Of a stretch of DNA of 64,000 nucleotides, positions 1 to 64,000 are shown in pieces. The DNA comes from Nitrosopumilus sp. b1 (GTDB lineage: Archaea > Thermoproteota > Nitrososphaeria > Nitrososphaerales > Nitrosopumilaceae), in the NCBI RefSeq assembly GCF_014078545.1, contig NZ_MU078723.1:124001-188000 (forward strand). The letters are read 5' to 3'. The notes under the pieces were generated by a model that saw only the letters and a program-made list of their open reading frames with translations, had not been told where the DNA came from and searched no databases. Both the position numbers and the translations under genes were made by a program. Each line of letters starts with the position of its first letter. The stretch's first letter is position 1.

Positions 1-71
1 CATCTAAAAAGAATTCACTCATGTGCAATAATGAACATTTAAATCTCAACTACGGCTATTTTGAATAGAGC

Positions 72-278
72 ATGCTAGGACTCAGTTTAGCCAATTTTAT
101 CGCAGGTCAAGAATGGATATTCATTATTATCATTGCAGTAGTCTTCATATTTGGTGCAAAGAAGATTCCTGAACTTGCAAAGACCTTTGGTAAAGCAAAA
201 GGAGAATATGAAAAAGGTAAAATCGAAGGCGAGAAGGAATTAAAAGATTTCAAAGACAAGCAAGATTCTAAAAATTAA
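72..278 (+). CDS. tatA: Sec-independent translocase subunit TatA
   Basis: Small 68-aa protein with one N-terminal membrane helix (about residues 15-28) followed by the hinge and amphipathic-helix signature FGAKKIPELAKTFGKA and a highly charged Lys/Glu tail. This is the TatA/TatE architecture. Known role: it oligomerises to form the pore that moves folded, twin-arginine proteins across the membrane with TatC. No tatC is seen in this window. An AT-rich TATA-like element (ATTTAAAT, around 37-44) lies about 30 bases upstream, giving a very short leader. The 3' end overlaps the convergent SRPBCC gene by 4 bases. Confidence 0.93.
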   Translation: MLGLSLANFIAGQEWIFIIIIAVVFIFGAKKIPELAKTFGKAKGEYEKGKIEGEKELKDFKDKQDSKN

Positions 279-703
279 TTCTCAGCAATTTTTGCAAATT
301 CATCCATTATAGTAACAAAACCGTTTTTGATTTTTCCTTTAGCAAATAAGCCAGCAATTTTCAGTGCACCGCTCAGTTTAATGTTTGCAGTTACTGTAAT
401 TTTTGTTCCTTCAGGAACAGAATCAAACCGTTCAACTATGTGACTTCCTTTGGCATCACCGCCAATAACAAAGACTTCATGTAACTCTGGATATTTTATC
501 ACGTGCTTTGTCATCATCACAAGTTCTCTACCTGCAATCGATAGGTGTTCCTCAACTACAGCCACATTATCTCTTACAGACCTGACGCGTATTGAAGGAA
601 AATACTGGGGCAAAGTCTTTTGAAATTCTTCATAATTTGAGACAATATCAAATACTTTGTTTCTTTCAGCTTTGATAATTTTTTCAAAAGTAATTTTTGG
701 CAA
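275..703 (-). CDS. SRPBCC (START-like/COQ10-type) lipid-binding protein
   Basis: A 142-aa single-domain protein whose pattern (ITFEKIIKAERNKVFDIVSNYEEFQKTLPQYFPSIRV at the start, a long C-terminal helix at the end) fits the SRPBCC/polyketide-cyclase-like helix-grip fold. Family members bind hydrophobic ligands such as quinones or lipids; the ligand here cannot be read from sequence. It lies just downstream of the ubiX-like gene on the same strand (27-base gap), so a link to quinone metabolism is possible but only inferred. A second SRPBCC protein occurs at 56.6 kb. Confidence 0.75.
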   Translation of the reverse strand: MPKITFEKIIKAERNKVFDIVSNYEEFQKTLPQYFPSIRVRSVRDNVAVVEEHLSIAGRELVMMTKHVIKYPELHEVFVIGGDAKGSHIVERFDSVPEGTKITVTANIKLSGALKIAGLFAKGKIKNGFVTIMDEFAKIAEN

Positions 704-730
704 TGTACTTCCTAGAATAATATAATTAAA

Positions 731-1285
731 TTAACTTCCCCAACGTTTGTACAAATCATGTTCGATATCAAATTGATCAAGGCATTTTCCAACGCCATGA
801 TTTACAATATCATCTATGGATTTTGGTTTTGTATAAAATTCTGTAACCGGAGGTAATATTACAACTCCCAATCTAGATAATTTTAGCATGTTCTCTAAAT
901 GAATGGCAGACAGAGGGGTTTCTCGCACCATTAATACTAGTTTTCTAGATTCCTTTATTGTGACACCAGCAGCTCGTGCAACCAATGTTTCATCGTAACC
1001 ATTTGCAATGCTGGATAATGTCTTCATGCTACATGGAGCAACAATCATTCCATTAACTTTGTGTGTTCCACTAGATACGCTTGCTGCCATGTTTTTTTCA
1101 TCTGACACTGTTGTCGCAAGTGACTTTACATAATCTGGAGTATGTTCAGTTTCCATTGGAATGCATTTTGAAGCCCATTCACTCATGACAAGATGAGTTT
1201 CGACGGATAATTTTTTCAGCACTTCAAGCATTCTGATACCATAAATGACTCCTGTACTTCCAGTCATGCCAATTATTAGTTTCAT
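731..1285 (-). CDS. ubiX: UbiX-like flavin prenyltransferase
   Basis: A 184-aa flavoprotein of the UbiX/Pad1 family: N-terminal GMTGSTGVIYGIRML forms the FMN-binding loop, and the middle contains IVAPCSMKTLSSIANGYDETLVARAAGV, close to the canonical MKT/SIA/G segment. UbiX attaches a dimethylallyl group to FMN to make the prenylated FMN cofactor of UbiD-type decarboxylases. In organisms using the futalosine route, UbiX/UbiD-like enzymes decarboxylate the naphthoate ring; mqnD and mqnE are at 18.7 and 20.5 kb. No ubiD partner is in the window. Length is normal for the family. Confidence 0.88.
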   Translation of the reverse strand: MKLIIGMTGSTGVIYGIRMLEVLKKLSVETHLVMSEWASKCIPMETEHTPDYVKSLATTVSDEKNMAASVSSGTHKVNGMIVAPCSMKTLSSIANGYDETLVARAAGVTIKESRKLVLMVRETPLSAIHLENMLKLSRLGVVILPPVTEFYTKPKSIDDIVNHGVGKCLDQFDIEHDLYKRWGS

Positions 1286-1342
1286 GAAAGTATCATCAAT
1301 GTTAGAGTATTTTATCTATTGGGGATGAATTCAAACTTGGCA

Positions 1343-1489
1343 CTATTCAGGACGAATTTTATCATCACTTTCAGAAAAAGCATTCTTTTCTTGTTCTCTC
1401 CTTCGTTTAATCCAAAGACTGATACCACCAGCGAACATTGCAGAGAATAATATTATCCCTGCCAAGAATAATTCAAAACTGTAAAGCAT
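1343..1489 (-). CDS. 48-aa single-pass membrane protein
   Basis: Short ORF reading MLYSFELFLAGIILFSAMF and onward: one hydrophobic helix (about residues 4-26), then a basic cluster (WIKRRREQ) and an acidic tail. The positive-inside rule puts the C-terminus in the cytoplasm. It fills an otherwise empty gap between ubiX and the acidic 69-aa protein. It has an ATG start and coherent membrane-protein composition, but no family was recognised. Confidence 0.5.
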   Translation of the reverse strand: MLYSFELFLAGIILFSAMFAGGISLWIKRRREQEKNAFSESDDKIRPE

Positions 1490-1592
1490 GAATGTGCTAA
1501 AATCATCCAATGAATAAATCTTGATTGCTCTAAACTATGTTTGATCTTTACATACATACTCGATCACAATAAAGAAAACAAGAATCTAGAAT

Positions 1593-1802
1593 ATGGAGTT
1601 AGACTATGCAGTATTGGAAGTCGATTGGATTACTGCAAAGATGTATGGAGTGGAACTATCAAAACAGGAAAACGATCTTCCTTTATCAAAAAATGGCATT
1701 GAATCATATGAAGAGTTAGATGAATTGGAATCCATACTAGATGAGATTGATCATTCATTATTTGGTCCTAGAAAAGAAAAATTTTGGGAAGAGTTTCCCT
1801 GA
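1593..1802 (+). CDS. Small acidic hypothetical protein
   Basis: A 69-aa, strongly acidic protein with no membrane segment or cysteines; it contains a Glu/Asp-rich helix (SYEELDELESILDEIDHS). No family recognised. It sits 44 bases ahead of purP on the same strand and could share a transcript, but purP has its own AT-rich upstream region. Coding potential is supported mainly by the ATG start and regular composition. Confidence 0.55.
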   Translation: MELDYAVLEVDWITAKMYGVELSKQENDLPLSKNGIESYEELDELESILDEIDHSLFGPRKEKFWEEFP

Positions 1803-1846
1803 CATTTTGAAAATAGCTATATTACCTCCTTTAAAATAATTATTTT

Positions 1847-2938
1847 GTGATAAAAAAGTCAGACATTAGAAAAATTATTGATAATTATGGAGATGTAAGA
1901 ATTGGAGTACTTGGAAGCCATTCAGCACTAGAAGTAATGGATGGAGCAAAAGATGAAGAGTTCAACACAGTTGTGTTATGTCAAAAAGGAAGAGAAGTAC
2001 CATATCAAAGATTTGGAAGAATTGCTGATGAAATTGTAGTACTAAATAAATTCAAGGATATGGCATCTGCCAAGACTCAAAAAATGTTACGAGATACCAA
2101 TACAATAATTGTTCCACACAGATCCCTTACGGCATATCTTGGATACAAGACAATTGAGAATTCATTCAAAGTGCCAATCTTTGGAAATAGATCATTATTT
2201 CAAGCAGAAGAACGCTCACACAAACGCAATCAATACTATTTACTTCAAAAAGCCAAGATAAAATTTCCTAAATTATTCAAAAATCCAAAGGACATTAACA
2301 AGCCCAGCATTGTCAAAGTTCAAGAAAAATCAAGAAAACTTGAAAGAGCATTCTTTACTGTCTCATCATATTCAGATTACAAGAAAAAATCAGAAGAACG
2401 AATTAAACAAGGAATTATTTCACGTAAAGACTTGGAAAACTCTAGTATTGAAGAATTAGCAATTGGAACATATCTTAACTTTAATTATTTTCATACACCA
2501 ATCTCGGAACATGTAGACTTTATTGGAATAGAGAGAAGACTGCAGACTAACATTCATGATTATAACGCATTGCCAGCAAAACAACAGCTAGACATGAACG
2601 TAGACATTCAAAACATCGAAGTTGGACATACTCCTGCAAGCATTAGAGAATCATTACTTGAAAAGGTAATCTCTATGGGTGACAAGTTTGTCAAGGCGGT
2701 TGCAAAAGAGTATCCACCCGGAATAATTGGTCCATTCTCACTTCAGAGTGTAATTACAAAGGATTTGGAGATCATAGTCTATGATGTTTCATTAAGAGTT
2801 CCAGGAAATCCCATAGTTGCAACGACCAGCCCCTATACAAAATATCAGTATGGGACGACATTTGGTATCGGAAGACGTATAGCTATGGAGATTAAGAGGG
2901 CTCAAGAAGAAGACAGATTAGAAGAAATTGTAACCTAG
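1847..2938 (+). CDS. purP: 5-formaminoimidazole-4-carboxamide ribonucleotide synthetase (PurP)
   Basis: A 363-aa ATP-grasp enzyme. It uses ATP and formate to convert AICAR to FAICAR, replacing the transformylase half of bacterial PurH in archaeal IMP synthesis. Family hallmarks are the N-terminal domain opening with GVLGSHSALEVMDGAKDEEF, the segment FGNRSLFQAEERSHKRNQYY, and the C-terminal EVGHTPASIRESLLEKV plus GIIGPFSLQSVI with a final VSLRVPGNP. Length matches archaeal PurP. Start is GTG. It ends with a 4-base overlap with the convergent DUF151 gene. No other pur gene is nearby. Confidence 0.93.
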   Translation: MIKKSDIRKIIDNYGDVRIGVLGSHSALEVMDGAKDEEFNTVVLCQKGREVPYQRFGRIADEIVVLNKFKDMASAKTQKMLRDTNTIIVPHRSLTAYLGYKTIENSFKVPIFGNRSLFQAEERSHKRNQYYLLQKAKIKFPKLFKNPKDINKPSIVKVQEKSRKLERAFFTVSSYSDYKKKSEERIKQGIISRKDLENSSIEELAIGTYLNFNYFHTPISEHVDFIGIERRLQTNIHDYNALPAKQQLDMNVDIQNIEVGHTPASIRESLLEKVISMGDKFVKAVAKEYPPGIIGPFSLQSVITKDLEIIVYDVSLRVPGNPIVATTSPYTKYQYGTTFGIGRRIAMEIKRAQEEDRLEEIVT

Positions 2939-3360
2939 GCTTCTAATTTTTCTTTTAAAAGATTTTTTCTAACTAAGATTGGTATGTTGTAAAATACTGC
3001 CAAAGCCATAGCATCAGACGCACGATAATTTCTCAACACTAGATCTTTCTTTCCAGTAAAATACAGATTCGCACGTAAGACTTCCCCACTATCATAGATC
3101 TTTACCTTGACAAGCACCAATTCATTTTCTTCGCATATCTCTTCAAGCATTTTGTAAATGGTTGGAACAGAATCACGAGACTCTTCGGTAAAGCTTGCAA
3201 TGTGTCTTGCAACCTCGCCAGAAAAAGCCCTCATGTGAAACTCTTTTCCATCATCAGATTTTAGAACAAGCATTCCTTCAACGGCATAAGGATCTACAAA
3301 TCCAACATAATCGATCGTTACTGATTCATAATCAGGTTCTTGTTGTTGGTTTATTTCCAT
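2935..3360 (-). CDS. Bifunctional nuclease (DUF151) domain protein
   Basis: A 141-aa protein with the DUF151/BFN pattern: a first half ending in LKSDDGKEFHMRAFSGEVARHIA, a helix ESVPTIYKMLEEICEE-like, and the C-terminal hallmark NYRASDAMALAVFYNIPILV. Proteins of this family have been described as DNase/RNase in plants and appear widely in bacteria and archaea with unclear roles. The conserved S/D-A-hydrophobic segment near residue 120 is present. Transcribed divergently from the CBS-TrkH gene. Confidence 0.85.
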   Translation of the reverse strand: MEINQQQEPDYESVTIDYVGFVDPYAVEGMLVLKSDDGKEFHMRAFSGEVARHIASFTEESRDSVPTIYKMLEEICEENELVLVKVKIYDSGEVLRANLYFTGKKDLVLRNYRASDAMALAVFYNIPILVRKNLLKEKLEA

Positions 3361-3434
3361 GCCTACAAAATTAATTATTATTTAATGCATATAAAGATGG
3401 GTCATCGAACTTGCTTCAACTTGAACAAATTTCT

Positions 3435-3489
3435 TTTATAAACAATAAAACTTGACAGTTCTTACTTAAAATATTAGGGCATAAAGGAG
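3435..3489 (+). promoter_or_regulatory. TATA element and Shine-Dalgarno of the CBS-TrkH gene
   Basis: TTTATA at 3435-3440 predicts a transcription start near 3463, leaving a leader of about 35 bases. GGAG at 3486-3489 is 8 bases before the ATG at 3498. This gene therefore looks leadered with an SD site, unlike many neighbours whose TATA sits about 25 bases from the start codon. Confidence 0.55.
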
Positions 3490-3497
3490 CTCTAATA

Positions 3498-5315
3498 ATG
3501 TCAACTGCACCAGAACGTTCAGTATCTTACGTTCTAACAAAACCAGTCTCAGACTATATGACTCTAGATGTGCTGATGCTAGATCAAAACACCCCTACAC
3601 GTGAAGCAGCAAGAATGCTTCAACATAAAGAAACAGATGACATCATAGTTACAAATGAAGCAAATGAGCCAATTGGAATTGTAACTGATGAAGACATCAT
3701 AAGTAAAGTATCGGATGCAAAGATCAATGCAGAGACTACGAGATTAAAGGACATTATGACAACTCCGTTAATTACTATTCAAGAGTCTGCAACACTACAA
3801 GAAGCATTGCATATAATGAGGGATCATAAGATCAGAAAGCTTCCTGCGTTGGATAAAAATAATTTCGTAGTAGGCATGATCTTTCAAGTCACAATTGCAA
3901 ATGTCATAAGAGATGCAACAGCAACTCAGCCAAGACTTCTTAGCCCACCTGTTAAGGCAATACTAGGAAATCTAGGTTTTGTATTACAATTTTCAGGAGT
4001 ATTATTACTGGTACCTGCAATTTTAGCTACTATTCTAAATGATACAGTTACTGCAACAGGAATTTTCATTACGACAGTTTTGTTATTGGTGACAGGTTTT
4101 TTCCTAAACTCGTATGGGGAAAAGGCATCTTTGAACCTTCAGCAGGCATCAATTCTGGTGTTCTCAAGCCTGTTTATCCTAACATTGTTTGGAACGATTC
4201 CATACTTTTACGTCCTGCAATATGAAAATCTGAGTCCGGTAGAGACTTTTGCAAATGGATTTTTCTCAAGTGCTGCAGGATTCAGCACTGGTGGAATTTC
4301 GTTATTTGATAAACCAGAAGAGTTGCCTCAGAGTTTTACCTTTTACAGAAGCTTTACACAGCTTGTTGGAGGAATGAGTTTCATTTACCTAGTAATTACT
4401 GCATTCTACCCAGAAAGTAAATTGCAAGCAATGAGGGGATTCATCTCAGGAAGAACACTACACATGAGGGAGTTGTTTGGCACAATTACAGTCATCTTTA
4501 CTCTGTATATTGTAATTGTGGCATTGCTACTCTACTTTTTTGGTGAAAGGAATCTCATCGATAACTTTTCACTAGCTATGAGTACCCTAGCCACAGGTGG
4601 ATTTTTACCAAACTCTACAATCTTGGTGGACTTGCTTTGGCAAGAATATATCGTATTAATTGCAGCGATGATACTTGGAGCATTACCATTTACCTTCCAC
4701 TATGCATTTGTCAGAAAACGATTCTTGGCACCAAAACTTGGAAAAGAGGTCATAACGTATTTTGCCGTCTTAGGTGGGGCAATAGTCTTGTTTGTATCAA
4801 CTAGCGGAATAGACCCACTGGATTCAGTATTCTATACTGTATCAGCAAGCACCACTGCAGGATTACAGATTACAAGTCTAGAGTCACTCAACAGCGTTTC
4901 ACATACCATACTCATCTTACTAATGTTCATCGGAGGTTGTGGATTTTCAACTGCAGGAGGAATCAAAATTTTCAGATTCATACACATGAAACAGTTTCTA
5001 TCCAAAAGAAAATCAAAAGAACATGAATTAACTCAAAGCGAAAAAAATGAAACTAAAACCATCATCATTATGCTGATTATGTTTCCACTACTTGCAGGAA
5101 TTACAGGAATTTACCTTTCGGGGGAGACAGGGGCAAGTTTAGAGAATTCATTTTTTGAGGCAACCGGAATTATTACTACAGGAGGATTATCGGCCAATGT
5201 AATTACAATGGAGTTAGAGCCATCAACAAAGATGGCAATGGCATTTCTAATGATCTTTGGGAGACTGGAAATAATTGCAATTATCTACATATTCAGACCG
5301 CAAATGGCAAAATAA
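3498..5315 (+). CDS. CBS-domain/TrkH potassium-uptake fusion protein
   Basis: A 605-aa fusion. Residues about 18-140 are a tandem CBS pair (YMTLDVLMLDQNTPTREAAR; DIMTTPLITIQESATLQEAL), which in other proteins bind adenine nucleotides. From about 160 on it is a TrkH/KtrB-type channel with four pore-loop signatures: FSTGGIS (262-268), LATGGF (364-369), TTAGLQ (452-457) and ITTGGLS (559-565), each with the selectivity glycine. Classical TrkH is regulated by a separate TrkA/KtrA ring; here the CBS module is fused to the pore's N-terminus, and no trkA gene is seen in the window. Predicted role is gated K+ (or Na+) uptake at the membrane. Confidence 0.88.
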   Translation: MSTAPERSVSYVLTKPVSDYMTLDVLMLDQNTPTREAARMLQHKETDDIIVTNEANEPIGIVTDEDIISKVSDAKINAETTRLKDIMTTPLITIQESATLQEALHIMRDHKIRKLPALDKNNFVVGMIFQVTIANVIRDATATQPRLLSPPVKAILGNLGFVLQFSGVLLLVPAILATILNDTVTATGIFITTVLLLVTGFFLNSYGEKASLNLQQASILVFSSLFILTLFGTIPYFYVLQYENLSPVETFANGFFSSAAGFSTGGISLFDKPEELPQSFTFYRSFTQLVGGMSFIYLVITAFYPESKLQAMRGFISGRTLHMRELFGTITVIFTLYIVIVALLLYFFGERNLIDNFSLAMSTLATGGFLPNSTILVDLLWQEYIVLIAAMILGALPFTFHYAFVRKRFLAPKLGKEVITYFAVLGGAIVLFVSTSGIDPLDSVFYTVSASTTAGLQITSLESLNSVSHTILILLMFIGGCGFSTAGGIKIFRFIHMKQFLSKRKSKEHELTQSEKNETKTIIIMLIMFPLLAGITGIYLSGETGASLENSFFEATGIITTGGLSANVITMELEPSTKMAMAFLMIFGRLEIIAIIYIFRPQMAK

Positions 5316-5355
5316 GTAAGGATACAATTTAATCTAATCATAAAAATTCCAAATC

Positions 5356-6177
5356 ATGTCAGAGCAGGCAACGACAAAAAATAGTAGACCGTTTTTGATT
5401 GTTGGAATAATCGCAGTCATAGCCTCGTTTGTGGTTTATGGTAGATTTCAAGACCCCGAAATGGTAACTCCTGATGCTATTGAATCATACATTAGATTAT
5501 CATATGGGTTTTATGTCATATTTGCTCTTGCATTAGGATCGATAGCCTATGGTCTGTATAATTATCAAAAGCAAAAAGCAGTCATTGGAAGATCAGGTAT
5601 ATTTCATACTCTAGCTGCCATTTCATTTACAAAAAAATCTCAAAAAATATTCATTGCTACATTCATCTCATATGGAATTTTCTTCTCATTAACATCAGGT
5701 ACTTTGGTGTATGATGAGCAGATAAGCTTCTCGTATCACTATGGGGCAAAGATACCATCGGCAAACATCATTCCGTGTTGTGATGCGCCTGGATACATGC
5801 CAAAGATTGTGGTGTACATAACAGATCATGTAGGGTTGCAGATAATACCAATCAACCTACTTTTGCAGATAATTGTCTCGTATTTAGTAGGACTAAACAT
5901 GGCAATTGCAGTTAATGCAATCAAACTATCAAAGAAGAAGAGAGGAATGAGTACAGTAGGAGCTGCAACGGGATTATTCATTGCGTGTCCTACATGTGTT
6001 GGTTCTTTACTATCGATTTTTGTTGGAACTGCAAGTGGAATCGCACTAACCATTGCACTGACACAGCTTCAAACAGTATTCATTGCAATTTCAATTCCCA
6101 TATTGCTGATAACTCCATTCATACTAGCAAGAAGAATGATGAATTCGGATGGAAGTTGTATGGTGGATTTTAAGTAA
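5356..6177 (+). CDS. Polytopic membrane protein with Cys-pair motifs
   Basis: A 273-aa protein with about six predicted membrane helices. It has a CC pair in an extramembrane loop (IIPCCDAPGYMPK, about residue 140) and CPTC at the edge of a helix (FIACPTCVGSLLSIFVGTASG, about residue 214). CPTC resembles redox-active or metal-binding CxxC sites, but the rest does not look like DsbB, VKOR or CcdA. No family recognised. It starts 40 bases after the CBS-TrkH gene with its own TATA-like AATTTAAT, so linkage is by position only. Confidence 0.7.
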   Translation: MSEQATTKNSRPFLIVGIIAVIASFVVYGRFQDPEMVTPDAIESYIRLSYGFYVIFALALGSIAYGLYNYQKQKAVIGRSGIFHTLAAISFTKKSQKIFIATFISYGIFFSLTSGTLVYDEQISFSYHYGAKIPSANIIPCCDAPGYMPKIVVYITDHVGLQIIPINLLLQIIVSYLVGLNMAIAVNAIKLSKKKRGMSTVGAATGLFIACPTCVGSLLSIFVGTASGIALTIALTQLQTVFIAISIPILLITPFILARRMMNSDGSCMVDFK

Positions 6178-6421
6178 ATGGTTTTACTTCAGGAATTTTG
6201 TGATTTCCAATATCAAAGCCGTCTCGTCTTAGATACTTCAAAGTGAGTTTGTAAACAAGCTCATCATGATCTACGCTTTCGAGAATTTCAGTCCATAATA
6301 TTTTGCCGTTTGCAGAGATTACTTGCTGAAACTCTGTATTTTTTTTCTCAGCAATCTCCTTGCATTGGTCAAATGTTTTTCCGTTCTTATATGCTCGAGT
6401 ACGTCTATCACAGCTTGACAT
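6170..6421 (-). CDS. Hypothetical 83-aa protein
   Basis: Soluble 83-aa protein, basic N-terminus (SCDRRTRAYKNGKTFDQCKEIAEKK) and a mixed alpha/beta pattern. No motif or family recognised. The 3' end overlaps the convergent membrane-protein gene by 8 bases. It is 32 bases downstream of the PIN-like gene on the same strand and could be part of its transcript. Confidence 0.6.
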   Translation of the reverse strand: MSSCDRRTRAYKNGKTFDQCKEIAEKKNTEFQQVISANGKILWTEILESVDHDELVYKLTLKYLRRDGFDIGNHKIPEVKPFT

Positions 6422-6453
6422 AATTCATCAACGTAACAATAAGATAAAAATCC

Positions 6454-6741
6454 TCATAATTTTGTTAATTTTTCGACTACAATTCTGAAGATCTCTTCAT
6501 TATCAAGCAGAATATAGGGGAGATCATTTTCTTCACATGCCTGTCCACTTTCTGTATCACGTGTAATTAGTAGCATGTTGTTTTCTTTTGCATAGTTAAT
6601 CACAGAATAATCGGTTCTTAATTTCATGCCTTCTGCACGAAGTTTTTTGACACTATATGCATCATAACCAAGTTGCTTTAGCTTCTCATCCCAACCATCA
6701 TCCATCTCGTCAATCAAAATTTTGACAGATTTTGAGCCCAT
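6454..6741 (-). CDS. DUF5615/Mut7-C-like PIN-fold protein
   Basis: A 95-aa protein with the short PIN-like fold: N-terminal ILIDEMDDGWDEKLKQLGYDAYSVKKL, a middle acidic position in TDYSVINYAKENNMLLITRDTES and a C-terminal LPYILLDNEEI. The pattern Asp-near-N-terminus then LITRDxx is typical of DUF5615/Mut7-C putative nucleases, often toxin-like or RNA-processing. No antitoxin of recognisable type is adjacent, so a toxin role is unproven. Confidence 0.72.
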   Translation of the reverse strand: MGSKSVKILIDEMDDGWDEKLKQLGYDAYSVKKLRAEGMKLRTDYSVINYAKENNMLLITRDTESGQACEENDLPYILLDNEEIFRIVVEKLTKL

Positions 6742-6781
6742 AAAATCACAATTTATTCAGACTATATGATTGTGATGTATC

Positions 6782-6871
6782 TCAAATAAAATTAATCACT
6801 AGTGGCAAAATGGCAGCAATTCCTACAATGGTTCCTAAGAATATTACAATTACTGATTCGTCCACAAACAT
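6782..6871 (-). CDS. Possible 29-aa membrane microprotein
   Basis: ATG-initiated ORF, MFVDESVIVIFLGTIVGIAA and onward, almost entirely one hydrophobic helix preceded by an acidic N-terminus. It fills the gap between two reverse-strand genes. Its size makes it easy to find by chance; it is listed because composition is coherent from start to stop. Confidence 0.3.
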   Translation of the reverse strand: MFVDESVIVIFLGTIVGIAAILPLVINFI

Positions 6872-6929
6872 AGATGGTGTCTTGAGTATTGATAGTCTAG
6901 TATGTGCACAACAAACAGTCTAAATTCAA

Positions 6930-7310
6930 TTATAATGCAGATGTCATTTTTTTTATTTTTGTAACAATTCGGATTTTATCTGAAATAGACATCTCAGGCT
7001 CCATGGTAAAGTATACAGAATATTTTTTTGTATAAACTACCATTTGAGTTACCTTTTCTCTTTCCACATGGACATAGCGAACCTTTCCTAAACTTTTATC
7101 AAATTTTTCCCTCATCTTTTTTCGTGCTGCAACTTGAGCACAAAAATTCTCTTCTTCCTTTTGAGATTTTAAGGATAGTTTTCCACTTTTCATAATTGCC
7201 TCAAGAATTTTACCTTTGGAATCAATTACTGCTGCAAATCTCATTTTAGAGTCAAGGTCTATTATATCCTCAACCATGTCCATCATATTAGTTTGAGTGT
7301 AATATGTCAC
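6930..7310 (-). CDS. Profilin/roadblock-like hypothetical protein (DUF6659-like)
   Basis: A 126-aa protein with MRFAAVIDSKGKILEAIMKSG early on and a later YSVYFTMEPEMSISDKIRIVTKI. The pattern of a strand pair reporting state (FAAVIDSKGKIL) followed by helix and strand is like roadblock/PAS-profilin folds, and small proteins of this sort are common in ammonia-oxidising archaea. No catalytic residues are visible. Family placement is tentative. Confidence 0.6.
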   Translation of the reverse strand: MTYYTQTNMMDMVEDIIDLDSKMRFAAVIDSKGKILEAIMKSGKLSLKSQKEEENFCAQVAARKKMREKFDKSLGKVRYVHVEREKVTQMVVYTKKYSVYFTMEPEMSISDKIRIVTKIKKMTSAL

Positions 7311-7407
7311 AAATCACAAAAATCAGGCAGGTCAATATAACTCATTAAAAATATTGTAAAGTTAACAAAACATCTAAACACAACAATTCAGTAATTAAAA
7401 ATAATTC

Positions 7408-8019
7408 ATGGATTCTTTGATTAAAAATGTCATCTCGAGATTAACACAAGAAGCTCAAAAAGAAAGGATGCGAGAAGTGGATGTTCCACCAGAAGACAGA
7501 ATGCTTGCAATCACTCAAGATACAGGAGAATTTTTCAATATCATCTTAAAGGCAATAAAAGCAAAAAACATACTTGAGATCGGACTATCCACAGGATACT
7601 CTACTCTCTGGTTTTGTGATGCAATAAAAGAAAACTCTGGAAAGATAATCACTATAGAAAAGAATCAAAACAAGATTCTACGAGCAAAAAAGAATTTTCA
7701 AGAAGCAGGTGTTGAGAATTTCATTGACATCAGACACGGAATTGCACTAGACATTCTAAATGGGCTTTTATCAGAGAATAAACAATTTGACTTTGTTTTT
7801 TTAGATGCAGACAAAGAAAACACTATGAACTACTTTGAGATTGCGCTAAAGATGACTAGAATTGGTGGAATTATTGCAATAGACAACATGACGTATCCTG
7901 AAAAATATAGATCAGAGATGAGTGCAATATCCGATAGAATACAACAGATTCCAAATGTGCAATCAAGCACAGTCAAAATAGGAAACGGTGAAGAGATAAT
8001 CCTTAAACTAGCAGATTAG
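7408..8019 (+). CDS. SAM-dependent O-methyltransferase, family 3 (CCoAMT-like)
   Basis: A 203-aa class I methyltransferase. Motif I is ILEIGLSTGYSTLWFCDAI, followed by an acidic ribose-binding ITIEKN and the family-typical metal-binding VFLDADKENTMNYFE; another acidic site is IAIDNMTYP. These match the cation-dependent caffeoyl-CoA O-methyltransferase/COMT-like group, which methylate catechol-type or other hydroxyl acceptors. The acceptor is unknown. Length is normal. The 3' end overlaps the convergent coiled-coil gene by 4 bases. Confidence 0.88.
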   Translation: MDSLIKNVISRLTQEAQKERMREVDVPPEDRMLAITQDTGEFFNIILKAIKAKNILEIGLSTGYSTLWFCDAIKENSGKIITIEKNQNKILRAKKNFQEAGVENFIDIRHGIALDILNGLLSENKQFDFVFLDADKENTMNYFEIALKMTRIGGIIAIDNMTYPEKYRSEMSAISDRIQQIPNVQSSTVKIGNGEEIILKLAD

Positions 8020-9656
8020 GTGCTTTTTTGTTTTCTTGGGATCCTAGTTTTAGGGGTTGATTTTGCAGTTGTCTTCGTTTTCTTGTTGATATCTTTGTCT
8101 AACTTTTTGCTTTGACGCCTAATTGTTGCTAACTCGGACTTTGTTTTTCTGATCTCTTTTTCAATCTTGTTTCGCTCAAGACGAGTCTTTTCTATCTCGG
8201 CTTGCTTTGCTGCAAGTTCTCTTGCAGTAATTGCTTGATGGGTTAGTTTTTCTTGTTCAGACTCTATCTCTTTGATAATTTTTTTTTGATCAAGTAATAC
8301 CTGCGATAATTTTTCATTTTCTTTTATTTTGTCTTTTTCTAGCTTTTCTAATCTTGCCTTAATCTGTTCTTCTAATTTTGATTTTTGTTTGCGTATACGA
8401 ATAAGCTCTTTTTCTTCTTTTTTTAGTTGATTTTGAATCTTTGTTTTTTCTGATTGTATGTCTTTTAGAGTAATCTTTTCTTTTGCAAATTTTTCAGAGG
8501 TAGGATGCTGTGCTAAAAGACTTCTTTTTTCCTCTTCAATTTGTTTTTCAATGCTTTTTCTCTGAGTTTTTAGCTGCTCTAGTACTGCGTTTTTGTCATT
8601 TACTGCTTTGATTATTTCGTTTTGCTCAGATAATTTTTCTTTTTCTTTTTGTAGTTCAATTTCAATCATTTTTCTCTTTTCTTCTGTCTGCTTTGATATT
8701 TGGTGGAATTTCTTGCGAATATTTTCCAACTCTGATTGTTGTTGCCTTACTTGTGATTCTAATGCGGCTTCTTCCTTTTTGAGTTCTTCCTCAAGAAGAT
8801 TTCTCTCTTCTTTCGCTATTTTTAGATCATTTTGCTTTGATTTGATTTGTTCTGCCAGTCTAGTTTGGTTTTCAACCATTTCACGTTCAAGTTTAATTTT
8901 TTTCTCTAATCTTTCACGCTCAATTTGAACTTGTTTTTCATATTCCTCACGATTCAAAATAATTTGTGTTAGTTTGGATTGCTGAGATTCGATTAATTCC
9001 TTGATTCGCTTTTGTTCAGATAGTTTATCTTCTTCAGTTTTGATCTTTTCATAAATTCCTCCATCATCTGGCTTTTCTAGTACTTCTTGATTTGGAGTCC
9101 ATCCTTTTGGCATGGAGCCGCGTAATTTTGTAGGCTTATTTTCCTGAATTTCTGGCGCAGGCTTTTGCATCTCTGATTTTTTTTCTTTGATTATCTTTTC
9201 TAACTGTAAAATTTTTGTATTAGCATCAACAAGCTTTTGTTTTAGCTCTAGTGTCACATCACTTTCTTGCCGTGTACTGCTATCCGAGGTTTCTTCAGAA
9301 GATTCGCTTGTTTCATTTTTTAGTGATTCTAGTTTGTTTTTCAAGTATGCCTTATCAGAATTGAATAGTTCCTTGCCAGATTCTAGTGTGGCATAAATGT
9401 GATGTAATCTCCCAGGATCTCCATATCCTAATGAAATTAAATTTGAGATATCATCAAGTAATGATGTGTCTTTTTTTACATGAATTTCTTCTTGTACATC
9501 AAATTTTGATAATTTATGATCAAGGTACTTTTGGTCGGATTTGAAGAGGGGTTGATTTTTTTCAAGAGATTCTTTGATAAAATTTAACCTGCCAGTATCT
9601 CCATCACCTGACTCGATGAGTTTTTCAATAAAATACAATTTTTCATACTGACTCAA
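8016..9656 (-). CDS. Long coiled-coil protein with two N-terminal GDxGRL repeats
   Basis: A 546-aa protein. The first about 110 residues contain two copies of a roughly 50-residue unit: GDGDTGRLNFIKESLEKNQP ending in KSDQKYLDHKL, and GYGDPGRLHHIYATLESGKE ending in NSDKAYLKNKL. A low-complexity Ser/Thr/Glu linker follows, then about 350 residues of heptad-rich Lys/Glu/Gln coiled coil, ending in a basic Lys/Arg/Thr/Pro tail that may bind nucleic acid. No ATPase motifs, so not an SMC. Start is TTG with a TTAAAT element about 28 bases upstream. Function unknown; a structural or DNA-organising role is a guess. Confidence 0.85.
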   Translation of the reverse strand: MSQYEKLYFIEKLIESGDGDTGRLNFIKESLEKNQPLFKSDQKYLDHKLSKFDVQEEIHVKKDTSLLDDISNLISLGYGDPGRLHHIYATLESGKELFNSDKAYLKNKLESLKNETSESSEETSDSSTRQESDVTLELKQKLVDANTKILQLEKIIKEKKSEMQKPAPEIQENKPTKLRGSMPKGWTPNQEVLEKPDDGGIYEKIKTEEDKLSEQKRIKELIESQQSKLTQIILNREEYEKQVQIERERLEKKIKLEREMVENQTRLAEQIKSKQNDLKIAKEERNLLEEELKKEEAALESQVRQQQSELENIRKKFHQISKQTEEKRKMIEIELQKEKEKLSEQNEIIKAVNDKNAVLEQLKTQRKSIEKQIEEEKRSLLAQHPTSEKFAKEKITLKDIQSEKTKIQNQLKKEEKELIRIRKQKSKLEEQIKARLEKLEKDKIKENEKLSQVLLDQKKIIKEIESEQEKLTHQAITARELAAKQAEIEKTRLERNKIEKEIRKTKSELATIRRQSKKLDKDINKKTKTTAKSTPKTRIPRKQKST

Positions 9657-9736
9657 AGTTTCTATTTTTATCCCTCCCGATTTAATTCAGATAATTACAA
9701 CTAAATAATAAATAGTAAGGATCGGGTTTTTGAGAA

Positions 9737-9922
9737 TTAAGATTCTGTATTGGGAGAATTTTTTAAAAATTTCTCATACATGAATACATCCTTATCAAAT
9801 AATCGCTTTACAGATGCGTATGATTCATCATCTAATTGATTCTCCATCTTCTCTGCCACATACAGAAAATAATCTATGATATGAGAATCTAATTTTGGTA
9901 ATCTATCTCCCATGATTCCCAT
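9737..9922 (-). CDS. Hypothetical 61-aa protein
   Basis: Helical protein beginning MGIMGDRLPKLDSHIIDYFL. The reading frame continues open upstream to 10054, but that extension (Cys/His-rich, no regular pattern) would overlap the promoter of the divergent small Cys protein, so the internal ATG at 9922, or the one at 9913, is preferred. No family recognised. Confidence 0.5.
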   Translation of the reverse strand: MGIMGDRLPKLDSHIIDYFLYVAEKMENQLDDESYASVKRLFDKDVFMYEKFLKNSPNTES

Positions 9923-10026
9923 CCGGCACAATATGAATAATACAGATGTGTGTGATAAATGAACACACGAATTGTTTGCTTTAGTGAAGGCATGTAGTCT
10001 TATTTTGGCATACTTTTGACAAGTGG

Positions 10027-10034
10027 TTATATAC
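10027..10034 (+). promoter_or_regulatory. TATA box for the 45-aa Cys/His-rich protein
   Basis: TTATATAC is centred about 25 bases before the ATG at 10055, which predicts a leaderless transcript and supports this otherwise very short gene as real. Confidence 0.5.
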
Positions 10035-10054
10035 GGGCGCAAAAAAGTACTCAC

Positions 10055-10192
10055 ATGTCAAGTATGAAATGCATTTCTTGTGGAGTTGGATTTTTCTCAC
10101 CCACTGGTTCTAACAAGTGTGCCAAATGTGCAGGAAATGAAAATCAAGAATCCCATGGACACGATTCATGTGGCTGTGGACATAGCCACTAA
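10055..10192 (+). CDS. 45-aa zinc-ribbon-like Cys/His-rich protein
   Basis: Short ORF starting MSSMKCISCGVGFFSPTGSN, followed by CAKCAG, then a His/Cys tail (GHDSCGCGHSH). Two CxxC knuckles 13 residues apart form a plausible zinc ribbon, and the C-terminal Cys/His cluster could bind a further metal ion. A well-placed TATA box and dense cysteine pattern argue it is expressed. Function unknown; metal storage, delivery or nucleic-acid binding are all possible. Confidence 0.65.
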   Translation: MSSMKCISCGVGFFSPTGSNKCAKCAGNENQESHGHDSCGCGHSH

Positions 10193-10214
10193 ATTATCAT
10201 TTTTTTAAAAAATT

Positions 10215-10433
10215 TTATCTACAGAAAAATTGGTTTCCTGGTCCCTTGTATAGTATAAAATAGTCATCGCTTTGAGTACGGTCTTTTTTTGCAGCTAGTG
10301 CATCCTGATACACATCAAAATGTTGTACCAGATACAATTGGTTTCCTGGCACTTCAAAGTAGTCAATGCCAACAAGATTGAATCCTTTTTCTGGAGTTAG
10401 CTTTTCTTTTTCTGCATCAGAGATTTCAACCAA
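10215..10433 (-). CDS. Hypothetical 72-aa protein
   Basis: Soluble 72-aa alpha/beta protein: EKLTPEKGFNLVGIDYFEVP, a strand LYLVQHFDVY, then DYFILYKGPGNQFFCR at the end. No family recognised. Only 9 bases separate it from the upstream 140-aa gene on the same strand, so the two are probably co-transcribed. Confidence 0.62.
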   Translation of the reverse strand: MVEISDAEKEKLTPEKGFNLVGIDYFEVPGNQLYLVQHFDVYQDALAAKKDRTQSDDYFILYKGPGNQFFCR

Positions 10434-10442
10434 TGTATAAGA

Positions 10443-10865
10443 TTAAGCAACACGACCTGATTTATTTTTCTTTTTTGCGCGTGCCTTTACCTGTCTTTTT
10501 CTTGATTGCTTTTCAAGACGTTTTCTAGTTCTCTCAGATGCCTTTGTTTTACCTAGAATGATTCTAGTCTTGGAACCATCCTTCGCTATTGTCTCCTTTC
10601 CTCTGAATCTATTCTCTTCTTCCTGACATTTTTTTAGGTGTTTTTTCAAACAAAATAATTTTCGTTTGTTATCACCATGAATCTCAACTATTTCTCGCGA
10701 TTTTTTTAGATCATTTATGACATTACGGAGTAGTCCTTTTTCAATCTCTGAAACTCTTTGTAATTTTCTAAACCAGATGAATCTTGGAATCTTTGCCCAC
10801 TCTTCTAGTATAGATAGGACCTTCTCAGTTGCATGCTCTCGTTCAGAATGCTTGTCATACTCCAT
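10443..10865 (-). CDS. Winged-helix-like protein with basic C-terminal tail
   Basis: A 140-aa protein. Residues about 10-75 suggest a winged helix (VLSILEEWAKIPRFIWFRKL, then EIEKGLLRNVINDLKKSREI, then a wing VEIHGDNKRKLFCL). The last 50 residues are strongly basic, ending KKKNKSGRVA, as in nucleic-acid-binding tails. A role in DNA or RNA binding is inferred. It heads a probable two-gene unit with the 72-aa gene. Confidence 0.62.
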   Translation of the reverse strand: MEYDKHSEREHATEKVLSILEEWAKIPRFIWFRKLQRVSEIEKGLLRNVINDLKKSREIVEIHGDNKRKLFCLKKHLKKCQEEENRFRGKETIAKDGSKTRIILGKTKASERTRKRLEKQSRKRQVKARAKKKNKSGRVA

Positions 10866-10900
10866 GATAATGCAACCAATGTATCCTCTATTATGAGGTT

Positions 10901-11482
10901 TTAGTCGATTGCTTCTGCAAACCAGCCATTTGTAATATAATCAGAATCATCTACTTCTCCTATACCCGTAGCATAACGCCAGATTTTTTCTGATTCTGTA
11001 TTCATTGATGACTTTATCTGAATAAGAGATTCTAATTCTGATTGGAGATTTCCATCAGGTTGCCCACACTCTTGGCAAAACTTGCACTTTGAATCAATGG
11101 TTAATGGAGTAGATTCGATTAAGGGATACGTCCTGCATGCCAAAGGTCTGTTCTCATAAATTTTACATGTGAATCCCCCATGAGGGGAACGCGAATCAGA
11201 CTCTGTATCAAGAAAGGGACATGTGTTTCCATTGGCATCCTTTCCCATTAACTGAAAAGCTAGAATTCCAGTTGGTTCATTTGATTTAGAATCAGAGATT
11301 CCAATTCTTGGCAAAACTGTAATTTTTATACCATGCTCTTTTGCTAGAGATTCTATTTTGTTTTTTTCTCTTGGTAGAATCAATACACCAATTTTACCAA
11401 ATTTTTTTGAAGGATAATACTCTCTCTCAATACAGCACTGAGAGCACTCTGAAATGCATGAAAAATCATTGGATGATTTCAT
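10901..11482 (-). CDS. YkgJ-type cysteine cluster protein
   Basis: A 193-aa protein with an N-terminal CISECSQCCIEREYYPSKK, a central GFTCKIYENRPLACRTYPL, and a later CKFCQECG. The CxxCC plus CxIYxxRPxxCRxYP pattern is the YkgJ/UPF0153 cluster, thought to bind zinc or an Fe-S centre. Its biochemical role is unknown. It lies 23 bases downstream of aIF-1A on the same strand, suggesting co-transcription. Confidence 0.83.
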   Translation of the reverse strand: MKSSNDFSCISECSQCCIEREYYPSKKFGKIGVLILPREKNKIESLAKEHGIKITVLPRIGISDSKSNEPTGILAFQLMGKDANGNTCPFLDTESDSRSPHGGFTCKIYENRPLACRTYPLIESTPLTIDSKCKFCQECGQPDGNLQSELESLIQIKSSMNTESEKIWRYATGIGEVDDSDYITNGWFAEAID

Positions 11483-11505
11483 TACTGATAATAATCAGGT
11501 GTTGG

Positions 11506-11817
11506 TTAAAAGTCGATTTCGATGTGCTTGTTTGCCTTAAGCCAGTCAACTTGTGGTAAGGTATAACGCCATAGGATATCTCCTCTGTCTTTGTCACCAA
11601 ACTCCCATGGAGCAATTATTACAATATCATTATCTCGAATCCAAACCCTTCGCTTTAGCTTTCCTCGAATTCTTCCTCTTCTGGTAACACCATCAGAGCA
11701 CTTGACAAGTAAGTTTTCTCCACCCATCATCTTGATTACTCTGCCAAATAGTTCACCTTCGGCAGGCAATTGCATCTCTTTTAGTTCAGATTCGTTTAGG
11801 ACCTTACGCTTACCCAT
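11506..11817 (-). CDS. eif1A: Translation initiation factor aIF-1A
   Basis: A 103-aa OB-fold protein. Motifs include PAEGELFGRVIKMMGGENLL, the RNA-contact segment DGVTRRGRIRGKLKRRVWI, and IIAPWEFGDKDRGDILWRYT, all characteristic of archaeal/eukaryotic eIF1A. It binds the small subunit A site and promotes scanning and start-codon selection with aIF-1 and aIF-2. Length is typical for archaea, which lack the eukaryotic C-terminal tail. Transcribed divergently from the DUF922-like gene. Confidence 0.95.
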   Translation of the reverse strand: MGKRKVLNESELKEMQLPAEGELFGRVIKMMGGENLLVKCSDGVTRRGRIRGKLKRRVWIRDNDIVIIAPWEFGDKDRGDILWRYTLPQVDWLKANKHIEIDF

Positions 11818-11943
11818 GGGATAGAAGCGTAAATGACATCTTAACTATCTTTCTAATTTTATTTTAAAATCAGGAACAAAGTTTGAGCTATTTTGGGTAA
11901 ATCACGCCATTAAATTCATAATTGTTCAAGAGATGAGCAAAAC

Positions 11944-12501
11944 ATGAGTGATGATTCTATAATTCATTGGTCAAAGGATCAAAAACTACGATGGTCAGAC
12001 TTTATGGCAGAACCAAATCCATCCCATGAACATGATGCATTATCATCGATAAGATTTTTTGTAAATCCCATCATTACGGCAGATAATCCAGATAAACCAA
12101 GATTCTTTTCAGTGTCAAAAATTACCGTGATTCCAGAATTTCAAAAGAAACTTTCTTGGGTCAGGGAATTTGTCCTTGGAGATTCCATTATGAGTAAAAA
12201 ATTGCTAAACCATGAGCAAGGACATTTTGATCTTGCTCAGGAATATTCAGATGAGATTGGGAAATTAGCAACCAAAGCATTTGATGGTAAGAGATTTCCC
12301 ATACGAGGAAAAAACGAGCATGAAATTCTAGAATATGCCAGAGAGGATGCCCTGTCTTTAGCAAATGAGCAAGTCGAGAGAATCAAAGGGGGTTTTTTTG
12401 CCACATTACGAAATCTGTATGACTCTGAGACTGAATTTGGGAGCAATGCAGTAAAGCAAAAAGAGTATGATGCCAGATTTGCAAGACTCGGTGAATCATA
12501 A
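11944..12501 (+). CDS. DUF922-like zinc metallopeptidase candidate
   Basis: A 185-aa protein. N-terminal residues contain IIHWSKDQKLRWSDFMAEP, as in DUF922 proteins, and near residue 98 the zinc-peptidase motif HEQGHFDLAQEY fits HExxH with Gln in place of the usual residue order (H-E-Q-G-H). DUF922 members belong to the gluzincin-like MA clan by this motif. No signal peptide is seen, so it would be cytoplasmic. Peptidase activity is inferred from the motif alone. Confidence 0.75.
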   Translation: MSDDSIIHWSKDQKLRWSDFMAEPNPSHEHDALSSIRFFVNPIITADNPDKPRFFSVSKITVIPEFQKKLSWVREFVLGDSIMSKKLLNHEQGHFDLAQEYSDEIGKLATKAFDGKRFPIRGKNEHEILEYAREDALSLANEQVERIKGGFFATLRNLYDSETEFGSNAVKQKEYDARFARLGES

Positions 12502-12544
12502 ATTTTTGAACAGTGTTAAATGCAAATATCAAGTATACTAGAGC

Positions 12545-12883
12545 ATGCAGGAATTAGAGTTCTTCATGGATGTATCTCCAAACTGGTGGCTCAAGGCACG
12601 CGATGATGAAACCTTTTTGAAAAAATATGTTCTTGAAAAGTTTCAACGAGATTACTATCCTAGAGTAATCATGCAAAACAGAGAAAAGATTGATCTTGAC
12701 GAATCAAACCATCCAATCAAGGGAATTATTCTGCAGGATCTCAAGCTTGGAAATTTTCAATACGAGTTTTTGCCCGAAGATGAAAACCTCAAAGAAAGTT
12801 ACCTGATTAAGAATGGAAAAATTCATTTTAATCCAATTAGAAAAAAGATTAACTCTCGATTGCTGCTAAAGATAAAGATTTGA
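12545..12883 (+). CDS. Hypothetical 112-aa protein
   Basis: Soluble 112-aa protein (MQELEFFMDVSPNWWLKARD at the start) with mixed alpha/beta predicted pattern and a basic end. No family recognised. It follows the DUF922-like gene by 43 bases and a TATA-like stretch (ATATCAAGTATA) lies just upstream. Converges on the HAD gene with a single base between stop codons. Confidence 0.6.
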   Translation: MQELEFFMDVSPNWWLKARDDETFLKKYVLEKFQRDYYPRVIMQNREKIDLDESNHPIKGIILQDLKLGNFQYEFLPEDENLKESYLIKNGKIHFNPIRKKINSRLLLKIKI

Positions 12884-12884
12884 T

Positions 12885-13499
12885 TTAAAGAATATCTAGT
12901 TCTTCTAAATCATTTACTAGAGAATCATAACTATGGAATTGAATAGTTCTTAATCCAAAATCATTTGCAGAGTCGACATTTTGTATTGTATCGTCTATGA
13001 AGAACAATTCTTCTTTTTTGTATGGTAGATTATTCACTACATGTTCGTATATTTTTGGATCTGGCTTTACAAGACCAATCTCGTATGACAAAAACTTGTA
13101 ATCAAAGTGAGCAAAGGATTCCAAGCTTTCTATAACAGAGTACGTTACAGGCTCGGTGTTTGATAAGATTCCAATTGACAATCCATTTTCTTTTATCTTT
13201 GATGAAAGTGAATAAACTGATTGATTAATTGATACTAGTTTTCTAAATACAGGCTCCAAGATAGAATCCTGTCGTATCAGATTTGAGGCATCAAGCTTTT
13301 TGCTAATGCTCTGCCAAAACTCTTTTTCAGTCATCTTTCCTGAGGATAAAATCCCCAAGTGATTATCAAATTCTTGCTCAAATTTCTTCTTTGAGAGATT
13401 GAATTGCTTGCTGATTTCATCAATTAGCCAAGAGTTATTCCAGTTTAGTACTACTCCACCTAGATCAAAAAGCACACACTTAATTTGTGACATTCTCAA
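12885..13499 (-). CDS. HAD-superfamily hydrolase (HAD-IA)
   Basis: A 204-aa HAD phosphatase. Motif I is VLFDLGGVVLNW, where the usual second Asp is Gly, as in YihX/epoxide-hydrolase-N-type members. Motif II is IGILSNTEP, motif III lysine lies in GLVKPDPKIYEHV and motif IV is LFFIDDTIQNVDSA. The helical cap between motifs I and II marks subclass IA. Probably a small-molecule or sugar-phosphate phosphatase; the missing second Asp of motif I may alter chemistry. Upstream TATAAT-like sequence around 13519 predicts a leaderless start. Confidence 0.87.
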   Translation of the reverse strand: MRMSQIKCVLFDLGGVVLNWNNSWLIDEISKQFNLSKKKFEQEFDNHLGILSSGKMTEKEFWQSISKKLDASNLIRQDSILEPVFRKLVSINQSVYSLSSKIKENGLSIGILSNTEPVTYSVIESLESFAHFDYKFLSYEIGLVKPDPKIYEHVVNNLPYKKEELFFIDDTIQNVDSANDFGLRTIQFHSYDSLVNDLEELDIL

Positions 13500-13530
13500 A
13501 TGTGTATTTGATTACATTATAATAATTTGC

Positions 13531-13573
13531 AAAAAACTTTCTAGAGGGATTGCCAAGTGACAACCCCTTCTAG
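13531..13573 (-). terminator. Hairpin plus T-run downstream of the 54-aa gene
   Basis: CTAGAGGG...TTG (13541-13552) pairs with CAACCCCTTCTAG (13561-13573), with one small internal loop, and on the reverse strand the hairpin is followed by TTTTTT (13531-13536). It lies between the 54-aa gene and the HAD gene, both on the reverse strand. Archaeal termination depends mainly on the T-run; such a strong hairpin is unusual. A second hairpin (GGTTTG 13573-13578 with CAAACC 13587-13592) abuts it. Confidence 0.5.
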
Positions 13574-13656
13574 GTTTGTTGGCGTGCAAACCAATTGAGT
13601 TTATTCATGAATTTACATTAAAAAAGGTTTCAAAAACAAAAAAAGAAGGTAAAAGA

Positions 13657-13821
13657 TTAAAATTCAATAGTTTTTCCTGCTTTAATTTTGACTTGAGTTT
13701 CGTTCATCTTGCCGTGCACATCAAGCCACGCTACATTTAACGTTGCGGAAGAATCAGAGGTCTCCTTTAGTTTTATCGAGTAAGCCCCTTTGAGTAATTT
13801 TGCAATCTTTGCATTCTTCAT
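13657..13821 (-). CDS. 54-aa basic hypothetical protein
   Basis: ATG-initiated ORF beginning MKNAKIAKLLKGAYSIKLKE, with a beta-rich pattern (SATLNVAWLDV, then ETQVKIKAGKTIEF at the end). Composition and regular alternation support a real small protein, possibly a beta-sandwich or barrel fragment. No family recognised. It lies between two structured elements. Confidence 0.55.
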   Translation of the reverse strand: MKNAKIAKLLKGAYSIKLKETSDSSATLNVAWLDVHGKMNETQVKIKAGKTIEF

Positions 13822-13874
13822 AACGAAATCAACATCGTCGATCTGGATAATTTAAATTTTAATTTTTAAAAAAT

Positions 13875-13942
13875 GATAACCGTCATAGTTTAGTGGTCGA
13901 AGTCTTTACCTTCATGCCGAGACCACTAAGCTAGAAGTTATC
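13875..13942. ncRNA. Structured small RNA candidate (68 nt)
   Basis: The two ends pair (GATAAC 13875-13880 with GTTATC 13937-13942). Inside, AGTTTAGTGGTC (13887-13898) pairs over 12 positions with GACCACTAAGCT (13921-13932), including one G-T pair, and the apical loop holds GAAG/CTTC. Read on the reverse strand it is preceded by TTTTATTT (13964-13971), ideally placed for a start at 13942, and followed by TTTTTT (13867-13872). Read forward it contains an A-box-like TAGTTTAGTGG but no T-arm or GTTCGAAT sequence, so it is not a normal tRNA. Orientation and function are undecided. Confidence 0.5.
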
Positions 13943-14054
13943 AGGATACCTTAGGTAAAAATGAAATAAAAGGCCTATTCTTCAAATAGCAAACAAATTT
14001 TTAAAAAAATCATTCATTTTGAATATTTTCAAAGGAAAATCTCTAGTTAAGGCA

Positions 14055-15113
14055 TCATCTTGTACGGTAACGAAGTATTGCCAAAACCGAATCATTGATT
14101 TTTAGCCTCTCTAGTATTTTTGGAGACGATACAAACTCTATTTTGGCCGATGTCGTTTTTGCCATCTCTAGCATTTTCATTATTTTATTGAATTGGGAAT
14201 CTGTATGATACTCTGCAGAAACAATTAGAGTATCCACGCTGGCATTTTGGAGTGCCTTGTAGATCACATCATTTTTCTTTGCAGTTAATCCTTCTTTGAC
14301 TAGCTCATCATACTTGGAAATAATTCTTGCTACATGTTTTCTTCTGTGCTGGTATAGATTGGAAATTATTTTTCTATGAACATCTTTTTGTGATGTCGAA
14401 AATGACAGTTCATCTACCATCCTACATTTTTCTTGTAGTCTTGAATCAATCATGCCAAGAAAGTTGTCTTTTGCAGAGCCTGTGCCGCCTACAAGTATTA
14501 ATTCAGAATCTGAATCCATCGTTCTTAGCTTGTCAGCAACCTTTTTGAAAAATACATGAATTTTCATTTTTCTTGCCCTTTGGAATCTCCCCTGACTCTG
14601 GCCTCCCTTTCTGTGTCTTCCTCGCAAATCAATTCCAAGACTGGCCTCTTGGACTATCTTATCCCCATGAATCTTTTGTATTTTAGCTGACTTTTGATCA
14701 AGAGTTACAAGAATTACGTTATAGTTTGCCTTTAGAATATCTCGAAATGGCTTGATGTATGGCTTTTTACTTGCCATGTAGATGAATGGAAGTTTCTTTG
14801 AGATGCCAATCTCTTTTGTGATTACTTTGCCGTTTTTTATCCATCCAAATATGCACAAAGTCTTTGTGAATTTACCTACAGAGGTTGGGTTTCTTTTGAG
14901 ATGAGTGATTCTCTTTTCAATCTCTAACTCTACTTTTTCAAGCTGTTTGTTTCTGTGTGTCTTTTGTAATAGTGAAATTGTCTCTTTGCCCTTTCCGTAT
15001 GGATAGTAAACTGAGATACACTGAGAATCAACGTGCTTTAAGTCATGAATAAACTGGTTTAGTGACAGCCACTCAGAGGGCTCAATAATGGAGTGCTCAG
15101 GAGTTTTTTTCAC
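14055..15113 (-). CDS. aRF1/Vms1-family GGQ protein (ribosome-rescue factor candidate)
   Basis: A 352-aa protein of the archaeal-eukaryotic release factor superfamily. The central GGQ loop is clear (GRHRKGGQSQGRFQRARKMK, about residues 168-187), followed by the RNase-H-like and C-terminal domains (ELILVGGTGSAKDNFLGM; VDTLIVSAEYHTDSQFNKIM). GGQ enters the peptidyl-transferase centre to release nascent chains. It is shorter than canonical aRF1 (about 410-420 aa), and the N-domain has HRNKQLEKVE where aRF1 carries NIKS, so stop-codon recognition is doubtful. It best fits Vms1/Ankzf1-like peptidyl-tRNA hydrolases that act on stalled ribosomes. It lies 148 bases downstream of aEF-2 on the same strand. 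Confidence 0.78.
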   Translation of the reverse strand: MKKTPEHSIIEPSEWLSLNQFIHDLKHVDSQCISVYYPYGKGKETISLLQKTHRNKQLEKVELEIEKRITHLKRNPTSVGKFTKTLCIFGWIKNGKVITKEIGISKKLPFIYMASKKPYIKPFRDILKANYNVILVTLDQKSAKIQKIHGDKIVQEASLGIDLRGRHRKGGQSQGRFQRARKMKIHVFFKKVADKLRTMDSDSELILVGGTGSAKDNFLGMIDSRLQEKCRMVDELSFSTSQKDVHRKIISNLYQHRRKHVARIISKYDELVKEGLTAKKNDVIYKALQNASVDTLIVSAEYHTDSQFNKIMKMLEMAKTTSAKIEFVSSPKILERLKINDSVLAILRYRTR

Positions 15114-15261
15114 AAGTATGTTACTAGATTAAGTTTATTTTAATCATCTTTAGGAAATATCTGATTTTCTAAAAATTTTCGTTATAAACATCCCCAACAA
15201 ACAAACCCGCATCATAACGCAAGTTATAGGAATTTTCCGTGTGTAAGGGGGCGTTCTATTT

Positions 15262-17454
15262 TTACTCTTTATCGATAAACTCATCAACAGTTGGAGCATC
15301 TGGTGCCAATCCCTTTCTCTTTCGAATCTCAACTATTGCTTCAGATAATCTAGACTTTGGAACTTCTGCCCACATCTTAAAGTGAGAGTTCCACATTGCT
15401 TTCCCAGCAGTCTGTCCCCTCATCTCTTCAGATAGTGTAAAGGTCTCTGATGCTGGAATCTCACCTACTACGATACTTAGTGCACCTTTTTGTGACATGT
15501 CAAGTACTTTACCCCTCTTTCCAGAAAGGACAGTTGCTACGTTTCCAACCATGTCAGTTGGCACTCTAACTTCTATAGCTAAAATTGGCTCCAATAGTGA
15601 GGTACCAGCAGTGAGTAGTGCACCCATGCATGCACGACGTGAAGCAGGTCCTAATTGTGATAGACCTCTGTGTGCAGTATCCTCGTGTGGAACAAAGTGA
15701 GTAAATGTGAATTTACAGTCCCTCATCTGCTCTTTACAGAGTGGGCCTTCTTTCATTACTTCTTCAAATCCAGAGTTTATAGAGTCAGTTGACTCTCCAA
15801 CAAACTGGACACCTTTTGTTCCATTAATCATAACATTTCCACGTGAATCTAATTTCATAATTCTCTTGATAGTATCAGTATCCCATCCTTGGGCTTTGAG
15901 CAAGTCTGCCATCTCCTTTTTGTCTTTCATCTCACCGATTTGGCCAGAACGCAACATGTCGCCAATTTTTGGCTCGAGTGGTTCAACCTTCATGAAAATC
16001 TTGTTGTGTCTGTTTGGTGATTTTGACATGATAGGCTCACATGCGCCCTTGACTGTCTCTCTATAGTTGATCAAGGGTTCTGATGTAATAATTTCAATCT
16101 TAGTATCTTGAATACGGTGAGTTGCAACATCAAGGTGTAGCACACCCATTCCAGCAATGATAGTCTCACCGCTTTCTTCATCAATTTTTACTACAAGGTT
16201 TGGATCCTCAATGGTTAGTTGACGTAACACCTCAACAAGTTTTGGCAAGTCCTTTGGATGCTTTGGCTCAACTGCAACCTGAACTACTGGTTCAGAAACA
16301 TAGCTTACACCTTCAAACATTTTGATTCCGCTAACAGATGATATTGTATTACCAGAACGAGCTTCAATTAGCCCCATTAATGCGGGAATGTTTCCTGCGC
16401 CTAGCTCACCTACTTGTTCCCTTTGGTTTCCCATGAAAAAGTTTACTGATTGAATTCTTCCTTCACGTTTTGCATCAATAATGTTAATTGTTTGACCATC
16501 CTTTATTGTTCCAGAAAACAGTCTACCGACTGCCACAGGTCCTGCTGCCTTGTCAAGTACCATGTTTACTACCATCATGATGGTTGGACCATCATCTTTG
16601 CATGCAAGCAAGGCCTTTCCAATATCAGAATCTAGATCACCCTTCCAAATTTTTGGAATTCTGTATCTTTGTGCTTCATGTGGTGGGGGATGATGTTTTA
16701 CAACCATTCCAAGTACTGCTTCAGCTAGTGGTGCCTTTGCTACTAATTCATCTACTTTGCCATTCTGATAAGCATCAATTACATCTTTGAATGTGATTCC
16801 TTTTTCTTTCATTACATCAACGTTGATTGCCCACTTGTCTTTTGCAGATCCAAATGTTACACTAGCCTCCTGAATCTTTACCTTCCACTTGTCTTTGTAG
16901 TCAGGTTCTGCATAGGTGTCAATTAGGTCATTAAAGTTAGATACTACATTTGCAAGAGTCTCTTGCATCTTTTCAGGAGTTAATCTGAGTTCTTTGATGA
17001 GTCTATCTACTTTGTTGATAAACAAAACTGGCTTTACTCGCTCCTCAAGTGCCATTCTAGTTACTGTCTCAGTTTGAGTCATGATTCCCTCTACTGCATC
17101 ACATACTACTACTGCACCATCAATTGCTCGAAGGCTTCTAACCACTCTACCGCTAAAGTCTACGTGGCCTGGAGTATCAATCATGTTAATGACGTATTCT
17201 GTTCCTTTGTGGGTATAGTGTAATGTTACATTTGCTTGGTAAATTGTAATTCCTCTCTCTTGTTCTTCTTTATCAAAGTCCATTGCAAGTGCAGTTCCGG
17301 CTGCAGAGGGGGCAATAATTCCAGAGTGAGCTAAAAGGCTATCACTCATTGTTGTCTTTCCATGGTCTACGTGAGCAATGACACCAAAGTTTCGGATCTG
17401 CTCCTTGTTTTTGATGATCTTTAAGACCTGCTCAGTTGACTTGTACTTTGCCAT
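15262..17454 (-). CDS. fusA: Translation elongation factor aEF-2
   Basis: A 730-aa translocase GTPase that moves tRNA and mRNA through the ribosome. G1 is AHVDHGKTTMSDSLLAHSG, G3 DTPGHVDFSGRV, G4 NKVDRL. Domain II and III motifs follow (AGPVAVGRLFSGTI; IAGMGVLHLDVATHRI), and the domain IV tip HEDTAHRGLSQLGPASRR keeps the histidine that is modified to diphthamide in archaea. Length and domain order are standard. No other translation-factor gene is adjacent except the GGQ protein downstream. Confidence 0.97.
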   Translation of the reverse strand: MAKYKSTEQVLKIIKNKEQIRNFGVIAHVDHGKTTMSDSLLAHSGIIAPSAAGTALAMDFDKEEQERGITIYQANVTLHYTHKGTEYVINMIDTPGHVDFSGRVVRSLRAIDGAVVVCDAVEGIMTQTETVTRMALEERVKPVLFINKVDRLIKELRLTPEKMQETLANVVSNFNDLIDTYAEPDYKDKWKVKIQEASVTFGSAKDKWAINVDVMKEKGITFKDVIDAYQNGKVDELVAKAPLAEAVLGMVVKHHPPPHEAQRYRIPKIWKGDLDSDIGKALLACKDDGPTIMMVVNMVLDKAAGPVAVGRLFSGTIKDGQTINIIDAKREGRIQSVNFFMGNQREQVGELGAGNIPALMGLIEARSGNTISSVSGIKMFEGVSYVSEPVVQVAVEPKHPKDLPKLVEVLRQLTIEDPNLVVKIDEESGETIIAGMGVLHLDVATHRIQDTKIEIITSEPLINYRETVKGACEPIMSKSPNRHNKIFMKVEPLEPKIGDMLRSGQIGEMKDKKEMADLLKAQGWDTDTIKRIMKLDSRGNVMINGTKGVQFVGESTDSINSGFEEVMKEGPLCKEQMRDCKFTFTHFVPHEDTAHRGLSQLGPASRRACMGALLTAGTSLLEPILAIEVRVPTDMVGNVATVLSGKRGKVLDMSQKGALSIVVGEIPASETFTLSEEMRGQTAGKAMWNSHFKMWAEVPKSRLSEAIVEIRKRKGLAPDAPTVDEFIDKE

Positions 17455-17500
17455 ATTCGCAAATCCTTGGTCTTGAGGTATTAAATCTTATGAAGAAATA

Positions 17501-18409
17501 TCAGTAGATCATCTTATCACTTGCATTTCGTAGTTTTTTTGATGTAACGAAATGACAATCTTTTTGGCCATTTCTCTTTGCCAAGTTTAATGGAACAAGT
17601 TGTGAAAAAAAGGTGTAAAAAAGAAATTGTGAAATTTTATCACCATACAACGGATCAGGATGGATGACATCTAGCCCAACTTTTTTGAGTTGTCTTGCAA
17701 GATTAGAATTGTGGGGATTTTTTTTCTCAAAGATTACAACGGTATCGCCGGGCTTGCAGGAAAATAACTCCATATGTGAGAACTGTTCAATTCTTTCATA
17801 GTATGCCTCTTTTCCCAATATTTCATAGAGTTTTGCAGCAGCATACATTGCAGACGGATATGTAATCAGATTTCCTAAAAAGAAAACTCTCTTTCCAAGA
17901 CTAATCCTTTGTGCCTGTCTTTTTGCGTTCTGAAATATTTTTGCAGGGTTTTTTATCTTAAAATTATTCACCAAAGAGATGCATGTTAGTGCAGATTCTA
18001 AATAGCTGATACTTCCTGCAGTAAAGACATCATTGTTTGGAAATTTTAATGAAATGACTCTTGAAACTGTCTTTCCAAGCTTATTCTGAGGATTTGCAGT
18101 AATCCCAATGGAATGTTTTGCAAGCTTTGCTGCCTTGATATTAGATATTGTTCTGCCAGATATCGACACTACACAAACATCGTTTTGTTTTGGTATGCTG
18201 GGATTCTTTAGCAGGTCTAGTGGGTCCATTGCACGCACACGAAACTCAGAGAATGCCTCTGCAAGCATAGATGCAGCAAGTGAATCACCACTGCCACAAA
18301 AGATAGTTTTTGATTGCTTGTTTCTTGGAATGATACCACTTGGCTTGAATTTTCCCAAACATTCTACCTGAAGATTGACGTCTTTTTCAAATGCCTCTAT
18401 AGTTTGCAC
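17501..18409 (-). CDS. SIS-domain protein (sugar isomerase/phosphosugar-binding type)
   Basis: A 302-aa protein with two SIS-like halves. The first has IFCGSGDSLAASMLAEAFSE and VVSISGRTISNIKAAKLAKH, the Ser/Thr-rich phosphosugar-binding segments; the second has VFFLGNLITYPSAMYAAAKL and ERIEQFSHMELFSCKPGD. This is the fold of GlmS C-terminal and phosphoglucose isomerase-like enzymes. Substrate unknown; it lacks the glutaminase domain. Just downstream of a 43-aa gene and upstream of aEF-2 on the same strand. Confidence 0.8.
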   Translation of the reverse strand: MQTIEAFEKDVNLQVECLGKFKPSGIIPRNKQSKTIFCGSGDSLAASMLAEAFSEFRVRAMDPLDLLKNPSIPKQNDVCVVSISGRTISNIKAAKLAKHSIGITANPQNKLGKTVSRVISLKFPNNDVFTAGSISYLESALTCISLVNNFKIKNPAKIFQNAKRQAQRISLGKRVFFLGNLITYPSAMYAAAKLYEILGKEAYYERIEQFSHMELFSCKPGDTVVIFEKKNPHNSNLARQLKKVGLDVIHPDPLYGDKISQFLFYTFFSQLVPLNLAKRNGQKDCHFVTSKKLRNASDKMIY

Positions 18410-18451
18410 TAAAATGTTGTATTGTACCCCAATTATTATTTTGAGTGTTCT

Positions 18452-18583
18452 CTAGTTTTCTATTAATTCTAGATGAGATTTTTCTAGATGATCGGATATT
18501 TTGTTGAGTTCTTTTGTGTTTAGATGAGGTAGTCTCTTTGATGCTTCTCTGATTTTGTCAGCCATATGGGTTGTAATTACCAT
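18452..18583 (-). CDS. 43-aa helical hypothetical protein
   Basis: ORF MVITTHMADKIREASKRLPH and onward; two amphipathic helices with no hydrophobic stretch. Translation could also begin at the internal ATG at 18565 (MADKIREAS), giving 37 aa. It occupies the gap between the SIS gene and mqnD. No family recognised. Confidence 0.4.
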   Translation of the reverse strand: MVITTHMADKIREASKRLPHLNTKELNKISDHLEKSHLELIEN

Positions 18584-18686
18584 GGAGAAATCAAACAAGT
18601 AAAATCATAAGTAAACTAGTATGTTCAAAAAAGAACACAGATTCTTTGTGACTTTGATTTTTATATCCAAGTTTTTGAGCTAGACT

Positions 18687-19511
18687 GTGGAAATTTCAGT
18701 AGGACATACTCCTGATTCTGATGATGCATTCATGTTTTATGGAATGTTTACAGGAAAGGTTCAATCATCAGACTTTACTGTAAAGCACGTCATTGAAGAT
18801 ATTGAAAAGCTAAACAGAAAGGCGGTCAATCCAGTTCTAGATGTAACTGCAGTCTCGGTTCATGCATGCGCCTACATTCCAGGGTATACTATCCTACGAA
18901 GTGGAGGAAGTTTTGGAATAGGATATGGGCCAATTGTTACTGCAAAAAAATCAATGACACTCGATGAGCTAAAAGATTCAAAGATTGCCATTCCTGGAAA
19001 GATGACTTCGGCATTTTTGCTTCTACAGCTAATGATTGGCAAGTTTGAGTATGTCGAGATGAATTTTAGTGACATTCCAAAGGCAGTCAGTGATGGAAAG
19101 GTAGATGCAGGGCTAGTCATTCATGAGACTCAGCTGTCCTATGAGCAAGAGGGAAACAAAAAGCTCTTTGATGTAGGGGAGTGGTGGAATGATACCACAA
19201 ATGGATTGCCAGTTCCATTGGGAATCAACGTAATGAAGACATCGCTAGGTACTGATTTGATCTCAAAGTTTGATAGATATCTCCAGGATTCCATAGAATA
19301 TGGATTGAAGAATCTTGATGATGCAATGGAGTATGCCATGCAGTATAGCAGAGGAAAATCAAAGGATTTGATTGAGAAATTTGTAAAGATGTACGTAAAT
19401 GATGTAACTGTAAACATGGGGGATTCAGGGGAAAAATCAATTAGAATGTTTTTTGAGATGGCAAAAGAAAATAATCTTGTGCCAGACTTTGAGCTAAAAA
19501 TAGCTCCATAA
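18687..19511 (+). CDS. mqnD: 1,4-dihydroxy-6-naphthoate synthase MqnD
   Basis: A 274-aa periplasmic-binding-fold enzyme. The N-terminal signature VGHTPDSDDAFMFYGMFTGK and later DVTAVSVHACAYI, SGGSFGIGYGPIVTAK and IHETQLSYEQEG are diagnostic of MqnD. It converts cyclic dehypoxanthine futalosine to 1,4-dihydroxy-6-naphthoate in the futalosine menaquinone pathway. Start is GTG. mqnE is 1 kb downstream on the opposite strand. Ammonia-oxidising archaea are known to make menaquinones, which fits. Confidence 0.93.
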   Translation: MEISVGHTPDSDDAFMFYGMFTGKVQSSDFTVKHVIEDIEKLNRKAVNPVLDVTAVSVHACAYIPGYTILRSGGSFGIGYGPIVTAKKSMTLDELKDSKIAIPGKMTSAFLLLQLMIGKFEYVEMNFSDIPKAVSDGKVDAGLVIHETQLSYEQEGNKKLFDVGEWWNDTTNGLPVPLGINVMKTSLGTDLISKFDRYLQDSIEYGLKNLDDAMEYAMQYSRGKSKDLIEKFVKMYVNDVTVNMGDSGEKSIRMFFEMAKENNLVPDFELKIAP

Positions 19512-19537
19512 TTATACTACAATTTACAAGATTAATC

Positions 19538-19828
19538 ATGGGTGATGGAATCGGCGGTCCTGTGATAAATTGTCTCTCAGGTGATGTATTTGAAATGTCA
19601 GTGACACACTTTCGCAAGGACAACAAGGAACAGTATGACGTGTTAGAAAGAATCCAGATATCAAAGATCGATAATCCAGATGAGCCACAGTACCAAGAAA
19701 AGACAAAAGAAGATCTAGAGCGGGCACTGAAAGGAAAGTTTGTCACATGTAATGTAATGTACAGAGACAAAAAGACAGACAGATTGGTTTGTAACATATT
19801 TGTTCAAAGACCACCAGAAGGATTCTAG
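19538..19828 (+). CDS. Hypothetical 96-aa protein
   Basis: Soluble 96-aa protein, MGDGIGGPVINCLSGDVFEM at the start, and KFVTCNVMYRDKKTDRLVCNIFV near the end, suggesting a small beta-rich fold. No family recognised. It is 26 bases after mqnD on the same strand and probably in the same transcript; any role in quinone synthesis is unsupported. Confidence 0.65.
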   Translation: MGDGIGGPVINCLSGDVFEMSVTHFRKDNKEQYDVLERIQISKIDNPDEPQYQEKTKEDLERALKGKFVTCNVMYRDKKTDRLVCNIFVQRPPEGF

Positions 19829-19870
19829 GAAAATACTCTAAATACGGTAAAATGCCAAGTATTATTACAA

Positions 19871-20152
19871 ATGGTTCTAATCGATAGAAAAATTCTGCTT
19901 GGAGGAATTGCAATGATTATTGTTGGAACCATTCTCATTCTTTATCTAAATGAATCAATGCCAGTTGGAGTTTCTGGAATGACAGACGAGGAGGCAATTG
20001 ATCTAATACTAAAACAAAGAGAGAATCAAGACTTTACTACTCTGGCAGGAATTTTAATTGGCGTAGGCTTTCTATTGGTACTGATTAGCTTTGGTGCAAG
20101 AAGAAAGAGACCAGGCAGTGCTAAAAAGACAGAAAAAAAGCCAGCACAGTAA
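19871..20152 (+). CDS. Small two-helix membrane protein
   Basis: A 93-aa protein with two hydrophobic helices (about residues 9-25 and 56-74) separated by an acidic loop, then a basic Lys/Arg-rich tail (RRKRPGSAKKTEKKPAQ), which predicts both termini in the cytoplasm. No family recognised. It lies in a run of forward genes behind mqnD. Confidence 0.65.
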   Translation: MVLIDRKILLGGIAMIIVGTILILYLNESMPVGVSGMTDEEAIDLILKQRENQDFTTLAGILIGVGFLLVLISFGARRKRPGSAKKTEKKPAQ

Positions 20153-20189
20153 TCAAAGATTTTAATCGTACACAGAGTAATTAGACTCA

Positions 20190-20498
20190 TTGATTCATGC
20201 AGAAATTAGTCTGTATCCGATTGGCACCAACACAACTAGTGCAAGCTTTTACATCGCAAAGGCAATCGAGGTGATTAAAGACTACGAGGGAGTACGATAC
20301 GAGGTAAACCCCATGGGGACAATTCTTGAATCAACCAGTATTGATAAAATTTATGATGCTGCAAAGATGATGATGGAAGTAATTCACAATCTAGGAGTGC
20401 ATCGAGTAGAAGTAATCATCAAGGTAGACTCAAGGATGGATAAGAACCAAAAGCTAGAAGAAAAGATGGAATCAATAAAAAAGCAGTTAGGCCACTAG
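20190..20498 (+). CDS. MTH1187-type thiamine-binding protein
   Basis: A 102-aa ferredoxin-like-fold protein of the MTH1187/YqgV (PF01910) family: AEISLYPIGTNTTSASFYIA, YEVNPMGTILESTS, and VHRVEVIIKVDSR. Family members bind thiamine-like ligands and tetramerise; the physiological role is uncertain. Start is TTG (TTGATTCATGCAG). The 3' end overlaps the convergent mqnE gene by 4 bases. Confidence 0.85.
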   Translation: MIHAEISLYPIGTNTTSASFYIAKAIEVIKDYEGVRYEVNPMGTILESTSIDKIYDAAKMMMEVIHNLGVHRVEVIIKVDSRMDKNQKLEEKMESIKKQLGH

Positions 20499-21598
20499 AA
20501 TTTTTTTAGAACTTTAAAGTGAGTGTTTCTCTGAGCTGGAACGCGTCCAATCTCTTTTACCATGTTTGCAAGCTCTAGCACTGAGGAATCAGTAGGTTTT
20601 CCTGCTGCACGGTAAATCTCCTCAGAGAATGCAGTGCCAACCAAGTCACTTCCACCATTTGATAGTGCAACTTGAGCTAGCTTTTTGCCAAAGGCAACCC
20701 AGTATACAGATATGTTGTTTAACACACCTGCAAGCATCAGTCTAGACAATGCAATAACTTTGAGATCATAGATTGATGATGATTCATGAGTAACAAGGTT
20801 CTCTTGTTCTAGCTCAGTATTATCAAGACTAAACTTTAACGGAATTAATGTCAGAAATCCATTTGTCTTTTTTTGCAGTTCACGAATTTTTATTAGATGA
20901 TCAACGATGTGTTCTGGTTTTTCAATGTGACCATACAGCATTGTAACGTTGCTCTGAATCCCAAGATTATGTGCTTCTTCGATGGTGTTTAGCCATTCTT
21001 GTCCACTGCATTTTCCACGAACAATCTTTTGTCTGATATCAGGATGAAATAGTTCTGCTCCTCCACCAGGCATAGAGTCAAGACCTGCATCTTTTAGTCT
21101 AGATAGTATTTCTTTAGTAGAAATTTTTGTTAGTTTTGAGAGATAGAAAATTTCTGCAGCAGTAAATGCCTTGATGTTCAAATCAGGGTGATTCTTTTTG
21201 ATAATTCTCATCATGTCTTCGTAATAGTCAAGTGGTAATTTTGGATGAAATCCTCCAACAATGTGAACTTCAGTAGCACCCATGTTTTTGGCAATTCCAA
21301 CTCTTTGCTCAATTTGCTCAGGAGTCAGAGTGTATGCATCTTCTTCGTCACCTTTACGATAAAAGGCACACATCTGACAGCTTGCAGCACAAACGTTTGT
21401 GTAATTCATGTAGTATGATGCTGCAAAGGTCACAGTATCGCCAACTAGTTTCTTTCTTGTGATGTCTGCTACTGCGCCAAGCATATGCAGATTATCATAA
21501 TTTAGCAGCTCCATTCCATCATCAAAGGATAATTCCTCTCCAGCGATTGCCTTCTCAAGTGCCTTTGATTGACCGATTAGTTGCTCTAACATAATCAC
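20495..21598 (-). CDS. mqnE: Aminofutalosine synthase-type radical SAM enzyme (MqnE)
   Basis: A 367-aa radical SAM enzyme. The cluster motif is CAASCQMCAFYRK (CxxxCxxC, about residues 70-77). Strong family markers are VHIVGGFHPKLPLDYY, KAFTAAEIFYLSK, LDSMPGGGAELFHPDIR, TMLYGHIEKPEHIVDH and LIPLKFSLDNT, which fit MqnE (adds the adenosyl radical to a carboxyvinyl-benzoate) better than MqnC; CofH is a related alternative. With mqnD it gives two futalosine-pathway steps in the window. No mqnA, mqnB or mqnC gene is visible here. Confidence 0.88.
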   Translation of the reverse strand: MIMLEQLIGQSKALEKAIAGEELSFDDGMELLNYDNLHMLGAVADITRKKLVGDTVTFAASYYMNYTNVCAASCQMCAFYRKGDEEDAYTLTPEQIEQRVGIAKNMGATEVHIVGGFHPKLPLDYYEDMMRIIKKNHPDLNIKAFTAAEIFYLSKLTKISTKEILSRLKDAGLDSMPGGGAELFHPDIRQKIVRGKCSGQEWLNTIEEAHNLGIQSNVTMLYGHIEKPEHIVDHLIKIRELQKKTNGFLTLIPLKFSLDNTELEQENLVTHESSSIYDLKVIALSRLMLAGVLNNISVYWVAFGKKLAQVALSNGGSDLVGTAFSEEIYRAAGKPTDSSVLELANMVKEIGRVPAQRNTHFKVLKKF

Positions 21599-22103
21599 CT
21601 CACCGAATCTGCAAATATATAACTAATTGAACAATCGTGTACTTTTTTTACCTTTGAACCTATGATGTATCGTGAAAATCAATCTTGACTCGATAGAACA
21701 GGCCTCATCACCTATCGAATTATTCTATCAGGGTTGTAAATCGGTAGGTCCTCTGCGGTGAGTTTTCCAGACTCGTTACTTGCCCTAAGAAAGTCAAGAT
21801 AGTCTCTAGTCTTTATTTTTAGAGTAATTTTCCTCAAGGTGTCTTATGATATTGCAAATAATCCTAAATCTTGATCAATCGATGAATCATTGAGTCTGGG
21901 TTAATTGAAAATCAGATTGGATTGTATGATGACCTACTAGTTTTAATCAGAAAACCCTAGAAGACAATTAATGCTTTGTACTATTCAAGGATGCATGACG
22001 TATTATTGAGATTAATCAAGATCATTCTCAGCCAGTAAGTAATGATCTTACAATATATAGAAAGCATAAACCTGTGTTTGACATGATTTGATATTGTTTA
22101 GGC
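21599..22103. other. Intergenic stretch of about 500 bases with remnants and inverted repeats
   Basis: AT-rich region with no long ORF. It holds a possible gene remnant (21712-21837, reverse), a 6-bp inverted repeat CGATAG/CTATCG (21691-21717) and a 9-bp inverted repeat AAGATCATT/AATGATCTT (22018-22049, 14-base loop) close to the end of the metallo-beta-lactamase-fold gene. It marks the left edge of the accessory patch. No recognisable insertion-sequence end or tRNA was seen. Confidence 0.5.
21712..21837 (-). pseudogene. Possible C-terminal gene remnant or 41-aa protein
   Basis: Reverse-strand frame that reads YLDFLRASNESGKLTAEDLP then IYNPDRIIR before a stop. The composition is like a folded protein's C-terminus, but the frame closes with a stop codon about 43 codons upstream of its end and only a TTG could start it (21837). 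It may be what is left of a larger gene removed when the accessory patch was inserted. Parent family not recognised. Confidence 0.3.
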
Positions 22104-23459
22104 TTAAGTTAGAATTTCTTTATTTGATAAATCATCACGTGATAAAGTTAAAAAATTTAATGCCATAAAGAAATCATTGTCAAATACATCTGGTTTTCGT
22201 TCCCAATTTAATTGAAATGATAAGTAACCACTATTCCAGCTAGTTTCTCTAGTGAGCATTTTTTCAAAATATTTCATCGGAGTCACACATTTGAGATAGT
22301 TATCTTGTATGTTTTCATTATAACTAATTTCTCTGCTTTTGAAATCGATGACAAAATTGTTGGGAGGATTATCAGAAAATTCAATAACAAACCTAGAGAA
22401 AGGTTTGAGATTATAAAGATCACATTTTTCAAACATATTTTTTACTGCTTTTGGAAATATTTTTTTAACATACTCTAAATTCCCTTTTGACAGTTTACTA
22501 ATTTCAGATTCTGGAGAGTAATATTTTTTAGCAATTTCAAGAAGCGATGGAATCTCTTTTGTATTTATATTCACCATCATCTTACCATTTTCAAATTTAA
22601 TTGCATCATCTTCATAAAGATACCAGGTAGGAATACCTGTATTTTTTTGATATCGTTCAGCAACTTCTTTTTTGTCTATCCAATGACCGTTTAAATGATG
22701 TTTTGCAAACTCTAAAGATTTAGGACCCATAACTACAAATTCAGAAGAATATGGCATTAGATTTTTTGGAGAAACAATCTTGATGAATTTAAGAATAGAT
22801 TCCTCTCGTTTCATCTCACTAGAATCTCTGAATTTATTTTTTTCTTCTGTTGTCATATTGTAGCAAAGAGGATAATCGGAAGCTGCTCCATTATAATTGA
22901 ATCCTAGCAAATCACACCCTTTCATTTTTTCCAATAATGGCTTTATATGGTGTGGATTATACGGAGTATTGTCTGCAAGAAGTACTAATTTTATATCTTC
23001 AATTTCCAAAATAATTCCTGTATCTATAGCTAATCGTGAAATATCTCGAGGTTTAATATGACTGAATTCTAATCCAGAAGTGTTCAAAGGAGGCACAACT
23101 TCTGCAAAAATTCCTTTCTCAATTTCAATACGCTGATTTCTTTTTAAAATTGTAATATTTGTAAATCCTGCTTTTTCAATTTTTGAAATCATAATGTGAT
23201 TTGGATAAACTTCAGGGACGATCATTTTAGTGGATTTGGGAAAACGAGAAATAGTTCCCATATCAAAATGATCGGTGTGAATATGACTTGGAAAACAATG
23301 GGTAACGTTTTCAAGAAAATCTAATGAAGTTTTTAACGGAGGATAAGGCGCCCAGCCCCCGTCAAAAATTCCCTTTGAAGTCCATGGATCTAAAACAAAA
23401 AGAAATTTGTCTGTCTTAATAGTACTAAATGCATTAGAATAATTTTTGAAAGTAAACAT
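22104..23459 (-). CDS. Metallo-beta-lactamase-fold hydrolase (UlaG/CMAH-like)
   Basis: A 451-aa protein with the zinc motif HIHTDHFDMG near residue 60 and later metal-ligand positions in a MBL-fold layout (IKLVLLADNTPYNPHH; DLLGFNYNGAASDYPLCYN). The long C-terminal part (MPYSSEFVVMGPKSLEFAKH, TGIPTWYLYEDDAIKFE) is like the CMP-sialic-acid hydroxylase/UDP-sugar hydroxylase-type MBL proteins of cell-surface sugar clusters. The ATG at 23459 is preferred to the GTG at 23462 because it sits 25 bases from the shared palindromic TATA. Adenine-rich, low-GC coding differs from neighbours, suggesting acquired DNA. Confidence 0.75.
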   Translation of the reverse strand: MFTFKNYSNAFSTIKTDKFLFVLDPWTSKGIFDGGWAPYPPLKTSLDFLENVTHCFPSHIHTDHFDMGTISRFPKSTKMIVPEVYPNHIMISKIEKAGFTNITILKRNQRIEIEKGIFAEVVPPLNTSGLEFSHIKPRDISRLAIDTGIILEIEDIKLVLLADNTPYNPHHIKPLLEKMKGCDLLGFNYNGAASDYPLCYNMTTEEKNKFRDSSEMKREESILKFIKIVSPKNLMPYSSEFVVMGPKSLEFAKHHLNGHWIDKKEVAERYQKNTGIPTWYLYEDDAIKFENGKMMVNINTKEIPSLLEIAKKYYSPESEISKLSKGNLEYVKKIFPKAVKNMFEKCDLYNLKPFSRFVIEFSDNPPNNFVIDFKSREISYNENIQDNYLKCVTPMKYFEKMLTRETSWNSGYLSFQLNWERKPDVFDNDFFMALNFLTLSRDDLSNKEILT

Positions 23460-23476
23460 CACTCATTAAGAAGAAA

Positions 23477-23490
23477 TTTAATATATTAAA
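23477..23490. promoter_or_regulatory. Palindromic bidirectional TATA element
   Basis: TTTAATATATTAAA is a perfect 14-bp palindrome midway between the two divergent starts: ATG 23459 on the reverse strand and TTG 23509 on the forward strand, each about 25 bases away. One TBP site could drive both leaderless transcripts. Confidence 0.55.
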
Positions 23491-23508
23491 GTGTGGAGGA
23501 CTAGCAAG

Positions 23509-24273
23509 TTGGAAAAAATAGAATCTTATTCTACTATGGCAAATTCAAAAAACCCAAATCCTGTAGAATTAGATTATTATCAAAAACTTGAAAAATATAT
23601 AAATTCAAGTCCTAGCAACATTGTTGAAAAATTCAAAAATTTTACCAAATATGTTCCACGTCAAGACTTGACCCGATTCTTAGTAAAATATGAGATTTTT
23701 AAAAAAATTCTAAACGTTTCGGGTTCAATTGTAGAATGTGGTGTTCTTCATGGTGCTGGCTTGATGTCTTTTGCGCATTTGAGTTCAATATTTGAACATC
23801 TGAATCATGAAAGAAAAATCATAGGATTTGATACATTTGAAGGATTCCCTGATGAAGCATCTATACATGATAACAAAGAATATGCAAAAAAAGGAGAATT
23901 GGCGATTAATTCTTATGAAGATTTAATAGAATGTGCTAAACTTTATGACGAAAATAGGTTTCTAAACCACGTTCCAAAAATAGATCTTATTAAAGGAGAT
24001 ATTCTTGAAACGGTTCCAAAATATTTAAAAGAAAATCCTCAAACAGTAGTTAGTTTGTTATATCTTGATGCAGATCTTTATGAACCAACAAAAGTTTGTC
24101 TAGAAAATTTTGTACCTCGTATGCCAAAAGGTTCTGTCATTGTATTTGATGAGATTAATGACAAAGTCTGGCCAGGAGAAACAACAGCTCTTCTCAACAC
24201 TGTTGGAATTCAGAATTTACGATTACAAAGATTTCCATTTGATACTAAGGTATCATATGCTGTTTTAGAGTAA
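23509..24273 (+). CDS. TylF/MycF-family macrocin-type O-methyltransferase
   Basis: A 254-aa methyltransferase. Motif I region is GSIVECGVLHGAGLMSFAHL, then IIGFDTFEGFPDEASIHDN, and the metal-binding VVSLLYLDADLYEPTKVCLE and VIVFDEINDKVWPGET. These are typical of TylF/MycF enzymes that methylate sugar hydroxyls in natural products and surface glycans. An open frame extends upstream to a GTG (23491) and an ATG exists at 23536; TTG at 23509 is preferred because it lies 25 bases from the palindromic TATA and 9 bases behind GGAGG (23495-23499). It forms an accessory pair with the divergent MBL gene. Confidence 0.82.
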   Translation: MEKIESYSTMANSKNPNPVELDYYQKLEKYINSSPSNIVEKFKNFTKYVPRQDLTRFLVKYEIFKKILNVSGSIVECGVLHGAGLMSFAHLSSIFEHLNHERKIIGFDTFEGFPDEASIHDNKEYAKKGELAINSYEDLIECAKLYDENRFLNHVPKIDLIKGDILETVPKYLKENPQTVVSLLYLDADLYEPTKVCLENFVPRMPKGSVIVFDEINDKVWPGETTALLNTVGIQNLRLQRFPFDTKVSYAVLE

Positions 24274-24375
24274 CAAATCCTCTTTCTAAAACTTGACTGT
24301 GAATAGATTGGCAAACTTCCAGTTTAATCATAAATTATCTCAACTTTAGGTTCTCTTAATTTTGATGATTCTGCT

Positions 24376-24528
24376 TCATGAATTATTAGATTTGTGTCCT
24401 TCTAAATCATCACACATCGTGTCTATCACATCTCTAAGCATTTCAGATTGACATTCTCCATCCTCATTACAAATCTCAATGAATCTATTATGCAGTTGAC
24501 TATCCAGTTTAGTTGAAACTGTTCTCAT
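24376..24528 (-). CDS. Ribbon-helix-helix DNA-binding protein (CopG/Arc type)
   Basis: A 50-aa protein beginning MRTVSTKLDSQLHNRFIEIC, then NEDGECQSEMLRDVIDTM: a short N-terminal strand followed by two helices with the classic RHH spacing. A longer frame to 24618 exists, but its extra N-terminus runs through repeated sequences that look like operator sites, so the ATG at 24528 is preferred. RHH proteins dimerise and bind short direct repeats, commonly their own promoter. Confidence 0.72.
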   Translation of the reverse strand: MRTVSTKLDSQLHNRFIEICNEDGECQSEMLRDVIDTMCDDLEGHKSNNS

Positions 24529-24544
24529 AGATTCCAGTATACTT

Positions 24545-24602
24545 AGTAGATCAAAAAGACTTTGGTTTTTCCTAGTAGACCACGAATAGGCCAAGTAGAC
24601 CA
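24545..24602 (-). promoter_or_regulatory. Direct-repeat operator candidate upstream of the RHH gene
   Basis: Three copies of a 9-base sequence on the forward strand: AGTAGATCA (24545-24553), AGTAGACCA (24574-24582), AGTAGACCA (24594-24602), spaced 29 and 20 bases apart, beginning 17 bases ahead of the RHH start codon. Ribbon-helix-helix proteins often autoregulate through such sites. Confidence 0.4.
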
Positions 24603-24678
24603 AATAGATTGAATTCAAAGGCGAAATACAGACAGAATTTGACTAATACATATAACTTGAGAGAGGATACACAGTATC

Positions 24679-24852
24679 ATGGTACTTCCTCTAGTTGATG
24701 AAGCAGATCCAAAATGTTACCTGTGTCATGAAAAATTCAAAAACATCGAAGAGATGCAAAAACACCAAAAATCAGCACATAAGGAATTCTTTGAGTTTCA
24801 TGAAAAGACTCAAAAACGTGAGCCAGCACCAGGCGATGTTACTGTTTTTTAG
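24679..24852 (+). CDS. C2H2 zinc-finger protein (57 aa)
   Basis: Short protein with one C2H2 finger: CYLCHEKFKNIEEMQKHQKS then AH, giving CxxC and HxxxxH spacing with the conserved Phe. The remainder is a charged helix (EFFEFHEKTQKRE). ACATATAAC at 24648-24656 is 27 bases upstream, predicting a leaderless start. Single C2H2 fingers occur in several archaeal small proteins; nucleic-acid or protein binding is likely. Its 3' end overlaps the convergent TPR gene by 14 bases. Confidence 0.75.
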   Translation: MVLPLVDEADPKCYLCHEKFKNIEEMQKHQKSAHKEFFEFHEKTQKREPAPGDVTVF

Positions 24853-25342
24853 ATTCTTTCTTTATTGATTTTAGCAAGTCTTTTGCTATTTCTGCACTGA
24901 TATTTGGCAGATCATAGTCTTTGTCAATTGCCAGTGCTTTCTTAAAGTACAATATTGCATCTTGGAGTTTTCCCATCTCACCTAGTGAGAGTCCTTTGTA
25001 TGCCAGTGCCATTGCAGATTTTTTATCGATTCGAATTGCCTTATCATAGTATGAGATTGCCTCATCATATTTTTTCATAGTATGTAAAAGAGAACCAAGG
25101 TTAACTAGAAGATCAGTATTTTTGGAATCTATTTTGAGTGCAGATTGGTAAACCTTTAGTGCACTCTTGTATCTTTGCATTGTTTGTAGTGTAACTGCTT
25201 TATCGATTAATGCTTGAATGTTCTCTGGCTCTTCATTTAGTGCCTTGTCATAAATTTTCAAGGCCTCATCAAAGTTACCATCCTCACACAAATCATATGC
25301 TTCCATTAATAGCTGCATAACCCTTTTGCCCAACAGAATCAA
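24839..25342 (-). CDS. TPR-repeat protein (167 aa)
   Basis: About four tetratricopeptide repeats: FDEALKIYDKALNEEPENIQ, YKSALKVYQSALKIDSKNTD, YDEAISYYDKAIRIDKKSAM and LQDAILYFKKALAIDKDYDL. TPRs are protein-protein interaction scaffolds; the partner is unknown. No signal peptide or membrane segment, so cytoplasmic. The shorter TPR gene lies 51 bases upstream on the same strand; the pair is probably one transcript. Confidence 0.9.
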   Translation of the reverse strand: MILLGKRVMQLLMEAYDLCEDGNFDEALKIYDKALNEEPENIQALIDKAVTLQTMQRYKSALKVYQSALKIDSKNTDLLVNLGSLLHTMKKYDEAISYYDKAIRIDKKSAMALAYKGLSLGEMGKLQDAILYFKKALAIDKDYDLPNISAEIAKDLLKSIKKESKKQ

Positions 25343-25393
25343 TTAACATTTGATAAATCACATACATTAACCCTTGGTTAAGAGTAAGCAAAA

Positions 25394-25621
25394 TTATGAT
25401 GCTTGTTTGTCTCGAGGATCTAATTCGAGGGATTTGTTAAAGCATTCGACTGCCTCATCGTATCTTCCCATACTGCGTAAAGTGACACCTTTAAGATTCC
25501 AAAGATCAGGATTAGTTTGGTCTTGCAGTAGAGCTTGATCAAAAAAAGCCAGTGACTTCTCAAAATCACCATCTTGGAGGTGAGATTTTCCTTTTTGGAC
25601 CAGCTCACCAATAGTAACCAT
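25394..25621 (-). CDS. TPR-repeat protein (75 aa)
   Basis: About two TPR units: FEKSLAFFDQALLQDQTNPD and YDEAVECFNKSLELDPRDKQ. Compact size suggests an adaptor or a unit that joins the larger TPR protein downstream. Divergent from the CheY-like gene, with 63 bases between start codons. A signalling connection to that receiver is possible by position only. Confidence 0.85.
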   Translation of the reverse strand: MVTIGELVQKGKSHLQDGDFEKSLAFFDQALLQDQTNPDLWNLKGVTLRSMGRYDEAVECFNKSLELDPRDKQAS

Positions 25622-25684
25622 ACAGAGAATCCCTGTCTGTTTATTTTAAACATACGTGTGTTAAACTCCCAATGATATAGAGAT

Positions 25685-26077
25685 ATGATAATGAGTCTGA
25701 ACATTCTCATTGCAGAAGACAATCAGTATACTGCATTACAATATGAGCGAATACTATCAAAGTATGGTCATAGGGTAGTCCTCACAAAAGATGGACAGGA
25801 ATGCATTGACACATACAAGAGTTCTGCTGGAAAAAAAGAGTTTGAGCAATTAGACAAAAATCCATTTGATGTTGTAATTTTAGATCAATCAATGCCAAAG
25901 GTCACGGGTTCCCAGGCAGCTGAAGAGATTCTAAAGACAAAACCAAGTCAAAAGATTGTATTTGCATCAGCATATGGATTAACAGCAGAAAAAAATTCTG
26001 ATTCCTTTAAAGACAGAGTTCAATTTCTGCAAAAACCATTCTCATTGACAAAACTGGTAAAGACAATTACTGAATAA
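25685..26077 (+). CDS. Stand-alone CheY-like response regulator
   Basis: A 130-aa receiver domain without output. Acidic pocket in LIAEDNQYTALQYERIL, phospho-acceptor Asp in DVVILDQSMPKVTG, conserved Thr/Ser region IVFASAYG and the Lys of LQKPFSL. Close to the receiver at 57.0 kb in size and in an insert (SSAGKKEFEQLDKNPFD) that both share. Signal partner unknown; the window contains one histidine kinase at 43.3 kb. Translation may begin at the ATG four codons in (MSLNILIAED). Confidence 0.92.
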   Translation: MIMSLNILIAEDNQYTALQYERILSKYGHRVVLTKDGQECIDTYKSSAGKKEFEQLDKNPFDVVILDQSMPKVTGSQAAEEILKTKPSQKIVFASAYGLTAEKNSDSFKDRVQFLQKPFSLTKLVKTITE

Positions 26078-26156
26078 ATCTCAGTATTGATTTACATTCA
26101 TTCAAAAAAATTAAAAAAAACTAAATGTATTTTTACTTGAGTACTCAACATACATC

Positions 26157-26594
26157 ATGGATGAGATTGATGAGAAGATCCTCAGAAATCTGTTAGTAGA
26201 TGCACGATTATCAGCCAGGCAACTATCACTAAAGCTTGGAATGTCAACTGTTACAGTATTATCTCGAATAAAGAAGTTAGAAAAGCAGAAGATTATCAAA
26301 GGTTATTCAGCAAGGCTAGATGATGAGCAGCTTGGATATCATCTGACTGCAATTATTGAAGTTGTAGCAAAAAAAGACAAACTGGTCCAAGTAGAAGAAA
26401 AACTATCCGGAATTGAGAATGTTTGTGCCGTGTATGATATTACAGGTAGCACCGATACGCTAATCATTGCAAAATTCAAGGGAAGAAGTGATTTGAGTTC
26501 ATTTGTGAAGAGTTTATCATCAATTCCAAATGTAGAAAACACAATTACACATGTAGTTCTCAATACAGTAAAAGAAGACTTTAGATTAACATAG
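26157..26594 (+). CDS. Lrp/AsnC-family transcriptional regulator
   Basis: A 145-aa protein with the N-terminal winged helix (MDEIDEKILRNLLVDARLSA, then QLSLKLGMSTVTVLSRIKKL) and a C-terminal RAM ligand-binding domain (HLTAIIEVVAKKDKL, VCAVYDITGSTDTLIIAKFK, ENTITHVVLNTVKEDFRL). This family typically senses amino acids and binds promoter DNA as octamers. Targets unknown. Ends 10 bases before the membrane J-protein gene, suggesting one transcript. Confidence 0.93.
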   Translation: MDEIDEKILRNLLVDARLSARQLSLKLGMSTVTVLSRIKKLEKQKIIKGYSARLDDEQLGYHLTAIIEVVAKKDKLVQVEEKLSGIENVCAVYDITGSTDTLIIAKFKGRSDLSSFVKSLSSIPNVENTITHVVLNTVKEDFRLT

Positions 26595-26604
26595 GTAAAC
26601 CATC

Positions 26605-27150
26605 ATGAAGAAATTTCTACTGGTTGGATTTGCATACTTGATGTTTATTCAAGGAGCATATGCACAGGAATCAAACGCTACAGATGATGTGCCAGACCTT
26701 ACCATGACAGAGCTAATCATATTATTTTCAGTTTCAATTATTGTGGTGACTGGAATTATACTCTACATCACAAGGGAGATTATCTTTAGAAAAAAGCTAG
26801 AGTATGATAAGAAAAATCTAGACTCTAAAAAAGATAGAGATTATGAAAAGTATCATTCTGATTGGACAGATGACTATGAAGACTTTACTTCAAAAAAGAA
26901 GAAATTTGATGACAACTTTAGAAAGGATTTGGAAGAATCAAATCTTCCAAATTTTTACGAGGTCCTTGGGGTACCAAAGACTGCAACGCAAATTGAAATC
27001 AAGACAAAGTTTAGACAGCTTGCAAAGGAATTGCACCCTGATAAAACAAAAGACAAATCATCAGAAGATAAAATGTCAGAGATAAACAGGGCCTATGAGG
27101 TATTATCAGATCCTGACAAAAAAGAGCAGTACGACAAGTATCTAAGCTAG
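26605..27150 (+). CDS. Membrane-anchored J-domain protein
   Basis: A 181-aa protein. It has a signal-like N-terminal segment (residues 1-20), a membrane helix (about 30-50), a charged cytoplasmic linker, and a C-terminal J domain: NFYEVLGVPKTATQIEIKTK, HPDKTKD with the HPD triplet, and INRAYEVLSDPDKKEQYDKY. J domains stimulate DnaK/Hsp70. The layout puts the J domain on the cytoplasmic side, to recruit Hsp70 to the membrane. A 4-base overlap with the convergent gene follows. Confidence 0.88.
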   Translation: MKKFLLVGFAYLMFIQGAYAQESNATDDVPDLTMTELIILFSVSIIVVTGIILYITREIIFRKKLEYDKKNLDSKKDRDYEKYHSDWTDDYEDFTSKKKKFDDNFRKDLEESNLPNFYEVLGVPKTATQIEIKTKFRQLAKELHPDKTKDKSSEDKMSEINRAYEVLSDPDKKEQYDKYLS

Positions 27151-27542
27151 GAATACTCGGAATTTACAACGATAAGATTTAGCTCAACATGAGATGAGCT
27201 CTGCATGGAGTTTGTCAGATACGCCTTGATTGAAACTGCTTTTTTTGAACCATCTTCAGATATGCTAGTCAGGATTTCAAGTGGATGATAATCAGTATTA
27301 GGCCCTAGCATGAATTTTGATAATTTTGAGACTATACTGGTATCATCAACTGTTGCTTTCATCTTGTATGCTATTTTATCAGAAAAGTAAACTCCTCCTC
27401 GCAGAGTAGGAGAATTGACAGGAGTTGTTGATTTTTTTATAGAGACATCCCTTAGATTGAATTTTTGCTCATCAATATTTAGTGAAAAATCTAATGATGG
27501 GACATTATCAGAGATTAACTCCAAGATATTCTCACCTTGCAT
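27147..27542 (-). CDS. Hypothetical 131-aa protein
   Basis: Beta-rich soluble protein starting MQGENILELISDNVPSLDFS, with alternating strands through KYKMKATVDDTSIVSKLSKF-like segments and a C-terminal VELNLIVVNSEYS. No signal peptide or family recognised. The region may be a small domain with a hydrophobic pocket, but nothing specific can be claimed. Confidence 0.62.
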   Translation of the reverse strand: MQGENILELISDNVPSLDFSLNIDEQKFNLRDVSIKKSTTPVNSPTLRGGVYFSDKIAYKMKATVDDTSIVSKLSKFMLGPNTDYHPLEILTSISEDGSKKAVSIKAYLTNSMQSSSHVELNLIVVNSEYS

Positions 27543-27599
27543 GTTTTTTAAAAAAAATAACTATTGTATTGAATCTTACTCAAAAATAAGAAAAAAGGG

Positions 27600-27824
27600 T
27601 TAGATTCTAACCACACCTGATTGAAGGACATTTAATTTCTTTAAAAAATCGGCTCTGACTTGTCTCATAGAATTTCGAATTTCAGAGGGGGCGACTTTGT
27701 GCTTTTCTTGTAATTGCTCAAAGATCTCTTTTTTTGTTACACCATCTTTGTCAAGCAGAGATAGTATCTCGTTGTAAAGATTTTGAGTATTTTTCTTCAT
27801 TGATAAAGCCTGTTTTGTTTTCAT
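27600..27824 (-). CDS. Small helix-turn-helix-like protein
   Basis: A 74-aa protein with NLYNEILSLLDKDGVTKKEI, then FEQLQEKHKVAPSEIRNSMR, a helical pattern like a small winged-helix or HTH DNA-binding domain. Starts in the track at 27824, but an internal ATG nine codons in (MKKNTQNLYNE) is also plausible. Function unknown. Confidence 0.6.
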   Translation of the reverse strand: MKTKQALSMKKNTQNLYNEILSLLDKDGVTKKEIFEQLQEKHKVAPSEIRNSMRQVRADFLKKLNVLQSGVVRI

Positions 27825-27940
27825 AAAGAAGGAATCAACAAAAGAGAATTAGTTCGTTCGTGTGTCATGAATAGACAAACAATTGTTGTTCATACTGGTA
27901 AAGCTACACCTCAAATCACATTTTTAAAAAGAATTTCTTA

Positions 27941-28570
27941 TTGGACAAACAGAATTTCCTAGAGGGATTAATTGTATTTTCTGTTATGACGGGAGTCTTA
28001 CTGCCAGTTAGATTACTTTTTGTAGAATATGTTTCAGATGATTGGTTTGGCTCGTTTGGGATCATTTCAGCTATTTCAGTTATAATGATAGTTCTCATCA
28101 GAAAGAACAAACTTGGAAAGTTTGGAGTGATATTTCAAAGACAGATTGACAAAATTCAGCATGGTAAAAAGGGAAAGCTAGTCTATGCACAGTCAGTGTT
28201 CTTTCTTCTAATATTGGGCGGGACAATCTTTGCAATTGAACAAGGAAATTCTACATATCTTGATATCAAAAATTCTATAGAAACAGAGCATGCAGAGTTT
28301 TCAAACCCACAGGAACTACTTGAGCAGACTGAGCAGATTCAGCCGCATGAATGGATTTATGGCATAATTGGCCTGTTTATGGCAATATTTCTTGCATTCC
28401 CGCAGGTTGCAGCAGTGTTTGCTGTGTTAAATGACACATTTGATGGTTGGATTCTTCACTTTTACACAGTGGCATTTGTAGAGTACCTAGAATTGATTGC
28501 AATCTTGATAGGATATCGTTTTGCGTTTAAAACAAAGCCAGGTGTGTCCTTTCAAAATTCTCAGCATTGA
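27941..28570 (+). CDS. Four-helix membrane protein, paralogue of the 46.0 kb gene
   Basis: A 209-aa protein with about four membrane helices. It shares the segments TGVLLPVRLLFVEYVSDDWFG and FDGWILHFYTVAFVEYLE with the protein at 46018-46635 (TGIFLPVRVLFASYVSEHWLG; TDGWLGHFIFVVFVEQLE). Start is TTG. Family unknown; two copies in one window suggest a lineage-specific expansion. The conserved Arg in the first helix and the acidic end of the last are candidates for function. Confidence 0.7.
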   Translation: MDKQNFLEGLIVFSVMTGVLLPVRLLFVEYVSDDWFGSFGIISAISVIMIVLIRKNKLGKFGVIFQRQIDKIQHGKKGKLVYAQSVFFLLILGGTIFAIEQGNSTYLDIKNSIETEHAEFSNPQELLEQTEQIQPHEWIYGIIGLFMAIFLAFPQVAAVFAVLNDTFDGWILHFYTVAFVEYLELIAILIGYRFAFKTKPGVSFQNSQH

Positions 28571-28640
28571 TGGAAACATTGTTTCAATTCATCTCAAGAG
28601 AATCATCTCCTAATACAACTTTAAAAACTAGAATCATGTT

Positions 28641-29975
28641 TTGATTATGATGCAAAGGGTCGCGGTCCCCCACGCTTTAAGAAATGAAATTAGAACTTTG
28701 GCATCAGAATGCGGTCTAGATTCTGATTGCTATACTGAGATGTTAGACTATACGATTGATTTGTTTAATTCCCAAGGACTCGGGTCAGATTATTTCGGTT
28801 ATCATAACATTGATCATGAATTAGAAGTGACATATGTCACACTATTAGCTGCCAAATGGGACAGCATACTAAATGAGATAAAAGATGAAGATATGAAGTA
28901 TCTTTATGCTGCAGCTTTGTTTCATGATTTTGATCCTCAAAAGAGTGTAGACAAACCACACGAAGAAAGTGTCATTAAATTTATCAGCCTTGATAGAAAA
29001 TTACGAGAGTTACTAAATTCTGCAGGATTAGATATTGAAATAATCAAAGTTTTGATTCATAGAACAACATTTCCTTGGGTGGGTAAGCTTAAGAAAAATG
29101 CAGAAGAAAAAATCCAAGAATGTTTTCAAAATTCGGACATTACACGAAACAATCAACAGGCAAGACAGCACTTTATGCAGCTTGGAGAATTTTTATCAAT
29201 TGTAGACAGAGTCAGCGGATACACCCTTGGCGGCTTTGCAAAAGGAATGGATATGGCAAAAAAGAATGCACATGCACTTGGCTGGCATCCATCACTTATC
29301 ACACAACGTTCAGTTTCATACTTTGAAACTCTGCTAAATGGTGAAGCAATTCTTACCCAAAGAGTCCTAAAGTCATTACCTCAACACATGAGAAAAAACT
29401 TTATGGATAATGTTTTGTCATTTTTTAAGTTAAGAGAAAGAGAGATACAAATTCAAGGCGATTACATATATGATAACCTAAAGCTTGTGCCAGTAATTGA
29501 AAAGATGAGCACAAGAAATGATGAGGAATTTATCAAAACCCTTTATGATATCTACATTGAGCTTCCAAAGCCACTGCAGTTTGATCGAGAAAACTTTGAA
29601 CAGTCAATTAAAAATCCTGAAATAATTTTAAACACATTGCGAAAAGGAGATTGTTCTGGTGAAATAATCGGATTTGCAAAGGGAGGCCCACTTGAAGGAT
29701 ATACTCTCAGACCCGAGATAAGAGATGAAAATTACGGATTAAACAATACTGCATTCTTAGAGCCAATTGCACTAAAGATGGGGTATTGGGGACTGCGAGG
29801 AGGGAGCGAGATACGACACTTGTTTACAATGCAAGCTCATGCAAAAAAATTCAAGTATCTAACAAGCTTTGCACTGCGAGATGTAATTAGAAAACGTGTC
29901 GAGAGTCACGAGAATGCAGAGTTTGTTGCATTATTTGATCCTGAAAGATGGGACTATTACAGGATTCAACTCTAA
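28641..29975 (+). CDS. HD-domain/GNAT-like fusion protein
   Basis: A 444-aa protein. The N-terminal half carries an HD phosphohydrolase-like pattern: GYHNIDHELEVTYVT and later AAALFHDFDP, with a third His/Asp region in LIHRTTFPW and SIVDRVSG. The C-terminal about 130 residues (SGEIIGFAKGGPLEGYTLRP, RGGSEIRHLFTMQAHAKKFK) resemble an N-acetyltransferase-type fold. HD enzymes act on nucleotides or cyclic nucleotides; the acyl or other transfer half is less certain. The FAD oxidase gene starts four bases after its stop. Confidence 0.75.
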   Translation: MIMMQRVAVPHALRNEIRTLASECGLDSDCYTEMLDYTIDLFNSQGLGSDYFGYHNIDHELEVTYVTLLAAKWDSILNEIKDEDMKYLYAAALFHDFDPQKSVDKPHEESVIKFISLDRKLRELLNSAGLDIEIIKVLIHRTTFPWVGKLKKNAEEKIQECFQNSDITRNNQQARQHFMQLGEFLSIVDRVSGYTLGGFAKGMDMAKKNAHALGWHPSLITQRSVSYFETLLNGEAILTQRVLKSLPQHMRKNFMDNVLSFFKLREREIQIQGDYIYDNLKLVPVIEKMSTRNDEEFIKTLYDIYIELPKPLQFDRENFEQSIKNPEIILNTLRKGDCSGEIIGFAKGGPLEGYTLRPEIRDENYGLNNTAFLEPIALKMGYWGLRGGSEIRHLFTMQAHAKKFKYLTSFALRDVIRKRVESHENAEFVALFDPERWDYYRIQL

Positions 29976-29979
29976 ATTA

Positions 29980-31455
29980 ATGAATTCAAAATTACTAAAG
30001 CTAAAACTCTCAAAAACTATCAAAGGGGAAATCTTTACCCAAAAAGAAGTACTGGCATTTTATTCAGTAGATTCTAGTTCATATCAGGTCTTCCCACGTG
30101 TAGTAGTGATTCCTAAAGACAGAAAGGATGTCATTAACGTCGTAAAGTTTGCTGTAAAAAATAAAATTCCAATAGTACCTAGAGGAGCGGGAACAGGTCT
30201 AGTCGGTAGTGCACTAGGAAGCGGCATCATCTTAGATATGAGAAATTTTCACAAGTTTTCACTCTCAAAGAATTATGTAACTCTAGAGCCAGGCGTACAA
30301 AAGGGGATTTTAGACAAAGCACTATCAAGTAAAGGAAAAATTTTTGGACCAAATCCTTCGGTTGGTTCTTACTGTGCCATTGGAGGAATGATTGGAAATA
30401 ACTCCAGTGGAAGCAAATCATTGAGGTATGGTGCAATAATTGATAATCTTTTAGAGATTACCATAGTAAATGGAGAAGGAAAAGTTATCAAATTTCCAAG
30501 AAAAAGCCAAACCACACAAAAAATTCTCAGCCTTGCCAAAAGGATAAACAAAGAGAAATTTCCAAAAGTTACAAAAAACTCCTGTGGATACAGATTAGAT
30601 AGAATAACGAATCTTGGTGATACCCCAAAGATTATTGCAGGCTCTGAAGGAACACTAGGGGTAATTCTTTCTGCAAAATTAAAGATCTACGATAAACCAA
30701 AAAAACGCATCTTGTATTTGCTAGAATACAAATCTGCACTTGATGCATTAAATGACTGTCATTACATTGTAAAAAGCAATCCAGTTGCCCTTGAATACGT
30801 AGATAAAAACACCATAGAAAGCATTCCAGAAAAGTTTTCAAAGAATATTGGTGCAATGCTATTTTTAGAGTATGATTCAAACAACAGGTATCAATTCAAA
30901 ACACAGCACATCCACGGTAAAGTATTCAAAAAGATAACAAAAGACAAAGAAATCAACACATGGTGGAAGTACAGGGACTCTTCTTTGGCATATAGCCTCA
31001 AAAAGATATCAAAAAATGAAAAGTCATTTCACATAATCGAGGATGGAATTGTTCCAGTAAAGGAGCTACGAGTAATCTTAGAGACGATACACCAGATAGA
31101 AAAAAAATACAAATGCAGATCTATAATCTATGGCCATGCAGGAAACGGAAATTTACATGTTAGACTAATTATGAAAAATCAAAGTGCGCAAACAATTCGA
31201 AGTATTGCGCAACATTATTTCAAAAGAATCATCAATGCAAGTGGAAGCATCACAGGAGAGCATGGAGATGGCTTGGCAAGATCAGAATTTGTAAGGGAAC
31301 AATATGGGAATCAAAACTATACCATCTTTAAAATTCTAAAAAAAGAGTTTGACCCACATAATATTTTGAATCCAGGCAAAAAGATCACATCAAAGCCAAT
31401 GACTGAATATCTAGTAATCAATTCAGGATTGAAAAGTTCGACTATAACTAAATAA
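29980..31455 (+). CDS. FAD-linked oxidase (glycolate oxidase/D-lactate dehydrogenase type)
   Basis: A 491-aa VAO-family flavoenzyme. FAD-binding segment VVIPKDRKDVINVVKFAVKN, IVPRGAGTGLVGSALG, then GGMIGNNSSGSKSLRYG. C-terminal cap has YGHAGNGNLHVRLIM, GEHGDGLARSEF and FDPHNILNPGKKI. The frame is open back to 29896, overlapping the HD gene by 80 bases; the ATG at 29980 (MNSKLLKLKL) is preferred. It likely oxidises a 2-hydroxy acid. Sits four bases behind the HD-GNAT gene, so probably co-transcribed. Confidence 0.87.
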   Translation: MNSKLLKLKLSKTIKGEIFTQKEVLAFYSVDSSSYQVFPRVVVIPKDRKDVINVVKFAVKNKIPIVPRGAGTGLVGSALGSGIILDMRNFHKFSLSKNYVTLEPGVQKGILDKALSSKGKIFGPNPSVGSYCAIGGMIGNNSSGSKSLRYGAIIDNLLEITIVNGEGKVIKFPRKSQTTQKILSLAKRINKEKFPKVTKNSCGYRLDRITNLGDTPKIIAGSEGTLGVILSAKLKIYDKPKKRILYLLEYKSALDALNDCHYIVKSNPVALEYVDKNTIESIPEKFSKNIGAMLFLEYDSNNRYQFKTQHIHGKVFKKITKDKEINTWWKYRDSSLAYSLKKISKNEKSFHIIEDGIVPVKELRVILETIHQIEKKYKCRSIIYGHAGNGNLHVRLIMKNQSAQTIRSIAQHYFKRIINASGSITGEHGDGLARSEFVREQYGNQNYTIFKILKKEFDPHNILNPGKKITSKPMTEYLVINSGLKSSTITK

Positions 31456-31495
31456 AAATTTGTACGCAAAGGCTTTAGTATCTAAAACATTTGAA

Positions 31496-31924
31496 ATGGA
31501 CGTGCTAAGATCGCTGGCCATGATGATATGTGTTATTGGGATAATGCTAATTCCCCAAGTCTACGCATTAGACCCCTTAGAGCGGGTTCCAATTGAGTTT
31601 CCAAGGCTGGTTAATGCGTTTAATTCTCCTGTTTCTGAGAATGTGAATGTAAATCAACAGGTTCAGATTGCCTCAGAGGTAACAAACAAGCAAGGTACGA
31701 TACAAGATTTTGTGTATATTGTTCAGATTCGAAATGAGGATAACATCATAGTATCACTAGGATGGTCAACAGGAACGCTGCAGCCATCTCAAACATTTAG
31801 CCAGGCAAGATCCTGGACTCCAGATTTACCTGGAACCTATACAGCAGACATTTTTGTCTGGAAGAGCTTTATTGAGCCAGAAGCACTATCTGAAGGAAAG
31901 ACTATCAAGATTACAGTCAGCTAG
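31496..31924 (+). CDS. Secreted CARDB-like domain protein
   Basis: A 142-aa protein with an N-terminal signal peptide (LAMMICVIGIMLIPQVYA). Mature part is one beta-sandwich resembling CARDB/DUF11-like domains (NVNVNQQVQIASEVTNKQG; GTYTADIFVWKSFIEPEALS). A TTG-started frame begins at 31460, but ATG at 31496 puts the signal sequence at the true N-terminus. Small exported Ig-fold proteins are common in this lineage. Overlaps the convergent membrane protein's stop by 8 bases. Confidence 0.7.
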   Translation: MDVLRSLAMMICVIGIMLIPQVYALDPLERVPIEFPRLVNAFNSPVSENVNVNQQVQIASEVTNKQGTIQDFVYIVQIRNEDNIIVSLGWSTGTLQPSQTFSQARSWTPDLPGTYTADIFVWKSFIEPEALSEGKTIKITVS

Positions 31925-32999
31925 CTAAAATTTTATTGCAGATTCTTTTTGCAAGTGTCATCCCAACAATTCCCATTACAACTGCAGGTATTAGAGTAAT
32001 CAAAAAAATATCCGTAATCATTTGAAAGTATACTTGAGGAATTAAGCTTGGCCAAACTGTTTGTTGTGTTAGAATTTCATTATAGGTAAAAGTAGTTAAT
32101 GGGAAATAAATCACTAGAAAAGAAGCACCCAAAATTCCACCAACAAACAATACAGATTGCTTGTGAGTCTTAGCAAATCGTAACAATAGATCTGCAGAAA
32201 TAATTGGAATCAAGCTTAGAAAATAAAAGGGAATTGTAAAAAGTATGGCAGAGTTTGGAAGAATTGCAGTAAATGAGCTAACTAGTAAAAACAAAAAACC
32301 AGTCACTGAGAGGACCCCAAACTGATATTTTGAAACGGTAGAACCCAACAATAAACAAAAAGATACAAGAAATGGAAATGCAACACTAGCAAAGAGTACT
32401 GCAAAAGTTGGATCGGGGTTGAAATTAAAAAATTCAGTATTTGAAAATGGTAATGAACCAGAATGAAACAATCCTGATGCAGATAACCAAATTGGTAAAA
32501 CAGCTAGTACAGACAGATAGTTGAATCGTGAATCATTTTTTTCTTTTATGAATTTAAAAATTCCAACTAGCGAACCGATTGCAGTCAAAAGCATTCCAGA
32601 TATTAGTGTCAGATGGGGAGGACTCAGCAAACCATCCAATCCAAAATTTGAATGCCAAACAAAATCAAATGGTCCTGCACCAATTAAAAGTGCCATCCCC
32701 AATAATGAGATCAAAATTGATGATTTGAAATTTTGTTTATCAGATATAATCCGCCAAGTAAAAAATGAAACAATTGTTCCTATCAGAGCTATTGCAACTC
32801 CAATGTATAGCAAGGCATGAGGTGGAGAAAAAAACGTCTCAGGTTTGTTTAGAAGATGATTTGTGATGTCCCAGCTTCCACCTACCGTAACAAGCAAAAT
32901 TCCAAAGCTAGTCATAACAAGACCAAAAAACAAAACAAGTTTGATTCGTCTAAATGAGAGGGCAGGTTTTAGAGTCAATTTACCACCATGAATAGTCAT
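31917..32999 (-). CDS. Polytopic membrane protein with duplicated W/F-D-x-H-SPPH motif
   Basis: A 360-aa protein with about ten predicted membrane helices. Two internal units share a motif: GSWDITNHLLNKPETFFSPP then HALLY, and GPFDFVWHSNFGLDGLLSPP then HLTLI. The conserved Asp, His and His at a membrane edge look like a metal or proton site. No family recognised. It begins 9 bases downstream of the anchored beta-domain protein (33009-33596), so the two are likely an operon. Confidence 0.7.
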   Translation of the reverse strand: MTIHGGKLTLKPALSFRRIKLVLFFGLVMTSFGILLVTVGGSWDITNHLLNKPETFFSPPHALLYIGVAIALIGTIVSFFTWRIISDKQNFKSSILISLLGMALLIGAGPFDFVWHSNFGLDGLLSPPHLTLISGMLLTAIGSLVGIFKFIKEKNDSRFNYLSVLAVLPIWLSASGLFHSGSLPFSNTEFFNFNPDPTFAVLFASVAFPFLVSFCLLLGSTVSKYQFGVLSVTGFLFLLVSSFTAILPNSAILFTIPFYFLSLIPIISADLLLRFAKTHKQSVLFVGGILGASFLVIYFPLTTFTYNEILTQQTVWPSLIPQVYFQMITDIFLITLIPAVVMGIVGMTLAKRICNKILAS

Positions 33000-33008
33000 T
33001 TTCTATAA

Positions 33009-33596
33009 TTATGGGTTTACAGTTACGCTGTATACCTCAACTAACTCTGATTGGTGATCCAAAATTCCTGCTTGTGGGTAGTGAGATTCATCAGTAAAGT
33101 GAGGAATTCCTATCGATTTTACATAGATATCAAAGATGCCAGACTCTTGTGGAGTAATTTCTACTGAGATGAGATTGATTGTACCACTTGGAACAGGTCT
33201 ACTATATGCCTCAATGGAAGGATACTTTGCAAGGATTGTTTCTTTGCCACCAGAGTATTTTGCACCGATCTCATCTCCAATCTTTACATAATGAGGAGAT
33301 TGAGTAAAATCATAATTTTTTATTTTCACATTATCCAAAGTATCCTCTAATCCAGGAAATGCAATTGAAACAATTTGGATATCTGCAATATCACCAGTAT
33401 TTTTTGAAACAATATCTAAAACAAATGATTCACCCTTTTGGATTTCATTTGAGCTTAATGTAACATCAAGAATTGGAATCGGAACTAGATTGTTCTGTTG
33501 ATAGATTTGATTTGGATAAATGTAAAACGTTATAGAAAAAAATATTGCAATCAAAATTAAAATCCCCGTTAAACTAGCAATGTATTTTTTATCCAT
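33009..33596 (-). CDS. Membrane-anchored extracellular beta-domain protein
   Basis: A 195-aa protein. Residues about 7-28 form an uncleaved signal anchor; the rest is extracytoplasmic and beta-rich, with DVTLSSNEIQKGESFVLDIV, SKNTGDIADIQIVSIAFPGL and ESGIFDIYVKSIGIPHF. The pattern resembles CARDB/cupredoxin-like sandwiches, but no copper ligand set was seen. Just upstream of the SPPH membrane protein and probably its partner. Confidence 0.7.
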   Translation of the reverse strand: MDKKYIASLTGILILIAIFFSITFYIYPNQIYQQNNLVPIPILDVTLSSNEIQKGESFVLDIVSKNTGDIADIQIVSIAFPGLEDTLDNVKIKNYDFTQSPHYVKIGDEIGAKYSGGKETILAKYPSIEAYSRPVPSGTINLISVEITPQESGIFDIYVKSIGIPHFTDESHYPQAGILDHQSELVEVYSVTVNP

Positions 33597-33809
33597 TCCA
33601 GATTTGCAATTTCCAATACATTTGAATCATTTTGAAAATTTTAGCTGCTGCCAACCTTATTTTTTAAACCTGACGTACGATTTATACCTAAAATTGTCCA
33701 AAATAGCATAAAAAATTGCTTTTTTTGGAAATTTTTCAGTATCCAATTTGCCATGTAGTTAAATAATTTTCACAGGATTCTGCTAATACGACCTTTTTTG
33801 AGTAATAGT

Positions 33810-33953
33810 ATGACTACAGGATATTGTGTCAAGTGCCGTAGTAAAAGGGAGATCAAAGGCGCAAGCCCAACAACCCTAAAAAACGGAAAACCCGCAGTAA
33901 AGGGCACTTGCCCAACATGCAACACAAAGATGTTCAGAATAGGCAAAGCCTAG
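33810..33953 (+). CDS. DUF5679-type zinc-ribbon protein (47 aa)
   Basis: Small zinc-ribbon: MTTGYCVKCRSKREIKGASP, a KNGKPAVKG linker and TCPTCNTKMFRIGKA. Two CxxC pairs separated by about 24 residues plus the basic loop between them match the DUF5679 family found in archaea and some bacteria. Size is full length for that family. Probably nucleic-acid binding. Lies alone with a T-run upstream (accttttttgag). Confidence 0.78.
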   Translation: MTTGYCVKCRSKREIKGASPTTLKNGKPAVKGTCPTCNTKMFRIGKA

Positions 33954-34008
33954 AACATCGTTCTTCTTTTTTAAAATAACAAAGTTTGTTCACTTTGTAT
34001 GAAAGCAG

Positions 34009-34161
34009 TTATTTGAATCCGCCACATGTACACTGGGTGCATTCACCCCATGATTCCCTGAACATTTGCAGAAATCCCCTACTCCAAGAACCGGGATCAA
34101 GATTCCATTCATGCTCATACTTGTGATGATCACACCTTTTGCAACGCCTTCCAATCTTCAA
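34009..34161 (-). CDS. Zinc-binding small protein (50 aa)
   Basis: Reverse-strand ORF starting TTG (MKIGRRCKRCDHHKYEHEWN), continuing to EC TQCTCGGFK. Pattern: CxxC followed by HH, EHEW, then CxxCxC at the end. Cysteine and histidine spacing suggests one or two zinc sites, like an HNH- or ribbon-type knuckle. AATATTAAT upstream fits a leaderless TTG start. No family recognised; the regular zinc-ligand pattern supports a real gene. Confidence 0.6.
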   Translation of the reverse strand: MKIGRRCKRCDHHKYEHEWNLDPGSWSRGFLQMFRESWGECTQCTCGGFK

Positions 34162-34284
34162 GTGATTTTACCGGAGAATGTATCGAATTAATATTTTACA
34201 TTAGTCATCTTGAGGATGTCCAATATGATATACGTGTAATTTTCATTGGACATGGTTTTAATGACATAGAATGCATCAGATGTC

Positions 34285-34359
34285 ATGCCAAATGAAATTC
34301 ACATTCAAGCAGAATTTTCCATCAAAAAAGGAAAAACTGAGGAATTCAAAAGATTGTAA
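34285..34359 (+). pseudogene. Truncated antibiotic-biosynthesis-monooxygenase-like fragment
   Basis: 24 codons beginning MPNEIHIQAEFSIKKGKTEE, then FKRL and a stop. The first strand and helix (xxIxAEFxIKxGKxEEFxxL) are like the N-terminus of ABM-domain proteins of about 95 residues; the rest is missing, and the convergent 83-aa gene begins three bases later. Probably a remnant cut by a local deletion or rearrangement; a real 24-aa peptide is less likely. Confidence 0.4.
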
Positions 34360-34361
34360 AA

Positions 34362-34613
34362 CTAGTACTTCCATTCATCACTGATTCCATTCCACAGTGA
34401 TCTAAATGGTTGAGGATCTTTTTTGATCTCTTCTTGGATTCTATTTCTAATTGCAAAGAAAAAGTTCTCCATTGCATCTACACCACCATCATCATACAGT
34501 TCTTTACCAATTTGAGAGATCCTTTGTTTTTTTTCTTCTACATCAGATGATTCAGGATTTTGAAGACAGTGAGTCATAAGATCGATTAGTTCTTCTTCTA
34601 GCATAAAGTCCAT
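34362..34613 (-). CDS. Hypothetical 83-aa helical protein
   Basis: Acidic, mostly helical protein, MDFMLEEELIDLMTHCLQNP at the start and QEEIKKDPQPFRSLWNGISD at the end. No family recognised. It abuts the ABM-like remnant and the SWIK-repeat protein gene on the same strand (50 bases apart). Confidence 0.62.
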   Translation of the reverse strand: MDFMLEEELIDLMTHCLQNPESSDVEEKKQRISQIGKELYDDGGVDAMENFFFAIRNRIQEEIKKDPQPFRSLWNGISDEWKY

Positions 34614-34663
34614 GATAAAATGCAGATTTTTTATCAGAAATAAAGATTCGTAAAATTATCTGA

Positions 34664-36271
34664 TTAGTTGACTTTGATTATTCCCTTTTGGATTAGAAAT
34701 TCAACACCTTTTAGGAAATCATTATCTGAGATTTTTCCTTCAGACCACCAGCCGGCATTACTCTTAATCCATGATGGGATTTCAGCAGAGGACTCACCTG
34801 TAGATGATGCAGATACTTTGATTATCTTTTCTTTTACCAGATATTGAATTCCTGAGACAAAGTCAGAATCACCAATACTGCCTTGTGACCACCAACCAGC
34901 ATTGTTCTTTATCCACGAAGGAATCTCAGGAGAACTGGTTTCTGCAGAGCCTCCTTTAGATGAGATCTCAAATTCAGTCTGGGATGTAAAGAATTTTGCA
35001 AAGTTTTGTTCTCCTTGACCAGTCAAGATTACCTTCATCTGGTATTTCCCATCCTTTGCAAGTAGTACTGATTCATTGAAGGTTCCACTTGATGACAAGA
35101 TTCCAAGATACTTTTGATTAGAGCCAATGTTTGACCAGAATTCTTTTCCGGATGAATCAAGCAGGCTGTATGCAAACAAGATGTTTTTTGCAGGAGTGCC
35201 ATTGGAGTCAAAGAATGAAAAACTAAATGGTATTTTTTCACCAGATTTTGATTTTGAGTTCCATGAGACTTTTGCTGTGTATCCATTTTCAAATTCAAAG
35301 TCCAAGTGGTTCAGTTCTGACTTTTCACCAGAAGAGATCTCCACTAACATGGAGTTTTTATTAGAATTTTTGTTTTGAATTTGGACCAATTTTTCATGCG
35401 ATATACTTAAACGAATTTGGTTCTCATCAGCAGATGATGAATCAAATAGAATATTGCTTTGTTTGATCTTTTCGCCTTCAACAAAGACATCTACATCATG
35501 ACCCTGTTTAAAAATTGAAAAACTTTTTGGAAGAGATATTGTTTGTTTTATTGCACCCTCATGGTGTTCTAAATGATTCCAATCAAATGGAATTTCATAT
35601 GAAAATTTATTTGATGAATCATCAAATTTAAAGTTCAATACATCACCGGAAAAAGACTTTACAGAGATTGGATACTCTTGAGCATTTGCAGTTTTAATGA
35701 AAAAGTTTTGTGTAGAAGGAAGTGAGAGAAATGTTTCAAAGTGTAAATCAGTAGTAGTCATTGTTCTAGGATTTGTTGCACCAACAATTGAGACTTTGAC
35801 ATTATAGTCACCACTTTTATCAAATACAGGACCTTGAATTATTGGAATAGAGTTTCCTCTTGCATAATATGCACCAGCAATTGCATGTTTTTCACCGAGA
35901 TATTTTGTGCATTTCCATAAATCTTCTTGAGTACATCCTGTAGTGGGTCTGATTTCTAAATCAAGAGTTCCATCTTCATCGTAAAAATACTCATTAGCAA
36001 CAAGACTATCACCTTGGAAAATTTGCACACGGTATGTTACGCTTTTGATATTGGTATCACTTGCACTGTCAAAAAATCGTATTGACAGGTTAGCACTTTT
36101 ACTATCTCCAAATGAAAAATCCTCTGGAGATAAGACTGAGCTTAATGCCACCTGCATGCCACCAAAGTCAATTGGAGGGGCTAATGAGCCACCATGGTGC
36201 TGAGCAAAAGCGGGGGTAATTGTAATGAATAACAGAGAAACGGCAACTAGAACTCCCAGTCCGTAAATCAT
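34664..36271 (-). CDS. Secreted protein with two C-terminal IPSWIKNNAGWW repeats
   Basis: A 535-aa exported protein. Signal peptide (LLFITITPAFAQ), then a His-containing N-terminus (HHGGSLAPPIDFGGMQ) and several beta-sandwich regions through residue about 440. The last about 85 residues hold two copies of the thaumarchaeal repeat: IPSWIKNNAGWWSQGSIGDS and IPSWIKSNAGWWSEGKISDN, each followed by a D-F-x-x-G-x-x-x-L segment. These repeats are common in this phylum's surface proteins and may help attach or assemble at the envelope. Catalytic motifs not seen. Confidence 0.78.
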   Translation of the reverse strand: MIYGLGVLVAVSLLFITITPAFAQHHGGSLAPPIDFGGMQVALSSVLSPEDFSFGDSKSANLSIRFFDSASDTNIKSVTYRVQIFQGDSLVANEYFYDEDGTLDLEIRPTTGCTQEDLWKCTKYLGEKHAIAGAYYARGNSIPIIQGPVFDKSGDYNVKVSIVGATNPRTMTTTDLHFETFLSLPSTQNFFIKTANAQEYPISVKSFSGDVLNFKFDDSSNKFSYEIPFDWNHLEHHEGAIKQTISLPKSFSIFKQGHDVDVFVEGEKIKQSNILFDSSSADENQIRLSISHEKLVQIQNKNSNKNSMLVEISSGEKSELNHLDFEFENGYTAKVSWNSKSKSGEKIPFSFSFFDSNGTPAKNILFAYSLLDSSGKEFWSNIGSNQKYLGILSSSGTFNESVLLAKDGKYQMKVILTGQGEQNFAKFFTSQTEFEISSKGGSAETSSPEIPSWIKNNAGWWSQGSIGDSDFVSGIQYLVKEKIIKVSASSTGESSAEIPSWIKSNAGWWSEGKISDNDFLKGVEFLIQKGIIKVN

Positions 36272-36386
36272 CGATATCGATATCTGTTAGATATTAAAAT
36301 ACGATTCGGAGTTTTGGAGCGTACCCTAAAAGCAATTTACGATAAAAATCAGGATGCTACTCAAAATAAAAAGAAAAGATTGGCCC

Positions 36387-37760
36387 CTATTGGAAGGGAT
36401 CAATGAATGGACAGTTCACTATGTGATCTGAATCCATCGGTTTTGCGATATTGACTTGGAGTTTTCCTGCTTGCTTGTAGTAATTGATATCACCAGTTGT
36501 CTCTAGCAATTTTGCAGAATGAGGGTCTTCCCATCCAACCATAAAGATTCTCCACATTGGTGAATAGTTTTCATCACCAGGTGCACCTGCTGCAATTCCA
36601 GGTTGGAATCCTAATGGTCCAGTGCCCTTAATTCCATTCATAAATTGGAATAGGTCTACTGCTGCAGAGTTTCCCAAGAGACTTGCAGATGTTGGTGAAT
36701 AAACTACTCCCATCATTTCTGCAGGACCACTTGGAGTAGCATCAGTTACAATATAGTAAATGGTTCTACCGTCGGGTCCCCAACCTCTATGTGCAATAAA
36801 GGTCACAGTCATTTCTTCAGTATCAATATCTAGTACTTGTCCTCCACCGTATGGTGTTGTATCAGTAAGAGTCTTGTCCTCTTTTACCATCATTTGCCCA
36901 TCAGGCCAAACAATCTGTGGCATGTTAATTACCACAGGTAAAGGCGATAGTGCAATTTCACCTGCTTTTTCAGCACTTAGGATATCTTCTTCAGACATCA
37001 AAAGACGTGCTTTTGATGCATCAATCCATGTGACATGGATGTGAGAAGTCAATCCGCTGTACATTTCTGGTTGTGCAGGTGTAGATGTAAAGACTTGACC
37101 TTGATATCCATGAATACCGTCGCCTTTGACTCCGTTAGTAAAGAAGTATGTTGTAGACAATGCCTCTTCGGGAGCATTAGCTAAAAGTGGAGCTAACTCA
37201 ACTTTCCAACCTTGCTGTTCGGTAATAACATCAGCGTGCTTAGGATCACTGGCATCAGTAATGATATAGTAAACATCTCCGCCATCATAGAATCCATGAT
37301 GTAATGGAATCGTTGCTGGAACATTTGCTCGAGATAGTTTCAAGCCAGAGCTTTCTTTGTGTGCGTCCATGGATTTCATGTGATCATCTTTCATGTGCTC
37401 GCTTTTCATGTGATCATCTTTCATGTGCTCGCTTTTCATGTGATCATCTTTCATGTGCTCGCTTTTCATGTGATCATCTTTCATGTGCTCGCTTTTCATG
37501 TGATCATCTTTCATTGCTGGTTTCTCTTTTGGAGGAACAGCAGTTTGTGTACTTGTGTTTCCAGATTCATAGGCTTCTTTTCCGCCAGGAATCTGAGAAC
37601 AAAGTCTGTCACCACATACCTGAGTTTTAGAACCGTATGATTTTGTTGGAACGCCTTGCCCTTTTGCAGCTTCTGCATCAATTGCAAAGTTTGTCGTCAG
37701 TGCCACAGTAAATAGTGGAAGGATTAGTAACAATCCAAGGTACTTGATAGTCTTGTTCAT
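36387..37760 (-). CDS. Secreted protein with perfect DDHMKSEHMK repeats
   Basis: A 457-aa exported protein. Signal peptide at residues 1-about 27, a C-x-DRLCSQIPGGKEAYESG-type Cys pair, then five units of DDHMKSEHMK (residues about 84-130), and two long similar C-terminal domains (VYYIITDASDPKHADVI; IYYIVTDATPSGPAEMM) of a family like DUF7482. The repeat is rich in His, Met, Asp and Glu and could bind copper or other metals outside the cell. The DNA repeat is exact, so copy number probably varies between strains. SOD lies next, 42 bases upstream. Confidence 0.78.
   Translation of the reverse strand: MNKTIKYLGLLLILPLFTVALTTNFAIDAEAAKGQGVPTKSYGSKTQVCGDRLCSQIPGGKEAYESGNTSTQTAVPPKEKPAMKDDHMKSEHMKDDHMKSEHMKDDHMKSEHMKDDHMKSEHMKDDHMKSMDAHKESSGLKLSRANVPATIPLHHGFYDGGDVYYIITDASDPKHADVITEQQGWKVELAPLLANAPEEALSTTYFFTNGVKGDGIHGYQGQVFTSTPAQPEMYSGLTSHIHVTWIDASKARLLMSEEDILSAEKAGEIALSPLPVVINMPQIVWPDGQMMVKEDKTLTDTTPYGGGQVLDIDTEEMTVTFIAHRGWGPDGRTIYYIVTDATPSGPAEMMGVVYSPTSASLLGNSAAVDLFQFMNGIKGTGPLGFQPGIAAGAPGDENYSPMWRIFMVGWEDPHSAKLLETTGDINYYKQAGKLQVNIAKPMDSDHIVNCPFIDPFQ
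37375..37514 (-). repeat. Exact 30-bp coding tandem repeat, about 4.5 copies
   Basis: A 30-base unit, beginning TGATCATCTTTCATGTGCTC, occurs identically at 37381, 37411, 37441 and 37471, with a partial copy to 37514. Each unit encodes ten residues of the His/Met-rich repeat. No spacers lie between copies, so it is not a CRISPR array. Perfect identity over four copies implies recent slippage or ongoing homogenisation. Confidence 0.9.
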
Positions 37761-37802
37761 TATGCAAACGATTGGGAAATTAGTTAAAAGACTTTATCCA
37801 AA

Positions 37803-38426
37803 TTATGCGGAAATTTCAGAGAATTGGTAATCAATCGAGTCCCAATTTACAACATTCCACCATGCATCAATATAATCAGCTCTTTTGTTTTGATATTTCA
37901 GATAGTATGCATGCTCCCAAACATCTAGACCTAAAATCGGCCTTCTATTCCTTGTCCAAGGACTAGTCTGGTCTTGAGTGCTAAGATACTCTAATCGCTT
38001 AAAGTTATCATCATAGACAAGCCATCCCCATCCACTTCCCTGAATGGATGCAGTCTTTGCAGAAAATTCCTCTTTGAATTTCTCAAAGCTTCCAAAGTAA
38101 ACATCAATGGCATCACCAATTTTTCCACCAGGAGAACCTCCGCCATTTGGGCTCATCATCTCCCAAAATAATCTATGATTCTCATATCCCCCTCCAAAGA
38201 AATTCACTTTACTTCGAGCAGATTCAGGTACCAAATTCAAATCAGCTAAAATCGCAGAGATGTATGTTGGATGAAATTTCCCACCAATGCTATCAAGTAC
38301 AGAGTTTAGTCCGTCAGCATATGCCTTGTGATGCTTTGTATGATGAATCTCCATTGTTTTTGCATCAATGTATGGTTCTAGCTCATCATACCCATATCCC
38401 AGTGGAGGAAGTTCGTATTGTACCAT
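37803..38426 (-). CDS. sodA: Superoxide dismutase (Fe/Mn)
   Basis: A 207-aa Fe/Mn SOD that dismutates superoxide in the cytoplasm. N-terminal MVQYELPPLGYGYDELEPYI, then DAKTMEIHHTKHHKAYADGL with metal ligand His; C-terminal LGLDVWEHAYYLKYQNKRAD and YIDAWWNVVNW with Asp and His ligands. Metal choice cannot be read from sequence. Divergent from the winged-helix gene; a TATA-like AAAATATAATT lies about 26 bases before the start. Next to the His/Met-rich secreted protein. Confidence 0.97.
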   Translation of the reverse strand: MVQYELPPLGYGYDELEPYIDAKTMEIHHTKHHKAYADGLNSVLDSIGGKFHPTYISAILADLNLVPESARSKVNFFGGGYENHRLFWEMMSPNGGGSPGGKIGDAIDVYFGSFEKFKEEFSAKTASIQGSGWGWLVYDDNFKRLEYLSTQDQTSPWTRNRRPILGLDVWEHAYYLKYQNKRADYIDAWWNVVNWDSIDYQFSEISA

Positions 38427-38498
38427 GACTAGCCCAAACGGAGTTTTTAATTATATTTTTGGGACATCACATTTATGCGGCTCTGAGGAATTTTCCAT

Positions 38499-39080
38499 AT
38501 GTCAAATCTCGGAACTTTGGATTTAGAATTTTTGTATTTAGGAATTAAGAAGAATGGAACGTTTAATGAAAAAGACATTGAAGAATCAGAGCTAAAAAGA
38601 CTAGGAGTGGGAAGAACATTGGATGAATTGGCATCCCTTAAGGAAAGAAATCTAATTCTAATGAATAATGATGGAACGTTTACAATTACAGATACGGCAA
38701 AGAATATTTTTTGGGATCATCAAGTACCATTGCGCATAAAGATTCTAAGAATTCTAGACATCAGAGCATTTCCATTAGAAAAGATATCCACATATCTAAA
38801 TGAGGATGAGAAGATGGTTTTTGAAGAGATTGAAAGGTTACGAAAAGAACAGCTAATCATGATGTCTCCTTTACGAACCGATGCAGGTTTAGAAAAGATG
38901 TATGAAATTTTAGATGCAGGAATTGCAGAGCTAGAAAATCCTCACAAAAACATACAACACAAAAACAAGAATGAGTTAATTGACGAATTGATTTTACAGA
39001 TAAAGGAATTATCAATTAGTGATGAGCAAAAAAATACCATCCTAGATAAAATCACACAGATTAAAGAACAATCAAAATAA
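38499..39080 (+). CDS. Winged-helix regulator-like protein (193 aa)
   Basis: A 193-aa protein with two winged-helix-like regions: KKNGTFNEKDIEESELKRLG followed by LIL-NNDGTFTITDTAKNIFW, and EDEKMVFEEIERLRKEQLI; the C-terminal part is a Lys-rich helix. DNA-binding is inferred, but the two-helix pattern could also serve protein-protein contact. It is divergent from sodA and could regulate it. A CATTTA element about 27 bases upstream suggests a leaderless start. Confidence 0.6.
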   Translation: MSNLGTLDLEFLYLGIKKNGTFNEKDIEESELKRLGVGRTLDELASLKERNLILMNNDGTFTITDTAKNIFWDHQVPLRIKILRILDIRAFPLEKISTYLNEDEKMVFEEIERLRKEQLIMMSPLRTDAGLEKMYEILDAGIAELENPHKNIQHKNKNELIDELILQIKELSISDEQKNTILDKITQIKEQSK

Positions 39081-39081
39081 A

Positions 39082-40791
39082 TTATTTAGCACGTAGTCTG
39101 TCTTGAATTTGTGCCAAGATTAGTTGGGCCTTTTCTTTGTTCTCATATGATTCTGCCTTTTCATCCATGATAGCATCAATCTCATAGCTCTTATCAACTA
39201 GGACGTTTGCCACATGATCATCAAGGGTGCCATTTCCAATCAAATAGTATGCAAATACTGTATTTTTCTGACCAATTCTATGTAGACGGTCTTCTGCTTG
39301 CCTGTGAATTGCAGGACTCCAATCGAGTTCAGCAAAGATAACGTATCTTGCTCTTGTAAGATTAATTCCAACATTACCAGCACGCAGACCAGCAATCATT
39401 AGTTTTGATTTTCCTTCCTGGAAGAGATCAATTTGCTCCTGTCTTGTCTTGTCTGTCTGCCCACCAATAACAGATACGGGAGAAAATTCACCAAGACTCT
39501 TGTGCAATAGTTGATGAATGGCCTTGTGATGGCAAAAGACAACTACGCTTTCCTCAATTTCCATGATATTTTTTACAAAGTTTATCACATGAGGTAGTTT
39601 TGCAGCACCTGCTACCTGTCTTTCACTTTGTATAGCACGCTGATATGATGCAGATTTATCAAATTCAGAGGATGCATCCTTTTGCTCTTCTTCAAGCTTC
39701 TTCCAGATTTTATTTAATTCATTGAAATAGTAATCAGTATCAGCATCAATAACTTCCTTGTATCGTACCTTGTCTTTTAGCTCCTTTAAGACATCAGTCT
39801 TTTTTCGTCGAAGCATTACATGCTTTTGCAGTTCTTTGCGAAGTGATTCACGCTTGTTTTCTAAAACGATTGCTTTTCCCTTCTCATTAATGAAGCAAAA
39901 GTATCCGCAGAATTCTTTAAAGCTTCCAAGCATTCCAGGTCGTAAAATATCAACGATAGGCCATATTTCAGAACCACGATTGTAAATTGGGGTACCTGAT
40001 AATCCAATTCTATGCTGAATTGTAGGAAGTGCGGCAAGTTTTTTTACAGCAGAGTACTTTTTTGTAGTTTTTGAGCGAAGGTTTTGTACCTCATCACAAA
40101 CAATTGATTTAATTTTTGTCTTTGCTAAATCATGAAATCGTTTGTCTAGTAATTCGTAATTAATGATGTAAAAGTCAAATTCCCCAAGTTCCTCCCTCTT
40201 TCCTTTTCTAATAATTGTTGAAGTTGGAATTTGATCATCAAGTATTCTTCCGTTTCTGCTTTTTCGTTTAAGGAATTTCCCAATCTCTCGTTGCCAGTTG
40301 TTTAAAGTTACAAGTGGCGCAACAATTAATGCCGGAAATGCTTGTGTCTCAGATGCAAGATATGCCAATGTCTGAACTGTTTTGCCAAGTCCCATCTCAT
40401 CAGCAAGTAGTGCGTTTCCGCTAGATTTTATGAGAAAATCTAATCCCTCTTTTTGGAAATTCAGCAATGAGCCTTTGAAGAGGTCGCCAGGTTTTACACG
40501 GTTTAGCTTTTCAGTTTTCTCAATTTTTTCTCGCGTAGGATATGATTTTACAATCTTTCTGTTCCATGCAGATTTTGATAATACCTCTAGCGGATAACGA
40601 TCTAAAATCCATTTTATCTGCTGTATATTTTCAGTGCTGTCTGGAATGATTGCCTCATTTGGTCCATCACCATACCACGATTCTGGAATCAACCGAGAGA
40701 TCATGTTTACTGCTCTAGAGCCAGTAACTTTCCAGCTCCAAGCTTGCGAGTATCGATCTAAAACGTACTCTAATGTTCCAAAATTTTTCAT
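39082..40791 (-). CDS. SNF2-family DNA translocase/helicase
   Basis: A 569-aa SF2 Snf2-like ATPase. Walker A is NALLADEMGLGKTVQTLAYL; motif Ia ALIVAPLVTLNNWQREI; DExx box IKSIVCDEVQNLRSK; motif III GLSGTPIYNRGSE; C-terminal VSVIGGQTDKTRQEQIDLFQ, LMIAGLRAGNVGINLTRARY and DRLHRIGQ motif VI. No extra substrate-binding domain except short ends. Family members slide or remodel protein-DNA complexes; an archaeal role in repair or chromatin remodelling is inferred. Convergent with the winged-helix gene by one base. Confidence 0.93.
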   Translation of the reverse strand: MKNFGTLEYVLDRYSQAWSWKVTGSRAVNMISRLIPESWYGDGPNEAIIPDSTENIQQIKWILDRYPLEVLSKSAWNRKIVKSYPTREKIEKTEKLNRVKPGDLFKGSLLNFQKEGLDFLIKSSGNALLADEMGLGKTVQTLAYLASETQAFPALIVAPLVTLNNWQREIGKFLKRKSRNGRILDDQIPTSTIIRKGKREELGEFDFYIINYELLDKRFHDLAKTKIKSIVCDEVQNLRSKTTKKYSAVKKLAALPTIQHRIGLSGTPIYNRGSEIWPIVDILRPGMLGSFKEFCGYFCFINEKGKAIVLENKRESLRKELQKHVMLRRKKTDVLKELKDKVRYKEVIDADTDYYFNELNKIWKKLEEEQKDASSEFDKSASYQRAIQSERQVAGAAKLPHVINFVKNIMEIEESVVVFCHHKAIHQLLHKSLGEFSPVSVIGGQTDKTRQEQIDLFQEGKSKLMIAGLRAGNVGINLTRARYVIFAELDWSPAIHRQAEDRLHRIGQKNTVFAYYLIGNGTLDDHVANVLVDKSYEIDAIMDEKAESYENKEKAQLILAQIQDRLRAK

Positions 40792-40870
40792 CAGTATCTC
40801 CGTAATTTTTGGAAGGATAGTTTTCTTTACTTATGAATCTTGATTTTCGTTTTGTGCCCAAACATGCTTG

Positions 40871-40879
40871 TTTTATAAT
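40871..40879 (+). promoter_or_regulatory. TATA box of the EamA transporter gene
   Basis: TTTATAATA lies about 26 bases before ATG 40901, fixing that codon as a leaderless start rather than the upstream TTG at 40868. Confidence 0.5.
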
Positions 40880-40900
40880 ACAATTCAGATCACAGGCCTT

Positions 40901-41809
40901 ATGAAGACCAGAGATCTGCTATCAGGGAAGAATACCAACAATTTAGGGTACATCTCTGCATTTTTCTCTGCAGCATTATTTGGCTCGATCTCAACTTTAG
41001 CAAAACCAACAGTGTCAAATGTAGAGCCATTACTTTTAGCAGGAATTGTCTCATTGGTAGCAGCTGCTGCATTTACTCCCATAGCTGGAAGAAAGAGGAT
41101 CAAGCTAGATCGTCGAGAGTTTGGAATTTTAGGATTAGTTGCCTTATTGGGCGCAGTACTGGCCCCAAGTTTCTACTTTTTTGGATTACAGTCAACTAGC
41201 GCATCAGATGCCACAATATTATCAAATTCTGAAATTGTATTTACAGTGATTTTAGCAATACTGTTCTTTAAAGAAAAGATTCGACGGACAGGATACTTTT
41301 CAATAGGTCTTGTTTTTACAGGGGTGGTTCTAGTTACAATAAATACAGATTTTTCATCAAATGTTTTAGATTTTGCAAATGTTGGAAATCTCTTTATAAT
41401 TTTGACAATGTTTTGCTGGGCATTAGATAATAACTTGAGTAAAATTCTAACTAAGACAATAGATGTATCCCGTATAGTTCATCTAAAATCTTTACTTGGT
41501 GGGGTAGTACTAGTAGGAATTGTATTGCTCCTTGGAATTCCAATTTCAGTGAGCGAAGAAAGTTGGATCAATATAATTCTGTTAGGGATAATTGGAATTG
41601 CTGCACCAATGTTTCTATTTTATTATGCAATAAAAAATATCGGAGCAGTCAAAACAATTCTAATCTTTTCAACATCATCAATCTTTGGTGTAGTGTATGC
41701 ATTTATTTTCTTACAAGAGCAGATTCAATATCATCAGATAATTGCTATGGGAATAATGGTTTTTGGAATAATGCTTTTACGAAAAGAGAACACTCACACT
41801 ACAGATTAG
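40901..41809 (+). CDS. EamA/DMT-family membrane transporter
   Basis: A 302-aa permease with ten predicted helices in two EamA halves: GYISAFFSAALFGSISTLAK ... FFGLQSTSASDATILSNSEIV, then NLFIILTMFCWALDNNLSKI ... FLFYYAIKNIGAVKTILIFS. The DMT superfamily exports amino acids or other metabolites; substrate unknown. The start at 40901 is preferred (TATA at 40871). The 3' end overlaps the convergent 198-aa gene by 4 bases. Confidence 0.9.
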   Translation: MKTRDLLSGKNTNNLGYISAFFSAALFGSISTLAKPTVSNVEPLLLAGIVSLVAAAAFTPIAGRKRIKLDRREFGILGLVALLGAVLAPSFYFFGLQSTSASDATILSNSEIVFTVILAILFFKEKIRRTGYFSIGLVFTGVVLVTINTDFSSNVLDFANVGNLFIILTMFCWALDNNLSKILTKTIDVSRIVHLKSLLGGVVLVGIVLLLGIPISVSEESWINIILLGIIGIAAPMFLFYYAIKNIGAVKTILIFSTSSIFGVVYAFIFLQEQIQYHQIIAMGIMVFGIMLLRKENTHTTD

Positions 41810-42402
41810 GAGATTATTGGCAAAGTGTTTGAAATGTCTTTGATTGATTCAGAGAAATCCATGTAATCAAATCGTTGAGGGTGACGCTTTAGATCATTAA
41901 TTCCATACCGAAGTCTTTGCTTTACTGAATCAATAGTTTGAGTAATCTTCTTTTTTTCTTCTGGTCCTAGTTTGTCTTTTAGTTCATGTAGATTGTCTTC
42001 AATTTGTTTGATGGTTTTGACTATGCTTGTGATTTGGTTCTTCTCCTGCTCAGTAATGATTCGTTTCTCATATGCAATTGGCTGTAACATTCTCATCTGA
42101 TACAAAAGATAGTAGGTATCATTTCGTAGTTTATTTCTAACCGTAAATGTACGCAAGGTCTCATGTTCTTTGGCAAGGTGTATTTGTATTGCAAAAATGG
42201 TAAAAGTAAAGAGCAGCACTATACTTGCTGCAAAAACATTTGTCATGTCACATTCTGCATCACAACGAAAAAAATACGGTGCCATATCATGCATAATTGA
42301 AGTTAGTACTATAATCTCCAATGGATTGGCAAACATATCAAAATATGGTAATTTTAGAAGAATTAGCTTTTGATGTTCATTTGGACGAACATCGGTTCTC
42401 AC
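41806..42402 (-). CDS. Membrane-anchored coiled-coil protein (198 aa)
   Basis: A 198-aa protein: two hydrophobic segments in the N-terminal half (about residues 25-45 and 55-78) with three Cys between them (FFRCDAECDM), then a charged coiled-coil-like helix region (IKTIKQIEDNLHELKDKLGP). Start is GTG and overlaps the TGA of the upstream 45-aa Cys-rich gene (GTGA), so the two are translationally coupled. No family recognised. Confidence 0.68.
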   Translation of the reverse strand: MRTDVRPNEHQKLILLKLPYFDMFANPLEIIVLTSIMHDMAPYFFRCDAECDMTNVFAASIVLLFTFTIFAIQIHLAKEHETLRTFTVRNKLRNDTYYLLYQMRMLQPIAYEKRIITEQEKNQITSIVKTIKQIEDNLHELKDKLGPEEKKKITQTIDSVKQRLRYGINDLKRHPQRFDYMDFSESIKDISNTLPIIS

Positions 42403-42536
42403 TCATTGTGAGCTTGCTCGCTGTGGGGAGGGGTCTTTTCATCATGACAGTCACAGTGACATAGGTATGTTTTATGGTCATTCATACAGTCTATGCAGTC
42501 ATAGTGTTTTCTATTTTCACATGCTCCACAGATCAT
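42399..42536 (-). CDS. 45-aa Cys/His-rich protein coupled to the next gene
   Basis: Short protein MICGACENRKHYDCIDCMND, then HKTYLCHCDCHDEKTPPHSE and QAHNE. Seven Cys and several His arranged as CxxC...CxxC...CxCxC suggest a zinc-binding knuckle. Its stop codon overlaps the GTG of the downstream 198-aa gene by four bases, a strong coupling signal that supports both starts. Confidence 0.7.
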   Translation of the reverse strand: MICGACENRKHYDCIDCMNDHKTYLCHCDCHDEKTPPHSEQAHNE

Positions 42537-42590
42537 ACCTAGTATTACTAGAGATTATTTGTAAAGCTTTTCCGATAATGAATTTAAGAG

Positions 42591-43253
42591 TTAGTAGGTA
42601 GTCTCGCTTTTTCCAAGCAATTCTTGTGTCATCTCCATGTATCTAGCTGGATCCAATTCCTTTGCAAACCCCTTGTCAATGTGAATCAAGTAGATAGAGT
42701 GTAGCCTAGCATTTTGAATATCAGAGTACTCTATTGGTGGGTTTTTGTAAAATTGATCGCATATTGATTTGACTTTGTTGATTTCATCCTGAGTTCGAAA
42801 TTGAGGAGCGACTAGGAACAGTTTTGCCAAAGGCAAGATTCCAATCACAGGTGTTGCAAGTGAAAATTTAGAGCAGTACTTGCTGTATCTTGCAATTTTA
42901 CTCATTATTCTTGCAGCATAGTAATCCACAGTATCTAGTGCATGCTCAGGTGGCGTAAACCCAGTCTCGATTTCAATAATTGTCGTGCCATCTCCTTTTT
43001 TTGCAAAGATATCACATACTAGCACATCAGAAACTTGCTTTTCTACATCAACTGAATAGTCATGAGAGATTAAATTTGAAGCGCAGATTAACTCCAAAAC
43101 AGAATGATTAATCTTTACCAAGTTTTTTTGGTACATTTCAATTAATCTTTGCCGAACAAAATTTAGTCGGGGTTTCTGCTCATCATTGAGTTGTGAGGAT
43201 AACTTTTCTGTAATCTCATAAACATCATCACGAAACTTTTCTAAATCCATCAA
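42591..43253 (-). CDS. PD-(D/E)xK-like nuclease-fold protein
   Basis: A 220-aa soluble protein. The centre contains DVLVCDIFAKKGDGTTIIEI then ETGF, like the Asp...ExE(K) core of PD-(D/E)xK nucleases, but the lysine is replaced by Thr/Gly, so activity is uncertain. Helical flanks on both sides. No family name recognised. It sits just downstream of the histidine kinase gene on the same strand. Confidence 0.55.
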   Translation of the reverse strand: MMDLEKFRDDVYEITEKLSSQLNDEQKPRLNFVRQRLIEMYQKNLVKINHSVLELICASNLISHDYSVDVEKQVSDVLVCDIFAKKGDGTTIIEIETGFTPPEHALDTVDYYAARIMSKIARYSKYCSKFSLATPVIGILPLAKLFLVAPQFRTQDEINKVKSICDQFYKNPPIEYSDIQNARLHSIYLIHIDKGFAKELDPARYMEMTQELLGKSETTY

Positions 43254-43304
43254 TCATCAGAATAATTGACCAAACTAAAGAGATTTCTACTGTATTGATC
43301 TCAT

Positions 43305-44378
43305 TTAATTTGCTTTATAAAAACCACGAATGCTTTTTGGAATTCGCAGTGTAAATGTGGTTGGCGATAAGGTAACATCAATTGTTCCACCGTGTTGCTC
43401 TACAATGTTTTTACAAATTGATAATCCAAGACCTGTTCCTGTCTCTTTTGTTGTGTATAATGGCTCAAACATCTTCTCCATTGTTGCTTTTGTCAATCCA
43501 TTTCCAGAGTCAGTGAATTTTATCATTGCATATTCCCCATCATCTAAAATTTTAATCAAGATCTCACCGGATTCATTCATTGCCTGTATACCATTTGTAA
43601 TCAAGTTGGTAAATACTGCCTCTAACTTTTTGGAGTCACAGTTTACTACGACATTTCTATAATCACGAACAATCTTGACAGACTGTGGGACCATGATGTT
43701 AGATATTGATGAATCCATTATTTCAGATAGAGGAACACGTTTTAGATGTAATTCTGATTGTCTGACAAAATCAAGTACATCTTCGATTTGATATGATATT
43801 TTTTTAGTTGCAGATTCTATTCTTCGAAGTTTTTCTTGTATAGACTTGTCAAGATCCGTGTGTTGAATTTTTAGTATTTCGACTGTACCCTTTATGACAG
43901 ATAATGGATTTCTAAGATCATGGGCCAATCTTGATGCGAGTGTGCCAACAGTTGCCATCTTTGATGCCTTTGCAAGCTCTTTTGATTTTTGTTCAACTGT
44001 AAATGAAAGTCTCTTTTGCTGAATTTCGAGCTCTTTTTCTCGAACTATGAGACTCTCAAGATCACGCTTTAGTTTTTCATTTAGTTTGTTGTATCTTGCT
44101 TTTTCTGATTGTAATTCTGCATTTGTTTGTTGAAGACGTTTATTTTCATCATCTAAATTATGAGATAACTCTTGGAGAAAGTCAACTTTTGATTTTAGGT
44201 CGCGGTTTGTCTTTGCAGCCTCCATAATCTTTTGACTAGATGTGTGTGCCAAGTCCTCTAGTAAAATCTGCTTTTCATCTAGCTCTTGTTTTGCCAGCTC
44301 CAAATCTTTTTGTGCCCTAACGGTCATTTTGGAGATTTCATCCAATAGTTTAAAGTTGGACTCTTCTGATGCTTGCAA
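43305..44378 (-). CDS. Cytoplasmic coiled-coil sensor histidine kinase
   Basis: A 357-aa kinase without membrane segments. Residues about 1-140 are heptad-rich coiled coil. HisKA: ASRLAHDLRNPLSVIKGTVE with the phospho-His, then HATPase: N-box FTNLITNGIQAM, G1 KFTDSGNGLTKATM, G2 ETGTGLGLSICKNIVEQHGG. Signal input would come through the coiled coil or partners. Possible partners are the stand-alone receivers at 25.7 and 57.0 kb; that is inference only. Confidence 0.93.
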   Translation of the reverse strand: MQASEESNFKLLDEISKMTVRAQKDLELAKQELDEKQILLEDLAHTSSQKIMEAAKTNRDLKSKVDFLQELSHNLDDENKRLQQTNAELQSEKARYNKLNEKLKRDLESLIVREKELEIQQKRLSFTVEQKSKELAKASKMATVGTLASRLAHDLRNPLSVIKGTVEILKIQHTDLDKSIQEKLRRIESATKKISYQIEDVLDFVRQSELHLKRVPLSEIMDSSISNIMVPQSVKIVRDYRNVVVNCDSKKLEAVFTNLITNGIQAMNESGEILIKILDDGEYAMIKFTDSGNGLTKATMEKMFEPLYTTKETGTGLGLSICKNIVEQHGGTIDVTLSPTTFTLRIPKSIRGFYKAN

Positions 44379-44535
44379 TGACTTTCTATAGTTTTTTGGC
44401 TCAAAATCCTATTACACTGTGTATGTTGCTATTGAACACACACTGAACCTAGCCTCAGACTACATCAAAATGTTACACATCACGTAAAAAATAGTAGATA
44501 TCGGATCTTAACAGGAAAATTTCTGAGTGAGTCTC

Positions 44536-45627
44536 ATGAAATCACTTGTGGTATTTTTTGGAATTGTATCATTATTTGTCATACCAGGAATTGCATCCTC
44601 TGAATCAACATTATGGGATTTGCTAATTTCTGCAAGTGTAGAAAATGAGCCATTATTCAAGGGAGAGAATCCAATGGTCACAGGTCAAGTGATTAATCAT
44701 GCGGGAAAGCCAGTGTCTAATGTCGATGTAAAAATAAGATTAGATGTACAATCAGCAGTGGCAACAACAGATGAAAAAGGATTCTTTTCTCACGAGTTTA
44801 CTGGATTAGACCTCTTGCCAGGAACACACATCATTAACATTATGGGAACATCACAGGATGAAAAAATTGGATTAACAAGCACACAGTTTCAAGTAAAGGG
44901 AGAGCTGCAGGTTTCATCACAGACATCAAAATTGCTTCAAACTCCAGAAGCCACCAAATACTTGAATGCAAAGGCAAGTGACTTTGAAAATGATTCTATT
45001 GGCATCACACTATTCAACTATTATCAAGAGCTACAAAGAAAGCTAGTATTACAGGAATCAATACAAAAGAAGATCGTAGAACAAGATTACATCCTAGAGC
45101 AGCATCGCAAGGTATCAACTGAGATTAGTCAAAAAATAATTGATGAAAAGAATCCAGGTGCAGGCACATACTCGGGATGGAAAAAAGATGTCTTTGTGGA
45201 TAATCTAGACCCGTCAGTAAAAGGAATTATCAAAAATCAGTTAAACTATACCCTAAATGTTTTCAGTGAGGCCCAAAAGGCAATGAATGAAGTACTGCAA
45301 AATGGAGGAACTATGAAGGAGGCACGTGAAGCATACTTGGTAAAAGCTACAGTGCCACGTGATGTCATGGAAGGATTAACCATAGAGAAGAAACAAGTGA
45401 ATGCAACTGCACCGCAAACAGAAGAGATTATCATTCCGGTGGAAATTATGACAAACTCTACACTTTCAAATGCTCAAAAATCAAGTGTAGATTTGATTGT
45501 AAATGGTACCTCAATTAAAGTGGGGTCTAGCCAGACCACAATATACCTAAACATCAATGGAACACTAATAGAGTTCATAATTAATGGAACGCAGATAATT
45601 CCAGTCACAAATTCCTCTCAAAATTAG
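44536..45627 (+). CDS. Secreted Ig-like (carboxypeptidase-regulatory type) protein
   Basis: A 363-aa exported protein. Signal peptide MKSLVVFFGIVSLFVIPGIA, then an Ig-like segment (GQVINHAGKPVSNVDVKIRL; TTDEKGFFSHEFTGLDLLPG), a helical middle and a Thr/Asn-rich beta C-terminus (NGTSIKVGSSQTTIYLNING). The middle TNGT/NST sites are candidate N-glycosylation sequons. The GTG at 44527 is an alternative start. A surface or matrix role is inferred. Confidence 0.72.
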   Translation: MKSLVVFFGIVSLFVIPGIASSESTLWDLLISASVENEPLFKGENPMVTGQVINHAGKPVSNVDVKIRLDVQSAVATTDEKGFFSHEFTGLDLLPGTHIINIMGTSQDEKIGLTSTQFQVKGELQVSSQTSKLLQTPEATKYLNAKASDFENDSIGITLFNYYQELQRKLVLQESIQKKIVEQDYILEQHRKVSTEISQKIIDEKNPGAGTYSGWKKDVFVDNLDPSVKGIIKNQLNYTLNVFSEAQKAMNEVLQNGGTMKEAREAYLVKATVPRDVMEGLTIEKKQVNATAPQTEEIIIPVEIMTNSTLSNAQKSSVDLIVNGTSIKVGSSQTTIYLNINGTLIEFIINGTQIIPVTNSSQN

Positions 45628-45676
45628 ATATTTTCTTCCAAAATGGAACTATATGATACGATCAATTTCCGACCTC

Positions 45677-45686
45677 GATATATCAA
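45677..45686 (+). promoter_or_regulatory. TATA box of the 82-aa gene
   Basis: GATATATC at about 45677-45684 is 26 bases ahead of the ATG at 45708, suggesting a leaderless transcript. Confidence 0.45.
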
Positions 45687-45707
45687 AAGCCCGTTCATGC
45701 CCAATTA

Positions 45708-45956
45708 ATGTTTGAAACGAGGGTTAGCTTGGGCAGAGGGATACTCAAAAACCTATCATCGATACTAATCGATGAGCAGGGAGTACCTATTGAAAACATT
45801 TGGGAGACCATAGAGGACTTTGGTATAAAGCGGGACGAACTAAAGAAGATAGACCCGACTTACAAAGAACTCTTTGAGATCTATTCAGCAATTAGGGCAT
45901 ACAGAGTTAGTGTAAGGTACCTAAAGGAGCTGAAAAACAAATTCAATCCCGCATAG
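45708..45956 (+). CDS. Hypothetical 82-aa basic protein
   Basis: Soluble 82-aa protein with alternating charged helices, MFETRVSLGRGILKNLSSIL, then YKELFEIYSAIRAYRVSVRY. The AYRVSVRYLKELKNK end resembles small HTH or docking motifs but no family was recognised. Upstream TATA-like GATATATC supports expression. Confidence 0.6.
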   Translation: MFETRVSLGRGILKNLSSILIDEQGVPIENIWETIEDFGIKRDELKKIDPTYKELFEIYSAIRAYRVSVRYLKELKNKFNPA

Positions 45957-46017
45957 GGCTGAATTTGTAAAATGTTAAACCTCACCTAAGACAACAAAAA
46001 ATGGGCATGGGCATAAA

Positions 46018-46635
46018 ATGGACAAGTGTGATCTTAAAGAAAAGTTAGTGATACTAGCTATCACTACAGGAATCTTTCTTCCAGTTAGGGTACTCTTTGC
46101 ATCATATGTATCAGAACACTGGCTTGGAAGTCTAGGACTAGGAACCGCATTTGGATTATTCTTTGTTATAATGATTAAGAAAAAACAGCTAGGATGGTTT
46201 GGCAGAATTTTTGAAAAACAGATGAGAAAGACCCTTTCAGGAAAGACTGGCAAGTATCTCTTTGTATTTTTGATAATCTTTGCAACCTACTTTGGAACTA
46301 GCCTATATTTGATTGACAGAGGAAATACATTTTATGAATCAGACAAGGAGATATTCTATATTGCAATTTTAGAAAAAGGAACCAATCTAACTATCTCAGA
46401 TATTCCAATTGAGCAACTAAATGGCCCAATAAGAAATACTGCGCAGGAATTTTCCTGGATATACAACATTGACTATGCCATGAGTATTGCATTTGCAATA
46501 ATGGATGAATCCACAGATGGATGGCTAGGTCATTTTATCTTTGTAGTATTTGTAGAGCAGTTAGAAGGAATAGGCCTCGTATGGTTCTACAGAAAGACGT
46601 TTAAAAAAACAGCCCCTTTGCCTGTAAATTCATAA
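46018..46635 (+). CDS. Four-helix membrane protein, paralogue of the 27.9 kb gene
   Basis: A 205-aa protein, MDKCDLKEKLVILAITTGIF at the start, about four membrane helices, and strongly similar to the protein at 27941-28570, including LPVRVLFASYVSEHWLG and FATYFGTSLYLIDRGNT. Ends with KTAPLPVNS. Family unknown. Spacing and orientation relative to neighbours differ from the other copy, so it is not a simple tandem duplication. Confidence 0.7.
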   Translation: MDKCDLKEKLVILAITTGIFLPVRVLFASYVSEHWLGSLGLGTAFGLFFVIMIKKKQLGWFGRIFEKQMRKTLSGKTGKYLFVFLIIFATYFGTSLYLIDRGNTFYESDKEIFYIAILEKGTNLTISDIPIEQLNGPIRNTAQEFSWIYNIDYAMSIAFAIMDESTDGWLGHFIFVVFVEQLEGIGLVWFYRKTFKKTAPLPVNS

Positions 46636-46700
46636 AAATTGTTTGTGCTCAAGACACATACACAGGATAATAGGCTCTAAATTTTTCAAAGTTGTGCCTA

Positions 46701-47174
46701 ATGAGTTTAAAGCATTCATCTCAAAATAATCAAGACGTTGATTTTGAGTCACTGAAATCACTTGAGACAGACAAGCTAACCATAGATGAATTACCAAAAA
46801 TTACTGCAAAATTAGAAGAAAGTCTAGAATGTGAAAGCCTTGAAGTTTTACTATCCATCGCAGTCAAAGATAGTATTCACAGAATTGTAGAAAACGTAAT
46901 GGGCATTCTTTCTATAAAAGATGAAAAAAACTATTCCATAGAAGCATTAGGCATTAAGATTCAAAATTTTGTCAAGGGCCAAAATGCAGGAACATTTGAG
47001 TTCTATGACAGAGCAGGAAAGAATGTCTTCAAAATTGAGCACAGTTTAGGAAACATTGGGACTCAGTTCTTTAAGGATCTAATAACTTCCTCCCTAAATG
47101 CAAACTTTGCTGATGTTACGTATCATTCAACAGAATCAAATGATTCAGTAAGTGTTGTGTTCAGGCAGATCTAA
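46701..47174 (+). CDS. Hypothetical 157-aa protein
   Basis: Helical N-terminal half (LETDKLTIDELPKITAKLEE, ESLEVLLSIAVKDSIHRIVE), then a beta-containing part (AGTFEFYDRAGKNVFKIEHS). ATG at 46701 preferred to a TTG at 46692. No family recognised. The layout resembles thaumarchaeal roadblock-like or signalling small proteins, but this is weak. Confidence 0.6.
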   Translation: MSLKHSSQNNQDVDFESLKSLETDKLTIDELPKITAKLEESLECESLEVLLSIAVKDSIHRIVENVMGILSIKDEKNYSIEALGIKIQNFVKGQNAGTFEFYDRAGKNVFKIEHSLGNIGTQFFKDLITSSLNANFADVTYHSTESNDSVSVVFRQI

Positions 47175-47239
47175 GCTACTTATAGATTTCTCACCAATTA
47201 TACAGATTCGTTAAATTTTAGATTAGAATATTGTAATAC

Positions 47240-47455
47240 ATGTTTGAATCAGAATCAAACTGGTCTAGTCATAATACAGATCTAATTGATTACGTAAAAC
47301 CATCAAAGTCACTAATTCATTTCAAAACGATCTCAGTTTGTAATTCATGTGGAAATCCATCGCCAGACCCACCAAATGATCATTTCTTTGAAGCACCAAA
47401 CATGACTCTCTGTGAATCTTGTTATCTTGATTATACAATGTTAAACAACAACTAA
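47240..47455 (+). CDS. Small Cys-pair protein (71 aa)
   Basis: A 71-aa protein with HFKTISVCNSCGNPSPDPPN and LCESCYLDYTMLNNN: two CxxC pairs 23 residues apart and a hydrophobic spacer, as in zinc-ribbon or treble-clef domains. No family name. It is part of a run of small zinc-type proteins in this part of the window. Confidence 0.68.
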   Translation: MFESESNWSSHNTDLIDYVKPSKSLIHFKTISVCNSCGNPSPDPPNDHFFEAPNMTLCESCYLDYTMLNNN

Positions 47456-47529
47456 GATTACAGCTGCACTTCAAGTATAATTTATCAGTCCTACGCGCGT
47501 CTTATATTCAAAATTTACAAAATGGAATC

Positions 47530-47697
47530 ATGAAAGTAGACATACCAATTCCATGTCCCTCTTGTGGTGGAAAGATGTACTCAGTTGCATATAATCCAGC
47601 ATTAAAAATTCTCAAAAACAGAAGCTGGCATGTTTGTAAAGAGTGTAATTTTGAAAGAAATGTAGAGGACTTCAAAAAAGCCATCTGTTGTGCGTAA
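47530..47697 (+). CDS. Zinc-ribbon protein (55 aa)
   Basis: Short protein MKVDIPIPCPSCGGKMYSVA, a basic turn (LKILKNRSWHV), CKECNFERNVEDFKKA and ICCA. Two CxxC pairs separated by 23 residues with a typical WHVCKEC strand are zinc-ribbon hallmarks, and a terminal CC. Antisense ORFs across it are shadows. Role likely nucleic-acid or protein binding. Confidence 0.72.
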   Translation: MKVDIPIPCPSCGGKMYSVAYNPALKILKNRSWHVCKECNFERNVEDFKKAICCA

Positions 47698-47784
47698 CAG
47701 CAGATTCTTTTTTTTCTTTTCCATGTCTGTTCAAATCGCACAGACAAATCAAAATGAACTCATATTGGAACGTAAAGTGGGGCA

Positions 47785-48771
47785 ATGTTACTATTTCCAC
47801 CAATATTTCATGGATTGCTAGGATTTTTTCTAGTTAGTATCATGGCCCTTTCATTGTTTGTTTTTCCGGAAATTTTTGCAGAAGAATGGACAATTGAGAT
47901 TCAAGATGGAGCATCAGAAGGTGTATTAGATATGGCGTTTCTGCCAGACAAAGTTGCATTTGCAAAAGGAGACACCATCAAAATTAGAAATAATGACTCA
48001 GTTAGTCATCACATAACCAGTGGATTGCCAGACTTTCCAGATTATTATGGATATTTTTTTGATGCAGGGGTAATCAAACCAAAGATGGAATCAATCATTC
48101 CATTAAAAGAAGTAAAAAATGAGGCATACTACTATCTGTGTGAAATTCATCCCTGGATGACAGGCAAATTGTTTGTAAGTGATACTATAGTTGCACAGCC
48201 TGAAACACAAAATCCAATTACATTAAACAAGAATCTAGTCAGCAAAGGAGAACCAGTGACAGTATCAGGTACTGTGCATGCTGATTTTTGGGGCTCAGAG
48301 TATCAAATGCAAATTTATGATGAACAAAATAAACTCATAGACATCATTTATGGCAAGTTCGATGATAACTCAAGCTATTCAGAAACTATTGATACTAGCA
48401 TACTTGTTACACCTGGAAATTACAAAGTAAATCTAGTCTATGCATTGCCAAGTAAAATTGCTAAAGCTAATTTTGAGTTCTCAAATAAATCCCTGTTAGG
48501 TCAATCAGATGTTCCTTCATGGATAAAAAATGTAAGCAATCTATGGTGTTCAAGTGATATCAAAGATGCAGAATTCTTAGACGCATTACAGTACATGATC
48601 AAAAATGAAATCATCAATGTTGACTCCAAAGTAAAAATCTATTCTGAAAAAAGAGACATTCCAAACTGGGTAAAAAACAACACATGCCTTTGGTCTGATG
48701 ATAAAATCTCAGATATTGAATTTATCTCTGGAATAGAATACTTGATTAACACTGGTGCAATCAAAGCATAG
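47785..48771 (+). CDS. Secreted cupredoxin with two SWIK-like repeats
   Basis: A 328-aa exported protein. Signal peptide (LFVFPEIFAEE region), then a type-1 copper domain: IKIRNNDSVSHHITSGLPDF supplies the first His and EAYYYLCEIHPWMTGKLFVS gives Cys-x-x-His-x-x-Met, the classic ligand set of plastocyanin-like proteins. A second beta domain follows, then two diverged SWIK repeats (VPSWIKNVSNLWCSSDIKDA; IPNWVKNNTCLWSDDKISDI). Blue copper proteins are abundant electron carriers in ammonia oxidisers. Precise partner unknown. Confidence 0.85.
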   Translation: MLLFPPIFHGLLGFFLVSIMALSLFVFPEIFAEEWTIEIQDGASEGVLDMAFLPDKVAFAKGDTIKIRNNDSVSHHITSGLPDFPDYYGYFFDAGVIKPKMESIIPLKEVKNEAYYYLCEIHPWMTGKLFVSDTIVAQPETQNPITLNKNLVSKGEPVTVSGTVHADFWGSEYQMQIYDEQNKLIDIIYGKFDDNSSYSETIDTSILVTPGNYKVNLVYALPSKIAKANFEFSNKSLLGQSDVPSWIKNVSNLWCSSDIKDAEFLDALQYMIKNEIINVDSKVKIYSEKRDIPNWVKNNTCLWSDDKISDIEFISGIEYLINTGAIKA

Positions 48772-48809
48772 TTCAAATGTTTTTTTATCGGTCTTAAAAC
48801 AAATCAATA

Positions 48810-49142
48810 ATGAAGATTCTTCACAAAGATTCCTGCATTACTTGCAAAAAGACCATATCACAATTAGATAGAATGAAAGTTGACCTACAAAAGCGAGACT
48901 TTTTCAAAGAGCCACTTTCAGAATCAGAACTAAAAAAAATCCTAAAACTAGCTGGAAAGAAACCCTCAGAAATAATTAGAAAGAGAGACAAGATGTTCAA
49001 AGAGCTGAATTTTGAGCAGAAAAACTACTCTGAATCTCAAATCATCAAATTTATGATAAAATACCCAGGATTGATTCAAAGACCCATAATCATTACTAAA
49101 AACAAGGCCCACATTGGCAAGGTTGATCCCAAAAAAATCTAG
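48810..49142 (+). CDS. ArsC/Spx-family thioredoxin-fold protein
   Basis: A 110-aa protein with the N-terminal CxxC (KDSCITCKKTISQLDRMKVD), LKLAGKKPSEIIRKRDKMFK and IKYPGLIQRPIIITKNKAHI, the ArsC/YffB/Spx pattern. These have a thioredoxin-like fold and act as arsenate reductase-like or redox regulatory proteins. Substrate unknown; the resolving residues of true arsenate reductase are not clearly complete. Ends two bases before the convergent SWIM gene. Confidence 0.82.
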   Translation: MKILHKDSCITCKKTISQLDRMKVDLQKRDFFKEPLSESELKKILKLAGKKPSEIIRKRDKMFKELNFEQKNYSESQIIKFMIKYPGLIQRPIIITKNKAHIGKVDPKKI

Positions 49143-49144
49143 AA

Positions 49145-49390
49145 TTACTCGCTGTTTTCTTTTAGAAATATTCGTACAGCTTCAAGATGAGAGCAATTTG
49201 CCTTGATTCCTTTTCCATGGTGAAATTTGTAAAAATTTTTGAAGCCAGGACATTCACAAGAATCAGATGTAACAACGTATGATTTTTCTGGATCGCTTGA
49301 GGACTTTATCTGATAGAGATCATCATCTATTTTTACAACGCCTCCACTTTCTACCAATTTCTTTGCTTTTCGTATAGTATTTGCACTCAT
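49145..49390 (-). CDS. SWIM-type zinc-finger protein (81 aa)
   Basis: Small protein with VVTSDSCECPGFKNFYKFHH and NCSHLEAVRIFLKENSE: the CxC...CxH arrangement of a SWIM finger (about residues 46-68). SWIM domains bind DNA or proteins, and often sit with helicases or replication and repair proteins. The strand part before it (VKIDDDLYQIKSSSDPEKSY) is like the rest of single-domain archaeal SWIM proteins. Confidence 0.78.
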   Translation of the reverse strand: MSANTIRKAKKLVESGGVVKIDDDLYQIKSSSDPEKSYVVTSDSCECPGFKNFYKFHHGKGIKANCSHLEAVRIFLKENSE

Positions 49391-49590
49391 TTTGAGATAC
49401 TAATAACGCATTTAGTAATTATTGTTATGGTAATTATGGAAAGAATTATTTTTTCTAGTTTTTCTAAATGAAAAAAACTGATCCAAGATCAGAGACATTC
49501 TAAAATAGTTATTTAAAATCCAAGATAATCGGAGAGGGGAGAACACTGGCAGTAGAACGTAGGTTTAACCAAACACCGGGGGATACAAAT

Positions 49591-49869
49591 TTGAGTATCT
49601 TAGGATACATGAATAAAATAGGAACGTGGTTGAATCTAAGACAGATTACAACAGGAACGCCGGGTTCAGACCTAAACAGAGACAGATTAAAAAAAATCAT
49701 TGATTCATTTATCGCCAAAGGATTTGTCGAAGTCAGAGATAGTGAAAATCCAAAAGCAAAATTTGAATACAGAATTACTGACAAAGGAAAATCATCATTT
49801 AGAAAATGCATAGATTTTGATCCAGACATCAGATTTGTTTTAGGATTACAGGATCCAAAGGGAGTTTAG
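49591..49869 (+). CDS. Winged-helix DNA-binding protein (92 aa)
   Basis: A 92-aa single-domain protein: MSILGYMNKIGTWLNLRQIT, DLNRDRLKKIIDSFIAKGFV and a wing EYRITDKGKSSFRKCIDF. This is a MarR/PadR-like winged helix. Start is TTG with GGGG nine bases upstream; no in-frame ATG lies upstream of it. The frame stays open upstream to the stop at 49501, so a longer N-terminus with a non-standard start cannot be excluded. Confidence 0.65.
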   Translation: MSILGYMNKIGTWLNLRQITTGTPGSDLNRDRLKKIIDSFIAKGFVEVRDSENPKAKFEYRITDKGKSSFRKCIDFDPDIRFVLGLQDPKGV

Positions 49870-49872
49870 AGC

Positions 49873-50715
49873 CTAGTCAATCCAAAGCATAGAATAGCCT
49901 TGTTCTTCTTCAAAGATAAGATCAAGCTTAAAGTATTTTGGAATAGAATCCATCAGGTCAACTAATTTGTTTGATTGTAAATCATCATCAAAATCTTTTG
50001 CAATGCACAGTACACGAAAAACTCTAGAGCGTCCCTTTGCCAATGCAGAGCATAATGAATTCAAATCATCAAAAGTGACTCGTTTATCGTAAAACTTTAC
50101 GATAAAATCGCCTTTCTTTGTAGAAACAACTGCATCAACTTGTTCAGAACCAACAGATACATCTTTACGAACACGCATTGAATTTGCATATTCTCCTCTT
50201 TGAAGCTCTTTTAGTGCAGGAAATACTAGCGAGGATTGATTCAGAATTTTTTCAACTCTTGTTTCTCCTTCAGGAATTGATGTCTCAAAATTTACAAGAT
50301 ATGATTGCCGGATAAATTGCCTCTCTATTGATTCAAATTCTTTTCTGTGAGAATGGCCTCTGTATGTAACCCAGAGAAAAAGAAATGACAAAAGACCAAT
50401 AACAATACCGTTGCCAACCATAAGCCAAATTTGGGTCATATACAGTGTAACTATACCATCGGCTGGAAAGATCTCTTCAGAATATGGGATAAATGCAAGA
50501 AGGGTCACATCCTCATCGGAAAGGTAGATTTCTTCAATGTGGCCATGCTGACCTATCTCCTGATGAAAGTAAATTTGAGATGCAGAGATGATTCCAGAAA
50601 GCGATACTAGTCCAACAATTACAAAGATAATTGTAATTCTATACCAAAAACCTAGTTTAGTGATTGCAGATTCTAATCTTTCAGATAACGTTAAGTTGGC
50701 CTCTCCACTTGCCAC
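49873..50715 (-). CDS. Membrane protein with Mrr-like nuclease-fold cytoplasmic domain
   Basis: A 280-aa protein. Two membrane helices (about residues 28-48 and 95-115) flank an extracytoplasmic loop with SGIISASQIYFHQEIGQHGH. The cytoplasmic C-terminus has VSVGSEQVDAVVSTKKGDFI then VKFYDK, reminiscent of Mrr/restriction-endonuclease folds, but the acidic residue of the ExK position is hydrophobic (FIVKF), so it is likely inactive or a ligand-binding version. Divergent from the PIN gene. Confidence 0.65.
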   Translation of the reverse strand: MASGEANLTLSERLESAITKLGFWYRITIIFVIVGLVSLSGIISASQIYFHQEIGQHGHIEEIYLSDEDVTLLAFIPYSEEIFPADGIVTLYMTQIWLMVGNGIVIGLLSFLFLWVTYRGHSHRKEFESIERQFIRQSYLVNFETSIPEGETRVEKILNQSSLVFPALKELQRGEYANSMRVRKDVSVGSEQVDAVVSTKKGDFIVKFYDKRVTFDDLNSLCSALAKGRSRVFRVLCIAKDFDDDLQSNKLVDLMDSIPKYFKLDLIFEEEQGYSMLWID

Positions 50716-50815
50716 ATAAACCCCCTTAACTTAGCGTATTTAACGAATTGTGACAAATTGTAACATGATACAAAGTCTTCAAAACCGCTTTTATAGATAA
50801 AATTGTCTCATTCTC

Positions 50816-51244
50816 ATGTCACAAGCAAATTTTGGACAACCAGTAGTGATTGATTCAGATGTAATTCTTAAAGAATTTCAAGAAGGACGTTCACTAAAAC
50901 CAATTGCAAAAAGAATCAAGAAACACAAATCACGAATGGTGATTCCAGAATCAGTATTAGGAGAGATAAATAAAATCACCGGGACAACTCCAATTCAAGT
51001 TTTAGACAAGGTTTACGAGTATCACAGACATCCAATCACAATGGATCAAACAGAGGAGATAAAAACAGAATCAGAAAAAATTTCTGGAAAATATACAACA
51101 TGTGCATATCCAGATAATCTGATTTTGGCAACTGCCAAAGTCACAGGCTCTGCTCTAGTAAGTTTAGACAAAGGTTTGTTGGATACTGCAAAACAGGAAG
51201 GAATTCAAGCATTTTTGCCAAGAAATTTCATCAGATGGTGGTAA
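50816..51244 (+). CDS. PIN-domain ribonuclease-like protein
   Basis: A 142-aa PIN-fold protein: VVIDSDVILKEFQEGRSLKP (first Asp), RMVIPESVLGEINKITG (conserved Glu) and YPDNLILATAKVTGSALVSL with Asp-x-x-hydrophobic and DKGLLDTA. These are the acidic residues that bind metal in PIN nucleases, as in VapC or rRNA processing Nob1/FAF-like proteins. No antitoxin was found beside it. Its end overlaps the next, pseudo-receiver frame. Confidence 0.82.
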   Translation: MSQANFGQPVVIDSDVILKEFQEGRSLKPIAKRIKKHKSRMVIPESVLGEINKITGTTPIQVLDKVYEYHRHPITMDQTEEIKTESEKISGKYTTCAYPDNLILATAKVTGSALVSLDKGLLDTAKQEGIQAFLPRNFIRWW

Positions 51245-51255
51245 TAAGGAGAAGG

Positions 51256-51624
51256 ATGATGAAGTTTCTTGTTCTAGAACCAAATGAAAGAGTGGCAAAA
51301 ATGTACCAAAAGTTCTTTGAGCAAAAACAGTATCAGGCCTCTATCGTACAAGATGAAACAGAATGCATGAAGACATTTGAAGTAGAGGATTTTGACTGTG
51401 TCATACTAGAAAAGTCAATCTTTGTAGAGAATAAAAGGTTGGAGGATCAAATTCTGGAAAAAAATCCAGAACAAAAAATTTTATTTTTATCACCATACAT
51501 GAATATGGATGCCCCTGGCATATCCAGAGTAACGCAAGAGATCATAGAAAAGCCATTTGCCATGGTTAGGCTTCTTAGTCAGATCCAATTTCAAAAATCT
51601 AAAAAAATTCTAGTTACAAATTAG
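51256..51624 (+). CDS. Pseudo-receiver (CheY-like with Glu for Asp)
   Basis: A 122-aa receiver-fold protein: MMKFLVLEPNERVAKMYQKF at the N-terminus, EVEDFDCVILEKSIFVENKR in the place of the phospho-acceptor, and EIIEKPFAMVRL with the conserved Lys. The phosphoryl Asp is Glu (VILEKS), and the acidic pocket is EPNE, so it may be permanently active-like or a binding domain. AAGGAG sits just before the ATG at 51256; the frame opens slightly earlier within the PIN gene. Confidence 0.8.
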   Translation: MMKFLVLEPNERVAKMYQKFFEQKQYQASIVQDETECMKTFEVEDFDCVILEKSIFVENKRLEDQILEKNPEQKILFLSPYMNMDAPGISRVTQEIIEKPFAMVRLLSQIQFQKSKKILVTN

Positions 51625-51691
51625 AAAAATCATTTGTATAATTAACAAAATTTACCTGTAATAATATAAGTCAAGTTTCTATCCGATTTTT

Positions 51692-52744
51692 GTGGGAATA
51701 AAGCGATACGTCTCAACACGACTAGTCACCATGTTTGGGGTCCTAATGGCAACGCTGCTGCTAACAGTGGCACTAGTAGGCTCTAACATGGACACCATTT
51801 TGACTCAAGGAGTAGTGTTTCAAGTAAGAGCAGAAATTACAGAAAATCCCGAAATCGTAAAGAGTTTTTCTAATGCAGAAGAGTTTGAGAGTTTTGTTCA
51901 GGACCAAATCAAACAGAGAGTCAAAACTTTGGGATTAGATGAACCGTGGTATGCTCCACAAAGAATTGGTCTGACAATGTTTAAGATCTTAACATTAGAT
52001 TTTGGTCATGCCACTTTTCTGACAAGTGATTCAGGCTCATCAGATGTCAAGGACATCATATTGGAGAAACTTCCACGGACAATTCTGCTGTTTACCACAG
52101 CAACAATAATTATTTCAGTAATAGGGATTTTTCTTGGGGCAGTATCAAGTAGTAAAGTTGGCTCAAAGATAGACAGGTTAACATCAAGTTTTGCCATTAT
52201 TAGTTCAAGTTTTCCTGTTTGGTGGATAGGAATGTTGATGATCTTTTTGTTTGCATTTGTGTATCAGATCTTCCCAGCTAGGGCAACACCATCAATATCA
52301 CCTACAGACCCAGGTTATTTTGCAGCTTTGCTATACCATATGGCTTTGCCATTAATTACAATTGTACTAATTGGGTTTGGTTCTTGGGCATATCTTGTTA
52401 GAAACTTTATGGTAGGAATTATGCAAGAGGATTTCATTGCAGCAAAAAAAACTATGGGGATTAATCAAAAAAAGATCATATATCGACATGCATTAAAAAA
52501 CGCAGCACCTCCAATAGTTACCATTCTTGCACTAAGCCTTTCAGGCTCTCTAGGCGGAGCAATCATCACAGAAGCTGTGTTTGATTGGCCGGGAATGGGA
52601 AGACTGTACTTTGAGGCAATTACAGTTATGGACCTACCAGTGATTATCGGTGCAACGTATGTTCTGACTGTCTTTTTTTTGATTAGCATATTTGTTGCAG
52701 ATGTACTGTATGGTTACTTTGATCCAAGGGTGAGAACATCATGA
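51692..52744 (+). CDS. ABC transporter permease, DppB/OppB type
   Basis: A 350-aa permease with six helices and the binding-protein-dependent permease domain: TILLFTTATIIISVIGIFLG, FAIISSSFPVWWIGMLMIFL, the coupling EAA loop (NFMVGIMQEDFIAAKKTMGI) and EAVFDWPGMGRLYFEAITVM. Family members import peptides, nickel or sugars. GTG start. Overlaps the next permease by 4 bases (ATGA), so they form one translational unit. No binding protein or ATPase gene lies next to it. Confidence 0.9.
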   Translation: MGIKRYVSTRLVTMFGVLMATLLLTVALVGSNMDTILTQGVVFQVRAEITENPEIVKSFSNAEEFESFVQDQIKQRVKTLGLDEPWYAPQRIGLTMFKILTLDFGHATFLTSDSGSSDVKDIILEKLPRTILLFTTATIIISVIGIFLGAVSSSKVGSKIDRLTSSFAIISSSFPVWWIGMLMIFLFAFVYQIFPARATPSISPTDPGYFAALLYHMALPLITIVLIGFGSWAYLVRNFMVGIMQEDFIAAKKTMGINQKKIIYRHALKNAAPPIVTILALSLSGSLGGAIITEAVFDWPGMGRLYFEAITVMDLPVIIGATYVLTVFFLISIFVADVLYGYFDPRVRTS

Positions 52745-54111
52745 GCAATGTAACTACCAATGAGATACGACATGAATTACTACATAGTAAGTTGGGCATA
52801 GCTGGAATTGGAATACTAGCAATTCTTGTTTTGATTTCAGTAATGGCAATAATTACAATTCCACTTGATACTTTTAAAGAATGGAATAATCCTAGCAGTT
52901 GGCTCACTTATCCTAAAACCTCAGTTCCAGCATGGGTGAATAATTTTCAATCTGAAAAGATTCCAGAACATAGAATTTTACAAGAGACCGCATCTGAGAA
53001 TCAAATTGCTGGAGACCTGTACGTTTACACAGAACAGTTCAAATTTAATTATTCATTTGATGATTTCCCAAATGATTTCATCTATGAGTTTACAGCAGAT
53101 TATGTTGGTTCTCCATTAATTGATATTATAGTAGTGAGACCAGACGGCCTTAGTTTAGATTTGATTTCAACATCACTTCCAAATTCAGAATCATCTGTCA
53201 TACATAATGAAAGAATTTTTTCAACGGATGAAGCAGTAAAGAAGAATTTGCTATTGCAATCTCATAAATTCAATTTTGAATCTGCAAAATTGTCTGCAGA
53301 AGATATTGTATTTTCAAACCAAATGAATCATGAAATTCTAAAGGGAGATTACGTATTTGTAGTAAAGATGTTTTCTGCCAATTCCGAGAGTAAAATTCAA
53401 AGCTCTAGTTTGATCATAGGAGGAAAAGCATTTGGAATTATGGGCACTGATGAGCTAAGACGTGACCTGGCAATAGGCCTGCTTTGGGGAACACCCCTTG
53501 CATTGTTCATTGGAATTGTAGTTGCAATAGGCTCTGTCATCATGGGATTACTATATGGAATCTATGCAGGATACAAAGGAAAGTTTGTCGATGAATCAAT
53601 GATGAGATTTAATGATATCATATATGCACTTCCTGCTCTTCCATTCCTAATCATACTGGCAGTAACGATTAGCAACAGCATATTTTTGATGATTGGTTTT
53701 TTGATGATCTTTGGATGGGTAGGAGTCGCCAAAGTTTCTAGAAGTATGGCACTACAAATCAAGACAAAAGGATATGTTGAGGCAGCAAAGATGATGGGGC
53801 AAAAAAACTCAAAGATCATTCTAAAACACATCTTACCTCAGTTGCTACCATACGCCTTTGCAAGTATTGCAATTTCGGTTCCAGCCGCAATAACTACTGA
53901 AGCAGGTCTGAGTTTTTTGGGGTTGGGAGACCCCAGTTTTCCAACATGGGGCCAGATTCTTCATGATGCAAACACATTTGGTGCTGCTGCAAGGGGACTT
54001 TGGTGGTGGATAATGCCACCAGGGATAATGATTGCAATTACAGGTCTTGCATTTGTATTCATAGGAAATGCATTAGATGCAATAGTTAATCCAAAATTAA
54101 AAAAGCAGTAA
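52741..54111 (+). CDS. ABC transporter permease, DppC/OppC type, with a long insert
   Basis: A 456-aa permease. After the first helix (about residues 18-40), residues about 45-225 form a long extracytoplasmic insert (ENQIAGDLYVYTEQFKFNYS; SSLIIGGKAFGIMGTDELRR) not usual in DppC, which is near 300 aa. The rest is standard: LLWGTPLALFIGIVVAIGSV, the EAA loop (QIKTKGYVEAAKMMGQKNSK) and LSFLGLGDPSFPTWGQILHD. Partner of the upstream permease. The insert may be a substrate-capture domain. Confidence 0.88.
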   Translation: MSNVTTNEIRHELLHSKLGIAGIGILAILVLISVMAIITIPLDTFKEWNNPSSWLTYPKTSVPAWVNNFQSEKIPEHRILQETASENQIAGDLYVYTEQFKFNYSFDDFPNDFIYEFTADYVGSPLIDIIVVRPDGLSLDLISTSLPNSESSVIHNERIFSTDEAVKKNLLLQSHKFNFESAKLSAEDIVFSNQMNHEILKGDYVFVVKMFSANSESKIQSSSLIIGGKAFGIMGTDELRRDLAIGLLWGTPLALFIGIVVAIGSVIMGLLYGIYAGYKGKFVDESMMRFNDIIYALPALPFLIILAVTISNSIFLMIGFLMIFGWVGVAKVSRSMALQIKTKGYVEAAKMMGQKNSKIILKHILPQLLPYAFASIAISVPAAITTEAGLSFLGLGDPSFPTWGQILHDANTFGAAARGLWWWIMPPGIMIAITGLAFVFIGNALDAIVNPKLKKQ

Positions 54112-54113
54112 AA

Positions 54114-54431
54114 CTAGAGAGAGAATTTTCTTATGATGTCTAGTGTTGCATCATTTAATTTGAGAGTGTATGCTGCAGCATTAGGATCTTCTGATTCAGA
54201 TAAAACCTCTGCAAATTTTGTCTTGTCTTTTCCTCGCTCATGCATTCCACCAGATTCTTTAATACATAAAGGAAATTTTTTCATGTTTAGTTTGTTCTTT
54301 GTAAGATAGTCAATGAATTTTTTATAATTTTCAGTCTCATACCAGTCTATGTCTTTTTCTTCACATGCAACAATCCAGGTATCAATTGAATTTTGATAAA
54401 TTGCTTTCTTGCGTAGTTCTTCTAAGGTCAT
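54114..54431 (-). CDS. Hypothetical 105-aa helical protein
   Basis: Soluble helical protein, MTLEELRKKAIYQNSIDTWI, a middle IDYLTKNKLNMKKFPLCIKE and a C-terminal AAYTLKLNDATLDIIRKFSL. No family recognised. It is 9 bases downstream of the zinc-ribbon membrane protein, same strand, so likely co-transcribed. Confidence 0.6.
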   Translation of the reverse strand: MTLEELRKKAIYQNSIDTWIVACEEKDIDWYETENYKKFIDYLTKNKLNMKKFPLCIKESGGMHERGKDKTKFAEVLSESEDPNAAAYTLKLNDATLDIIRKFSL

Positions 54432-54440
54432 CTTTGTAAT

Positions 54441-54758
54441 TTAGAAATCTGCACGCTTCATCTTGGAGCCACAGCGTGGACATTCTCCACCCTTGTAACG
54501 ATTGTTGCAAACAAGACAGACATACTTTACAGCAGAACCAGCATTAGAATTCATGCCAAAGAATCCTCCAGCGCCAGTTCCAGAGCCACCATAGCCTCTA
54601 AATCGGCTCATGTATCGACGTCTAAGCATTAATGGAAATGCAATAAAGATTGCAATTGCAGCGACCAAGCCATATGGAGGAGGAAGAAGTAATTGTAAGC
54701 CTATGCTTACTGCTAGAGATGCAAACAGGAAAATCAAATATGTCTTATAATTGAACAA
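54441..54758 (-). CDS. Membrane-anchored zinc-ribbon protein
   Basis: A 105-aa protein. Two hydrophobic segments at about residues 6-25 and 28-45, a Gly-rich linker (YGGSGTGAGGFFG) and a C-terminal zinc ribbon VKYVCLVCNNRYKGGECPRC (CxxC...CxxC). Basic residues after the second helix (RRRYMSRFR) put the ribbon in the cytoplasm. Family not recognised; a docking role at the membrane is likely. Confidence 0.72.
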   Translation of the reverse strand: MFNYKTYLIFLFASLAVSIGLQLLLPPPYGLVAAIAIFIAFPLMLRRRYMSRFRGYGGSGTGAGGFFGMNSNAGSAVKYVCLVCNNRYKGGECPRCGSKMKRADF

Positions 54759-54812
54759 ATCATTGTAATTTCTTTAAAATACCATATAAGGTTTTGTCAG
54801 TTTTTTGTCTAC

Positions 54813-55211
54813 TTAGACTATGGATATTGGAATTGAGTTTCCTTTACTATCCCATGCCAAAATATCATCATCCTCATAGGGGGATTTTACAATCATAGAT
54901 ACTAATCCAAAGAAATTATGCAAATCAGTTACTGATGGCTTTGCAGGACCAGTTGGGTGCGAATGTACAGTTCCAACATAGCTAGTATCAAAAGGCAAGA
55001 ATGAATGTGGAAATCCAGCAAATGTTGGGCCCCCGTGTGAAAAAGGAGGAATAACCAAGCCATCAATCATTATGTTTCCATTTTTAGATTTTCCTTTAAG
55101 AATTAAAATTCCTTCATTTGGATGCTTCATTTTACAATAAGAAAGAATTCCATCGCGTACATCGGTTTTTAGTGAAACGCGTCGCTCAAAATTTGATTTT
55201 TTAAAAATCAT
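54813..55211 (-). CDS. JAMM/MPN-family deubiquitinase-like protease
   Basis: A 132-aa stand-alone JAB1/MPN+ domain. The JAMM metal motif is HSHPTGPAKPSVTDLHNF (H-x-H-P...S-x-x-D, about residues 82-99), and the upstream catalytic Glu lies in NEGILILKGKSKNGNI. Known family: zinc isopeptidases such as archaeal JAMM1, which removes small ubiquitin-like modifiers (SAMP), and Rpn11. Nine bases separate it from the upstream coiled-coil gene on the same strand, so they are probably one operon. Confidence 0.87.
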   Translation of the reverse strand: MIFKKSNFERRVSLKTDVRDGILSYCKMKHPNEGILILKGKSKNGNIMIDGLVIPPFSHGGPTFAGFPHSFLPFDTSYVGTVHSHPTGPAKPSVTDLHNFFGLVSMIVKSPYEDDDILAWDSKGNSIPISIV

Positions 55212-55220
55212 ATTCTGATA

Positions 55221-56501
55221 CTACTCTGAGGCAATAGAATAACGTATGGCAGAGATTCCATCTAATCTCTGCTGTATTTGAGAAATAATTCTAGGTCTAG
55301 AGTCATTTAGTTCCTTAACTTCAGATTCCAAGGATCTAATTCTTGATTCTAGATCTTCTATATTCTCAACATGTTTTTGTAAGGCATGTTCTTGCTCCTT
55401 TAGTTTTTTTGAATCAAAAACATCAAGCATAGATTCCAAATCGGTTAATTTTGTATTGTATTCAAAAATCTGCTTGATGTATCCATCAAGCATCTCGGTG
55501 GTCTCATCAAGATAGGTAAGTGATTTTTGTACATCCTTAACCGATATAGATTCAGAAATAACTGCCTTTCTTACAGACTGAATAATCTCAATTAAAGCAG
55601 ACTTGTTCTCAGATGTAAGTACATCAAAGGGGTCATGAAGTAACTTATCCAAGAGGTTACGCTTATCCTTATCCAATGAAGATACATACTGATACTTTCC
55701 CAAAGGCCTAGAAATCTTTGTGAATTGCAAGTCGATTTCATTTTTGATATCATGCTTAGTGGTTTTAAATTCGTCAATTTTTGCATTAATATCTAGATAT
55801 TTTTTGTATTCTGGACTGGATCTGAGTTGTTTTATGTTATTGTTCACTTCTTCATGGGATTTTTTGGTTTGAAGTAGAGTTTCAGAGAGTTCAGAAATAC
55901 GATGCTTCTTTTCTTCGATTAAAGACTTTTCTTCTTCTAATTTTTTGATGTAATCTAAGATGTCGTTTCTGCTGGAATCTATTTGGGTAAAATTTTGTAG
56001 TATTGTTTGTATCTCAGAGTTGTCAGAATTTAGAACGGATAGAATGTTTTTCAGTTTGTCAGCATATTTTTTTGCAAATATGTGTATGACACGAGATTGC
56101 CTACCTAAAACATCACCCATTTTTTTTAATGCATGAGATACATCATTGCCAAGAGTCACTGCATCATCATAAGAGTCAATTTTTGAGAATTTCTTATTGG
56201 CTTCGTTTTTAATCGTAGATATTACTAGTTTTTTTCCTCTAACTACTAGAACCTTGAGATGCTTATCAATATCATCCACATTCAAGTCATCTTTTTCCAA
56301 TTCTTTGGCAATTTTGATTAATTCCTCCAAATTAGGATTAATCTTTGCACCAAAGTTGTTTATTTCAGCAATCAGAGTCTTTCTTCGAATTTCTTTGATA
56401 TCATCAACGATACTTGGAATCTGTTCTACGGTAATTTGTTGTTGTTTTGGTTCAACTTTTACTTGATTCTCACTCTTCTTTTTTCCCCAACCAAAGACCA
56501 T
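55221..56501 (-). CDS. Coiled-coil protein in operon with the JAMM protease
   Basis: A 426-aa charged protein without signal or membrane segment, MVFGWGKKKSENQVKVEPKQ at the start, and heptad-rich stretches (SEIQTILQNFTQIDSSRNDI; LEEEKSLIEEKKHRISELSE; LQKHVENIEDLESRIRSLES). It has no ATPase motif. Gene order places it directly upstream of the JAMM protease, suggesting it is a partner, substrate or scaffold. Family not recognised beyond thaumarchaeal coiled-coil proteins. Confidence 0.75.
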   Translation of the reverse strand: MVFGWGKKKSENQVKVEPKQQQITVEQIPSIVDDIKEIRRKTLIAEINNFGAKINPNLEELIKIAKELEKDDLNVDDIDKHLKVLVVRGKKLVISTIKNEANKKFSKIDSYDDAVTLGNDVSHALKKMGDVLGRQSRVIHIFAKKYADKLKNILSVLNSDNSEIQTILQNFTQIDSSRNDILDYIKKLEEEKSLIEEKKHRISELSETLLQTKKSHEEVNNNIKQLRSSPEYKKYLDINAKIDEFKTTKHDIKNEIDLQFTKISRPLGKYQYVSSLDKDKRNLLDKLLHDPFDVLTSENKSALIEIIQSVRKAVISESISVKDVQKSLTYLDETTEMLDGYIKQIFEYNTKLTDLESMLDVFDSKKLKEQEHALQKHVENIEDLESRIRSLESEVKELNDSRPRIISQIQQRLDGISAIRYSIASE

Positions 56502-56581
56502 TTTTGTTATTATTCACATGTCCGATAAATGTGTTAGAGTGATTGAAAATTTAAATGGTCATCTAGTGAATCAGGAAAAGT

Positions 56582-57022
56582 ATGAAGGAATACTACACCG
56601 GGACAGTCAAAAAAACAGTTACAATCAAAGTATCAAAACACAAAGTTTGGAAAAAAATTTCAAATATCGTTGGACTGGACTGGCTTGAAGGACAAAAACG
56701 TACTATTTACTTGTCAACGAAAAAACGAGACGTCGGTTCCATTAGGAAAATTTTCTTCGATAATGGAGATATCGTAGAGGAGCACATAGTTGGCTGGAAA
56801 AGCAACGAGTATTTTTCATATATTGCAGTAAGCGGATTGCCACTTCGTGCTTATCATGCAACAATATCCATGGAGCAAAGTGGAAAAAATTCCCAAAAAA
56901 TAACGTGGCAATCGTATTTTAATAGTGAAAAGATGACAAGAAAAGAATTTTCAGATTTTATAAAATTCCTAAGTGGTTTTTACCAAAATTCATTAAAAAA
57001 TTTAAAGAGTTCTTTAGAATAG
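56582..57022 (+). CDS. SRPBCC-family protein
   Basis: A 146-aa helix-grip protein: TVTIKVSKHKVWKKISNIVG, LDWLEGQKRTIYLSTKKRDV, GWKSNEYFSYIAVSGLPLRA and a long C-terminal helix (FSDFIKFLSGFYQNSLKNLK). This matches START-like polyketide-cyclase/dehydrase proteins that bind lipophilic ligands. Ligand unknown. Similar fold to the gene at 275-703 but low similarity. Abuts the convergent receiver gene (no gap). Confidence 0.75.
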   Translation: MKEYYTGTVKKTVTIKVSKHKVWKKISNIVGLDWLEGQKRTIYLSTKKRDVGSIRKIFFDNGDIVEEHIVGWKSNEYFSYIAVSGLPLRAYHATISMEQSGKNSQKITWQSYFNSEKMTRKEFSDFIKFLSGFYQNSLKNLKSSLE

Positions 57023-57430
57023 CTATTTTTTTCTAGACATACTGTCTATCTTTCGCAATAGCATGTTTAATGAAAATGGCTTTTCAATAACGTCTAGTTT
57101 TCCTAGTAATTTTTCACCAGTTTGATCCTCAATTAGGCTTCGAAGGTATCCTGATGCAAATAATATTTTTTGATTTGGTTTCTTTGAAAGAATTTCTTTG
57201 GCTGCCTTTGTGCCACTTTTTTTTGGCATGTTATGATCTAACAATACAAGGTCAAATGGGTGTGAGTCTATAGAGTCAAATTCAGAATTTGTCAATGCAT
57301 CAGCATATTTTTTTACACATTCATTACCATCACTAGTAATTATTACAGTATGCCCATTGTTTTCTAATATCTTTTGATACTGCATTGCAGTAAATTTGTT
57401 ATCTTCTGCAACTAGAATTCTTAATCCCAT
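57023..57430 (-). CDS. Stand-alone CheY-like response regulator
   Basis: A 135-aa receiver domain: MGLRILVAEDNKFTAMQYQK with the acidic pocket, HPFDLVLLDHNMPKKSGTKA with the phospho-Asp, and KLDVIEKPFSLNMLLR with the Lys. An open frame extends to 57493, but ATG at 57430 matches the family start. Paralogous to the protein at 25685 (shared AEDNxxTAxQYxxIL and the NSEFDSID/KKEFEQLD insert). Confidence 0.92.
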   Translation of the reverse strand: MGLRILVAEDNKFTAMQYQKILENNGHTVIITSDGNECVKKYADALTNSEFDSIDSHPFDLVLLDHNMPKKSGTKAAKEILSKKPNQKILFASGYLRSLIEDQTGEKLLGKLDVIEKPFSLNMLLRKIDSMSRKK

Positions 57431-57538
57431 ATTACTCAATTTTTGGCCAAATTTTGAGTCTATTAGTATCAGTATGTCTAGTGTGAACAACACAATTACA
57501 CACTCAAACTGTAAATATGATTATGAAGAAATCAACCT

Positions 57539-57886
57539 GTGAGCGATACCAGATTTACTTTAATTGGAGTCGGATTCATCTTTGCAGGATTTATGATACT
57601 AAGCATCTTTGGAAACCAATTCTTCTTTGTATCAATTGAGGCAGAAGAGTTTGGAGAATGTTTTGAATATTTTGAAGATAAACCACCTGTACAAGTTGAT
57701 TGTGGAATAAAGACTCAGGACAAAGGATTGTTTCTAGCAGGAGTGATTGGAGTTTTAGTTACTGGAGTTGTGTTTTTGATAAAGGGGGTCAAAGGAAGAT
57801 GGGACCAAGATGTAAAACCAGAAGACATGGTAGGTCCAGGTCATGACAAGCAAACTGGAAAAGATGATTCTGAAAAACCCAACTAA
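57539..57886 (+). CDS. Two-helix membrane protein (115 aa)
   Basis: GTG-initiated 115-aa protein with two hydrophobic segments (about residues 6-28 and 64-83), and a Cys-bearing loop (EFGECFEYFEDKPPVQVDCG) between them. The tail is charged and probably cytoplasmic (DDSEKPN). No family recognised. Convergent with the transporter gene by 4 bases. Confidence 0.62.
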   Translation: MSDTRFTLIGVGFIFAGFMILSIFGNQFFFVSIEAEEFGECFEYFEDKPPVQVDCGIKTQDKGLFLAGVIGVLVTGVVFLIKGVKGRWDQDVKPEDMVGPGHDKQTGKDDSEKPN

Positions 57887-59130
57887 AAGCGAGTCATGAC
57901 AAAAACGGCTGCAAATCCAATAAGAAAAACTATTCCTGCATAACTGAGAATTTTTAACCACAATGGCGGCTGAGAATCCTTTGAGAGGTACTTTCCAGTA
58001 ACTAGCTTAAAGTTAAAGATTGCAATTACAGGTGCTATCAAAAATGATAATGTAGTTGCAAAATCAACTAGTAGTTTCAAATTATCTTGGAATTGAAATA
58101 CCACAACTAGAGAGCCCACAGTCAAGATTAGAATGAAAAAAACATAGTATCTTTGGAAACTAGTGCCTGAAGGATTCCAAAGTAGTGTGACTGTTCTGTG
58201 AAGGGAGCGAGAGTAACCATCTAAAACCGCAATTATGGTACCAAACATTACGCTAAATGCAGAAGCTGCGATAATGATATAGCTCCATTCCCCAATTGTT
58301 GTAGTGTATAAAGTCACGACTTTATGAGCAAACATGGAGTTATCATTTGGCAAATCTTCAGTTGTCCCATAAAATATGAAAGAGCCCAAAGTTACAAAAA
58401 ATACAGCTAGTACTGCTGTAATGATGTAACCTATTCGAAATTCAAATAATGTCTCTTTTAGTGTTGGTTTAAAATTAGTCTGTTTAATTCTCTCCAAAGT
58501 CCACAAGCTATTCCAACTGGAAAGATCAATTGCAGTAGGCATCCAACCCATCAATGCAATCAAGAAAAATATTCCAGACTGTGACCAGATCTCCTTTGCG
58601 ATAAATCCCTCCTCAGGTTTTATCGGTCCGTTTATCAAAACTAGTATAAATGCAATAACAGTTGATACCACCAATACAGAGCCAATTATCTTGATCAAAC
58701 CATCTAATGTTCGATATTTACCAACGCTTAGAATTGTCACACACACTGCAAATAAAATTATTATCGGATATGCCCCAAGAAACTCTATTTGAAATAAATT
58801 TTCCAAAAACCCTGCAGTGACAAACCCTACTGCAGCAGTTACAAAAAACATCGAACCGATTGTAATAAAAAAATAAAGCATCAATGCTTTTTGTCCTAAT
58901 CTTTTGTAGCCATCAATTATGCTAGTGCCAGTGACATTTGCATAACGAGACCCATACTCAAAGAAAGGATACTTTAGTAGATTTACTATCAGTACAATAC
59001 CCAACAATAAAAAACCATATTCTGCCCCAGCCCTCGTAGATTGAATTAGATGGGACACCCCAATTGCAGTGCTTGCAAATAGAATTCCAGGTCCAAGTGT
59101 CTTTAAGAGACGACTGTATTTTTCCCTCAA
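57883..59130 (-). CDS. Nramp-fold transporter without the DPGN metal motif
   Basis: A 415-aa protein with about eleven helices in the LeuT/APC fold of Nramp transporters (LGPGILFASTAIGVSHLIQS; GSRYANVTGTSIIDGYKRLG; KLLVDFATTLSFLIAPVIAI). In TM1 the classical DPGN metal site reads ASTAIGV, and the TM6 MPHN position reads GWMPTAID. The substrate is therefore unlikely to be the usual Mn/Fe; Nramp-related transporters of Mg or Al are precedents. TTG start. Confidence 0.78.
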   Translation of the reverse strand: MREKYSRLLKTLGPGILFASTAIGVSHLIQSTRAGAEYGFLLLGIVLIVNLLKYPFFEYGSRYANVTGTSIIDGYKRLGQKALMLYFFITIGSMFFVTAAVGFVTAGFLENLFQIEFLGAYPIIILFAVCVTILSVGKYRTLDGLIKIIGSVLVVSTVIAFILVLINGPIKPEEGFIAKEIWSQSGIFFLIALMGWMPTAIDLSSWNSLWTLERIKQTNFKPTLKETLFEFRIGYIITAVLAVFFVTLGSFIFYGTTEDLPNDNSMFAHKVVTLYTTTIGEWSYIIIAASAFSVMFGTIIAVLDGYSRSLHRTVTLLWNPSGTSFQRYYVFFILILTVGSLVVVFQFQDNLKLLVDFATTLSFLIAPVIAIFNFKLVTGKYLSKDSQPPLWLKILSYAGIVFLIGFAAVFVMTRF

Positions 59131-59256
59131 TTACATTTCATGAGTGAAAAATGAAAGTATATCAGGCTAATGCTAGCCAATCATAGGAATTTTAGCCCCA
59201 TGTTGTGGATAATTTTAGACTAGGAAGAATTTCAATAGTTTTGCTCACACATTACC

Positions 59257-59670
59257 ATGAAAAATCACATTGATTTTATGATGAAGATTCAAAGCAATCC
59301 GTATTATCCTGTTCCTATTGACCAGTACTCAGAGCTATTTGACTTTGTTTTAACACAAAACGGCATGATCTATTTTGAACGCTTAAAAAAAGAATATGAT
59401 GCAGGAAGTGATTTATCTGAAGATGAAAAACTGTATCTTTCAACATTACACCTAGCATATGCAACTATGAAAAAAAGTGTCAAGGAATGTCACGAGTGGC
59501 AAGCATACATGTTCTTGATAGGTGAAGAAGTAAACATAGACAAATCTGGAATTAAGGAGAATCTGAAAAGCATGAATTGCATAGCAGATAACCCAAATTA
59601 TAATCCAAAACTCTACAAGTCACACATTATTTGGAAAAACGATATACTAGATACAATAGATCCTAATTAG
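59257..59670 (+). CDS. Hypothetical 137-aa protein
   Basis: Soluble 137-aa protein, MKNHIDFMMKIQSNPYYPVP at the start, helical middle (ERLKKEYDAGSDLSEDEKLY) and a C-terminus with two Cys (KECHEW; SMNCIADNPNY). No family recognised. Convergent with the PKD-repeat surface protein gene. Confidence 0.6.
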   Translation: MKNHIDFMMKIQSNPYYPVPIDQYSELFDFVLTQNGMIYFERLKKEYDAGSDLSEDEKLYLSTLHLAYATMKKSVKECHEWQAYMFLIGEEVNIDKSGIKENLKSMNCIADNPNYNPKLYKSHIIWKNDILDTIDPN

Positions 59671-59697
59671 TAATCAAAGAAAAAATCTAAGATAAAA

Positions 59698-61815
59698 TTA
59701 TTGTATAGCACTTGCTTTTGCTTCTGGTGGAGAGTTTATTGGATCAACTGTTATAGTGACAGTATCACTTGCTTTTCTTCCAAATTCATCAAAGACTCGA
59801 AGCTCAAAGACCAATGTCTTTGTTTGACCATTTGCTACAGTTGGGCTGGTAAATGATGCCTTTGCAGAAGATGGAGAAGTCAGTTTTACTTCCTCACCAG
59901 AGATTTGTTTCCATGCATATGTCAAGGTCTCACCCTCTGGATCATGGCTATTACTACCATCAAGGACAACCTTTACTTTTTCATTGACTATTCTATCAGG
60001 ACCTGCATCTGCAACAATGTTGTTATTCATTAGATTAACGACAGAAAGCACTAGAGAATCAGAACCAGATAGTCTTCCATCAGATGCGCTGCATGTCAAA
60101 GTAATTTTTGTATCCACTACAACATTTGGAGCATTAAATGAAATTACACGTTTGCTAGGATCACCCAATGCTATGTTACCATTAGAAGACCAGTTTATTT
60201 GCAAATCATCTCCATCAATGTCAGTTGCAGTACATGTTAGGGTAACAGGGGAATTTTCATCAGTAGATACATCTGCCCCAACTCTGACTACAGGTGCGCT
60301 GTTTTCAGGGGATACATATACAATCATTTGATCAGCGGTTCTTGCACCCTCAGAGTCAACTGCAGAAAGTTGGAATACCAATCTTTTTGATTCATTTGAT
60401 GCAACTTTAGGCGCCATAAAGCTTAGCTCGGTTCCATCAGAGGTAATTTTTACTGCTTCACCTCCAACTTGGGTCCAAGTTACGGTTATTGGATCATTAT
60501 CGGTATCAAATGCATATCCATTAATTGATACACTTGTCTCACCAGTGACTTTACGGTCAGAGCCTGCATCAACGTATGGAGGATTGTTTGCACGAGTAAT
60601 TGTTACCACAACATCATCTGTTCCAGTGTTTCCAAACTGATCAGTGACTTTGAATTCAAATACAGCATCAATTGATTTTGTATCAATCAGCGGTGTGAAA
60701 AAGTAAATAATTTGAGGAGAGCGCTCATAATACTCCATCTTCATTCCTGACTTTTGTGTCCATGAGAACTTTATTCTATCATTATCAGGATCCATTCCAG
60801 TTCCAGATAATTCAACTAGACTTCGTTGTCTAACAGAGATATCATCACCTGCATCAGCAATTGGTGATGCATTCTTTGGAAGGACTTTTACCATTGCTAA
60901 ATCAGATGCCCATCCATTTGATGGGGAATATCCAGTAAGTTGGAAAACCAACAATCTTTCTCTGTTATCAGAAAGGTGAGGAGCAACAAAATCAACATTT
61001 GCTTCTCCAATTGAGCTAAGTCTAACGCCAGGACCGGTTAATTGTACCCAAGTGTAGCTGATAGGAGCATTGTTTGCAGTAGTTCCAGAACCTTGCAAAG
61101 TAACTGTTTCACCAGAAGTTACAGTTTGTAATGGTCCTGCATCAATCTGAATTTTGTCATTTCGTAGTATGCCTTCATATGGACGAAGATAAACGATATC
61201 ACTTCCTTCTCCCCCATAACCATCTGTAACTGTTAATCGAAATGTTACAGGTGCTGTGATTTTTGTTTTAAGATCATTTGGAGTTAAAGTAAGAAATCTT
61301 TCATTAGTAGTGTGTAAAGTAATTGGATCACCAGAAATTTGTTCCCATTTGTATTTTAAATCATCACCATCAGGGTCAATCACACTGCTTACAAATGTTA
61401 CAACAGTTACTGTATCAGAGATTAGTTGATCACGTCCAGCATCAACTACAGGAGCATGATTAACTGGATTAACAACTACTTCGACGGTTGCAGTACTTTT
61501 GGCGTTTTGAGTATCAGTGACAGTTAGTTGAAATGTTAAAACTTTGATTTGTCCGTTTTTTACATCAGGGGCCATAAACATTGGATTGGCAGTGGTATAT
61601 GATGAAAGATTTACAGTCTCTCCACCAATCTGTTCCCATTTGAATGTCAGGTCTTCTGCATCCTCATCGAATCCCTCTCCAAGTAGGGTAACCATCTTGT
61701 TTTCTACCACTTCAATTCGCTCAATTTGTTGAGCATATGCAAACTCTGAATATCCAATTAATAATGAAAGTGCAATCAAAACTGAAAGCAACGCATATCT
61801 AGATTCGCTCTTCAT
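59698..61815 (-). CDS. Secreted multi-domain PKD/REJ-repeat surface protein
   Basis: A 705-aa exported protein. True start is taken as ATG 61815 (MKSESRYALLSVLIALSLLI), giving a signal peptide; an open frame extends to 61977 with no signal. The mature part is a string of beta-sandwich repeats with the PKD-type markers DAGRDQLI, DAGDDISV, DAGSDRKV, VGADVST and DAGPDRIV, about every 90-95 residues, plus an N-terminal unit. The last about 12 residues (NSPPEAKASAIQ) are the opening of another repeat, so the protein may be shortened. Probably part of the cell envelope. Confidence 0.82.
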   Translation of the reverse strand: MKSESRYALLSVLIALSLLIGYSEFAYAQQIERIEVVENKMVTLLGEGFDEDAEDLTFKWEQIGGETVNLSSYTTANPMFMAPDVKNGQIKVLTFQLTVTDTQNAKSTATVEVVVNPVNHAPVVDAGRDQLISDTVTVVTFVSSVIDPDGDDLKYKWEQISGDPITLHTTNERFLTLTPNDLKTKITAPVTFRLTVTDGYGGEGSDIVYLRPYEGILRNDKIQIDAGPLQTVTSGETVTLQGSGTTANNAPISYTWVQLTGPGVRLSSIGEANVDFVAPHLSDNRERLLVFQLTGYSPSNGWASDLAMVKVLPKNASPIADAGDDISVRQRSLVELSGTGMDPDNDRIKFSWTQKSGMKMEYYERSPQIIYFFTPLIDTKSIDAVFEFKVTDQFGNTGTDDVVVTITRANNPPYVDAGSDRKVTGETSVSINGYAFDTDNDPITVTWTQVGGEAVKITSDGTELSFMAPKVASNESKRLVFQLSAVDSEGARTADQMIVYVSPENSAPVVRVGADVSTDENSPVTLTCTATDIDGDDLQINWSSNGNIALGDPSKRVISFNAPNVVVDTKITLTCSASDGRLSGSDSLVLSVVNLMNNNIVADAGPDRIVNEKVKVVLDGSNSHDPEGETLTYAWKQISGEEVKLTSPSSAKASFTSPTVANGQTKTLVFELRVFDEFGRKASDTVTITVDPINSPPEAKASAIQ

Positions 61816-61879
61816 TGTCTGTAGAATCGATGGAAATATAGGTAAATAAATTAGATCATCGATTTCTCCATATCGAACT

Positions 61880-62113
61880 TTATGCGACAACATTTGCCTT
61901 GTTTGTAGACTGGTGTATAGTGCCCCAATTCGTTCTTGACCAAAACCGTTCATGAAAATAGTATATTCCCGTTGCAAGAATATTGAAGACTATTGTAATT
62001 ATTGATGTCTCATAGATGTCGTTTGTGAATAGCCAACTTAGAATAAAGAGCATTCCAGTTGTAGAACCACGATAAATTGCAGTCTTGAGTAATGTTCTTT
62101 TTTTGCTATCCAT
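61880..62113 (-). CDS. DUF2061 small membrane protein
   Basis: A 77-aa protein with two membrane helices and the DUF2061 marker residues: KRTLLKTAIYRGSTTGMLFI, TIVFNILATGIYYFHERFWS and a basic tail. The ATG at 62113 (MDSKKRTLLKTA) is preferred to the frame start at 62128. Function of the family is unknown. Divergent from the CaCA transporter gene. Confidence 0.78.
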   Translation of the reverse strand: MDSKKRTLLKTAIYRGSTTGMLFILSWLFTNDIYETSIITIVFNILATGIYYFHERFWSRTNWGTIHQSTNKANVVA

Positions 62114-62208
62114 GAAAAAGAGTCTCATTGCATTAGGTAATCAAAACGATGTTGTGCAGTAATTGCTACACCAGTTTTTAAGAAAATTTGTTTTTCAAAT
62201 GCAATCCC

Positions 62209-62216
62209 TATATAGA
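62209..62216 (+). promoter_or_regulatory. TATA box of the Ca/Na exchanger
   Basis: CTATATAG is about 27 bases before ATG 62239, so that codon is the leaderless start, and the upstream ATG at 62188 is not used. Confidence 0.5.
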
Positions 62217-62238
62217 CGAGCTAAGATTGGACAAAGTC

Positions 62239-63183
62239 ATGGAATTGCTTATCAATGGCTTGCTTGTTGCAGTTGGACTTGCAATGCTGTACTTTGGTGC
62301 AGAATGGTTGGTCAAAGGCTCAGTATCCATTGCACAAAAATTCAAGATTAGTCAGCTAGTAATTGGTTTAACCATTGTTGCCTTTGGAACATCCACCCCA
62401 GAGTTATCAGTTAGTGTCTCATCTGCAATAAACGGAGTTTCAGACGTTGCACTTGGAAACGTTGTTGGCAGTAATATCGCAAACATTGGACTAATACTTG
62501 GAATCTCAGCAATTATCACACCAATTGCAGTTGCAAGGCAAACCATTCGCAAAGAAGTTCCCATAATGATTGGGGTTTCAGTTCTTTTGTTAGCTGTATC
62601 ACTTGATGCACAGATCTCAATGATTGAAGGAATTTTATTGGCAATTGGAGTTGTAGCATTTACTGTTTTTAGTTACAAGAGTGCAAAAAAAGAGGAACAA
62701 GTTGTAGAATCAACAGACGGAACAGTTAGTGTAAAGACAACCACATATCGCTCTATACTCTTAATTGGAATTGGCCTAGTTCTTCTTACAATTGGCTCCT
62801 TTGTGACAGTAGATAATGCAGTATTAATTGCTCAAAATATTGGTATCTCTGAAAGAGTTATTGGCCTCACTCTAGTTGCAGTTGGCACCTCACTACCAGA
62901 ATTAATCACATCAGTTGTTGCTGCAAGAAAAGGCCATGCAGACTTGAGTGTAGGCAACATTGTTGGAAGTAACATCTTTAACATATTGGCAATAATTGGA
63001 ATCTCTGCATCAATTGCAGGAATTACAGTCAACGATTCAATGTGGAGTGATTATTACATTATGATAATTTTTGCGCTGGTTCTTTTACCTATAATGAGGA
63101 CTGGCTTTAAGATTAGTAAATTAGAAGGAATTGCATTGCTTGCAGGCTATCTGATATACACTGCAGTCTTACTCTTAATGTGA
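62239..63183 (+). CDS. Calcium/sodium antiporter (CaCA family, YrbG type)
   Basis: A 314-aa antiporter with ten helices and two alpha repeats: VAFGTSTPELSVSVSSAING with VALGNVVGSNIANIGLILGI, and VAVGTSLPELITSVVAARKG with LSVGNIVGSNIFNILAIIGI. The GTSxPE and GNxxGSNxxN motifs hold the ion-binding acidic and Asn residues. It extrudes Ca2+ (or K+) in exchange for Na+ or H+. Start at ATG 62239 behind a TATA box. Confidence 0.92.
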   Translation: MELLINGLLVAVGLAMLYFGAEWLVKGSVSIAQKFKISQLVIGLTIVAFGTSTPELSVSVSSAINGVSDVALGNVVGSNIANIGLILGISAIITPIAVARQTIRKEVPIMIGVSVLLLAVSLDAQISMIEGILLAIGVVAFTVFSYKSAKKEEQVVESTDGTVSVKTTTYRSILLIGIGLVLLTIGSFVTVDNAVLIAQNIGISERVIGLTLVAVGTSLPELITSVVAARKGHADLSVGNIVGSNIFNILAIIGISASIAGITVNDSMWSDYYIMIIFALVLLPIMRTGFKISKLEGIALLAGYLIYTAVLLLM

Positions 63184-63193
63184 TTAAAGGATT

Positions 63194-63334
63194 CTAAAGT
63201 GATTTGAATTTCTTCATTGCTTCTTTTGCTAATTTTTCAAGATCAGCGCCTGAATCTTTTGTTGGATCTTCAGATGTTATAGCCTTATCATAGTCATCTT
63301 GAGTGTTGCTGAATTTTTTCTTTTTTTCTGACAT
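63194..63334 (-). CDS. 46-aa charged protein
   Basis: ORF MSEKKKKFSNTQDDYDKAIT, then SEDPTKDSGADLEKLAKEAM and KKFKSL. Strongly charged and helical, without cysteine or membrane segment. No family recognised. Fills the gap downstream of the CaCA gene. Confidence 0.5.
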   Translation of the reverse strand: MSEKKKKFSNTQDDYDKAITSEDPTKDSGADLEKLAKEAMKKFKSL

Positions 63335-63406
63335 TACATAGTGTTAATCTTGAATCTATAAAATCTCTTTTACAATTTTTTGCAAAATAAAAATAGATGG
63401 CTGAGT

Positions 63407-63727
63407 TTAAGGCTCAACCATTGCTAATTTAGCTTTTACGCTGTCATAGTATCCGTTAATCTCCATTGCAGGAACATTAAACGTGGCTGATACTACGTCA
63501 CCAACTTGGGCGCTACATTCTGAAACAACTACACTAATGCCCAAAGCAGATTCGCCAACACAGCCATATTCTGTTACTGCCAGAACTGTCACGTCTTCTG
63601 TAACTTGTGTTGGAATTATGTTCCAAGGCGTTAGTGTAAGAACAAGTACCACTGTTAATCCAGCTGCAATCAATGCAATTACTGGAATTGCTGGTGCTTT
63701 CTTTTCTTTTTGTATTGATTCTTGCAT
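63407..63727 (-). CDS. Membrane-anchored secreted protein (106 aa)
   Basis: A 106-aa protein: MQESIQKEKKAPAIPVIALI, one hydrophobic helix (about residues 11-35), then an exposed beta domain with two Cys (TEYGCVGESALGISVVVSEC). The frame opens at 63763, but the ATG at 63727 gives the normal N-terminus. Paired Cys may form a disulphide. No family recognised. Confidence 0.6.
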   Translation of the reverse strand: MQESIQKEKKAPAIPVIALIAAGLTVVLVLTLTPWNIIPTQVTEDVTVLAVTEYGCVGESALGISVVVSECSAQVGDVVSATFNVPAMEINGYYDSVKAKLAMVEP

Positions 63728-63874
63728 TTTTTTTCTCCTCACTATACTTACGTATTCATTCAATATAACCAGCAGGGGTTTTTTTTGCTAGTGCCAACAA
63801 TTTTGAGCACTAGACCACTAGAAAAGAAATTCTTGAAAAAAAAATTGTTTTATGTGATTACTCTACTTGAAAAA

Positions 63875-64000
63875 CATGGGAGAGATAGCTACCAATGAAG
63901 ACATCACAATGGCAGATAATGAATGGGGAATGATTTCAAAAGATCCAAGAATGTATGAATCAGGAGTAGATAATGCAGTAATCGAAGTGGTAGATAAGGA
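63875..64000 (+). CDS. Hypothetical protein, 5' part (cut by window end)
   Basis: Frame MGEIATNEDITMADNEWGMI and onward (SKDPRMYESGVDNAVIEVVD), open to the end of the window. It is acidic and has no signal peptide in the part seen. A TTTTATG-like TATA at about 63847-63853 lies near 25 bases upstream. Family not recognisable from 42 residues. Confidence 0.55.

Follow-up and report, generated by a model that had tools for sequence, protein, structure and literature searches.

A previously uncatalogued family of predicted hairpin RNA genes with a common promoter module in Nitrosopumilaceae

The element described here, found in a 64,000-nt stretch of Nitrosopumilus sp. b1 DNA (referred to as the window), is almost certainly a genuine RNA gene, conserved and with a promoter of its own, and not a chance fold. 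It belongs to a previously uncatalogued family, other members of which occur in dozens of related species. As far as comparisons between genome sequences can establish such features, they show that the stem exists at the RNA level, which strand carries the gene and in what region it starts, that it has a promoter and paralogues, and that Rfam lacks it. The best reading of the role of the RNA is that of a trans-acting hairpin sRNA, which we put forward tentatively, at a little under even confidence. The window copy has the following parts:

13990-14007, minus strand: upstream promoter element TTTTTAAAAATTTGTTTG, part of a module of about 75 bp common to all three forms of the family
13963-13971, minus strand: TATA-like box TTTTATTTC, 28 nt before the conserved start
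13879-13943, minus strand: conserved core of the predicted RNA gene (A-short form, about 65 nt), 5'-UGAUAACUUCUAG...CUAUGACGGU-3', from the sister-species alignment and model matches in five genera
13930-13943, minus strand: conserved 5' flank UGAUAACUUCUAGC (family consensus UGAKAAC-N-UCUAG)
13921-13929, minus strand: 5' arm UUAGUGGUC of the covarying central stem, from the alignment of 51 sequences
13899-13920, minus strand: apical part with the UCGGCAUG bulge followed by a 4-bp GAAG/CUUC hairpin, from fold and sequence
13890-13898, minus strand: 3' arm GACCACUAA of the covarying central stem, from alignment and sequence
13879-13889, minus strand: conserved 3' flank ACUAUGACGGU (family consensus CU-N-N-RACG)
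13942-13937 and 13880-13875, minus strand: outer stem GATAAC/GTTATC of the window copy only, not conserved
13868-13873, minus strand: TTTTTT just 3' of the core, from the sequence, with no counterpart in the sister species

The core starts with TGATAAC at 13943 and finishes with GACGGT at 13879. The window element was more stable than all 200 dinucleotide shuffles (z −6.2 for the plus strand and −5.6 for the minus strand). The sequence-only reading had described an inner stem and an apical hairpin enclosed by an outer stem of 6-7 bp. The inner stem and the apical GAAG/CTTC are present, but the outer stem is lost in the sister species G001 of the same genus, in which GTTATC is replaced by GTGCAA, and it is also gone in Nitrosarchaeum; it is therefore a trait of the window copy and not of the family. 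Both flanks of the inner stem are kept mainly as sequence (UGAKAAC-N-UCUAG and CUNNRACG), with partial pairing possible between them. The family-wide structure, as judged from the alignments, is the inner stem with partly pairing flanks, and the outer stem falls outside the family definition. The T-run noticed earlier after the 3' end was located at 13873-13868 on the minus strand and is likely the termination site.

In the sister species, the element lies at the same place, between the genes for a release-factor-like protein and a HAD hydrolase, and is 91% identical by BLASTN. The local alignment of the two intergenic regions begins at the end of the upstream gene, covers the promoter and the RNA, and breaks off precisely with the closing GACGGT. 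The stretch from the TATA box to the start differs between the two species and the sequence on both sides of it is kept, which is the pattern expected of a promoter and a putative transcript. The release-factor-like gene (14055-15113, minus strand) adjoins the EF-2 gene at 15262-17454. Its product has eRF1_2, baeRF_family10 (baeRF10) and acVLRF1 domains and is possibly a ribosome-rescue factor; no viral relatives of the gene were found.

The BLASTN match in Nitrosarchaeum came in pieces. Together with a spaced pattern search, it led to elements in Nitrosarchaeum ECS25A1 and in a Nitrosopumilales MAG, the apical regions and neighbouring genes of which are unlike those in the window. The covariance model R1, built on these two sequences and those of the window and G001, matched in 87 of 250 Nitrosopumilaceae genomes (about a third), with E-values reaching ~1e-10, under a shortened calibration, for sequences outside the model. 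Strong matches occurred in five genera (g1, g4, which is linked to Nitrosarchaeum, g12, g15 and g19). When laxer filters were applied, g1 was found to carry an A-short copy only, and no convincing match appeared in other genera of the family or in three genomes of other families of the order. The pattern scan of genome contigs returned two Nitrosopumilales records and 19 scattered bacterial records; the latter were taken as chance matches, several of them matching on both strands as plain palindromes.

Three forms were distinguished by inspection: A-long (~85 nt, with the loop CUGAAAUNGAGUUUCCCCUC), A-short, to which the window copy belongs (apical UCGGCAUGAAG...CUUC), and the highly conserved sister form B with the layout UUGACGCCUUCG-stem-UAGGCAUGCUAUAAAC-stem-UUCCAAGACGUC. 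Form B folds as one long hairpin with isolated mismatches, and GGCAUG of the window's UCGGCAUG bulge is also found in it. The outer pairing, rejected as a conserved trait of form A, is present and covarying at the corresponding place in form B. The form B model R2 matched in 73 genomes at E≤1e-9, confined to g4, g12, g15 and g19, with one copy per genome and a near-invariant sequence, loop included. The apical loop contains a GCAUGC palindrome (loci L137-L155 and L252-L275), through which RNA-RNA (kissing-loop) dimers could form. The A-short model R3 confirmed extra copies and placed A-short in several g12 genomes, some with multiple, partly degenerate copies. The extra copies (L236-L243, L248 and L251, in G136, G150, G168, G188, G191 and G194), some with broken stems, suggest duplication and decay, judging by their sequences.

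Selection on the stem was examined in 51 sequences of form A. In its central stem (8-9 bp), 92.7% of the cells were paired vs 83.3% in the shuffled alignments, 61 cells were doubly changed vs 28 and the covariation score was 0.357 vs 0.197, with at most 0.144 in slid controls; the alignment was fitted to the stem and is thus biased towards pairing, a bias that the slid and shuffled controls are there to guard against. Compensatory changes, which the earlier reading had proposed to look for in both stems of homologues, were found in the central stem; the outer pairing of the window copy is not kept in the sister species. Among 50 sequences of form B, g19 included, G-U pairs outnumbered A-C by 53:1, and the outermost pair of the lower stem occurs as GC, GU, AU, CG and UA, i.e. 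in all four Watson-Crick types; a narrower set of 18 form B sequences was too conserved to be informative on covariation. Since a G-U pair would appear as A-C on the opposite strand, the asymmetry in form B shows that the RNA under selection is the one read from this strand. In form A, the G-U vs A-C counts point the same way but weakly (14 vs 7 in A-long and 4 vs 4 in A-short).

The TATA-like box that had been noticed before the 5' end on the reverse strand was confirmed at 13971-13963. In all 70 copies measured, TTTTA of the TATA box stood 26-29 nt from the conserved 5' motif, and this fixed spacing places the predicted start close to the 5' motif. The conserved module of ~75 bp upstream of the TATA box includes a TTAAACAAATGTTTGA-like sequence. 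Models of the module were trained on form B alone or on A-long alone, the window being in neither set, and both ranked 13971 (minus strand) first among ~128,000 positions of the window, with a margin over the next-best position of ~18 bits for the A-long model and ~9 bits for the B model; the neighbourhoods of tRNA genes gave no score. That models of one form rank the site of another form first indicates that the three forms use one dedicated type of promoter. An independent small RNA gene is predicted to have its own promoter at a conserved distance as well as compensatory changes with a G-U excess, and both were present. The occurrence in five genera, the compensatory changes, the fixed TATA spacing, the shared module and the lack of any Rfam or ARAGORN match support the earlier suggestion of a new small RNA family.

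We propose that a stand-alone gene on the minus strand would give rise to a hairpin RNA of ~65-75 nt, which would belong to a small family (A-long, A-short and B) driven in Nitrosopumilaceae by the common dedicated promoter module. The RNA would work in trans: a common protein, purely conjectural as a partner, would bind the conserved stem flanks UGAKAAC-N-UCUAG and CUNNRACG, and short contacts with targets would be made by the apical loop, which differs between forms (A-short and B have GGCAUG..., A-long has CUGAAAUNGAGUUUCCCCUC). The co-expressed forms would thus function together as hairpin sRNAs. No target was identified: in 9 of 14 genomes, the complement of the B loop (TATAGCATGC) occurs nowhere but in the RNA gene, and each of the other five has a single additional site, which makes extended perfect pairing with a target unlikely. 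The weak G-U excess in form A and the degenerate look of some A-short copies speak against the trans-sRNA reading. A broader reading is unlikely but still deserves attention: that two or three hairpin RNAs, specific to this lineage and regulated together, have a dedicated promoter and one protein partner in common and make up a regulatory system or RNP that is new and belongs to the Nitrosopumilus/Nitrosarchaeum group.

A housekeeping or structural RNP component, in which the hairpin is a protein-binding scaffold that does not pair with mRNAs, is somewhat improbable but is to be taken seriously. The near invariance of form B down to its loop, its single copy per genome and the absence of the loop complement elsewhere in those 9 of 14 genomes all fit such a scaffold. 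Its difficulty lies in form A, the loop of which is wholly different between A-long and A-short, and in the variable presence and copy number of the element, which most genera of the family do without.

We give a low probability to an unusual H/ACA-like pseudouridylation guide made of a single hairpin, with the stem flanks as the guide and the internal loop as the pocket. Form B does have a lower stem, a two-sided internal loop and an upper stem, but no ANA box follows the lower stem (form B reads CGUC-AUU, CGUU-ACU, CGUC-UUG etc.), and no kink-turn or K-loop was seen on inspection of the apical sequences of A-short, A-long and B. The best bipartite guide matches, sought in 16S and 23S rRNA only, did not score clearly above those to shuffled rRNA. 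A 12-nt match to 23S rRNA was rejected as an H/ACA target, as it lies partly within the stem and is lost in relatives.

Form A usually follows a cupredoxin gene or lies beside pyrG, with trpA or a zinc-finger gene converging on it; in the genus of the window, its neighbours are other genes. Form B has a place of its own; contigs carrying both forms commonly have it 10-60 kb from A and in the same orientation. These surroundings make it very improbable that the element is a cis-acting leader of a small downstream gene on the same strand or of the HAD gene. An ORF of 54 aa (13657-13821, minus strand), with no Pfam match, does begin 57 nt after the RNA core in the window, but the sister species lacks it, and most relatives have a convergent gene (trpA or a zinc-finger gene) on the downstream side. 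Action in trans is therefore favoured over that of a cis leader. An inverted repeat acting at the DNA level, as the end of a mobile element, an attachment site or the binding site of a regulator, is slightly less probable still. The central stem is an inverted repeat and additional, partly decayed A-short copies exist, but the G-U vs A-C asymmetry in form B and the fixed distance to the TATA box do not fit, the chromosomal neighbours are ordinary and inspection of the listed ORFs around the extra A-short copies revealed no transposase or integrase.

A decayed or split tRNA, the other origin considered by the sequence-only reading, can practically be dismissed: its one support is the A-box-like TAGTTTAGTGG on the plus strand, but this likeness (TTTAGTGG) is an arm of the covarying stem on the other strand, the element is conserved, no cloverleaf with a T-arm occurs in relatives and the element does not resemble the tRNA genes of this genome. 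The same reading was right that this is not a canonical tRNA, as ARAGORN calls none in the whole window, even with introns allowed. The covariance-model check that it had proposed was made against Rfam 15, where no family, tRNA included, was reached at the gathering threshold by the window, eight A loci or five B loci; the relaxed threshold gave only chance matches for the window, and the tRNA model RF00005 gave neither a cloverleaf with a T-arm nor a score above the cut-off. Several tRNA genes of this genome (L071, L076, L077 and L078) have introns near the anticodon, which is ordinary for these archaea.

Few cells in the ocean are more abundant than the ammonia-oxidising archaea of this family. 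The open-licence literature searched contained neither a description of the present family nor any conserved small RNA family special to Nitrosopumilaceae. Models, exact coordinates, strand and promoter are now given for a family of at least three forms, which existing transcriptomes could confirm, and the shared promoter module gives a starting point for asking how a particular group of RNA genes is turned on in these archaea.

The family can be compared with several known systems. Archaeal H/ACA guides are likewise single hairpins of ~65-75 nt with the arrangement of stems and loop seen in form B, but the element, besides having neither ANA box nor kink-turn, has stem flanks conserved beyond what a guide needs. 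Archaeal box C/D sRNAs are alike in size, in a UGA-rich 5' motif (UGAUGA in a few copies) and in UUGA or UAGA near the 3' end; the element differs from them by a stable covarying hairpin in the middle and the lack of a C'/D' pair. Assignment to box C/D was rejected, there being no CUGA box D (the 3' motif is UUGA, UAGA or UUAA) and most 5' motifs being UGAGAAC. Tan1, a 229-nt ncRNA of marine Euryarchaeota (PMC5069720), is also an uncharacterised ncRNA from marine archaea, but it is set apart, by description and not by sequence, by its length, its complex fold and the other phylum. The intergenic trans-acting sRNAs of other archaea, such as those catalogued in Haloferax volcanii (PMC3956466), are similarly short stand-alone intergenic transcripts with their own promoters, which for the present family are predicted; the distinction from them, again drawn from description and not from sequence, is that here several paralogues have one promoter module.
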